A stretch of 31,606 bases of DNA, taken from positions 1-31,606 of the IMG/VR virus record IMGVR_UViG_3300030012_003361; one strand, given 5' to 3'. The position numbers were made by a program, and so were the translations under genes. This document shows, piece after piece, positions 1-31,606 of the stretch. The notes beneath the pieces are model-generated. The model saw only the letters and a list, made by a program, of their open reading frames with translations. It had not been told where the DNA came from and did not search any database. The first letter of the stretch is position 1. Every line of letters begins with the position of its first letter. Source of the stretch: a virus.

Positions 1-2
1 GT

Positions 3-1007
3 AGAGATGCTGGTCAAAATTTAACGAGTGGTTATCAAAATGTTATTATTGGTATTAATGCTGGAGAGACTGCTACTGGGTTACAGAGGTCAATTTTAAT
101 AGGTGCAAATGCAGGTAGCGCAATTAATCATGGAGTTCATGGCACAATAGCAATAGGCAATAATGCTCTTAATGCTTTGACATCAGGAATTGAAAACACA
201 GCGGTGGGTTTTGAATCTCAAAAAGCAAATACTACTGCTGGTTTCAATACATCTTTAGGGTATCAAACTTTATATAGTATTTTACCAACAACTGGTACAG
301 AAGCAACTTTTAATACAGCAGTTGGTAGAAAAGCTGGATTTGCAATTACTACTGGAGAAAGAAATTCGATATATGGTGCTTTAAGTGGATTTGCAATAAC
401 TACTGGTTCATTTAATACTTTTTATGGTGCAAATAGTGGAGAAAATGTAACAACTGGAAGTAATAATATTGCTTTAGGACATCATATTAATATGTCAGCA
501 GTTGATGTTGATTACGAATATGTTATTGGAAGTGGTGCTGGAGTAAATAATGATTTTGATGGAGCTGGTACAGAAACAATTAGAATAGGAAGAGCAACTG
601 ATTTTATTACTTGCGATTTTGGTGAAAACGCTACTTGGACTCACTCATCTGATAAGAGAATTAAAAAAGATGTAGAAGATTCCAAACTAGGTCTTGATTT
701 TATAAACGATTTAAGACCAGTAACATATAAGAAAAAAGCACCAAGTGAATATCCTAAAGAATTTGACCAATACAATGCTAATGAAACAGAGCGTAAAAAC
801 CCTGATAAAAAACATTACGGATTTATTGCTCAAGAAGTTAAAGAAGCGATGGATAAAGCTGGTCATTCAGATTTTCCAGTTTGGAAAGAAAACAAAGATG
901 GAATGCAAGAACTTGGTGAGTTAGAATTAATTACACCATTAATCAAAGCGGTACAAGAACTAAGTGCCGAAGTAAATCAACTTAAAAAACAACTCAAGGA
1001 TAAATAA
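3..1007 (+). CDS. Tail fibre/spike, C-terminal part, with S74 chaperone domain (5' truncated)
   Basis: The frame is open from the window edge, so the start is missing; the TTG at 177 is only an internal codon. The first ~200 residues are short repeats of the type TTGxxNTxYGxxSG and IGNNAL, seen for example in GFAITTGSFNTFYGANSG, which resemble YadA-like or beta-roll adhesin repeats that build trimeric fibres. The C-terminal third is a peptidase S74 intramolecular chaperone: SSDKRIKK gives the Ser-Lys pair used for self-cleavage in this family, followed by LRPVTYKKK, YGFIAQEVKEAM and a terminal coiled coil. The family assembles a trimeric fibre and is then released autocatalytically. The product should be the receptor-binding fibre at the tail tip. 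It overlaps the next gene by one base. The window's last gene may be its N-terminal part, though the frames do not join directly. Confidence 0.85.
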   Translation, partial: RDAGQNLTSGYQNVIIGINAGETATGLQRSILIGANAGSAINHGVHGTIAIGNNALNALTSGIENTAVGFESQKANTTAGFNTSLGYQTLYSILPTTGTEATFNTAVGRKAGFAITTGERNSIYGALSGFAITTGSFNTFYGANSGENVTTGSNNIALGHHINMSAVDVDYEYVIGSGAGVNNDFDGAGTETIRIGRATDFITCDFGENATWTHSSDKRIKKDVEDSKLGLDFINDLRPVTYKKKAPSEYPKEFDQYNANETERKNPDKKHYGFIAQEVKEAMDKAGHSDFPVWKENKDGMQELGELELITPLIKAVQELSAEVNQLKKQLKDK

Positions 1008-1342
1008 TGAAAAACTATAAAGCACTTAAAAGCAAATCAAAAGTTGCAGTTAAAAAAGTAAAAGTAGTAGATCAGGAAGCTGTAAAAGAGATAACTGATG
1101 AAAAAGGAAATGTAGTAAGAGAAGCAAGAGCGGAGCAATCTCATGATGCATTGCAGCTTGTATCAAAAAGATTTGATTCAGCTACAGGCGAAGCTTTGGA
1201 AGATATCGTTCAGGAAGTTTCAATTAGCAGTCTTGAAATGGAAGTAAAATCTTTAAAAGAAAGAAAAGATTTAGAAGCTGCAAGAATTGATGATGAAGTT
1301 GCTGATCTTGAAGCATTAGTTGCTGATCTTAAGAAATTATAA
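1007..1342 (+). CDS. Hypothetical coiled-coil protein downstream of the tail fibre
   Basis: A 111-residue protein whose ATG overlaps the fibre stop (TAATG), suggesting translational coupling. The N-terminus is Lys-rich (KSKSKVAVKKVKVV). The C-terminal ~45 residues form a probable coiled coil (LEMEVKSLKERKDLEAARID followed by a Leu/Val heptad). I do not recognise a family. Position immediately after an S74 fibre, together with the coiled coil, fits a fibre-assembly or fibre-attachment accessory, but that is inference from context only. Confidence 0.6.
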   Translation: MKNYKALKSKSKVAVKKVKVVDQEAVKEITDEKGNVVREARAEQSHDALQLVSKRFDSATGEALEDIVQEVSISSLEMEVKSLKERKDLEAARIDDEVADLEALVADLKKL

Positions 1343-1363
1343 TAATAAACCTACGGAGGGAAT

Positions 1364-1606
1364 ATGAGTAAAGAAGAAGTGAAAAACGCAGAAGAGCAAG
1401 TAAGGACATATACTTGGAAGAGTGAAGAAGGTAAAGAGATTACAAAATCTATTGATGATCTTAAACCTGAAGAAGTTGCTGCTTTAGAGCGTTTAAACAA
1501 TCTCAATATTAACATTGCAAGGCTAAATGCAGAGCTTGCTGATAGTACAATCCTAGCAGAACATTATGCAAAGATTGCTCAGAAGGCTTTTGAAGAAGAA
1601 GAATAA
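1364..1606 (+). CDS. Hypothetical acidic coiled-coil protein
   Basis: An 80-residue, Glu-rich protein preceded by a strong ribosome binding site (GGAGGG at about 1355). It has a helical segment around residues 37-75 (VAALERLNNLNINIARLNAE) typical of small coiled-coil proteins. The codons Arg-Leu-Asn near residues 43-45 contain one copy of the dispersed palindrome GTTTAAAC (1491-1498). It overlaps the next gene by one base (TAATG). No family is recognised; a fibre-associated role is possible from position. Confidence 0.6.
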   Translation: MSKEEVKNAEEQVRTYTWKSEEGKEITKSIDDLKPEEVAALERLNNLNINIARLNAELADSTILAEHYAKIAQKAFEEEE

Positions 1607-1890
1607 TGCTTATTAGAAGATCATCAAAAGGAGAAAAGGTTTATATTTTTAAACCCCGAACCAAAGAAAATATTTCATACAAATTTAGTGATGATGAAAT
1701 AGTTTCATTTGATGCTCAAAATAAAAGTTACGTTGTTACAAATAATGGCGCAGTTGTAAAAAGGACTAATAGTTGGAAAACAGCTGAAGAGCAGTATTTG
1801 AAAGAATGTAAAAAGTATTATTCTGATACTCATGGCAGAGTCAAAGTTGGCGAAAGCACTTTAGTAAACGCAGTATTTAAGGCTTTGTGA
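1606..1890 (+). CDS. Hypothetical protein, 94 aa
   Basis: A small basic protein (many Lys and Tyr) with no recognised motif. Its start overlaps the stop of the preceding gene and its TGA overlaps the ATG of the next, so it is embedded in a tightly coupled operon. The sequence suggests a compact mixed alpha/beta fold (KVYIFKPRTKENISYKF early, AEEQYLKECKKYYSDTHGR later). No membrane segment or signal peptide is visible. Function unknown. Confidence 0.55.
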   Translation: MLIRRSSKGEKVYIFKPRTKENISYKFSDDEIVSFDAQNKSYVVTNNGAVVKRTNSWKTAEEQYLKECKKYYSDTHGRVKVGESTLVNAVFKAL

Positions 1891-2294
1891 TGTTTGTTGC
1901 TATTGATCCAAAAAACTATATTTCAATATTGCATCAAAATAGGCATACTATTTTCCCTATTGAGGAAGGAACTATTTTGTCTATTTTAAACACATATCAG
2001 TATGTAAATGCTGAATGCATTATTTTAGATAATGAAAATAGGTTTGATGTGGGATTTTGGTATGGACTAGCTTTAGCTTACAGCTGGCAGATTGAAATAA
2101 TAGATTCTAAAACTTGGATGGATTATTTTGGTCTGTATCCTGATGATAAAAAAGAGAGGACTAAACATTGGATAAATATCGCAAAGCTTAGATATCCTAT
2201 GATGAAAGTAGATGAAAAAAATTTTGAAGTTATTTTAAGTGCGTGCTATCTTCATGATAAATTTAAAGCAGAATTGAATGCGAGTTTTGCCTAA
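1890..2294 (+). CDS. Divergent RuvC-like protein with altered catalytic residues
   Basis: The start is taken at the ATG that overlaps the previous TGA (TGATG) rather than the GTG three bases earlier; this gives 134 residues. The C-terminal half aligns without gaps to the RuvC-like resolvase at 16531-16986: WMDYFGLYPDDKKER here matches WMQYYGAMPKDKKER there, and about 20 of 53 residues agree by eye. The first catalytic Asp is kept (FVAID, D6). The second motif has ILDNEN where the resolvase has VIEKVH, and the third has NFEVIL where it has TADAIL, so the conserved Glu and Asp are replaced. It may be an inactive or repurposed RNase H-fold paralogue. It sits between fibre and endolysin genes, not with the recombination genes. 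Confidence 0.65.
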   Translation: MFVAIDPKNYISILHQNRHTIFPIEEGTILSILNTYQYVNAECIILDNENRFDVGFWYGLALAYSWQIEIIDSKTWMDYFGLYPDDKKERTKHWINIAKLRYPMMKVDEKNFEVILSACYLHDKFKAELNASFA

Positions 2295-2782
2295 TGAATA
2301 AATTTGATCATTTTATAGAACCATTAATAGAACGCGAAGGCGGCGAAAAAATAGTTGTTGATACTGGTGGCACTACTAAATACGGCATTAGTGAAAAAGG
2401 TACAGGATTATCGCCTGATGAAATTAAAAGTCTTACAAAAAGGCAAGCTATTGAGATTTATCGCAAGCATTATTATGTACCATCAAAGTGCGATAGACTT
2501 CCTGAGCATTTACAAGAAGCATTTTTTGATAGCGTTGTAAATCAAGGAATATCAAGAGCAACTAAGATTTTACAAACAGCTGCTAATCATAAAAACCATA
2601 AAGGTTCAAAAATAGCTGTAGATGGCAGAATAGGTAATCAAACGCTAAAAGCTGTGCAAAACTTAGAAAGTGAGCGTTTTAGGGCATTTAGAGTGCTTCA
2701 TTACGCTAAAATAACATTAAAACGACCTGATAAATTTGAGAAATACTATTACGGCTGGTTTAGAAGGGCATTATCATTGTAA
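2294..2782 (+). CDS. Endolysin, GH108-type N-acetylmuramidase
   Basis: A 162-residue protein with the glycoside hydrolase 108 signature near the N-terminus: EREGGEKIVVDTGGTTKYGI, in which the Glu of EGG (residue 15) is the expected catalytic acid. The middle holds FDSVVNQG, and the C-terminal half (VDGRIGNQTLKAVQ) matches the peptidoglycan-binding-3 domain normally paired with GH108. The length matches the family. No signal peptide is seen, so export would depend on a holin. The two small membrane proteins directly downstream are good holin candidates. It overlaps neighbours on both sides by one base. Confidence 0.85.
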   Translation: MNKFDHFIEPLIEREGGEKIVVDTGGTTKYGISEKGTGLSPDEIKSLTKRQAIEIYRKHYYVPSKCDRLPEHLQEAFFDSVVNQGISRATKILQTAANHKNHKGSKIAVDGRIGNQTLKAVQNLESERFRAFRVLHYAKITLKRPDKFEKYYYGWFRRALSL

Positions 2783-3006
2783 TGGATCAAGATTTTAAAA
2801 GCGTAGTCAAAGAAACGTTAGCTACTCATACAACAAAATTAGAGAATATTGAGTCGCAACTAAAAAGCATTGATAGTAGTTTAAAGTATAATATGACAAG
2901 ATTAAACAAACTAGAGACTGATCAAGCATTCATGAAAGGCATGGGCATTTTTATTGGCACAGGCTTAACAATGTTTATTGGTTTAGTCGCATACATAGGA
3001 GGATAA
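2782..3006 (+). CDS. Small coiled-coil/transmembrane protein, holin- or XhlA-like
   Basis: A 74-residue protein with an N-terminal amphipathic coiled coil (residues ~1-50, LENIESQLKSIDSSLKYN) and one C-terminal membrane segment (GIFIGTGLTMFIGLVAYIGG). This layout is the one seen in haemolysin XhlA-type proteins. It starts on the stop codon of the endolysin and is followed within two bases by another one-pass protein. Most likely part of a two-component lysis unit, a holin or holin regulator. The family assignment is by architecture only. Confidence 0.65.
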   Translation: MDQDFKSVVKETLATHTTKLENIESQLKSIDSSLKYNMTRLNKLETDQAFMKGMGIFIGTGLTMFIGLVAYIGG

Positions 3007-3007
3007 A

Positions 3008-3268
3008 ATGGCAGAGTTTTTTAGTGATTACATGAGCTGGAGCAACTTTTTTTATTTAGTTGGTATAATTATGGCAGGTTATGCAACAGCAGTTACAGCA
3101 AAAAATAGAGCTATATTCATTGAAATACAGGAATTAGTTGAGACTTTAGAGCGTGTAAACAAGGATAAAAAAGTTACAGCAGCAGAAAAAAAAGAAGTAA
3201 TGAAAGAAGCATTAGATATTGCTAAGGCTGTAATTTCATCAAAATGGAGTTTATGGAGAAATAAATAA
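3008..3268 (+). CDS. Small membrane protein, candidate holin
   Basis: An 86-residue protein with an excellent ribosome binding site (AGGAGG, 5-6 bases before the ATG). The N-terminus has one membrane segment (FFYLVGIIMAGYATAVTA, residues ~15-32), followed by a charged helix (ETLERVNKDKKVTAAEKKEV) and a tail with SSKWSLW. Together with the preceding one-pass protein and the endolysin it forms a lysis cassette. Which of the two makes the membrane lesion cannot be told from sequence. Confidence 0.6.
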   Translation: MAEFFSDYMSWSNFFYLVGIIMAGYATAVTAKNRAIFIEIQELVETLERVNKDKKVTAAEKKEVMKEALDIAKAVISSKWSLWRNK

Positions 3269-4293
3269 TGGCAGTAACCTCTAGCATAGCATATTGTTCA
3301 GAGAGGGATTTATTTGATGTATATCCACAGATTAAAACATCAGATACAAAAACAAGATTATTTAATTGGCAAGATACTGGAGTATCAAATAGATATAAAT
3401 CGCCTAACAGCGGACTAGTTACTCAATTATTTTCCAGCGGTAATGATCTTGGCAGCGCAGAATCATCAATTGGTAATGTTACTGGAAATGATCAATGGTT
3501 TTACGATTCAGGCGAAGATGTAGTTTATTATTATAATTCAGCTACTAACCCAAATGATTTAATTATGGAAGCTGGAGAGGATTTTGCTTCATTAACGCAA
3601 AGATATAGAGAGAATGCAAGTAGGCATTTAGAATCATTATTAGATAGTAGGCTTGCAGCAGAGATCGCAAAAGATCGCGAAGGCAATTATCCTTATATCA
3701 TTAAAAGAATTGCATCACTTATTGCTGTATCACATCTTATTAAAAGCGATGATCCAGCTAGTGAAGTTGCTGAGGCTTTTATGGAAGAAGCAAATGAATA
3801 TATTACAGGGCTTAGAACTGGAGATATTCAGCTTCCTCATCAGGTTACAGGAGATTCTCCTTATGGTTTTATCAGGGATGTAACTTATACTTCAGGTAAA
3901 GTTAGACCTGTTCAGACAAGAGGCATGTATCAAGGTACTTACGATCTTATAAAAGTTGTAATTACTACAGCTGGAGCAATAGGATCAGGAAAATATTCTG
4001 TGTTTGAAAAATCAAGTTCTGATCTTAAATCTACATTAATTGTTGATGGCGAGACTATTAACGGCGATTTTCAGCAATGCGCTGGAGGTCTTGAAATACG
4101 TTTTGCAGGCGGCACAGATGCATCTACTGCTGCATTAAACGATGAGTGGGAGATAGAAGTTCATGGCATAGGAGAAGATGTAAGAGCTAGTAAAACTGGC
4201 AATATAAACATGTCAAGAGGTGCATATCATCTACCTTATAAGAGATATAAAGGCGGATTTTTACGCACAGGACACAGAAAAATTAGATTTTAA
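3268..4293 (+). CDS. Head-tail adaptor, DUF1320/gp6-like with extra C-terminal domain
   Basis: A 341-residue protein. Residues ~105-200 contain the helical adaptor core: a conserved run of helices (YIIKRIASLIAVSHLI), then ANEYITGLRTGDIQLP, resembling the C-terminal end of Mu gp36-like (DUF1320) neck proteins. Those are usually ~140 aa; here there is an N-terminal ~100-residue beta-rich extension and a ~140-residue C-terminal beta domain. The next genes are a tail-terminator-like protein and the tail tube, consistent with a connector role. The family match is from pattern memory and moderately secure. Confidence 0.6.
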   Translation: MAVTSSIAYCSERDLFDVYPQIKTSDTKTRLFNWQDTGVSNRYKSPNSGLVTQLFSSGNDLGSAESSIGNVTGNDQWFYDSGEDVVYYYNSATNPNDLIMEAGEDFASLTQRYRENASRHLESLLDSRLAAEIAKDREGNYPYIIKRIASLIAVSHLIKSDDPASEVAEAFMEEANEYITGLRTGDIQLPHQVTGDSPYGFIRDVTYTSGKVRPVQTRGMYQGTYDLIKVVITTAGAIGSGKYSVFEKSSSDLKSTLIVDGETINGDFQQCAGGLEIRFAGGTDASTAALNDEWEIEVHGIGEDVRASKTGNINMSRGAYHLPYKRYKGGFLRTGHRKIRF

Positions 4294-4739
4294 TGGCTTT
4301 AGTTAAAGATACAAGCTATAATAATATTTTTTATGATAATGTTTTATCAAAACTTAGATCAATTATAACTACTGATAGAGCATGTACTGTTTATGTTGCA
4401 CCAGCTTATCAAGATTATGGATCATTTAGCATACGTTTATGGGGGCAATCTTTTCAAACAGATGAGCTTTTTCCTGATACGCATAGAAAATTATACAATA
4501 CTGAGATAGCTATTTATTCTATTGGCGATACATCTGAAAACTTTTATGATCAATTATATAGCGATGCTGAAAGACTTTATCAGTTATTATTTAATAATTC
4601 AAACTTGTCAAGCGGAGATTTTGCGTGGAAAGATGGACAGGTAAGTGAAGTAACTTTTGACGAATTTGCTGATGATGAAGAAGATGTTGATAGCTTACAT
4701 GTTGCTAGATTTTCTTTTTCTTGTCGCATTACAAGGTGA
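4293..4739 (+). CDS. Probable tail terminator/neck protein
   Basis: A 148-residue protein beginning on the stop of the adaptor gene. The predicted pattern is an N-terminal helix, a beta hairpin (SFSIRLWGQSFQ), a long helix (NFYDQLYSDAERLYQLLF) and C-terminal strands (HVARFSFSCRI). This pattern resembles gpU-type tail terminators or minor tail proteins encoded between the adaptor and the tube gene. No catalytic motif. The assignment rests on position, size and strand/helix pattern. Confidence 0.5.
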   Translation: MALVKDTSYNNIFYDNVLSKLRSIITTDRACTVYVAPAYQDYGSFSIRLWGQSFQTDELFPDTHRKLYNTEIAIYSIGDTSENFYDQLYSDAERLYQLLFNNSNLSSGDFAWKDGQVSEVTFDEFADDEEDVDSLHVARFSFSCRITR

Positions 4740-4765
4740 ATTGCATATAAATTAAGGAACTTATT

Positions 4766-4966
4766 ATGGCAAATAATAAAAAAATAGAAAAAAAAGTTAA
4801 ATTTAAGGCAGGCAAAGACTTTAAAGTTTTTGTATCTGAAAAAGGGCTTTTAAGTGAATCTCAATTTAAGAGTTTAAAGAAGGGCGAAGCTGTATCTTTA
4901 GAAGGCGTGCCTGATAAACAAATGAAGTATTTATTAACAAATAATTTAATTATTAAGGAGTCGTAA
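4766..4966 (+). CDS. Small basic protein before the tail tube gene
   Basis: A 66-residue Lys-rich protein with ribosome binding site AAGGA upstream. It begins with KKIEKKVKFKAGKDFKVFV, then a short helix and DKQMKYLLTNNLIIKES. No family is recognised. Its place between neck and tube genes matches the small structural or chaperone-like proteins often found there. Two bases separate it from the tube gene. Confidence 0.5.
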   Translation: MANNKKIEKKVKFKAGKDFKVFVSEKGLLSESQFKSLKKGEAVSLEGVPDKQMKYLLTNNLIIKES

Positions 4967-4967
4967 C

Positions 4968-5987
4968 ATGGCTACAAATGCATCAGGTCGCGAGTATAAA
5001 TTAATTGTAGGAAAGCAAGATCACTCTGCGTTAAATATTGGAGGCGATGGAGATTTAGCTGATGGGGATTTCGTAAGCGGTACACGCTTATTTATGCGAG
5101 TAAATCAAATAAATGGGATTAATTATGATGCTGGTTTTACCACATCTGAAGTTTTAAGATCAGGTAGGAGAAGCTATGAAGATGGCGATTTAATTCGTCA
5201 TTATGGATCAGGATCGTGGAGCTTTGATTTTGATTATTTAGTAGAAAATAAAATCATGTTGCAAACATTAATGAGCCTTGCACTTGATATAGCTGATACA
5301 ACTGGTACAATTACAGTAACGCCAGCTGTTGCTAATGCTACAAATGACTATTCTCATGGAGAAAATAGCGCAGATAATTGTGGTATTGTTTTATTAGAAG
5401 CAAGTACATCAGGATTGTCAGCCGATGATCATATTATGCATAGTGCAGTATTAAATAATTTAACATTATCTATGTCAATGGGAACAGATGGCGGAAGGCT
5501 TAGAGCTAGCGGTAGTTTTTATAGTGGATATAAGCCTATCGTAAAAGATTCAGGCGTAACTGGAGCAACTACAGCTTCTGATTATGAAAAAGGCATTTTT
5601 GATTGCACAAGTATTAGCGTAGGTGGTCATTCAGTTACATGCTCTGATTTTTCTATTACTATTACAAATGAAGCTCAAAGAGTTGGCTTTCAGGGAGCAT
5701 CAGGCGAAGCTGATGGTTATGTTCGTGGAGGTTTATACGATATCAGCGGATCAATAACTGTTAAGTATGATGCTAATACAGCTGATGCTTTAGCAGATTG
5801 GAAAGCAAACACAGCATATACAATAGCTGTTAATGATGGCGGAAACTTTAGTTTTAGCATCCCAAATGCAAGGATGACGGCTCATAATGTTAATTTTGCA
5901 GATGAAGGTGTTTTTGTGGAGATTCCTTTTACAGCCACAACTGGTGCTGCCGCTGATGGGAATCTTGCTGTTTTTAAAACATTTTAA
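4968..5987 (+). CDS. Major tail tube protein
   Basis: A 339-residue beta-rich protein with a strong ribosome binding site (AAGGAG). Typical tube features are GREYKLIVGK at the N-terminus, long stretches of alternating small and hydrophobic residues, LNNLTLSMSMGTDGGRLRAS in the middle, and a C-terminal segment with FVEIPFTATTG. The last resembles the final strands of tail tube subunits such as lambda gpV and other siphophage tubes. It lies immediately before the frameshifted chaperone and the tape measure, the canonical order. Tube subunits stack as hexamers around the tape measure. Confidence 0.75.
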   Translation: MATNASGREYKLIVGKQDHSALNIGGDGDLADGDFVSGTRLFMRVNQINGINYDAGFTTSEVLRSGRRSYEDGDLIRHYGSGSWSFDFDYLVENKIMLQTLMSLALDIADTTGTITVTPAVANATNDYSHGENSADNCGIVLLEASTSGLSADDHIMHSAVLNNLTLSMSMGTDGGRLRASGSFYSGYKPIVKDSGVTGATTASDYEKGIFDCTSISVGGHSVTCSDFSITITNEAQRVGFQGASGEADGYVRGGLYDISGSITVKYDANTADALADWKANTAYTIAVNDGGNFSFSIPNARMTAHNVNFADEGVFVEIPFTATTGAAADGNLAVFKTF

Positions 5988-6013
5988 TAAATAACTAACC
6001 ATCAGGAGGGTAT

Positions 6014-6313
6014 ATGGTTGAGAAAAAGCTTAAATCAGGGCGCAAAGTTCTTATTAAAGAAATGTCTGTTGATCAGATTGATGAATGCACAGATATCCCT
6101 GAAGTAATTTTTGCAGAAGGCTCAGTTAAAACAATTAGAAACTCTTCAAAAGCTCGCAGTCAATGGATCAGATATGGACTTGGTGGCGGAGCGTTTAAAC
6201 ACTTTAAAGAAGAAAATGGCATTGTTGTAGATCAATGCATTAAAGAAATGACATTAGAAGAAAAAGATGAATTAATGTTGTTTATACAAGATGCTCAAGT
6301 CTTAAAAAATTAG
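6014..6313 (+). CDS. Tail assembly chaperone, short form (gpG-like)
   Basis: A 99-residue protein with a very strong ribosome binding site (GGAGGG). It lies between the tube and the tape measure, the invariable position of the gpG-type chaperone. It ends just after a slippery run of six A at 6304-6309. The -1 frame is open across the junction (from 6271), so a fraction of ribosomes should make a longer product by reading into the next frame. The chaperone pair binds the tape measure and guides tube polymerisation. One GTTTAAAC copy lies at 6193-6200. Confidence 0.75.
   Translation: MVEKKLKSGRKVLIKEMSVDQIDECTDIPEVIFAEGSVKTIRNSSKARSQWIRYGLGGGAFKHFKEENGIVVDQCIKEMTLEEKDELMLFIQDAQVLKN
6304..6310 (+). 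promoter_or_regulatory. Candidate -1 programmed ribosomal frameshift site
   Basis: The heptamer A AAA AAT is read as TTA AAA AAT in the zero frame, three bases before the TAG at 6311-6313. It fits the X XXY YYZ pattern, and slipping back one base puts the ribosome in the frame that runs to 6765. The downstream frame has no ribosome binding site near 6319, only a TTG. This arrangement is the classic one for siphophage tail chaperones. Confidence 0.7.
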
Positions 6314-6765
6314 ATGGCTTGCTACTAGGGATAAATGTTGCTATATCCCTACTTGGAATGCCTGATAGTAAGCCAGCATTTGACAAGTATCCATATACAA
6401 CTCGATCAGTCTTACAAGATCAAGATAATATCACTATTAGCGATAAAACACAGCTAAAATCATATATTTATCAGGTTTATGATGAAGCATTAGGCTTCAA
6501 AAAAAACTCAGTCTCAGGGGCTATTTTAGACACTTTTGCTCAAATACCTTTTTTTTGCAACATGGAAACGCTCCTTGATACTAAATTTCAACATGATTTG
6601 CAACGATATTCATATTGTCAGGATACAGGATCGCCGCCTTATGAGGGCGGATTTGGATCAACGCCTAAAATATGGATTGAGAAATATTTTATTATTAAGG
6701 GTGTTTTAAACACTTATCAACAGCGTGAGGTAAAGCGTGGCAGAAAATCTAAAACAAACCATTGA
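6310..6765 (+). CDS. Tail assembly chaperone, frameshift extension (gpT-like)
   Basis: Read in the -1 frame after the slip at 6310, this adds about 150 residues to the short chaperone. It begins LDGLLLGINVAISLLGM and contains a compact helical domain; the last residues are basic (QQREVKRGRKSKTNH). No ATG with a ribosome binding site opens this frame at the junction. The next plausible ATG (6358) lies well inside and would remove the conserved-looking start. In lambda the equivalent gpGT extension contacts the tail tube subunits. It overlaps the start of the tape measure gene by 29 bases. Confidence 0.7.
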   Translation, partial: LDGLLLGINVAISLLGMPDSKPAFDKYPYTTRSVLQDQDNITISDKTQLKSYIYQVYDEALGFKKNSVSGAILDTFAQIPFFCNMETLLDTKFQHDLQRYSYCQDTGSPPYEGGFGSTPKIWIEKYFIIKGVLNTYQQREVKRGRKSKTNH

Positions 6766-9013
6766 ATTTCAGGCTAAAGGCATTGAACGCCTTAAAGGTC
6801 AGTATAAAGATTTAGAACGTAGAACAAAAGGATTAGAGACTTCCACAAAGGGAAGCTCAAGTGCATTAGGTGGAATGGTGGCTAAACTTGGTTTAACTAC
6901 TGCTGCTTTATTTGGCACATCAAGAGCTATAGCAGCTGTTGTTTCTGTAGGGAAAGAATTTGAATCAAATATGTCAAATGTTGCTGCTATTAGTGGAGCA
7001 GCTGGCGCAGAACTTTCTGCATTACAAAAAAACGCAAAAGAATTAGGATCAACAACAGTATTTACAGCATCACAAGTTGCTGGATTGCAAGTTGAGTTTG
7101 CAAAGCTAGGTTTTTCAAGTCAGGAAATAACTGGCGTAACTAAAGACACATTAGCTTTAGCATCTGCAACTGGATCAGATTTATCTGTCGCTGCTGCTGT
7201 AGCTGGTCAAACTTTAAGAGCTTTTGGCTTAGATGTTAGTGAAACTTCTACTGTAACTGATACGATGGCTTTATCATTTAGCCGTTCTGCGTTAGACATG
7301 GATAAATTTACTAATTCTATGACTTTTGTTGCGCCTATTGCAAAGCAAGTTGGATTTAGCGTTGAAGAAACTACAGCAATTCTTGGAACTCTTGCAAATG
7401 CTGGTATTAGTGGATCAATGGCTGGAACAAGTTTAAGAAGAATTTTATTAGAATTAGGAAATGAAAATTCAAAATTAACTAAAAAAATTGGTTTTTCTGT
7501 TAAAAGTACAGATGATTTAGATAAAGCATTTAAAAAACTGCGAGAAGATGGAATAGGTACAGCTGAAATGAAAGAGCTTGTAGGTCAAAGAGCTATATCT
7601 GCTTTTAATATTTTAATGGAAGGTACAGAAACTACTAAGGAACTTACTACTGCTTTAAATGACAGCGGCGGAGCTGCTCAAGACATGGCTGATGTTCAAT
7701 TAGCTAATTTTGAAGGCAAATTAACATTATTAAATAGTGCGATGGAAGGGCTTGGTATATCAATATTTAGTCATTTTTCAGTACCTTTATCAAATGCTGT
7801 TATTGGCATTACAAGCTTTATAGGAGCAATTGATCGTTTTATATCAATACCTGTCTCAGAAAAATTAATTGAAGAACAAAATGAATTTAATGCTTTAGTA
7901 AAAGTTTTACAAAAAGCTCAAGTTGAACAATCTGTTAGAAATGATATTATTGATAGACTTCAGGCAGATTATCCTGATTATATTAAAAATATTGACCTTG
8001 AGACAGCATCTATACAGGATTTAAAAGTTGCTCAGGAGCAAGCCAACAAAGCTTTTAAAGAAAAAATAAGACTTACAGCTGCTGAAGAAATATTAACAGA
8101 AGCAAGAAGAAAATCAGCTGAATTAGCAAAAAAATTAACTCAAGCAGAAATAGATTTGCAATTAGCAGAGCAAAAAGGAGCTATAATAACTGTAGGGAGA
8201 GGTGGCGCATTGCTATCAAGTTCAATTCACATTGATCAAGCTCGTGATGATGTTGAAAAATATAATGCTGAATTAAATACTGAGCTTGCTAACTTAGCTG
8301 CTTTAGAAAAAAATCTTAAAAAAATTACAGAAGCGCAATCTGTACAAAATGAAGAAATTACTGAAGGTGTAATTGCTGAGTCTAATAATCTTCAAATAAG
8401 AAAAGAGAATTTAGAAATATCAAATGAAGTTGCTCCTGTTACAGCTTCATTAACTGAAGGGTATGAACGACAAAGATTAGCTACTGATAGTGCTTCCTTT
8501 TCTTTTACAACTTTAAAAGAAAACTTAAATCAAGCAGCGGCAAGCGCAATATTTGCAGCTGGTAGTATTACAAGCACCTCTGATGCAATGGGAGCTGCGG
8601 AACAAGCCGCACAACAAGCAGCAGTAGCTTTTATTCAAGCTGAAATACAAAAAGCAGTCTCATCATTCATATCTTCTCAAATTGCTTCAGCAGGTGCATT
8701 AGGATTTTTAGTTGCTCCATTAGCTTTAGCAGGCGGAGCTGCATTTGGTTCATTAATGGGTTCAGCAGTACAAAGAATACAATTTGCAGAAGCTGGTTAT
8801 AGCGGTGTAGTTGATAGACCAACTATGTTCATGACTGGCGAAAATAATAAAGCAGAACAGGTAAATATTACACCACTTGAAAGCCCTAATATTGCTGGTG
8901 GTGCTGGAGGCGGTGGTATTACAATTAATGTATCTGCACCTCTAGTAGATGAAACAGTCTTAGATAGCATTTTACCAGCCATAGCGCGCGCTCAACAGAT
9001 GGAACTTGCATGA
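6737..9013 (+). CDS. Tail tape measure protein
   Basis: A 758-residue protein starting at a GTG with GAGGT upstream. The N-terminal ~340 residues match the TP901-type tape measure core: ASKSL-like repeats with FESNMSNVAAISGAAGAEL, TVFTASQVAGLQVEFAKLG, ETTAILGTLANAGISGSMAG and ISAFNILMEG. The middle (residues ~400-560) is long coiled coil. Residues ~600-700 contain hydrophobic Ala/Gly-rich membrane-like segments (ALGFLVAPLALAGGAAFGSL), as expected for the part released into the envelope. A C-terminal Gly-rich stretch precedes the end. It fixes tail length; 758 residues would predict a tail of roughly 110 nm at 0.15 nm per residue. This last is an inference. Confidence 0.9.
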   Translation: MAENLKQTIEFQAKGIERLKGQYKDLERRTKGLETSTKGSSSALGGMVAKLGLTTAALFGTSRAIAAVVSVGKEFESNMSNVAAISGAAGAELSALQKNAKELGSTTVFTASQVAGLQVEFAKLGFSSQEITGVTKDTLALASATGSDLSVAAAVAGQTLRAFGLDVSETSTVTDTMALSFSRSALDMDKFTNSMTFVAPIAKQVGFSVEETTAILGTLANAGISGSMAGTSLRRILLELGNENSKLTKKIGFSVKSTDDLDKAFKKLREDGIGTAEMKELVGQRAISAFNILMEGTETTKELTTALNDSGGAAQDMADVQLANFEGKLTLLNSAMEGLGISIFSHFSVPLSNAVIGITSFIGAIDRFISIPVSEKLIEEQNEFNALVKVLQKAQVEQSVRNDIIDRLQADYPDYIKNIDLETASIQDLKVAQEQANKAFKEKIRLTAAEEILTEARRKSAELAKKLTQAEIDLQLAEQKGAIITVGRGGALLSSSIHIDQARDDVEKYNAELNTELANLAALEKNLKKITEAQSVQNEEITEGVIAESNNLQIRKENLEISNEVAPVTASLTEGYERQRLATDSASFSFTTLKENLNQAAASAIFAAGSITSTSDAMGAAEQAAQQAAVAFIQAEIQKAVSSFISSQIASAGALGFLVAPLALAGGAAFGSLMGSAVQRIQFAEAGYSGVVDRPTMFMTGENNKAEQVNITPLESPNIAGGAGGGGITINVSAPLVDETVLDSILPAIARAQQMELA

Positions 9014-11373
9014 GCCTAACATTACCTACTAATTACGCAAATGCATCGAAATCAGGCAATATTCAAGAAAATTGGATAGTTAGATTATATTATGATAATG
9101 AAGGCGCAAATGATTACATTGGCATTGCATTAAGCGATACAACTGTTGAAAGCGTTTTTTATCATGGCGTGATCACAAATGAGCCTAAAATACGCACTAG
9201 TATTAATGTTTTTGAATCGAAAGCAAGCACATCGCAAATATCATTAAGCATTGTTAATTTTAATTATAAAGGTTTAAGCTTCTCTGAAGAGCTTTTATAT
9301 GGTACAAGATCATATATAAATAGATCAGTAAAAATTTATTCTCAGCTAAATGGTGCAAGTGCTGAAGCTGATTGCTTACAAATATTTGAAGGTCGTTTTG
9401 TAGACATATCACATGATAATGAAAAAATATCGTTATCTGTTGTTGAGCAACGCCCTTGGGATTTTATTGAAATACCTAATCAAAGAACTGTTTTAGCTAA
9501 TAATCAACTTGGTATTCCCACTTATTTTCCTGTAGCGTATGGCGATTTTGTGGCAAATGTAAGCCATCAGGGCGCAGAGTCTATATGTCATGCAAATGTA
9601 GCAAATGCAGATACAAATTTATATCCTGTACCTGTTCACACTTATGATGCTGATGAATTTATCTGCTTAACAGCTGCTTCTCATAATGGAGTATCAAATA
9701 CATCAAGTAGCGCAGTACCTCATTTTTATGAGCCTAATATTGATTCCTTTATACCGCTATTAAATAGTAGCGGAAATACATACATGGATAATACAACAAG
9801 TTATCAAGGTGGTAATGCCATAAATGCTCCATTAACATTATTTAGAGCATTTAGATGTAGACCTACTGAATTTGGATCAGCAAATCAATTTACTTCAGGA
9901 GATAATAATGGATATGGTTCATTTGATACGCCTGTTGGTTCAAGTGCAACTAGTTTAAATACTAGCTCTGATGGTAGACATCCGCCTGAAATACCTAACT
10001 CTGAGTTTGGACTGCCACAGCCTTTACAGGACAACACTACTTACTCTGAAACTGGAGTAGGATTTTGGAATATGCCAAGCATTGATGGTAGAATTACATA
10101 TTGTAAAGTTTTAATTGCTGGATACTCATCTATTACGGCTTTAGGCACTAATATTACCAAGTTAATACATATCAGGGGTAATGATATGCATGGCAATCTA
10201 AACGGATTGACTGTTGCAAGAATTAGTAGCGGAGCTACAGCAGCAGGTACAATATATTATATTCCTTTTGGTTCTGATGGAGCGGCTCAAACATCGCAAA
10301 GTATAGGAACATTTACTTCTCCTGATTTATTTGCAGCAGATTCTACTAATTTTAAACAACAAAATTTTAAATTAACTTGCTCATATACTTGGCAAGTTGG
10401 AGATTCAAATAATAAGCTTGGAGCATCAGGAAATTGTATTGTAACTGATATACAATATGAATTAAGAACTAAATTGCAGTTTGATAGTGAAAACATGTCA
10501 GCAAACATAGAGCGTTTAAACAAAGTTAAAATGCTTTATACTGGTGCTAATGGTTTAAGTAAATCATATACTGGTGGTAGTGGTACAGCCTCAAAAGGCA
10601 TTGAAGCACATAGAGATATGTTGTTTAGATATGCTGGCTTTGATGCTTCTGATAGCAATATTTATAATTGGTCATCAGGATTAAATATTGCTTCTGCAAG
10701 ATCAGGCTGGAATATTGCTTATTGGTGTTTAGAACCAAAGCCTTTAAAAAATATTTTGCAGCAACTGCAATATGAATTTGCATTTTGGTTTAAATGGCGT
10801 GCAGATGGATCAGCTTCTTACTGGTATGTTAAAGATTCTTATGCTTCAGGCGATGTAACGCAAACTTTTACTTTACGAGATATGTCAGGTATTAGTATTA
10901 GAAATACAAGTTGGAAAGATTTAGTTACGTTTTATGATGTAGAATTCAAAAGACATCCAGCAAAAAATTCAAGGTATATTAATTCTTTATCAAGTCAAGA
11001 CTCTACTAACAATACGAGATCAGCTTTTAATATTCAAACAAAAGAAAATAAAAAAAGCGTAAAACTTGATATGAATATTAATAAAGCAGGCGATTCTGAT
11101 GTTGGTGCAAGTACGCCTAATAATGGATTTTCTAATTATTATCTTAATTTATCAGGTAAAGTGCGCAAGATAATATCATTCAAAGCAGTTAATCCTGCAA
11201 AAGCATATAATTTAGAGACTGGCGATATAATAAATTTTTCCTCAACTTCAGGCGATATGCCTGTTAAACCTTTTGGACATGATTGGAATGAAAGCGGATC
11301 ACAATATTATATGATTATTGATTTGCAGCGTTCAAGGGGTAATATAAATATTAAATGTTTGGAGGTTGGCTAA
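9010..11373 (+). CDS. Large distal tail/baseplate hub-type protein
   Basis: A 787-residue protein whose ATG overlaps the tape measure stop (ATGA). The N-terminal ~160 residues are a beta-rich domain with ISLSIVNFNYKG and FEGRFVDISHDNEKISL, then RPWDFIEIPNQR. This resembles the N-terminal part of tail-tip proteins that replace Dit/Tal in some phages. The C-terminal part (LEPKPLKNILQQLQYEFAFW, later AKAYNLETGDIINFSS) recalls the hub-like domain that follows. The middle is long and low in charge. It carries the dispersed palindrome at 10514-10521. Function as tail-tip protein is inferred from position and layout; no peptidase motif is seen. Confidence 0.6.
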   Translation: MSLTLPTNYANASKSGNIQENWIVRLYYDNEGANDYIGIALSDTTVESVFYHGVITNEPKIRTSINVFESKASTSQISLSIVNFNYKGLSFSEELLYGTRSYINRSVKIYSQLNGASAEADCLQIFEGRFVDISHDNEKISLSVVEQRPWDFIEIPNQRTVLANNQLGIPTYFPVAYGDFVANVSHQGAESICHANVANADTNLYPVPVHTYDADEFICLTAASHNGVSNTSSSAVPHFYEPNIDSFIPLLNSSGNTYMDNTTSYQGGNAINAPLTLFRAFRCRPTEFGSANQFTSGDNNGYGSFDTPVGSSATSLNTSSDGRHPPEIPNSEFGLPQPLQDNTTYSETGVGFWNMPSIDGRITYCKVLIAGYSSITALGTNITKLIHIRGNDMHGNLNGLTVARISSGATAAGTIYYIPFGSDGAAQTSQSIGTFTSPDLFAADSTNFKQQNFKLTCSYTWQVGDSNNKLGASGNCIVTDIQYELRTKLQFDSENMSANIERLNKVKMLYTGANGLSKSYTGGSGTASKGIEAHRDMLFRYAGFDASDSNIYNWSSGLNIASARSGWNIAYWCLEPKPLKNILQQLQYEFAFWFKWRADGSASYWYVKDSYASGDVTQTFTLRDMSGISIRNTSWKDLVTFYDVEFKRHPAKNSRYINSLSSQDSTNNTRSAFNIQTKENKKSVKLDMNINKAGDSDVGASTPNNGFSNYYLNLSGKVRKIISFKAVNPAKAYNLETGDIINFSSTSGDMPVKPFGHDWNESGSQYYMIIDLQRSRGNINIKCLEVG

Positions 11374-11374
11374 C

Positions 11375-12499
11375 ATGGCTAATGTAGAAATAAAAAATCC
11401 TAGATTTTATTGTGATTTAATCAGTTCACATATTGCAAAAGGCATAACTCAAAATGGCGAATTTGATTTAAATACTTCTATTTCAAATACGCAAGCAATA
11501 CAAGCTGGATCAGAATCAGAGTTGTTTGATAACAGACCATTAAATCAAGTCAGTTTTGATACATCTGCAAATACTTCAAATCATGTTTTAATACAAATTG
11601 ATACTCAATTTGCTGGATCAAATGATAGTGAAGGCGATAGAATAAACTATGTAAGTATTTTAAATCATAATATAAAATCAGCAGATTGTAAAGTAAGAAT
11701 TTTTGGAGGTAATGAAGCTAGTGATATTGGTGCATTAGATGGATCAAATGCGGATACATCTAATATAAACTGGTCAAATCAAGCAACAACTGAAATTGTA
11801 AATGCAGACAATATAACAGTCGCAAGTGATAATAAATCTGTTGTCATTCAGCCAGCAGCTGATGGATCAACTTTATTTACATTTACAGCCAGCAATATGA
11901 GATACTGGGCGATACAATTCGAAGGAACTATAAGCGATAGCTCTGCTGCTGCAAATGATGGCACTTTTGATGCATCTACTGATTTAAAAATAGGTTGTGT
12001 GCAGTTAGGATGCTTTTATGATATGCCGCATAGCCCTGATATAACGTTAGCAAGATCAATTCAATATGATCAGACTAAAATATTAAAGTCAATAGGTGGT
12101 CAAAAATATGGTTTAGCAACAAATCTTGGTAAATTTGTAAGCAGTACATCAAGATCACCATTTTTAACAAGCAGTCAGAGCGCAAAAGATTCTATATTTT
12201 ATGGCAGAGTATCTTATGATTTAGCGTTTAGTTATATATCTGATATTGATTTAATTCCAGCAATATATACACATCCTTTTTTTAATAATACATCTACTCA
12301 AAGGACTTTCATTCAGGATGTTTGGAATATAACGTTGGGTAATCTGCTGCCATTTATTTTTTCTGTTGATAATACTTCAGCTGGCGATAATGCTGAATCA
12401 GAGTTGATATTTGCTAGGTTTGATTCAAATACGTTAGATATGAAGCAAATAGCTCATAAACTTTATAATATTAGATTAAAGATTGTAGAAGAGTTTTAA
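11375..12499 (+). CDS. Tail-tip protein of unknown fold
   Basis: The start is placed at the ATG nine bases after GGAGG (11361-11365); the in-frame TTG at 11366 is directly on the ribosome binding site and unlikely. This gives 374 residues beginning MANVEIKNPRFYCDLISSH. The protein is beta-rich with few charges (YVSILNHNIKSADCKVRIFG; FTFTASNMRYWAIQFEGTI) and resembles a jelly-roll carbohydrate-binding module, then a C-terminal helical end. It is the last gene of the tail operon, followed by a hairpin terminator. A receptor-binding or tip role is plausible but unproven. Confidence 0.5.
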   Translation: MANVEIKNPRFYCDLISSHIAKGITQNGEFDLNTSISNTQAIQAGSESELFDNRPLNQVSFDTSANTSNHVLIQIDTQFAGSNDSEGDRINYVSILNHNIKSADCKVRIFGGNEASDIGALDGSNADTSNINWSNQATTEIVNADNITVASDNKSVVIQPAADGSTLFTFTASNMRYWAIQFEGTISDSSAAANDGTFDASTDLKIGCVQLGCFYDMPHSPDITLARSIQYDQTKILKSIGGQKYGLATNLGKFVSSTSRSPFLTSSQSAKDSIFYGRVSYDLAFSYISDIDLIPAIYTHPFFNNTSTQRTFIQDVWNITLGNLLPFIFSVDNTSAGDNAESELIFARFDSNTLDMKQIAHKLYNIRLKIVEEF

Positions 12500-12559
12500 G
12501 CCCTAAAGCGCGTTTAAAAAGGTTATCCCTCCGCCTATTATTTTCGCGCTGAAGGGCTT
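12498..12559. terminator. Large hairpin between convergent operons
   Basis: Arms at 12498-12512 (AAGCCCTAAAGCGCG) and 12545-12559 (CGCGCTGAAGGGCTT) pair over 15 positions with two mismatches around a 32-base loop. It starts at the stop of the tail operon and lies just beyond the end of the reverse-strand operon, so it could stop transcription from both sides. Confidence 0.65.
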
Positions 12560-12563
12560 TATT

Positions 12564-12674
12564 TTAGATCAAAAACGATATAACCTTTATAATGATTAGG
12601 CTAATCGCAGTTGCGACCAAATACATAGCGAAAAACGCTTCTAATGTATCAATTAGCTTATCAAGCCAATTCAT
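12564..12674 (-). CDS. 36-aa one-pass membrane miniprotein
   Basis: This short frame reads MNWLDKLIDTLEAFFAMYLV then ATAISLIIIKVISFLI. It has a short amphipathic start and a membrane segment over residues ~14-36. Its ATG overlaps the TAA of the HNH gene (TAATG), and a perfect AAGGAGG lies seven bases upstream inside that gene, so translation is very likely. It is the third gene of the reverse-strand operon. Function unknown; the size and membrane segment would suit a membrane effector of early infection or a lysis modulator. Confidence 0.6.
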   Translation of the reverse strand: MNWLDKLIDTLEAFFAMYLVATAISLIIIKVISFLI

Positions 12675-13135
12675 TAGTTAGCCTCCTTATGTCTATTACT
12701 ATCATGTAACTCTGCATGACATCTACAGCAGATGACAACACATTTTTTAATTTCTTTTAAAATGTTAGCCCAGCTATAGCCATCCCTAATCATATTACCA
12801 ACGTTATGCTTTTTATTTTTTCTATAGTGATGAAAGTCAAGCGCAGCAGTTGTAAATTTATCATGAGTTTTTTTAGAGTATTCGCAAATCTTGCAGGATA
12901 GCGTTTCTTTTAACTCTTGAAGTTTTATACCTTTTGCTCTTGTGCCATTAGGTGTATGATAGTATTTATGTCCATTATAGCAACTATTCCCATTTTCCCC
13001 ACATCTATGTCTACGATATGGTTGTCCATTTGCATCTAAATTAGTGCTTTTACCAGCCAAAGGAAAAAAATCAAAAGGATAATCAATTTTACATCCTTTA
13101 CAATTTCTCTTTTTTATTTTAATACTACTACTCAC
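12674..13135 (-). CDS. HNH endonuclease
   Basis: A 153-residue protein with a GTG start preceded by AGGAGG at ideal spacing. The C-terminal half is an HNH nuclease: CKIC (81-84), the catalytic-type DFHH (100-103), an Asn-containing helix region, and CCRCHAELH (136-144), giving two Cys pairs for zinc and the metal-binding His. The N-terminal half has two more Cys pairs (NCKGCK, then C45 and C52), perhaps a second zinc knuckle. It may be a free-standing homing-type nuclease or a phage packaging/DNA-processing HNH. It is encoded opposite to the flanking genes and far from the terminase, which favours a mobile or accessory nuclease. Confidence 0.8.
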   Translation of the reverse strand: MSSSIKIKKRNCKGCKIDYPFDFFPLAGKSTNLDANGQPYRRHRCGENGNSCYNGHKYYHTPNGTRAKGIKLQELKETLSCKICEYSKKTHDKFTTAALDFHHYRKNKKHNVGNMIRDGYSWANILKEIKKCVVICCRCHAELHDSNRHKEAN

Positions 13136-13145
13136 TTTTATCCTC

Positions 13146-13352
13146 CTATACTTGATTCATTTGGATTGCGTGATTCAACACTCTAATCCTATCATTTTTT
13201 GATAAATGCTTGATCTGATAAAGCGCAGCAATAGCGTAGCCTCTGATCGCATTTTTGTTTACTGGTTTTTTACGAACTGAAAAGCCATTTTCTTTTTTGA
13301 TCTTTGCTTGCAGTTCCTTTGGTAGTTCATCTACTGGAATACCTTTACTCAT
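13146..13352 (-). CDS. Hypothetical basic protein, first gene of the HNH operon
   Basis: A 68-residue protein with AAGGAG upstream of its ATG. It starts MSKGIPVDELPKELQAKIK and ends in a helical region, LSKNDRIRVLNHAIQMNQV, of a type seen at the end of small phage DNA-associated proteins. No named family is recognised. Promoter P1 lies ~45 bases upstream, and the HNH gene follows after 10 bases. Confidence 0.55.
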   Translation of the reverse strand: MSKGIPVDELPKELQAKIKKENGFSVRKKPVNKNAIRGYAIAALYQIKHLSKNDRIRVLNHAIQMNQV

Positions 13353-13389
13353 TTTAGTCTCCTTACATTGTTTATTTAGTATTATAACT

Positions 13390-13426
13390 TATAACAAGTA
13401 TAACATATATAATATACATGTGTCAA
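13390..13426 (-). promoter_or_regulatory. Reverse promoter P1 with TGTTATA element
   Basis: On the reverse strand: TTGACA (13426-13421), an 18-base spacer, TATACT (13402-13397), then directly TGTTATA (13396-13390). Three GTTATA units follow one another here. The same -10/TGTTATA block recurs at P3, P4 and P5. It would drive the HNH operon. Confidence 0.7.
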
Positions 13427-13461
13427 GAAAAATATTAAAAAAAATATAACAATTATTTTAT

Positions 13462-13489
13462 TTGTTTTATTTGTTATATGTTTTATAAG
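13462..13489 (+). promoter_or_regulatory. Possible forward promoter of the replication module
   Basis: TTGTTT (13462-13467), a 16-base spacer and TATAAG (13484-13489) lie just before the first forward gene at 13498, back to back with P1. TTGTTATATG inside the spacer resembles the element at the reverse promoters. The hexamers are imperfect, so the call is tentative. The rest of 13353-13497 is AT-rich and holds no gene. Confidence 0.35.
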
Positions 13490-13497
13490 TTTGATTT

Positions 13498-13626
13498 ATG
13501 ATTATTTATGAAATAATTGCAAATTTGTTTATACTAGCAATATCAGTTGTGTTGCTAGCTGTAGGCAGTTGCGCGTTTTACATTTTAATTAATGAAATAC
13601 TAAGAGGAATATATGAACGAAAGTAA
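13498..13626 (+). CDS. 42-aa one-pass membrane miniprotein
   Basis: This short frame encodes MIIYEIIANLFILAISVVLL, then AVGSCAFYILINEILRGIYERK. A single hydrophobic segment spans residues ~6-32 and the end is basic, suggesting the C-terminus faces the cytoplasm. It overlaps the RHH gene by 14 bases in another frame. No clear ribosome binding site precedes it and the ATG would be close to the predicted transcript start, which lowers confidence. Function unknown. Confidence 0.45.
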   Translation: MIIYEIIANLFILAISVVLLAVGSCAFYILINEILRGIYERK

Positions 13627-13771
13627 ACCAGTTACAGGTTACAGGATGCAGATTATCGGTCTTGATCCTGATATCAGAGCTAATTTTCTTGCTGCGTGTA
13701 AGAAAAATGGTGTAAGTGGATCAGGATTGTTAAGGCAGTTTATGGCTGATTACGCTAAACAAAATGCTTGA
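13613..13771 (+). CDS. Ribbon-helix-helix (CopG/Arc-like) DNA-binding protein
   Basis: This 52-residue protein has AGAGGAA upstream of the ATG. Its layout is a short beta strand (GYRMQIIGL), helix one (DPDIRANFLAACKKNG) and helix two (GSGLLRQFMADYAKQN), as in ribbon-helix-helix repressors, which bind DNA as dimers through the strand. It is the first likely regulator of the forward early module and lies next to promoter P1. It is the best candidate in the window for a factor acting at the repeated TGTTATA promoters, though that link is only a guess. Its TGA overlaps the next ATG. Confidence 0.6.
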   Translation: MNESKPVTGYRMQIIGLDPDIRANFLAACKKNGVSGSGLLRQFMADYAKQNA

Positions 13772-14120
13772 ACCTGATAAAAAGCGCACAGCAAAAGTAG
13801 ATCAATATCAAGATCGCGTGCTTGGTCTGTTGCAACGAAATTCAAGTTTAAGAATGCCTATTAAATCTTATAGAATACAATATGCTTTTAAAATATCAGA
13901 TATTGTAGTGAGGCAGATTGTAGGTAGGTTAAGAGATCAGGGGCATCCTATTGGAAGCGGAAAAAAGGGATTTTGGTACGCTCAGAATGCTCATGAATTA
14001 CAATCAACAATAGATGAATTAACTGATCGTATGTCAGTAATGAGTAGGCGTAAGCAGATGCTGTTAAATGCACAAAAAAATTTACTTATTGAGGCTGATG
14101 GTCAATTAAGATTATTATAA
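13764..14120 (+). CDS. Winged-helix DNA-binding protein
   Basis: This 118-residue protein starts inside the end of the RHH gene. Residues ~15-72 form a helix-turn-helix/wing pattern: QDRVLGLLQRNSSLRMPIKS, DIVVRQIVGRLRDQGHPIGS and GKKGFWYAQNAHEL, the last being the wing. A C-terminal helix (RMSVMSRRKQMLLNAQKNLL) may dimerise. The pattern is common in phage early genes beside annealing and replication proteins. It could be a transcription factor or replication accessory. Confidence 0.6.
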   Translation: MLEPDKKRTAKVDQYQDRVLGLLQRNSSLRMPIKSYRIQYAFKISDIVVRQIVGRLRDQGHPIGSGKKGFWYAQNAHELQSTIDELTDRMSVMSRRKQMLLNAQKNLLIEADGQLRLL

Positions 14121-14131
14121 AGTGAGGGAAT

Positions 14132-15100
14132 ATGTCAGAAAATCAAAAAATAAAAGAGCTGCTATTAGCTGAAACGCCTAAAGATCGCGTTAAGTTTAGA
14201 ATAGGCAGAAAATATGCTAATAATCAAAGAGCGCACATGCTTGCTTATGTAGATGCAAGATATGTTCAGGATCGCTTAGATGATGTTATGGGAGCAGAGA
14301 ACTGGAGTAATAGCTTTGAAGTAATTGATAATACTTTATTTTGCGCTATTACAGTTGTTTTTCCTGATGGTAAAGTAGTAACTAAAACAGATTGCGGAAC
14401 TGAATCTAATGTAGAAAAAGAAAAAGGTGAAGCATCTGATGCGTTTAAACGCGCTGCTGTTATGTTAGGGATAGGTAGAGACTTGTATGATCTACCAAAT
14501 CATTTTAATATGCATGCGGACTTAAATGAAAAAGGATTTCCGCCAAAAGATTGGACACCGCAAGGCTGGGGCAATCATAACCACAAAGAACAACGTCATG
14601 TTCAAGGCAGTCAAGAGTCTCCTCAAAAGCCCCAGCCGTCTAATGAGAATCCAGCAGAAGAAAAAAGCGATTTACAAGCTTATGCTGATAGTATAGCTGA
14701 AAAGCACATGCCTGATGCTCCTGATGATCCACCTGTTGAAACGAGTTTTGTTAATGAAAAGCCCAAGGCAAAGAAGGAAAGCAATACTGAATATGTTGTT
14801 ATTAATAATTTAAGACTGGATCATGAAACTGATAAATCAAGGTTATTAGTGCCAAGTAATGTTGCAAAAGGATCAGAAGAATCAAAAGGTAATCAATACT
14901 GGCTAACAAAGCAGTTCACAAAAGAATTAATCAGAATGAATAGCGGATTGTATTCAGTAGTAGTACAAAAATGGATTTTAAAAGATAAGCCTTATGATTA
15001 CGAGGATTATGATCAGAAAAAGGTTCATAATATGATTGAGCAGGAAGCTCAGGCAGATCAAAATGAATCGCCATCTGTAGATGATGATTTACCATTTTAG
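14132..15100 (+). CDS. Rad52/Rad22-family single-strand annealing protein with SSB-like C-terminal tip
   Basis: A 322-residue protein with GAGGGA upstream. Residues ~37-127 match the Rad52/Rad22 core: AYVDARYVQDRLDDVMGAEN, WSNSFEVID, then GEASDAFKRAAVMLGIGRDL followed by YDLP. Such phage proteins anneal complementary single strands and work with a resolvase, as the RuvC gene nearby suggests. After a polar linker (residues ~140-210) comes a second small domain, and the chain ends SPSVDDDLPF. That tip is almost the acidic tail of bacterial SSB (DDDIPF), which binds many replication and repair proteins. The fused tip is unusual and could recruit host factors. One GTTTAAAC copy lies at 14443-14450. 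Confidence 0.8.
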   Translation: MSENQKIKELLLAETPKDRVKFRIGRKYANNQRAHMLAYVDARYVQDRLDDVMGAENWSNSFEVIDNTLFCAITVVFPDGKVVTKTDCGTESNVEKEKGEASDAFKRAAVMLGIGRDLYDLPNHFNMHADLNEKGFPPKDWTPQGWGNHNHKEQRHVQGSQESPQKPQPSNENPAEEKSDLQAYADSIAEKHMPDAPDDPPVETSFVNEKPKAKKESNTEYVVINNLRLDHETDKSRLLVPSNVAKGSEESKGNQYWLTKQFTKELIRMNSGLYSVVVQKWILKDKPYDYEDYDQKKVHNMIEQEAQADQNESPSVDDDLPF

Positions 15101-15106
15101 TGATCA

Positions 15107-15376
15107 TTGTCAAAAAAGAGGTATATAATAGTGCCTGCGGAAGTTAGGTACGATAAGCAATTAGCCGCTGGTGCAAAGCTTTTGTTTGGGGATTTAACAG
15201 TTCTTGCAAAAAAGCAAGGTCATGTTTTTGCCACCAACGGCTATATTGCTAAAACTATTGGCTGCACAGAGATCACAATTAGTAATTGGATTAGTCAATT
15301 AAAGAAATCAGGTCATATTTTTATTAAATACAACCCATATAGGCAGATTTATGTCAAAAATTATAGCAAAAATTAG
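15107..15376 (+). CDS. HTH_36-type replication/regulatory protein
   Basis: An 89-residue protein with a TTG start. It reads RYIIVPAEVRYDKQLAAGAK, then LLFGDLTVLAKKQG, followed by a helix-turn-helix (TNGYIAKTIGCTEITISNWI) and KKSGHI. This is the pattern of the N-terminal HTH domain of phage and plasmid replication initiators (HTH_36). Only the DNA-binding domain is present, so it could be a short initiator or loader. It lies ~2 kb from the candidate origin. It overlaps the next small gene by 26 bases. Confidence 0.7.
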   Translation: MSKKRYIIVPAEVRYDKQLAAGAKLLFGDLTVLAKKQGHVFATNGYIAKTIGCTEITISNWISQLKKSGHIFIKYNPYRQIYVKNYSKN

Positions 15377-15512
15377 CTTAAACTGGAAAATAAATGATTC
15401 TGATTGCACTTCTTTAAATACTTCGTTTTTGCCTAAAGCATGGGCTAAATCTTATTATTTGACTGGCATGCCTGCTGGTTATTTTTTACAATTCACATAC
15501 TTGGAGGATTAA
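15351..15512 (+). CDS. 53-aa hypothetical protein
   Basis: A short frame overlapping the end of the HTH_36 gene: MSKIIAKISLNWKINDSDCT, then a Trp/Tyr-rich tail ending in FTYLED. It fills the gap before the methyltransferase, and its last 20 bases are the first copy of a direct repeat that includes the methyltransferase ribosome binding site. No ribosome binding site of its own is obvious. Without a known relative this may be a minor or non-functional frame. Confidence 0.35.
   Translation: MSKIIAKISLNWKINDSDCTSLNTSFLPKAWAKSYYLTGMPAGYFLQFTYLED
15493..15512 (+). repeat. 20-bp direct repeat, copy 1
   Basis: TCACATACTTGGAGGATTAA, ending on the base before the methyltransferase start. Copy 2 at 16509-16528 differs at one position. 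Each copy holds a GGAGGA ribosome binding site. Confidence 0.85.
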
Positions 15513-16508
15513 TTGTTTAATAAAATATTATATGGGGATGTTGTTGAACGCCTTAAAGATATAAAAGATAATACAATACAATGCGTTGTAACTTCTCCAC
15601 CTTACTGGGGATTAAGAGATTATGGCACTGCTACTTGGATTGGTGGAGATAAAGATTGTAGTCATAAAAGAGAATCTAAAAAATCGGAAAAAACAATTAC
15701 AGGTCATAAAAATTTTGAAGAAATGAATGGTGTTGGGGATGCGATATATAAAACAGAATGTTATCGTTGTGGAGCTAAAAGAAAAGATGAGCAGCTTGGA
15801 CTTGAAGAAACCCCTGAAGAATACGTTAATAATATGGTAAAGGTATTTCGTGAAGTAAAACGAACTTTAAAAGATGATGGCGTTTTATGGTTAAATCTTG
15901 GAGATACTTATTCAGCGCAGAGGTGGACTAAAAAAGGCATGGATACAACAGAGGCGCAGCCAATGAATAAAATGAAGGATGATTGGAGAGCAATCGCACC
16001 TATTAAAAAATCAGGTATTCCTGATAAAAATTTAGTAGGCATACCGTGGCGAGTAGCATTTGCACTTCAAGCTGATGGTTGGTATTTAAGGCAAGATATT
16101 ATATGGCATAAGCCAAATCCAATGCCTGAATCAACAAAAGATAGATGCACGAAATCTCATGAATATATTTTTTTAATGACTAAAAACGCTAATTATTATT
16201 TTAATAATAAAAATATTGCTGAAGATTCAAAAACAAATTATGGAGAAAAATCAAATAAAAGGTCTGTTTGGAAAATTAATGTTAGTAAATATAAAGATGC
16301 TCATTTTGCTACATTTCCTCAAGAATTACCTGAGTTATGTATAAAAGCAAGCACTAAAAAAGGCGATGTAGTTCTTGATCCTTTTTTTGGAAGTGGTACA
16401 ACAGGATATGTTGCTCAAAGATTATATAGAAAATGGTTAGGAATTGAATTAAATAAAGATTATATAAAAATAGCAGAGAAAAGATTCGTTCAGCAAGAAT
16501 TATTTTAA
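15513..16508 (+). CDS. Orphan DNA methyltransferase (SPPY class, beta-type order)
   Basis: A 331-residue protein started at TTG with GGAGG five bases upstream. Catalytic motif IV is TSPPYWGLRDYG (SPPY at 28-31) and the AdoMet motif DPFFGSGTTG is near the C-terminus (289-298), so the order is IV-TRD-I, the beta class. SPPY is usual for N4-cytosine enzymes but also occurs in N6-adenine ones. An insertion after motif IV carries Cys/His residues (DCSHK, then CYRCGAK), perhaps a zinc knuckle. No restriction enzyme gene is adjacent, so it probably protects phage DNA or alters expression. It is exactly framed by 20-bp direct repeats, suggesting acquisition as a cassette. Confidence 0.85.
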   Translation: MFNKILYGDVVERLKDIKDNTIQCVVTSPPYWGLRDYGTATWIGGDKDCSHKRESKKSEKTITGHKNFEEMNGVGDAIYKTECYRCGAKRKDEQLGLEETPEEYVNNMVKVFREVKRTLKDDGVLWLNLGDTYSAQRWTKKGMDTTEAQPMNKMKDDWRAIAPIKKSGIPDKNLVGIPWRVAFALQADGWYLRQDIIWHKPNPMPESTKDRCTKSHEYIFLMTKNANYYFNNKNIAEDSKTNYGEKSNKRSVWKINVSKYKDAHFATFPQELPELCIKASTKKGDVVLDPFFGSGTTGYVAQRLYRKWLGIELNKDYIKIAEKRFVQQELF

Positions 16509-16528
16509 TCACATACTTGGAGGACTAA
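16509..16528 (+). repeat. 20-bp direct repeat, copy 2
   Basis: TCACATACTTGGAGGACTAA starts on the base after the methyltransferase stop and supplies the ribosome binding site of the RuvC gene. It matches copy 1 (15493-15512) at 19 of 20 positions. Confidence 0.85.
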
Positions 16529-16530
16529 AC

Positions 16531-16986
16531 ATGATATCAATAGGAATAGATGTAGGTAAAAGCGGCGGTATAGCCGTTATCGACTCAATAACCACTAAAA
16601 GCACGCCAATTACAACGGCAAAATGCCCTGATACTGTAAAAGATATGTCAAAATTAATTGAATGGGCAAAGTGGGATTGTAGAAAAACACTATGTGTTAT
16701 TGAAAAAGTTCATAGTATGCCAAAGCAGGGAGTAAAGTCTATGTTTACATTTGGTAAGAATTATGGGCAATGGTTAGGTATTTTAACAGCGTTTGAAGTG
16801 CCTTTTATAGAGGTTATGCCTAAAAAATGGATGCAATACTATGGAGCTATGCCTAAAGATAAAAAAGAGCGTAAAACGCATTTAAAACACTTAGCACAAT
16901 CTTTATATCCTACGATTGACGTAACTTTATATACAGCTGATGCTATATTAATGGCTCATTATTGTAGGCATGAGCTTAATATATGA
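16531..16986 (+). CDS. RuvC-like Holliday junction resolvase
   Basis: A 151-residue RNase H-fold protein. The catalytic acidic residues are visible: D7 in ISIGIDVGKSGGIAVI, E58 in CVIEKVHSMPKQGVKSMFTF, and D137 in TADAILMAHY. The KSMFTFGKNYGQWLG segment is typical of phage RuvC. It should cut four-way junctions made during recombination-dependent replication or before packaging, as partner of the Rad52-like protein. Its ribosome binding site lies in the second copy of the 20-bp repeat. A degenerate paralogue is at 1890-2294. Confidence 0.85.
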   Translation: MISIGIDVGKSGGIAVIDSITTKSTPITTAKCPDTVKDMSKLIEWAKWDCRKTLCVIEKVHSMPKQGVKSMFTFGKNYGQWLGILTAFEVPFIEVMPKKWMQYYGAMPKDKKERKTHLKHLAQSLYPTIDVTLYTADAILMAHYCRHELNI

Positions 16987-17198
16987 AAGCAAGGTACTTT
17001 AAGAACTGGAAATATGGAATGGATGCGGATATTGATTTATTGTTAGCTAATAGCTTATACATAAAACATAAGACTGATTTATTTAGAAAACATCGTAATG
17101 GCTGGTGGTATTATTGGGAAAACAGGCAAAGCCGTAAGAGTAAAGCATTTGGTCATCAAGAATACATGCGATCTATTATAATTGATTATGACATTTAA
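16983..17198 (+). CDS. Hypothetical protein, 71 aa
   Basis: A small basic, Trp/Tyr-rich protein whose ATG overlaps the RuvC stop (ATGA). It contains FRKHRNGWWYYWENRQSRKS, a cluster of aromatic and basic residues that could bind nucleic acid. No named family is recognised. It overlaps the next small gene by 11 bases. Confidence 0.5.
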   Translation: MKARYFKNWKYGMDADIDLLLANSLYIKHKTDLFRKHRNGWWYYWENRQSRKSKAFGHQEYMRSIIIDYDI

Positions 17199-17364
17199 AA
17201 AAATAAAAAGAATAATACCTGATGTAAATGGCGATGATTTCACTTACTTTTTAAGATGGCTTCATGAGGATAAGTTCTTTACAGCAGATCAGATCATTAA
17301 TGTAGTTAGCGAACCTTATAAGTATAAAGAAGAATATGAAGAATTTAACGATCCTTATCAGTAA
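17188..17364 (+). CDS. Hypothetical protein, 58 aa, next to the origin
   Basis: The start is taken at ATG 17188 rather than the TTG two codons earlier. The protein has a basic N-terminus (MTFKKIKRIIPDVNGDDFTY) and an acidic end (YKEEYEEFNDPYQ). It is the last gene of the forward replication module; the first DnaA box begins four bases after its stop. No family is recognised. Confidence 0.45.
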   Translation: MTFKKIKRIIPDVNGDDFTYFLRWLHEDKFFTADQIINVVSEPYKYKEEYEEFNDPYQ

Positions 17365-17521
17365 AAGTTATCCACATAGTTATACACAAACCTTATAAAT
17401 AATTATAAAGTGGTTTAAAAAAAACTTTAATGTACCTTTAAAAAAAAGTTTAAACATATATATAAGAGTTATATATAAAATAAATAAATATATATTATAA
17501 GCAGATTAAATTGTGGATAAC
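17365..17521. other. Candidate replication origin: DnaA boxes around an AT-rich core
   Basis: This non-coding stretch holds TTATCCACA at 17368-17376 and TTATACACA at 17380-17388 (forward), and TTATCCACA on the reverse strand at 17520-17512. All three fit the DnaA box TTATNCACA. Between them lie ~120 bases of nearly pure A/T with runs such as ATATATAAG and TATATATTATAAG, a good unwinding element, plus one GTTTAAAC (17448-17455). The site closes the replication module and sits where gene direction flips. This suggests host DnaA-dependent initiation. Confidence 0.65.
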
Positions 17522-17764
17522 TCACTTATTACGCTGATTATATAGCTTCCTATATATATTTATAAGCTTTTCTAACTTATTGATAGGTACTTTATCTAAT
17601 GACTGATTGCCTATTTCATTAAATTTATATGCTAATGTTGTCTTAATACCTAAGTGATATTGTGCTAATGCATATTTCTGTAGTAATTGCTGCCTATATG
17701 AGTCTATATCCATGCTATAAGTTATTATGCTATTAGCTTTTAAATGTATTGATTTATCGGTCAA
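17522..17764 (-). CDS. Hypothetical protein, 80 aa, beside the origin
   Basis: The start is set at TTG 17764 because GGAGG lies five bases before it; a GTG two codons upstream would touch the ribosome binding site. The protein is helical and polar (YRQQLLQKYALAQYHLGIKT, then KVPINKLEKLINIYRKLYNQ). It ends at the third DnaA box. No family is recognised. A modulator of the origin is conceivable from position alone. A weak reverse promoter (TTCTAG, 17 bases, TATAAT) may lie upstream near 17785-17815. Confidence 0.5.
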   Translation of the reverse strand: MTDKSIHLKANSIITYSMDIDSYRQQLLQKYALAQYHLGIKTTLAYKFNEIGNQSLDKVPINKLEKLINIYRKLYNQRNK

Positions 17765-18041
17765 GCACACCTCCAGTCAGCATTATATATAGCTAATCCT
17801 GATCCTAGAATTGATTATTTGAATGCGTTTAAACACTCTCTAAATATTAAGTGCTGATATTGTTAGACTTACATAATATATATATGGCATATAACCTTTA
17901 TTATGTATAATACAGCAGAGTTTAGGGGTGTATGGGGGTTGTAGGTTTTGCTGCTGTGTGGGATAGACAAATGCACAAATGTGAAATATATCGTCAATTT
18001 GAAATGAACTTTTTTATAATTAACTTTTGCAACGTCAATAT
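17765..18041. other. Non-coding leader of the small terminase operon with a G-rich patch
   Basis: No credible gene is seen. The stretch has one GTTTAAAC (17827-17834), an AT-rich part with TATAAT (about 17906-17911) that may be a -10 element, and a striking G-rich patch at 17925-17962: runs GGGG, GGGGG, GG and GGG on the forward strand in otherwise A/T-rich DNA. Lying directly before the small terminase, it could be the packaging (pac) recognition site or form a G-quadruplex. Both are inferences. Confidence 0.4.
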
Positions 18042-18215
18042 ATGAGTAAAATAGAACATCTAAGAATAAAAATGATCTCTGAGATCAATATATTAATAGA
18101 AGTATTGTCGTATTATAAGCATAATTGTAAGAATAAGATCATATTAGAAGAGAATATTGATAGTTTATTATCTAAATGCGCTGAATTACAACGTAAAATG
18201 TTGAATAATGAGTAG
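18042..18215 (+). CDS. Hypothetical helical protein, 57 aa
   Basis: Start chosen at ATG 18042. The protein is almost wholly helical and may form a coiled coil (KIEHLRIKMISEINILIEVL, then EENIDSLLSKCAELQRKMLN). It overlaps the small terminase start by eight bases. No clear ribosome binding site is seen. It could be a small partner of the terminase, by position only. Confidence 0.45.
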   Translation: MSKIEHLRIKMISEINILIEVLSYYKHNCKNKIILEENIDSLLSKCAELQRKMLNNE

Positions 18216-18891
18216 TTTACCAGCATATATAAAAAAATTAACGCCTATGCAGCAATTAACATGCGAAGCAATGGCATCTAATCCTAATATAGGAACTAAT
18301 GAAGTGGCTAAGATGGTAAATATTAGTCCTGAGACTGTGAGAAAATACAAAAGGAATCCGCAGTTCAATGAAGCAGTCTATAATAGGTTTATGGAGATTT
18401 CAGGTGGTCGCTTAGTGCAAGTGGTAGATTCTATGATCCGCGAAGCATCGGAGGGAAACGTACAGGCGGCTACCTTAATTTTAAAACACTACGGCAAACT
18501 GGAAGATAAAATTACTGTCAGGATTGAAAGCCCATTTGAAAAATTTTTAAAAATGGGTAATATTGATGAGGCGGTGGTTGATGAACAAGAAGCTAAGGAA
18601 TTGGCTGATGAGTTGGTTGGCGCGAACATAGATCAGCTACCGCCAAGAAATCCTATTAATGACAAGCCTAAAACGCGTGTGCAGCGTGAAAATAAAAAAT
18701 TAAAAGAGATCACAGATGAAAGTTATAATGAGCAGCACCGCAAAAAACGTAGGAATGAAGCATATTTATTACGGCGTAGGGCTGAGGCTGTAGGACTAAA
18801 GCCATTAAAAGGCGGTAGGCAACGCGAAAATGTCAGGAAGGAATGGATCAGGGAGCTACGCAACCGCGAGAAGATTCAAGGTATTAAATAA
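18208..18891 (+). CDS. terS: Terminase small subunit (phBC6A51-type HTH)
   Basis: A 227-residue protein. The N-terminal HTH (residues ~12-55) reads LTPMQQLTCEAMASNPNIGT, then VAKMVNISPETVRKYKRNPQ, as in phBC6A51-family small terminases. The middle (VQVVDSMIREASEGNVQAAT, LILKHYGKLEDK) is the typical oligomerisation region. The C-terminal ~90 residues are very basic (KKRRNEAYLLRRRAEAVGLK) and could contact DNA or the large subunit. It recognises the packaging site; the large subunit is ~1.8 kb away, separated by a reverse-strand block, an unusual split. A bidirectional terminator follows directly. Confidence 0.8.
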   Translation: MSSLPAYIKKLTPMQQLTCEAMASNPNIGTNEVAKMVNISPETVRKYKRNPQFNEAVYNRFMEISGGRLVQVVDSMIREASEGNVQAATLILKHYGKLEDKITVRIESPFEKFLKMGNIDEAVVDEQEAKELADELVGANIDQLPPRNPINDKPKTRVQRENKKLKEITDESYNEQHRKKRRNEAYLLRRRAEAVGLKPLKGGRQRENVRKEWIRELRNREKIQGIK

Positions 18892-18892
18892 A

Positions 18893-18914
18893 AAAAGGGG
18901 CTTGCGCCCCTTTT
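18893..18914. terminator. Bidirectional rho-independent terminator
   Basis: AAAAGGGGC, loop TTGC, GCCCCTTTT: a 9-bp stem with A-run before and T-run after. It stops the small terminase transcript (forward) and the gene at 18935-19189 (reverse). Confidence 0.85.
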
Positions 18915-18934
18915 AATTATAATCTATTTAAAGA

Positions 18935-19189
18935 CTAGCAGCTTGCAAAGTAGTCATCAATAATAGTATCCCAAATCTCATAATACTGATCCTCAGTCAA
19001 AACGCCATCAAGTGTACTAAAATTACTACCACCTACCTGATTACTAAAATCTATTCTAGCATCAGCATCTACATAATTCAAACTAAGACCATTATGAGTA
19101 GACTTATCGCCCTCTACGTTCCAGTTGTAATCATCTTTAATAGCTTTCATTGTAAACTCATAAATTAATTGTTGTAATTGATATATCAT
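18935..19189 (-). CDS. Hypothetical acidic protein, 84 aa
   Basis: The start is placed at the internal ATG 19189, which has GTGAGG upstream. A longer frame from 19270 would begin inside promoter P2 and carry an odd Cys/Tyr-rich extension. The protein is acidic, with NVEGDKSTHNGLSLNYVDAD and VLTEDQYYEIWDTIIDDYF. No family is recognised. Small acidic phage early proteins often bind host proteins, but nothing here proves it. The bidirectional terminator at 18893 follows. Confidence 0.6.
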   Translation of the reverse strand: MIYQLQQLIYEFTMKAIKDDYNWNVEGDKSTHNGLSLNYVDADARIDFSNQVGGSNFSTLDGVLTEDQYYEIWDTIIDDYFASC

Positions 19190-19240
19190 ATTTTCCTCAC
19201 TTTTTTTATTTAGTTGTTTTGTTATCATAATCACATAGCA

Positions 19241-19270
19241 ATTATAACAACTATAACATATATAGTGCAA
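19241..19270 (-). promoter_or_regulatory. Reverse promoter P2
   Basis: On the reverse strand: TTGCAC (19270-19265), 18 bases, TATAAT (19246-19241). The spacer contains GTTATAGTTGTTATA, the same double element found at P1, but shifted upstream by one 9-base unit. It serves the gene at 18935-19189. Confidence 0.65.
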
Positions 19271-19278
19271 GTATTATT

Positions 19279-19476
19279 TTAACTTTTTTTAAAATATTTT
19301 AAATCTATTAGTTCAACTACTTTAGGATCGCGATTACTTTTAACTAATTTATTTAGTCTTGATTTAAGATCATCAAGAAATCCCTGAAGTGTATTCCCTT
19401 TTGCATTTATATAATCAAAGCCATGCTCAGTCTCAAACTGAATCTCTGCATGATATCTAAAATCATGATTTATCAT
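19279..19476 (-). CDS. Hypothetical protein, 65 aa
   Basis: Starts one base after the stop of the upstream reverse gene (19478-19825), so the two are coupled. It begins MINHDFRYHAEIQFETEHGF and continues DYINAKGNTLQGFLDDLKSR, a pattern like small beta-beta-alpha proteins. No family is recognised. Expressed from P3. Confidence 0.55.
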   Translation of the reverse strand: MINHDFRYHAEIQFETEHGFDYINAKGNTLQGFLDDLKSRLNKLVKSNRDPKVVELIDLKYFKKS

Positions 19477-19477
19477 A

Positions 19478-19825
19478 TTAATCCCTATTATAATTTAAAA
19501 CTGCAATAAAACTATGCTCAAAAACAAAGCCATCAACTACTTTATTTTCAGATTGCTGAACAACTTCTAAATTATTACACTTAGATACTAATGATTTAAT
19601 TCTGCGCTCATACATCTTAACATCTTCATCATAAAAATCAGGATGTACTTTATATTCAACAACAATCTCGCCATCTGCATACTGATGAAAAAAATTAACA
19701 GCCTTAGCTACAGATGTACCATTAGCAATATTTACGCCTAGCATTTGATCATTTTCAAATTTAACGCCTTGAATATCTACGCCTCTGTTGAGTATTATGT
19801 TTGTAATTGTCATATCTTTATTCAT
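19478..19825 (-). CDS. Hypothetical protein, 115 aa
   Basis: An acidic protein with alternating strands and helices (GVDIQGVKFENDQMLGVNIA; EDVKMYERRIKSLVSKCNNL). No family is recognised. The ATG at 19825 lies only five bases after the TGTTATA element of P3, so the message would be leaderless or have a leader of a few bases; a second ATG four codons in (19813) is an alternative start with AAAG nearby. First gene of a two-gene reverse operon. Confidence 0.55.
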   Translation of the reverse strand: MNKDMTITNIILNRGVDIQGVKFENDQMLGVNIANGTSVAKAVNFFHQYADGEIVVEYKVHPDFYDEDVKMYERRIKSLVSKCNNLEVVQQSENKVVDGFVFEHSFIAVLNYNRD

Positions 19826-19829
19826 AACC

Positions 19830-19866
19830 TATAACAAATGTAATATATGTTATATTAATAATGCAA
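19830..19866 (-). promoter_or_regulatory. Reverse promoter P3 with TGTTATA element
   Basis: On the reverse strand: TTGCAT (19866-19861), 18 bases, TACATT (19842-19837), then directly TGTTATA (19836-19830). The sequence downstream, GGTTATGAAT, is also found at P4. Confidence 0.6.
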
Positions 19867-19888
19867 GTATTATTTAAAAAAAATAAAA

Positions 19889-19915
19889 AAAAGGGGCTTT
19901 CGCCCCTCTTTTTTA
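19889..19915 (-). terminator. Rho-independent terminator of the SprT-like gene
   Basis: GGGGC, loop TTTC, GCCCC (19893-19906), with A/T runs on both sides. On the reverse strand the stem is followed by eight T. It separates the SprT-like gene from promoter P3. A GTTTAAAC copy (19920-19927) lies just beside it. Confidence 0.8.
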
Positions 19916-19940
19916 GAGTGTTTAAACGTTTTTACTGCGA

Positions 19941-20579
19941 TTATAATCCAATAATATGGTTTATATCCTCAGAAATCGGATCATCTGTCATGAGCTGTCC
20001 GCAAATACCGCATAAAGGGGCGGCTTTTTCGTACATTGTTCTGCTCATGCGTACAAAATAAGGTTCATGATGAGTATTAGTACACTCTATTTTTAGGTTA
20101 CGAGTAGATTGCTTTTTACGATTAGTAACATCCAAAGCTCTATGTGGATATTTACCGATCTTTTCTTCAATTTTGTATATAATATCTTTTAAGCTGTCAG
20201 ATTCGCTTGTAGCGGTCATTTTACCTCGCAAGCCACATGCAATAGCCATTCTGCGAAATTCGCCCTTGTGTCCGCTTTTACAATCATCTACAGCGTGAAT
20301 TAATTCATGGACTAATACGCCAGCAACTTTAGTTACATGCTTTTCGTCAAGGCATGGATTAATAAATATTTCATTAACGTTTGCTCTGCTTACTGATCTT
20401 TTAAAGCACATGCCTATTGTTTTATTTTTAGACCTAGCTCCGCCTGATATTGGAAAGCCTACACTTATTTTGATTTTTTTTAGATTAAGATTGATGCCAG
20501 CTGGCTTAAATACTTTTGTTTTGAGCTGCTTAGTCATTTCCCAAAGCCAAGCTTCTCTATTCATTTTAGGTGTTTTCAT
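19941..20579 (-). CDS. SprT-like zinc metalloprotease
   Basis: The start is placed at ATG 20579, which has AAAGGA upstream; an in-frame ATG at 20603 falls on the predicted transcript start. The 212-residue protein has the zincin motif VLVHELIHAVDDCKSGHKGE (HELIH at 91-95, third His at 104) typical of the SprT/Spartan group. A C-terminal zinc ribbon follows (KIEC, then APLCGICGQLM). In other organisms Spartan-type proteins cut proteins cross-linked to DNA; phage homologues are common and little studied. It is expressed alone from P4 and closed by its own terminator. Confidence 0.75.
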   Translation of the reverse strand: MKTPKMNREAWLWEMTKQLKTKVFKPAGINLNLKKIKISVGFPISGGARSKNKTIGMCFKRSVSRANVNEIFINPCLDEKHVTKVAGVLVHELIHAVDDCKSGHKGEFRRMAIACGLRGKMTATSESDSLKDIIYKIEEKIGKYPHRALDVTNRKKQSTRNLKIECTNTHHEPYFVRMSRTMYEKAAPLCGICGQLMTDDPISEDINHIIGL

Positions 20580-20607
20580 TGTTTTTTCCTTTATTTGATT
20601 CATAACC

Positions 20608-20644
20608 TATAACAATTCTAACATCTGTTATATATTAGTGTCAA
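20608..20644 (-). promoter_or_regulatory. Reverse promoter P4 with TGTTATA element
   Basis: On the reverse strand: TTGACA (20644-20639), 18 bases, TAGAAT (20620-20615), then directly TGTTATA (20614-20608). A perfect -35 hexamer. It drives the SprT-like gene. Confidence 0.7.
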
Positions 20645-20660
20645 GTATTATTTTTAAATA

Positions 20661-20680
20661 CTTTAAAAAATTTTTTAAGG
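20661..20680. promoter_or_regulatory. AT-rich palindrome upstream of the large terminase
   Basis: CTTTAAAAAATTTTTTAAGG is a near-perfect palindrome between P4 and the large terminase start. A similar one (CCTTAAAAATAATTTTAAGG, 28946-28965) stands before the scaffold gene, also back to back with a reverse promoter. It may mark forward late promoters or an operator. Confidence 0.35.
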
Positions 20681-20697
20681 TAAATTAAAAGCTGTAT

Positions 20698-22020
20698 ATG
20701 GATAGTCTTACATCGTATAAAAGTAAATGGTTTGAATTTTTAAATTATGAACCTCACGCAGGTCAGCAGAAAATTCACGCATTACCTGATAGTAAAAGAT
20801 TTATAGTAGCCTCATGCGGTAGAAGATGGGGTAAATCCATGTCGGCGGCTAGGGAGGCGGAAACTCTAGTTACTCAAGCTAATAAAAATGTTTGGATTGT
20901 CGCACCCACCTACTCAACCTCAGAACGTATATTCAGAATCGTCTATGATGATCTAATCATTAAACATAACCTTCCTACTCGCCGCAAATCTTTAAATGAA
21001 CAATATATAGAATTTGAATGGGGTTCTATTATTGAAGGAAAATCAGCGGAACATCCTGAATCTTTGATTGGTGCTGGAAATGATCTTGTAATTATTGATG
21101 AAGCCAGTAAAATGAATTTAAAAAAGATATTTGAAATGTATCTTAGACCAACGTTGTCAGATAAAAAAGGCAGGTGCATTATGATATCTACGCCTGAAGG
21201 TTATGATGGATTTTATGAATATTATATTCATGCTCAAAAAGCTGATATGTGGGCAGCATTTAATTCGCCGTCATGGGAAAACCATCACGCATTTCCAAAA
21301 GGGAAAGATGATCCTGATCTTTTAGAAATGAAATCATCAATGACTAGAGAAGTTTTTGATCAGGAAATGGGCGCAGAGTTTACCTCGCTGAGTGGAAGAG
21401 TGTACAATGATTTTTCAAGGCGCACTCATGTAGGTAATTATCCATACAATTCTATGCTGCCTGTATTTTTAACTTTAGATTTTGGCTATCGCATGCCAGC
21501 AGCTTTATTTTTTCAAGTAGCAAAATTTGGCGATAAAGGTGAAGATCATATTTTTATTATTGATGAAATAATTCATGAGAAAAACTTAAAGATATCTGAT
21601 TTAGTTGCAGCAATCAAAAAGAAAAATTACAGGATAGCGCGAGTATATGGCGATCCAGCTGGATATCAAATGCAGAGTTCGGTAGGTATGGGAGAAGCAG
21701 ATATTTTTAGACAATTAACAGGTTTGCCTGTAATTACGCGCAGAGATAAATTAAGCAGAAGTATTCAATCAGGAATTAGCCATGTTCGTCAATTTATGAT
21801 GTCAGCAGAGGGAAACGTTAGATTACATATAGATCAGAGCTGTATGGGTATTGTTGAAGATATTGAGTCATACAGATATCCTGAACATAAAGAGGGTAGT
21901 AATTTAAAAAATGAACCATTAAAAGATGGTTATCATGATCATGGCTGCGATTGTTTGCGCTATGGTATCATTGGAAAATTTCCAATAAGGAATCAAAAAT
22001 ATAAGGTAAGTAGCAGATGA
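20698..22020 (+). CDS. terL: Terminase large subunit
   Basis: A 440-residue packaging motor. The ATPase half has a Walker A of CGRRWGKSM (41-47 core), Walker B LVIIDEA (D134, E135) and a coupling motif ISTPEG. The nuclease half has the RNase H-like acidic residues D261 (LTLDFGYR) and D319 (VYGDPAG), and a final HDHGCDCLRYG. The length is typical. It cuts concatemeric DNA and drives it through the portal. Its stop overlaps the portal ATG (ATGA). Phylogeny of this protein would best place the phage and predict its packaging strategy. Confidence 0.9.
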   Translation: MDSLTSYKSKWFEFLNYEPHAGQQKIHALPDSKRFIVASCGRRWGKSMSAAREAETLVTQANKNVWIVAPTYSTSERIFRIVYDDLIIKHNLPTRRKSLNEQYIEFEWGSIIEGKSAEHPESLIGAGNDLVIIDEASKMNLKKIFEMYLRPTLSDKKGRCIMISTPEGYDGFYEYYIHAQKADMWAAFNSPSWENHHAFPKGKDDPDLLEMKSSMTREVFDQEMGAEFTSLSGRVYNDFSRRTHVGNYPYNSMLPVFLTLDFGYRMPAALFFQVAKFGDKGEDHIFIIDEIIHEKNLKISDLVAAIKKKNYRIARVYGDPAGYQMQSSVGMGEADIFRQLTGLPVITRRDKLSRSIQSGISHVRQFMMSAEGNVRLHIDQSCMGIVEDIESYRYPEHKEGSNLKNEPLKDGYHDHGCDCLRYGIIGKFPIRNQKYKVSSR

Positions 22021-23351
22021 ATGATTTAGCATTAGATTTAATTCAAGAATCCCTCAAAGAACAGAAGCAAATGTATGCAAAAGGCAGAAGGGATGCAATT
22101 TATAAATTATTAGATTATTATGCTGGAGATAATACAGCACAATACATTGAGGATAGATTTAGTGCTGATGCCTTTCGCGAGATTCCTGTAAGTGAGTTTA
22201 ATGTTACGCGTAGAATGATAGACCGCATGAGCAGGATTTATACGCTTGGAGCGCAGCGAAATGTGAGTGATCGCTACGATGATATGATTCATAATAAACC
22301 TTTTAAAATGAAGCACATGGAAAAAATGACTAGGTTAATTGGAACAATCGCCACTCAGGTAGTGTTTAAACAGTCTCCTAAGCCTCATTTTAATTACAAT
22401 CCAGTTTACTATTTTGATGCATTTTTTGAAGATGATCCATTTGTGCCATCAGCTATAACGTATCCAATGGTTCAAAATGTTGTTGATGTTACTGATGTTG
22501 CTGGATTACAATATTGTTACTGGGATAAAGAATGTTTTATAAAATATGATGAGAATGGAATGGTACTTGAAGAGCAAATGCATAATTATGGAATTTTACC
22601 TTTTGTATTTACGCATCGCGAGCATCATCTTAATGAATTTTTCGTTGCTGGAGCTTATGATATTGTTGCAGCAAATGAGCAAGTTAATATTTTACTTACT
22701 GAGGCTGCATTAGGTATGCGCTTTCAAATGTTTGGTCAGTATGTTATTGAAGGTATGTATGAAGAAGAGCGATTGATGCGAGCTGGATCATCTGAAATTA
22801 TGGTAGTACCTGAGCCAGCTAAATTAGATATTAAAACGCCTAAAGCTAATGTAAGAGAAGCTATTGATCTTATAAAGGCTATACTTGATCTTACTGCTCA
22901 GAATAATCATTTATGGATTACATTTGCTGAAGATGGAAAGAGTGATAGACCATCAAGCGGCGTTGCTCTAAAAATTAAAGACTTAGAACGCTTTGAAGAT
23001 TTTCAAGATGACATAGAGCTATGGGAATTGTATGAAAAAGAATTATATCAGGTAGAACGTACAATAGCTAGAGCTAATAATATTGTACTTCCTGAAAATA
23101 TTGGTTTAAAATTTAATGAACCTGAGTATCCAATGAGCGTACAGGATCAGATAGCAATGGATAATTTTTTGATGCAAAACAATGTTATTACTCAAAAAGA
23201 TTTAATGTTAAAATATAATAAGCATTTGACTGAGCAGGAAGCTGAGTCAGTAATTAATCAAAATAGAGAAGTAAATGGCGAAGCAGCCCCAAGAGAGCAA
23301 GAACAATCAGTTTTTAATAGACTACTTACGCAAAATCCACCAGCTGAATGA
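22017..23351 (+). CDS. Portal protein
   Basis: A 444-residue protein directly after the large terminase. It starts with a helical segment (KRRDAIYKLLDYYAGD-type, actually GRRDAIYKLLDYYAGDN) and has the portal hallmarks FNVTRRMIDRMSRIYTLGA, YDIVAANEQVNILLTEAALG and FKDLERFEDFQDDIELWELY-like stem helices. Portals are dodecameric rings at the capsid vertex that pass DNA. The end overlaps the next gene by 77 bases in another frame. A GTTTAAAC copy lies at 22364-22371. Confidence 0.8.
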   Translation: MNDLALDLIQESLKEQKQMYAKGRRDAIYKLLDYYAGDNTAQYIEDRFSADAFREIPVSEFNVTRRMIDRMSRIYTLGAQRNVSDRYDDMIHNKPFKMKHMEKMTRLIGTIATQVVFKQSPKPHFNYNPVYYFDAFFEDDPFVPSAITYPMVQNVVDVTDVAGLQYCYWDKECFIKYDENGMVLEEQMHNYGILPFVFTHREHHLNEFFVAGAYDIVAANEQVNILLTEAALGMRFQMFGQYVIEGMYEEERLMRAGSSEIMVVPEPAKLDIKTPKANVREAIDLIKAILDLTAQNNHLWITFAEDGKSDRPSSGVALKIKDLERFEDFQDDIELWELYEKELYQVERTIARANNIVLPENIGLKFNEPEYPMSVQDQIAMDNFLMQNNVITQKDLMLKYNKHLTEQEAESVINQNREVNGEAAPREQEQSVFNRLLTQNPPAE

Positions 23352-23508
23352 TATAGAGTTTGATATCCCTCAGCAGGATATTAACGAGGTCATAAAAAAT
23401 CCAAGACAATATGCGCTGGATTTTATTGAATTAATGTTTGCTAAATCTATACCGCGTTTTTTAGAGAGTTATAAAGCTGGCGTAGAATTTGGTAAAAAAA
23501 ATAAGTGA
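23275..23508 (+). CDS. Small portal-associated protein
   Basis: A 77-residue protein starting inside the portal gene (77-base out-of-frame overlap), with GAGAAG before its ATG. The pattern FDIPQQDINEVIKNPRQYAL, DFIELMFAKSIP is one often seen in a small gene just after the portal in phages of this type. Function is unknown; perhaps a portal or protease-associated accessory. Confidence 0.55.
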   Translation: MAKQPQESKNNQFLIDYLRKIHQLNDIEFDIPQQDINEVIKNPRQYALDFIELMFAKSIPRFLESYKAGVEFGKKNK

Positions 23509-23801
23509 ACAAGATGAAAGCTGATGCGAGATCGGTCAAAATGGACAGGGTTGATGATAACTACATCCTGCGTATTAATATCCGCGCTCTTATTTACCTG
23601 CTTACTCTTGTCGCTTCGGCTACTTATTACTGGTATAATACTCAAAGCAAAATTGAACAGCTTCACATGGATGTAAGCCAAATGCATGAAAGAGTGTTAA
23701 AACTTGAAGCAAAAAATGAAGAAGAAATACAAAAAGTTATGATGTGGTATGAAGAGATTTCATTAAATCCATTGACAGGTTTTAAAAAGAAAAGGAAATA
23801 A
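23505..23801 (+). CDS. Membrane protein with coiled coil
   Basis: A 98-residue protein from a GTG overlapping the previous TGA (GTGA), or from ATG 23514. One membrane segment (NIRALIYLLTLVASATYYW, residues ~25-43) is followed by a coiled coil (KIEQLHMDVSQMHERVLKLE). A membrane protein inside the head operon is unexpected; it resembles the small one-pass coiled-coil proteins of the lysis region (2782) and those at 25703 and 26007. It could be a spanin-, holin- or superinfection-related protein. Confidence 0.55.
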   Translation: MNKMKADARSVKMDRVDDNYILRINIRALIYLLTLVASATYYWYNTQSKIEQLHMDVSQMHERVLKLEAKNEEEIQKVMMWYEEISLNPLTGFKKKRK

Positions 23802-24839
23802 ATGGCTAGGCATGATGCGGATGGGAATGCAATTAGCTGCCCAAAATGCAATAGCAAAAAAATGCGTAAAGATGGTTTTGCGTATTGGAAAACGTTTAAA
23901 CGTCAGCGATGGATGTGTACTGAATGTTTTAAAAAAACAGTAGCACCTACAAAAATAGCTCATAATCCTTTTAACGTTCCTGAAGTACCTGTTGAAGAAA
24001 TGTCTATTGAGGATATAATAGCATTTAGAAATAAAAAATATCAGGTAAAAGTAAAAAACGCCAATTATAAAAAGCTAATTCCTATTCAAGTAAATACAAC
24101 TGGCGTTATTGGAATCGCTCATTTTGGCGATCCACATGTTGATGATGATGGTACAAATCTCGCAGAAATATATAATATTGTTAATACAATAAATAAAACA
24201 GAAGGAATGTTTGCTGGAAATCTTGGTGATGTTCAAAATAATTGGATTGGAAGATTAACAGCATTATATAGTCAGCAATCAACAACAGCCAAAGAGTCTT
24301 GGCTTATTACTGAGCATTTTTTAACCAGCGTGCCTTGGATGTATTTAGTGGCTGGAAATCATGATGTTTGGTCAGGCGATGGCGATCCTATTGAATTTAT
24401 TATGCGAGATCAGCCTGCTTTATATCAAAAGCATGGTGCAAGAATGAATTTAATTTTTCCAAACAGGCGGCAAATTCGAGTTTCAGCAAGACACACCTTT
24501 AAGGGAAATAGTATGTGGAATACTGCCCATGGGATTAGTAAAGCTATTCAGATGGGTTGGCGTGATCATATTTTAACTGCTGGGCATACTCATGTATCAG
24601 GATATCAGGTGTTAAAAGATCCGTCATCAGGATTAATTAGCCACGCGTTGCAAGTTGCATCATTTAAAAACATGGACGAATATGCTGAAAAATTAGGCTT
24701 AGATGATAAAAATATTTTTAATTGTCCTGTAACAATTATTGATCCTAAGTATGCTGATGATGATCGCAGATTGATCACTACTATATTTGATCCGCATGAA
24801 GGTGCAGATTATTTAACATGGAAACGCAAAAAGAAGTAA
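23802..24839 (+). CDS. Zinc-ribbon metallophosphoesterase
   Basis: A 345-residue protein. An N-terminal zinc ribbon (C13, C16, C39, C42; CPKC and CTEC) recalls those of transposases and transcription proteins. It is joined to a calcineurin-like phosphoesterase domain: GDPHVD (D109, H111), GNLGDV (D142), AGNHDVW (184-187), HG at 242-243 and AGHTH (259-263), the full set of metal ligands. The substrate is unknown; relatives act on nucleotides, nucleic acids or proteins. It sits between portal and capsid genes, so it may act during head assembly or be packaged. A GTTTAAAC copy is at 23894-23901. Confidence 0.8.
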   Translation: MARHDADGNAISCPKCNSKKMRKDGFAYWKTFKRQRWMCTECFKKTVAPTKIAHNPFNVPEVPVEEMSIEDIIAFRNKKYQVKVKNANYKKLIPIQVNTTGVIGIAHFGDPHVDDDGTNLAEIYNIVNTINKTEGMFAGNLGDVQNNWIGRLTALYSQQSTTAKESWLITEHFLTSVPWMYLVAGNHDVWSGDGDPIEFIMRDQPALYQKHGARMNLIFPNRRQIRVSARHTFKGNSMWNTAHGISKAIQMGWRDHILTAGHTHVSGYQVLKDPSSGLISHALQVASFKNMDEYAEKLGLDDKNIFNCPVTIIDPKYADDDRRLITTIFDPHEGADYLTWKRKKK

Positions 24840-24889
24840 GTTTAATGGGGGGTAATTTAAAATAATATAAAAATGTCAGGAGTTTAAAC

Positions 24890-24994
24890 ATGCCAAAAGG
24901 AAAAGGATACGGATCAAAAAAAGGTAAATCTTCAAAAAGAAAAAAAGTAAAAAAAGCTAAAAAAAAGATGAAAAGAGCTTACCGTGGCTACTAA
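24890..24994 (+). CDS. 34-aa Lys-rich protein
   Basis: This miniprotein begins MPKGKGYGSKKGKSSKRKKV and ends KRAYRGY. About half of the residues are Lys or Arg. Its ribosome binding site (AGGAG) overlaps a GTTTAAAC copy (24882-24889) that ends at the ATG. It begins a series of basic miniproteins and overlaps the next by 11 bases. Such peptides in late operons probably bind packaged DNA or the capsid, but no function is established. Confidence 0.6.
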   Translation: MPKGKGYGSKKGKSSKRKKVKKAKKKMKRAYRGY

Positions 24995-25163
24995 AATAAA
25001 AGGCGTTTCAGTCGCTGGTTTAAATAAAAGACAGGTAAAGGCGATGAGAAGGCATGCAAGGCATCATACAAGAAAACATATTAGAAGTATGGTAACAGCT
25101 ATGAGAAAAGGAAGCACTTTTACTAATTCACACAAATCAGCAATGCGAAAAGTAGGAAAATGA
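24984..25163 (+). CDS. 59-aa His/Arg/Lys-rich protein
   Basis: Read from GTG 24984: MATKIKGVSVAGLNKRQVKA, then MRRHARHHTRKHIRSMVTAM, ending in AMRKVGK. Very basic, with a His-rich helix. It overlaps neighbours at both ends (ATGA with the next gene), supporting real translation. The start AVSGLNKRQ-like segment resembles small phage virion-associated proteins, but I cannot name a family. Confidence 0.55.
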   Translation: MATKIKGVSVAGLNKRQVKAMRRHARHHTRKHIRSMVTAMRKGSTFTNSHKSAMRKVGK

Positions 25164-25360
25164 AAAGATCAAAGAAATCAAAAAGGCGAAAATCTACTGT
25201 AAATAAAGCTGGTAATTATACTAAGCCAACATTGCGCAAAAGATTATTCTATAGAATTAAAGCTGGTAACAAGGGCGGCAGGCGTGGGTTGTGGAGTGCG
25301 CGTAAGGCGCAAATGCTTGCTAGAGCATATAAAAAAGCAGGAGGAGGTTATAAAAAGTAA
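25160..25360 (+). CDS. Small basic protein, DUF5872-like
   Basis: A 66-residue protein with the pattern KPTLRKRLFYRIKAGNKGGR, then GLWSARKAQMLARAYKKAGG and GYKK. This is the conserved core I recall from DUF5872, a family found in phages and in giant algal viruses, of unknown function. The Lys/Arg-rich N-terminus adds about 15 residues. Its stop overlaps the next ATG by one base. Confidence 0.65.
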   Translation: MKRSKKSKRRKSTVNKAGNYTKPTLRKRLFYRIKAGNKGGRRGLWSARKAQMLARAYKKAGGGYKK

Positions 25361-25605
25361 TGGCACTTAAAAAATCTCAAAAAAGTTTAAAAAAGTGGAC
25401 AAGCCAAAAATGGGGATATATAAATCCTAAAGATGCAAAAAAACCTCGCAAAAAACGCGGTAGATATTTGCCAGCTAGTGTACGCAGATCAATGACCGCT
25501 TCACAAAAGGCGTATGAAAATAGAAAAAAAAGAGCAGCTAATAAAAAAGGTAAAGCTAAAGCTAAGTATACAAAAAGAACTGCAAGAAAAGTAAGGCGTG
25601 CCTAA
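25360..25605 (+). CDS. Small basic protein with LKKWTSQKW motif
   Basis: An 81-residue protein: KKSQKSLKKWTSQKWGYINP, then GRYLPASVRRSMTASQKAYE and a Lys/Arg-rich tail. The order LKKWT-QKW, GRYLP, then basic tail is a recurrent viral small-protein family, again shared by phages and large algal viruses (DUF5872/6321-type; recalled, not checked). Function unknown; likely nucleic acid binding given its charge. Confidence 0.6.
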   Translation: MALKKSQKSLKKWTSQKWGYINPKDAKKPRKKRGRYLPASVRRSMTASQKAYENRKKRAANKKGKAKAKYTKRTARKVRRA

Positions 25606-25703
25606 TGCCTATGCCATTTCAATGCATTTATTGTGGTAAGCATGTTAGTCAGGCTTTAGGGGGTATTTGTGATAAATGTAAAAAAGAGGAAGAAGAAGAA
25701 TAA
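25605..25703 (+). CDS. 32-aa zinc-ribbon miniprotein
   Basis: Reads MPMPFQCIYCGKHVSQALGG, then ICDKCKKEEEEE. Two CxxC pairs 12 residues apart make a minimal zinc ribbon, followed by a Glu run. It overlaps both neighbours by one base (TAATG), so it is very likely translated. Acidic in its tail, unlike its basic neighbours. Function unknown. Confidence 0.6.
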   Translation: MPMPFQCIYCGKHVSQALGGICDKCKKEEEEE

Positions 25704-26020
25704 TGGAGTTTATGGAGATTTATGCAGAAGGGGGTATGATCGCTGTCGCAGGGGCTTTGCTAGTGTATATGGTATTCTCTATGAACAAAAGAGGATCGGC
25801 GCAGGCAGAAAGTTTGGCAGACCTAAAAACAGAGAATAGAGGACAAAGCGAAACGCTTGAAAATACAGAAGGAATGATTATAAAATTAATTGCAAGATGG
25901 AACGCTTCAGATGATAAATTAGATCGTAAATTTGATTCTTTGACTAAAGAGATAAATGATTTAGATAATCAGGTATCAGAAATAAAAGGTATAATCAGCA
26001 GATTAAATGGAAAAAACTAA
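25703..26020 (+). CDS. One-pass membrane protein with coiled coil (holin-like)
   Basis: A 105-residue protein with a single N-terminal membrane segment (GGMIAVAGALLVYMVFSM, residues ~10-27) and a long charged coiled coil (KLDRKFDSLTKEINDLDNQV). The layout is like BhlA-type holins or phage YvrJ-like proteins. It overlaps the next membrane protein by 14 bases. Located between basic miniproteins and head genes, far from the endolysin. Confidence 0.55.
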   Translation: MEFMEIYAEGGMIAVAGALLVYMVFSMNKRGSAQAESLADLKTENRGQSETLENTEGMIIKLIARWNASDDKLDRKFDSLTKEINDLDNQVSEIKGIISRLNGKN

Positions 26021-26288
26021 TCCTATATCAGATAATAGTAGTTTAAATATATCGCTGCCAATGATTATTCAAGCAGTTACTTTCATTGTAATGTTAGTGT
26101 GGGGGTACTCACAGCTAAATGCTAGAATATCATTTTTAGAATATCAAGTTGCGATGAACGAAGAACATATTATAGATTTAGAAGAAGATGCAGAAAAAAA
26201 TCAAGATGCTGAAATACCAGCTGATATTAAACAAAATCAAAGAATTGAATATCTTGAGCGTGAAGTTGAAAGGCTTAGAGATCAATGA
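26007..26288 (+). CDS. One-pass membrane protein with coiled coil
   Basis: A 93-residue protein: a polar N-terminus, one membrane segment (LPMIIQAVTFIVMLVWGYSQ, residues ~17-36), then a coiled coil (FLEYQVAMNEEHIIDLEEDA). It pairs with the preceding gene, repeating the paired membrane-protein layout seen beside the endolysin. Function not known; possibilities are a second holin/antiholin pair or an inner-membrane assembly factor. Confidence 0.55.
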   Translation: MEKTNPISDNSSLNISLPMIIQAVTFIVMLVWGYSQLNARISFLEYQVAMNEEHIIDLEEDAEKNQDAEIPADIKQNQRIEYLEREVERLRDQ

Positions 26289-26557
26289 TTACATATAGAG
26301 GAATAAAATTTTCAGGTTATAACAAGCCTAAAAGAACTAAAAGCCATAAAACTAAATCGCATGCTGTACTTGCTAAAGTTGGTAAAAAAGTAAAATTAAT
26401 TAGGTTTGGGCAGCAAGGTGTTAGAGGTGCTGGAAAGAATCCAAGAACAAAAGCAGCCAAAGCAAGGCGCAGATCATTTAAGGCTAGACATGCTAAAAAT
26501 ATTAAGAAGTTTGGTCGTCTTGGAGCAGCTTACTGGGCTAATAAAGTTAAATGGTGA
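26285..26557 (+). CDS. Small basic protein ending in the KARHAKNI/AAYWANKVKW motif
   Basis: A 90-residue protein with a conserved phage pattern: KVGKKVKLIRFGQQGVRGAG, then ARRRSFKARHAKNIKKFGRL and AAYWANKVKW. I recall this motif series from many phages, often next to portal or head genes, with no proven function. Very basic. Starts on the previous stop (ATGA) and ends three bases before the next ATG. Confidence 0.65.
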   Translation: MITYRGIKFSGYNKPKRTKSHKTKSHAVLAKVGKKVKLIRFGQQGVRGAGKNPRTKAAKARRRSFKARHAKNIKKFGRLGAAYWANKVKW

Positions 26558-26560
26558 TCA

Positions 26561-27052
26561 ATGAAGTCGAGGCGAAATTATTCCTACGCTAAAGGCGCAA
26601 GGCTTATTAATGGCATAATAAAAAATACATTAAATCAAATGGCTAATCATGTCAATGAATCTATTCAAAGAGGAATTGATAATAAAACAGATGTAAATGG
26701 AAAGCCATTTAAACCGCTATCAACAGAATCTACACTACCTATAAGAAATTTTAGAGGTCAGGGGTTTACGCCTCTTGATACAATGAAATCTAAAAGCGCA
26801 AGAAAACTAAGAAATACAAAAATTAAAAGGGCTACTGAAAATAAATTAGCTAGTAAAATTTTTATGAATACATCATACGGCGTATTTCATAATGAAGGTT
26901 TTACAACTGGATCAACATCAATGATTCCGAATAAAAAAGTACCAGCGCGTAACTGGTTTGGCATTCCTAAAGATATGACGGCAGGCGGTAAGTCGTATGA
27001 AAATTTTATTAGACTTGCTTTATCCCAAATAAAAAGATCATTGCTTAAATAA
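26561..27052 (+). CDS. Virion morphogenesis protein, Mu gpG-like
   Basis: A 163-residue basic protein. The pattern FHNEGFTTGSTSMIPNKKVP followed by ARNWFGIPKDM is the signature of the phage virion morphogenesis family (Mu gpG, tail completion). The N-terminal helix (GARLINGIIKNTLNQMANHV) also fits. Mu gpG and gpF genes are neighbours, as here. It is likely needed to finish the head-tail connection. Confidence 0.7.
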   Translation: MKSRRNYSYAKGARLINGIIKNTLNQMANHVNESIQRGIDNKTDVNGKPFKPLSTESTLPIRNFRGQGFTPLDTMKSKSARKLRNTKIKRATENKLASKIFMNTSYGVFHNEGFTTGSTSMIPNKKVPARNWFGIPKDMTAGGKSYENFIRLALSQIKRSLLK

Positions 27053-28650
27053 TGGCTACAAGAGAAGAATTATTAAGTTTATTTGGTGATGATTTTGATG
27101 AAGTTTTAAAAGGTTTAAACGCTCTGCCTGTTGAAGTTAGGCAGCTATTGGATAGGTCATTAAATAATTTAGTTTATGATGCTGAAGTATTTGGTCAGCG
27201 TATAAATAAAGTTGTACAAACGCAGCAAGCAAGAGGCATAGCGTTAAGTAATATCGCTGGATCACTTGCTACAGATATGCAGAATAAAGGTCGCATATTT
27301 GGCGAATTAAAAAACAGTATTAAAAGTTCATTAGTTGAAGGCGTTAATCAAGCAGGTCAGGCTGGTTCCTTTGCTGCGTATGATCCTGATGAAAATACTA
27401 TATTTACTTGGATTACTGTAGCTGGACATAAGATATGTGCGGATTGTGCGCCGCGTGGAGGTCAGAAAGCTACTTTACGAGAATGGGAAGAGCGTGGAAT
27501 GCCAGGTTCAGGCTGGTCGGTATGTCAGGGATATTGCTATTGTATTCTCGATCCTAGCGGCAAATTAAGTCCAAGATTACAATTTGAAGAAGTGCAGGAG
27601 CAAGGCGCAACAGCAAGACCTAAGCCTGCTCCACCTACAAAGCCGTTACCTAAGCCTCCATCTACGGCTACAACAAGATCATTAAAAGATTCATTTGTTA
27701 GTAATAATACACATGGAAATACGCATTTTGTTGATGCGTTTACTGATAGTAGCGATAGGTTTAAATCAGTTGTTAGTAAAATGCCTGAATTAAGACATAT
27801 TAGCACTACGAGATCAGGCGGCTTTTTTACTGAATATAGAAATAGAAAATTTACTTATAAAAATAAAGCAGATATTGATTATCAGACTAGGCATGGTGGT
27901 ATAAATGTAAAGTATCAAACAAAAGATTATTCAATAGGATATAATAAGGAATATGGTACTATAAGGCATGAATATGGTCATTTTATGCATCATAATTTGC
28001 ATCCTAATATTAATAATATGGACAGAGTTTATGATGATTATCAAAAGGCTTTAAAAAATGGCGATGTCGTTTCTGTAAATGATTATGTTAAAAAAAGAAA
28101 AGTAGTTGCAGGTATTAAAATGGATAAAGCGGCAACTGATCAATTAAAATTTCATGAGGCATATTTAACTGATAGGCACAATTTAGGTGTTGGCAGTAAA
28201 TATAAAAGAACTACAAAAGCAATGAAAGAAACGTTTGATGAAAAAAAAGCATTTTGGCAGGAATTATGGTCTATGGAAATGAATCCAATCGTAGAATATT
28301 CAGGAGCAAAGCCAATAAGATTACGCACAAGAGGAGGTTTATTTTTTACGGAGGATAGCGCGATTGTAAAAGCATTAATTAAAGATAAGAATAATACTAG
28401 TTTATATATTCAGGATTTGCTTGGAGCAATTACTAATAATAAAATTGGCTTTGGGCATTCTGATTCATATTTAGCTATAAGAACTATGGCGAGGCATGAA
28501 GTTTTTGCAAATTTAACAGCTTTATATAGCCATCAAAATCCATTAATATGGGAATTTACTAAACAAAATTTGCCAGCACTATGTAAATATTATGAAGATG
28601 TAATAGACACAATCCTCAAAGATGGTTATTTTGGAATTGAAATAAATTAA
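27052..28650 (+). CDS. MuF-like minor head protein fused to a zincin-like domain
   Basis: A 532-residue protein. Residues ~40-170 look like the MuF head morphogenesis domain, with FTWITVAGHKICADCAPRGG and a Cys set (C129, C132, C158, C162, C164). A Pro-rich linker (~189-204, PKPAPPTKPLPKPP) leads to a ~330-residue C-terminal domain with TIRHEYGHFMHHNL, i.e. a HExxH zinc site at 306-310, and a downstream RHEVFANLTALYS (E483) suited as third ligand. MuF proteins with toxin-like C-terminal domains are known; they may be ejected with the DNA. The role here could be maturation protease or injected effector. A small opposing gene ends inside its last codons. GTTTAAAC at 27113-27120. Confidence 0.75.
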   Translation: MATREELLSLFGDDFDEVLKGLNALPVEVRQLLDRSLNNLVYDAEVFGQRINKVVQTQQARGIALSNIAGSLATDMQNKGRIFGELKNSIKSSLVEGVNQAGQAGSFAAYDPDENTIFTWITVAGHKICADCAPRGGQKATLREWEERGMPGSGWSVCQGYCYCILDPSGKLSPRLQFEEVQEQGATARPKPAPPTKPLPKPPSTATTRSLKDSFVSNNTHGNTHFVDAFTDSSDRFKSVVSKMPELRHISTTRSGGFFTEYRNRKFTYKNKADIDYQTRHGGINVKYQTKDYSIGYNKEYGTIRHEYGHFMHHNLHPNINNMDRVYDDYQKALKNGDVVSVNDYVKKRKVVAGIKMDKAATDQLKFHEAYLTDRHNLGVGSKYKRTTKAMKETFDEKKAFWQELWSMEMNPIVEYSGAKPIRLRTRGGLFFTEDSAIVKALIKDKNNTSLYIQDLLGAITNNKIGFGHSDSYLAIRTMARHEVFANLTALYSHQNPLIWEFTKQNLPALCKYYEDVIDTILKDGYFGIEIN

Positions 28651-28847
28651 ATTTTTATTTTTATAGATTCATCATCAGATATATTTAATTCTTCATTAAG
28701 GACTTCATCATATCCTTTCATAGGAGTTTTATTCTCTAAAGATTCTATTAGTGATTGTTCTAATAAATCATCAGGATATCCAAAAATAGGAGGATGTTCC
28801 CCAAACATATTTTTATACTTTATTTGCAAGTCAAAAATTTTTCTCAT
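28647..28847 (-). CDS. Small acidic protein opposite the MuF-zincin gene
   Basis: A 66-residue acidic protein, MRKIFDLQIKYKNMFGEHPP, then IFGYPDDLLEQSLIESLENK. Its end overlaps the end of the MuF-zincin gene by four bases on the other strand. It is the only reverse gene in the head module and has its own promoter-like element P5. No family is firmly recognised. A cognate inhibitor or immunity protein for the zincin domain, made early, is an attractive but untested idea. Alternatives are an unrelated early moron. Confidence 0.5.
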   Translation of the reverse strand: MRKIFDLQIKYKNMFGEHPPIFGYPDDLLEQSLIESLENKTPMKGYDEVLNEELNISDDESIKIKI

Positions 28848-28904
28848 AAATATATACCTACATATTAATTTAATTGCGCTAAATTTTGCGCTACCTGCAT
28901 TTTA

Positions 28905-28917
28905 CATAACAATTATA
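28905..28917 (-). promoter_or_regulatory. Reverse promoter element P5
   Basis: On the reverse strand: TATAAT (28917-28912) directly followed by TGTTATG (28911-28905), the same block as P1, P3 and P4. The -35 is poor (TTTATT/TTTTAT region). It precedes the gene at 28647-28847 by ~57 bases. Confidence 0.5.
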
Positions 28918-28945
28918 ACATAATGCAACAACAAAATAAAACTAC

Positions 28946-28965
28946 CCTTAAAAATAATTTTAAGG
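28946..28965. promoter_or_regulatory. 20-bp palindrome upstream of the scaffold gene
   Basis: CCTTAAAA, ATAA, TTTTAAGG: perfect 8-bp arms. Resembles the palindrome before the large terminase (20661-20680). It could be a forward promoter/operator feature or a hairpin in the scaffold-capsid leader. The rest of 28848-29001 is AT-rich without a gene. Confidence 0.4.
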
Positions 28966-29001
28966 CTATATTCAGATAATTAAAAAAAAGGAATTACTCA
29001 G

Positions 29002-29544
29002 ATGAGTGAAGAATCAAATATAAATGAAGAGCAGACAGCTCAAACTACAGATGCAGATAGCAATGTAGATTACAAGGCACTATATCATCAGGAAGTTAAG
29101 AATAGTAAGTCTCAGCGTGGTAAAAAGCAGGAACTTGAAGCAAAGCTGGAACAGCTTGAATTAAGGTCTGAGGAAGATCGTCAGGCTAAAATGATTGCTG
29201 AAGGTAAAAAAGATGAATTACTTCAAGAGCAAACTGCTAGACTCAAAGCACTTGAAAAAGAGCTTGGAACGTTTAAACAAGCTGAGGAAAGTCAGAAGGC
29301 TAAGTTACTGGAGCAAATTCCTGAAGATGATCGAGTGTATTATGAAAATATGAACATTGAACAACTTCAGCATTTTTTAAGTAAAAGCGCAGCATCAGCT
29401 GTTAATCCTCCTGAAGCGGTGCAATCTCGCACTATGGTAGATTCTAACATAAATGATTTTATGAAAAAAGATATCAAGTATCAGAGGGATAATTATGCAG
29501 CAGTTCTGCAAAAGTACGCGAAAAATTCTCGAAGGACAAAATAA
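29002..29544 (+). CDS. Capsid scaffolding protein
   Basis: A 180-residue, mostly helical and highly charged protein directly before the capsid gene. The N-terminus is acidic (SEESNINEEQTAQTTDADSN), the middle a long coiled coil (KKQELEAKLEQLELRSEEDR; ALEKELGTFKQAEESQKAKL), and the C-terminus is basic (VLQKYAKNSRRTK), the part that usually binds the capsid. This layout is typical of scaffolds, which shape the procapsid and then leave. A GTTTAAAC copy is at 29271-29278. Confidence 0.75.
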   Translation: MSEESNINEEQTAQTTDADSNVDYKALYHQEVKNSKSQRGKKQELEAKLEQLELRSEEDRQAKMIAEGKKDELLQEQTARLKALEKELGTFKQAEESQKAKLLEQIPEDDRVYYENMNIEQLQHFLSKSAASAVNPPEAVQSRTMVDSNINDFMKKDIKYQRDNYAAVLQKYAKNSRRTK

Positions 29545-29557
29545 AGGAATTTAAAAA

Positions 29558-30445
29558 ATGGCTACACCATCAGGAACTATTTTTGATACAGGCGTAACTC
29601 AAGATTTTATCCCTGAGCTATGGGGAGATATTATTTATAAGTATTTTGAGGAACGTTTGATCTTTAGAAATCTTATTGAAGATTATTCTTCATTGGTACA
29701 AGGACAAGGTAAAATTATTCACATACCTGAAATCGCTAAAATGACAGCAACATCTTTAAATGATGGCGCGCAGGTTAGTTACGTTGCACCAAATGAAACC
29801 AATACTCAGCTAACAGTTGATAAGCATTTTTACTCTGCAAAGCTTTTTACAGATGTTTTGCAAGTGCAATCAAGCTATGATTTGATTAATGCTTATGGTA
29901 AGGCAATGGCTTCTGCATTGGCTAAGCAAGTAGATGCTTCTATTGCGGCTGAATTAATCCAAGTTAATCAAGGTGCAACACTTACAACTGATGATCAAAT
30001 CACAGCAGCTGAATTTGAGGCTGCCCTAGCTAACTTAGGCGAGAATGATATTGATTATACTTCAGGCGAAGTGTATTTTGTTGTTAATCCAACTCTGTAT
30101 GCTGATATGCTTAATCCAGCTGGTACTTTTGGCGCAAATTTTATGCGTGCTGATATTGCTGGTTTTAACGCTGATAACAGCCCTTTATTAAGTGGTCAAG
30201 TTGGCGTTTTAATGGGTATGCCAGTATTTATGAGTAATAGCTTGGGTACAGGTGGCACTAATGTAAGTGGCGTAATTTTCCACAAATCAGCTTGTGCTAT
30301 AGCTGTGCAGCAATCCATAGATATAAAAGAGCAGTACGATATTGATGTTTTAGGATCAAAAGTTGTTGCTCACACACTATGGGGTGTTAAGTTACTTGAT
30401 GACTCTGATAATAAAAGAGGATACAAGTTTACTAATGCATCTTAA
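29558..30445 (+). CDS. Major capsid protein, HK97 fold
   Basis: A 295-residue protein with AAGGAA upstream. The pattern is that of short HK97-fold capsid proteins: an N-terminal arm (FIPELWGDIIYKYFEERLIF), an E-loop region (IPEIAKMTATSLNDGAQVSY), the spine helix (LINAYGKAMASALAKQVDAS), and the A-domain (GEVYFVVNPTLYADML; GVLMGMPVFMSNSLG), then GVIFHKSACAIAVQQ and a final strand DVLGSKVVAHTLWGVKLL. It follows the scaffold and is closed by a hairpin terminator, so it is likely the most highly expressed transcript. Confidence 0.85.
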   Translation: MATPSGTIFDTGVTQDFIPELWGDIIYKYFEERLIFRNLIEDYSSLVQGQGKIIHIPEIAKMTATSLNDGAQVSYVAPNETNTQLTVDKHFYSAKLFTDVLQVQSSYDLINAYGKAMASALAKQVDASIAAELIQVNQGATLTTDDQITAAEFEAALANLGENDIDYTSGEVYFVVNPTLYADMLNPAGTFGANFMRADIAGFNADNSPLLSGQVGVLMGMPVFMSNSLGTGGTNVSGVIFHKSACAIAVQQSIDIKEQYDIDVLGSKVVAHTLWGVKLLDDSDNKRGYKFTNAS

Positions 30446-30470
30446 GTTTAGTTAGTCTCTCTATGCTAAA

Positions 30471-30500
30471 AAGGGCTGGCTTTTAAAAAGGTCAGCCCTT
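30471..30500 (+). terminator. Hairpin after the capsid gene
   Basis: AAGGGCTG (30471-30478) pairs with CAGCCCTT (30493-30500) around a 14-base loop. There is no long T run after it, so read-through into the following late genes is likely. This would lower their expression relative to capsid. Confidence 0.65.
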
Positions 30501-30511
30501 AACTTAATCTT

Positions 30512-30670
30512 ATGAAAAAATTAAAATTTCCAAATAAAGAAGGTGTCATTGAATTAGATGTCAAGAGTGCAGGCGGATCATACGCTTATAGCGTTCTTTT
30601 AAACAATGGCGCAGTAGAAGCAAAAGCTCAGAAAAAACCAAGAAAAGCCAGCAAAGCTAAGAAAAAATAG
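30512..30670 (+). CDS. 52-aa basic-tailed protein after the capsid gene
   Basis: Reads MKKLKFPNKEGVIELDVKSA, then GGSYAYSVLLNNGAVEAKAQ, ending in a Lys-rich tail. The first ~35 residues look like a small beta hairpin domain. No strong ribosome binding site. It may be a minor capsid or decoration-associated protein by position. The 73 bases that follow hold only the next gene's ribosome binding site. Confidence 0.5.
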   Translation: MKKLKFPNKEGVIELDVKSAGGSYAYSVLLNNGAVEAKAQKKPRKASKAKKK

Positions 30671-30743
30671 TAAGATACTATACAAAAGGTCTGTTCATGC
30701 ACAGCCAAGTGCTTTAATGGCTACCAAGATATAAGGTGATAAA

Positions 30744-31055
30744 ATGGCAATAAATCAATTCGGAGCTAATGAAGCTCTTAACATTCAACTAGGGCAAGCT
30801 GGAAGCGTTTATGAAAGCGGCACAACAGCAGTATCCGCGCCTACAGGTAAAAAAATTATAGCGATCATGGCAATAGCAGATTCAGTTTTTGCTACATTAA
30901 CGCCTGAAAGTGCAAATTACTTTGGCAGAACATCAACAGCATCAGAATATAATGGGGATGCTTTTTCTGATACGTTTAAACAAGGCGATATGATATACGG
31001 CAGATGGTCAAATTTTACACTTAGCAGCGGCAAAGTGGTCGCTTATTTTGGTTAG
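30744..31055 (+). CDS. Probable virion protein, 103 aa
   Basis: Small beta-rich protein (KKIIAIMAIADSVFATLTPE; MIYGRWSNFTLSSGKVVAYF) with AGGTGA upstream. Hypothetical proteins of this pattern are often found after the capsid gene of phages from aquatic habitats; head decoration or tail-fibre base are possibilities. A GTTTAAAC copy lies at 30974-30981. Confidence 0.5.
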   Translation: MAINQFGANEALNIQLGQAGSVYESGTTAVSAPTGKKIIAIMAIADSVFATLTPESANYFGRTSTASEYNGDAFSDTFKQGDMIYGRWSNFTLSSGKVVAYFG

Positions 31056-31063
31056 GGGATAAT

Positions 31064-31402
31064 ATGGCAGACTTACATAAAAGATCGGTTCAGGAAGCGG
31101 TAAATTTAAGTGTCGGAGGTGGGTGGTCAGTTGCTACTGTAGCTACTCATGGAGGAACTTCTAACACAGATACAATACATTTTAGTTTAGATGAGAATAC
31201 ATCACAAATAGGCGTTTATAGCGCAGTTGAATTATTCTTCAATTTTGCAACCTCAGCAACAGATGTAACTGTTGGAAACGATATGATTTTGCCAGCAGAA
31301 ACGTTAGTTTTTATTGCTGTGCCGCGTGGATTAGGATCAACAGTTGTATTTAATCATTTAGGTAAAGGATCAGCTGGAGCTGTCAGGATAGTGGAGATTT
31401 AG
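31064..31402 (+). CDS. Probable virion protein, 112 aa
   Basis: A beta-rich protein, separated by eight bases from the previous gene. It has VELFFNFATSATDVTVGNDM, then ILPAETLVFIAVPRGLGSTV and a C-terminal AVRIVEI, the look of a small beta sandwich. No named family recognised. The order capsid, two small beta proteins, fibre suggests they are decoration or fibre-attachment proteins. Confidence 0.5.
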   Translation: MADLHKRSVQEAVNLSVGGGWSVATVATHGGTSNTDTIHFSLDENTSQIGVYSAVELFFNFATSATDVTVGNDMILPAETLVFIAVPRGLGSTVVFNHLGKGSAGAVRIVEI

Positions 31403-31403
31403 T

Positions 31404-31606
31404 ATGTTAATAGGTGTTCAAGGACAACAAGTAGCAGCAAATTTAGGCGCAGGCGGTACTATAAAAGGCGACCTTATTATTGAAGGAGACTTTAAAGTTG
31501 AGGGTGCTGGTAGTTTTGCTTTTGATGAGATTATAGAAGGAACATTACAAGTAAATGCAACTGGTACATCATCGCAAGCATTACAATTAACTGGGCAAAA
31601 TGGTCA
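31404..31606 (+). CDS. Fibre protein, N-terminal part (3' truncated)
   Basis: Begins two bases after the previous stop: MLIGVQGQQVAANLGAGGTI, KGDLIIEGDFKVEG, and on to the window edge (67 complete codons). The GDLxIEGxxxVxG and VNATGTSSQALQL patterns are typical of S74-type fibres before the repeat region. The repeats and S74 domain would be expected downstream. The window's first gene has exactly those parts, so both may be one gene cut at the edges. However, joining base 31606 to base 1 puts a stop (CAG TAG), so bases are missing or there are two genes. Confidence 0.65.
   Translation, partial: MLIGVQGQQVAANLGAGGTIKGDLIIEGDFKVEGAGSFAFDEIIEGTLQVNATGTSSQALQLTGQNG

Follow-up and report, generated by a model that had tools for sequence, protein, structure and literature searches.

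Does a viral annealing protein that ends like bacterial SSB also use this end as SSB does, to recruit other proteins? The question is raised by a gene in the IMG/VR virus record IMGVR_UViG_3300030012_003361, of which the whole 31,606-nucleotide stretch, a 31.6-kb fragment hereafter called the window, was analysed together with its relatives.

The long Rad52-type protein and its gene cassette

The open reading frame at 14132-15100 starts with ATG, is immediately preceded by a stretch resembling a ribosome-binding site (GTGAGGGA), and encodes a product of 322 amino acids with the C-terminus ...QNESPSVDDDLPF-stop. The gene and its parts are as follows:

14132-15100, plus strand: long-form Rad52/Erf-type annealing protein gene, 322 aa (Pfam, PHROG; 12 members of the same build)
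14132-14566, plus strand: Rad52 core, residues 1-145 (Pfam at residues 5-131; Foldseek to RAD52/Mgm101)
14567-14776, plus strand: linker, residues 146-215, poorly conserved and predicted to be disordered (conservation; pLDDT about 30)
14786-15007, plus strand: small conserved beta domain, residues 219-292 (alignment; AlphaFold2 of the L198 homologue)
15008-15079, plus strand: spacer, residues 293-316, unconserved (alignment)
15080-15097, plus strand: SSB-Ct-like tip DDDLPF, residues 317-322, with the stop codon directly after it (D-x-P-F in 12/12 long forms)

The core occupies the N-terminal ~45% of the protein. Residues 5-131 match Pfam Rad52_Rad22 (PF04098; E=2e-11, 44.4 bits against a cut-off of 20.3), and the comparison with PHROGs identified an Erf-like annealing protein (phrog_1097, E=1.4e-34). 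Furthermore, the top solved structures found by Foldseek with the AlphaFold2 model were human RAD52 and yeast Mgm101 (E about 1e-5, probability 1.00, modest TM-scores). The window protein is thus a Rad52/Erf-type SSAP by profile and core fold, as originally predicted for its N-terminal half, with ring formation and strand annealing as its predicted activities.

Relatives were collected from IMG/VR in scans that used the protein or alignments as query, the final scan bringing no further long forms. Twelve long forms share the same build, consisting of the Rad52 core, a loose linker, a small conserved beta domain, a variable spacer and the tip. L001 and L002 are 93% and 73% identical to the window protein, respectively, and L055, L099, L193, L194, L195, L196, L198, L199 and L208 share 36-43% identity with it over aligned columns. 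The N-terminus is cut by the contig end in rows such as L055, L199 and L208, and L003, which ends before its C-terminus, was excluded from the tip count. Nine of the 12 long-form records are 19-44 kb in length, that of L001 being 37 kb. In a tree of the Rad52 core, which leaves out three partial long forms and several short forms for lack of length, nine long forms constitute one clade (support 100/90) adjoining the short forms L004/L005 (98/82), whose next gene bears a tip. Among isolate phages, the window and L194 proteins were not covered to 80% by any record, and searches with the C-terminal half alone yielded nothing convincing. All 66 related loci in bacterial genomes were short-form or more distant.

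The gene order of the clade is 52-aa gene, 118-aa gene, Mu Gam-like gene (in some members), long Rad52, HTH_36 gene, methyltransferase (in some members) and RuvC-like resolvase. The window contains:

13613-13771, plus strand: 52-aa gene of the upstream cassette (homologues in the same place in L001, L195, L196, L198, L099 and L193)
13764-14120, plus strand: 118-aa gene, phrog_2113 (unknown), directly upstream of rad52 (PHROG)
15107-15376, plus strand: 89-aa HTH_36 protein, resembling phage replication initiators in their N-terminal part (Pfam, PHROG)
16531-16986, plus strand: RuvC-like Holliday junction resolvase (phrog_1770, E=1.3e-25; conserved neighbour in most members)

No homologue of the 52-aa gene was matched in L002. 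The HTH_36 open reading frame is a complete gene despite its truncated look, as it encodes 86-98 aa throughout the clade; it lies directly downstream of the long rad52, where short-form relatives often place an SSB-type gene. A Mu Gam-like end-protection gene is located directly upstream of the long rad52 in L193, L196, L198 and L099 and is missing from this place in the window, L001, L002 and L195. An N6/N4 DNA methyltransferase is encoded between the HTH_36 gene and the resolvase in the window (15513-16508) and also in L099; it is absent there in L001 and L002. Far from the rad52 cassette, downstream of the terminase gene at a distance of about 1.8 kb, the window additionally encodes a DNA repair exonuclease (23802-24839; phrog_7339, E=3e-36), possibly a nuclease partner. 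Since none of the window open reading frames scanned was recognisable as a polymerase, primase or helicase gene, the phage probably depends on the replication proteins of its host; a tip able to recruit them would fit such a dependence.

The C-terminal tip and the region that carries it

The last residues of the window protein are SPSVDDDLPF, and the claim that SVDDDLPF resembles the acidic tip of bacterial SSB (DDDIPF) is upheld by its homologues. All 12 long forms retain a D-x-P-F C-terminus, with none of the random loss that would have spoken against the tip, and position -5 is acidic in 11 of them and Asn in one. The tip reads DDDLPF in the window, L001, L099, L194 and L195, EDDLPF in L055, L199 and L208, EDTPF in L193 and L198, GEDVPF in L196 and NDPPF in L002 (C-terminus QNDPPF). 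The alignment columns just upstream of the tip are unconserved, and the mean majority fraction per column is 0.89 for the tip, 0.75 for the Rad52 core, 0.55 for the C-terminal domain and 0.47 for both spacer and linker. Close pairs differ silently within the tip (TTA vs CTT in window/L001, ACC-CCA vs ACA-CCC in L193/L198). A DNA-level search of 49 related phage records for [DE][DE]-x-PF-stop hit 24 of them, and the reversed version of the pattern, used as control, hit none. Acidic C-termini are generally common, which would favour a chance acidic end, but the tip persists in every long form across 36-39% identity despite the variable spacers. This conservation together with the reversed-pattern control excludes a chance origin at the level of sequence, the probability left to it being negligible. 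With its acidic residues, x-P-F, position at the extreme C-terminus and conservation, the tip has the sequence features of an SSB-Ct motif.

The tail has a net charge of -1 to -5 in ten of the twelve members. In L193 and L198, where just ED stands ahead of x-PF and lysines lie immediately upstream, the last ten residues have a net charge of 0 and D-x-P-F is still present; in L002 the corresponding residues are ND. These three sequences weigh against docking by the tip. The acidic tails of SSB, T4 gp32 and T7 gp2.5 have been described as folding back and being released on DNA binding. By analogy, the tail of the long forms could be mainly autoregulatory, folding back within or between subunits on the basic DNA-binding surface of the core or on the beta domain until DNA binding releases it. 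This is the main rival of docking and would agree with a tail that is acidic in most members and lies behind a long flexible linker, and with such contact between tail and DNA site in E. coli SSB, which is discussed in the HK620 paper (PMC5928155). In known SSAP pairs it is moreover the annealing protein that receives the SSB tail, as the CTD of Red-beta does in binding SSB (PMC8303780), so that a tip on the annealing protein itself could be regulatory. An invariant terminal P-F would be needless for pure electrostatics, however, and D-x-P-F is kept at zero net charge in L193/L198, which leads us to regard autoregulation as unlikely.

The tip is joined to the core by three segments. In the linker, a single short helix is predicted near residues 179-185. 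The beta domain follows the pattern NL..[ES].K..L..P...GD...TK.YW[VI]PKQ.I....M.G..N[VL].V.RWIAEQ. Spacer length varies across the clade, from almost none to about 25 residues; the tip comes almost directly after the beta domain in L193, L196, L198, L199 and L208 and follows a flexible stretch in the window, L001, L002, L194, L195, L099 and L055. In the whole-protein AlphaFold2 model, the C-terminus reached a pLDDT of only about 30-48, whereas the beta domain modelled alone from the compact L198 homologue (AlphaFold2, 12 sequences) was mostly beta with a pLDDT of 84. This domain had no Pfam match, and the fold search found no match among solved PDB structures. A weak match to phrog_8389 (E=0.0012, from L194) agrees with the Foldseek matches among predicted viral structures (BFVD), which, at a best E of 1e-4, were to one protein of 323 aa and otherwise to short, uncharacterised proteins of phages. 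The beta domain (14786-15007) and its phrog_8389 relatives resemble short stand-alone proteins predicted in many phages, and the domain may bind DNA or a partner.

Where related phages carry the tip

Short-form relatives end at a point matching about residue 143 of the window protein (..PP.NWKP-stop) and have no tip. Among 180 distinct Rad52-core open reading frames with a stop, 147 were untipped with enough flank, and 46 of these 147 have a separate tip-ending gene within 2 kb downstream of rad52; within 2 kb upstream, such a gene was found for 0 of 125. Conversely, a separate downstream tip gene is missing from all 12 tipped Rad52s for which at least 1.5 kb of downstream sequence exists. A tip on Rad52 and a separate nearby tip gene exclude each other. 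Only one of the about 168 other Rad52-core homologues has a weak, unrelated version of the tip, namely L164 from a prophage of a Phascolarctobacterium bin, which ends in KMNEVPF, has a separate tip gene upstream and falls outside the long-form family. L164 was scored as tipped in the tip-gene count, and its tip is taken as unrelated or due to chance.

The separate tip genes are diverse. In L004, L022/L023 and L112 they encode small proteins of 83-94 aa, two of which match the ssDNA-binding PHROG 18154. In L005 (5647-6009) and L106 (10440-10850), SpoVG-family proteins (PF04026) are encoded directly downstream of rad52, ending in TDDDIPF and SEDIPF, respectively, as if SpoVG were a tip-bearing phage ssDNA-binding protein. 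A family of ~200 aa without Pfam or PHROG match adjoins the short rad52 in L019 (4440-5069), L020, L021, L024 (3319-3912) and L028; its members end in LDEIPF/EDDIPF, making it a candidate new phage SSB type. True PF00436 SSBs are encoded farther from rad52 in L006, L008, L009, L012 and L013. Several larger proteins near rad52 also have SSB-like tips, including a 445-aa frame in L024 (NEDIPF), a 450-aa protein in L020 (TSDIPF) and 340-aa proteins in L051 (ADELPF) and L036 (EDNLPF). In isolate phages, the Erf of a Yersinia phage, the Sak of Lactococcus phage Q33 and the Rad52 proteins of Vibrio phage 1.265 and Paenibacillus phage SV21 are untipped, and the neighbouring SSB or small protein, one or two genes away, ends in DDDIPF, DDQLPF, DEEIPF and DDDLPF, respectively. 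Adjacency of erf/rad52 and ssb genes has been described before (PMC8093625). Together, these comparisons support the view that the long-form tip stands in for the tip on the adjacent SSB-type gene of related phages.

In agreement with the original prediction that the window lacks an SSB gene, neither the PF00436 search of the record nor the PHROG scans of its open reading frames found one, although in a 31.6-kb fragment such an absence counts for little by itself. The possibility of an SSB gene elsewhere combined with an unconserved tip did not materialise either: no PF00436 SSB was recognisable in any of the 12 long-form records, window and L001 included. The long-form records likewise contain no SpoVG or phrog_18154 proteins and no second tip gene near rad52; they are possibly fragments and might use a type of SSB other than those searched. 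A search for DUF669 gave no match anywhere, controls included, and thus had no positive control.

In the simplest history, Rad52 gained a tipped C-terminal region, probably once, and the separate tip gene was lost; the tag seemingly moved from a neighbouring SSB-type gene to the annealing protein. A homologous fusion with a downstream SSB-type gene is unsupported, as hhalign of the C-terminal half against two neighbouring tip-gene families gave a match confined to the tip; the C-terminal region would consequently be a functional replacement, unproven as a fusion. A more far-reaching alternative is that a single chain unites annealing protein and SSB, with the beta domain binding ssDNA as a second module. 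Such a full SSB replacement would account for an extra domain and tip beyond the stop of the short forms, for the loss of the separate tip gene and for the mostly beta fold. We nevertheless consider it quite improbable given the tip-only profile match and predicted-structure relatives that are short uncharacterised viral proteins. The window protein has no PF00436 OB-fold domain of the bacterial SSB type, and an OB-fold/SSB identity of its C-terminal domain finds no support in the Pfam, PHROG (weak match only) and PDB fold searches.

A putative docking tip and its relation to known systems

From the evolutionary pattern and from published precedent in the HK620 SSB and a PriB graft, we consider it somewhat probable that the long form is a Rad52/Erf-type annealing protein with a built-in SSB-Ct docking tip that recruits host or phage tip readers; we infer docking, the identity of the partners and the need for host replication proteins. 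The Rad52 core would pair complementary single strands, and linker, beta domain and spacer would present the last residues (D-x-P-F and further acidic residues) outward, where the tip could dock, SSB-like, onto SSB-tip readers of the host or the phage. In E. coli, candidate readers are RecO, PriA, RecQ, ExoI, DnaG and the chi subunit of the polymerase. In related phages, this job would fall to a tip-bearing ssDNA-binding protein with its own gene downstream of rad52. The precedents are the SSB of phage HK620, whose last six residues (NDYPPF) are needed for it to stimulate Sak4 recombineering 10-fold (PMC5928155), and the SSB tail grafted onto PriB, which stimulates PriA (PMC8509808).

A ring or filament of the annealing protein would display many tips. 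Whether such a Rad52-type ring might anneal, replace the missing phage SSB and capture all host tip readers as a one-protein hub is more doubtful, and we put this forward only tentatively. The tip could also be a decoy, competing with host SSB for its partners and thereby blocking repair nucleases or helicases harmful to phage DNA. The docking surfaces would be identical to those of recruitment, and the Mu Gam-like gene upstream of rad52 in several members testifies to the importance of protection from host enzymes in this module. Soluble competition would not need placement on an annealing protein, though, and the tips of relatives, carried by ssDNA-bound SSB-type proteins, fit recruitment better; we therefore judge a decoy very unlikely.

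Annealing proteins work mainly when they contact host SSB and the replication fork, which is thought to limit their use for genome editing across species. Red-beta, for example, requires SSB contact (PMC8303780). If docking is true, an annealing protein with an SSB tip of its own would solve this differently, by addressing the tip readers directly. It would also make it testable with very few residues whether a phage SSB tip loads the annealing protein or recruits other proteins: in this clade, loading cannot need a separate tip-bearing partner near rad52, so that deletion of the tail would separate the two purposes.

We found no annealing protein with its own SSB tip in the open-access literature searched. 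The window protein resembles Rad52/Erf/Sak phage SSAPs (PF04098, phrog_1097) in core sequence and fold and in the surrounding recombination genes, which include one for a Holliday junction resolvase and, in part of the clade, one for a Mu Gam-like protein. It is about 170 residues longer than the nearest short-form Rad52s, and its beta domain and SSB tip are lacking both in the short forms and in the nine isolate-phage Rad52/Erf/Sak proteins compared. Like the C-terminal region of lambda Red-beta, that of the long forms may be the link of an annealing protein to the host; the CTD of Red-beta is a three-helix bundle that binds SSB and lambda exonuclease, whereas the long-form C-terminus bears the tip itself on a domain predicted to be mostly beta. 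HK620 likewise joins an annealing protein with an SSB-type tip, its NDYPPF being close to the QNDPPF of L002, but does so with two proteins and a RecA-type annealing protein, in contrast to one protein with a Rad52-type core. As in the SSB-Ct (DDDIPF) of bacteria and phages, acidic-x-P-F stands at the extreme C-terminus, in the window protein and some other long forms after a flexible stretch; its carrier is a Rad52-type annealing protein, whereas an OB-fold SSB bears the SSB-Ct. Judged by its sequence, the tip is a real and conserved case of a known motif in an unusual place, on members of a protein family that is itself known.
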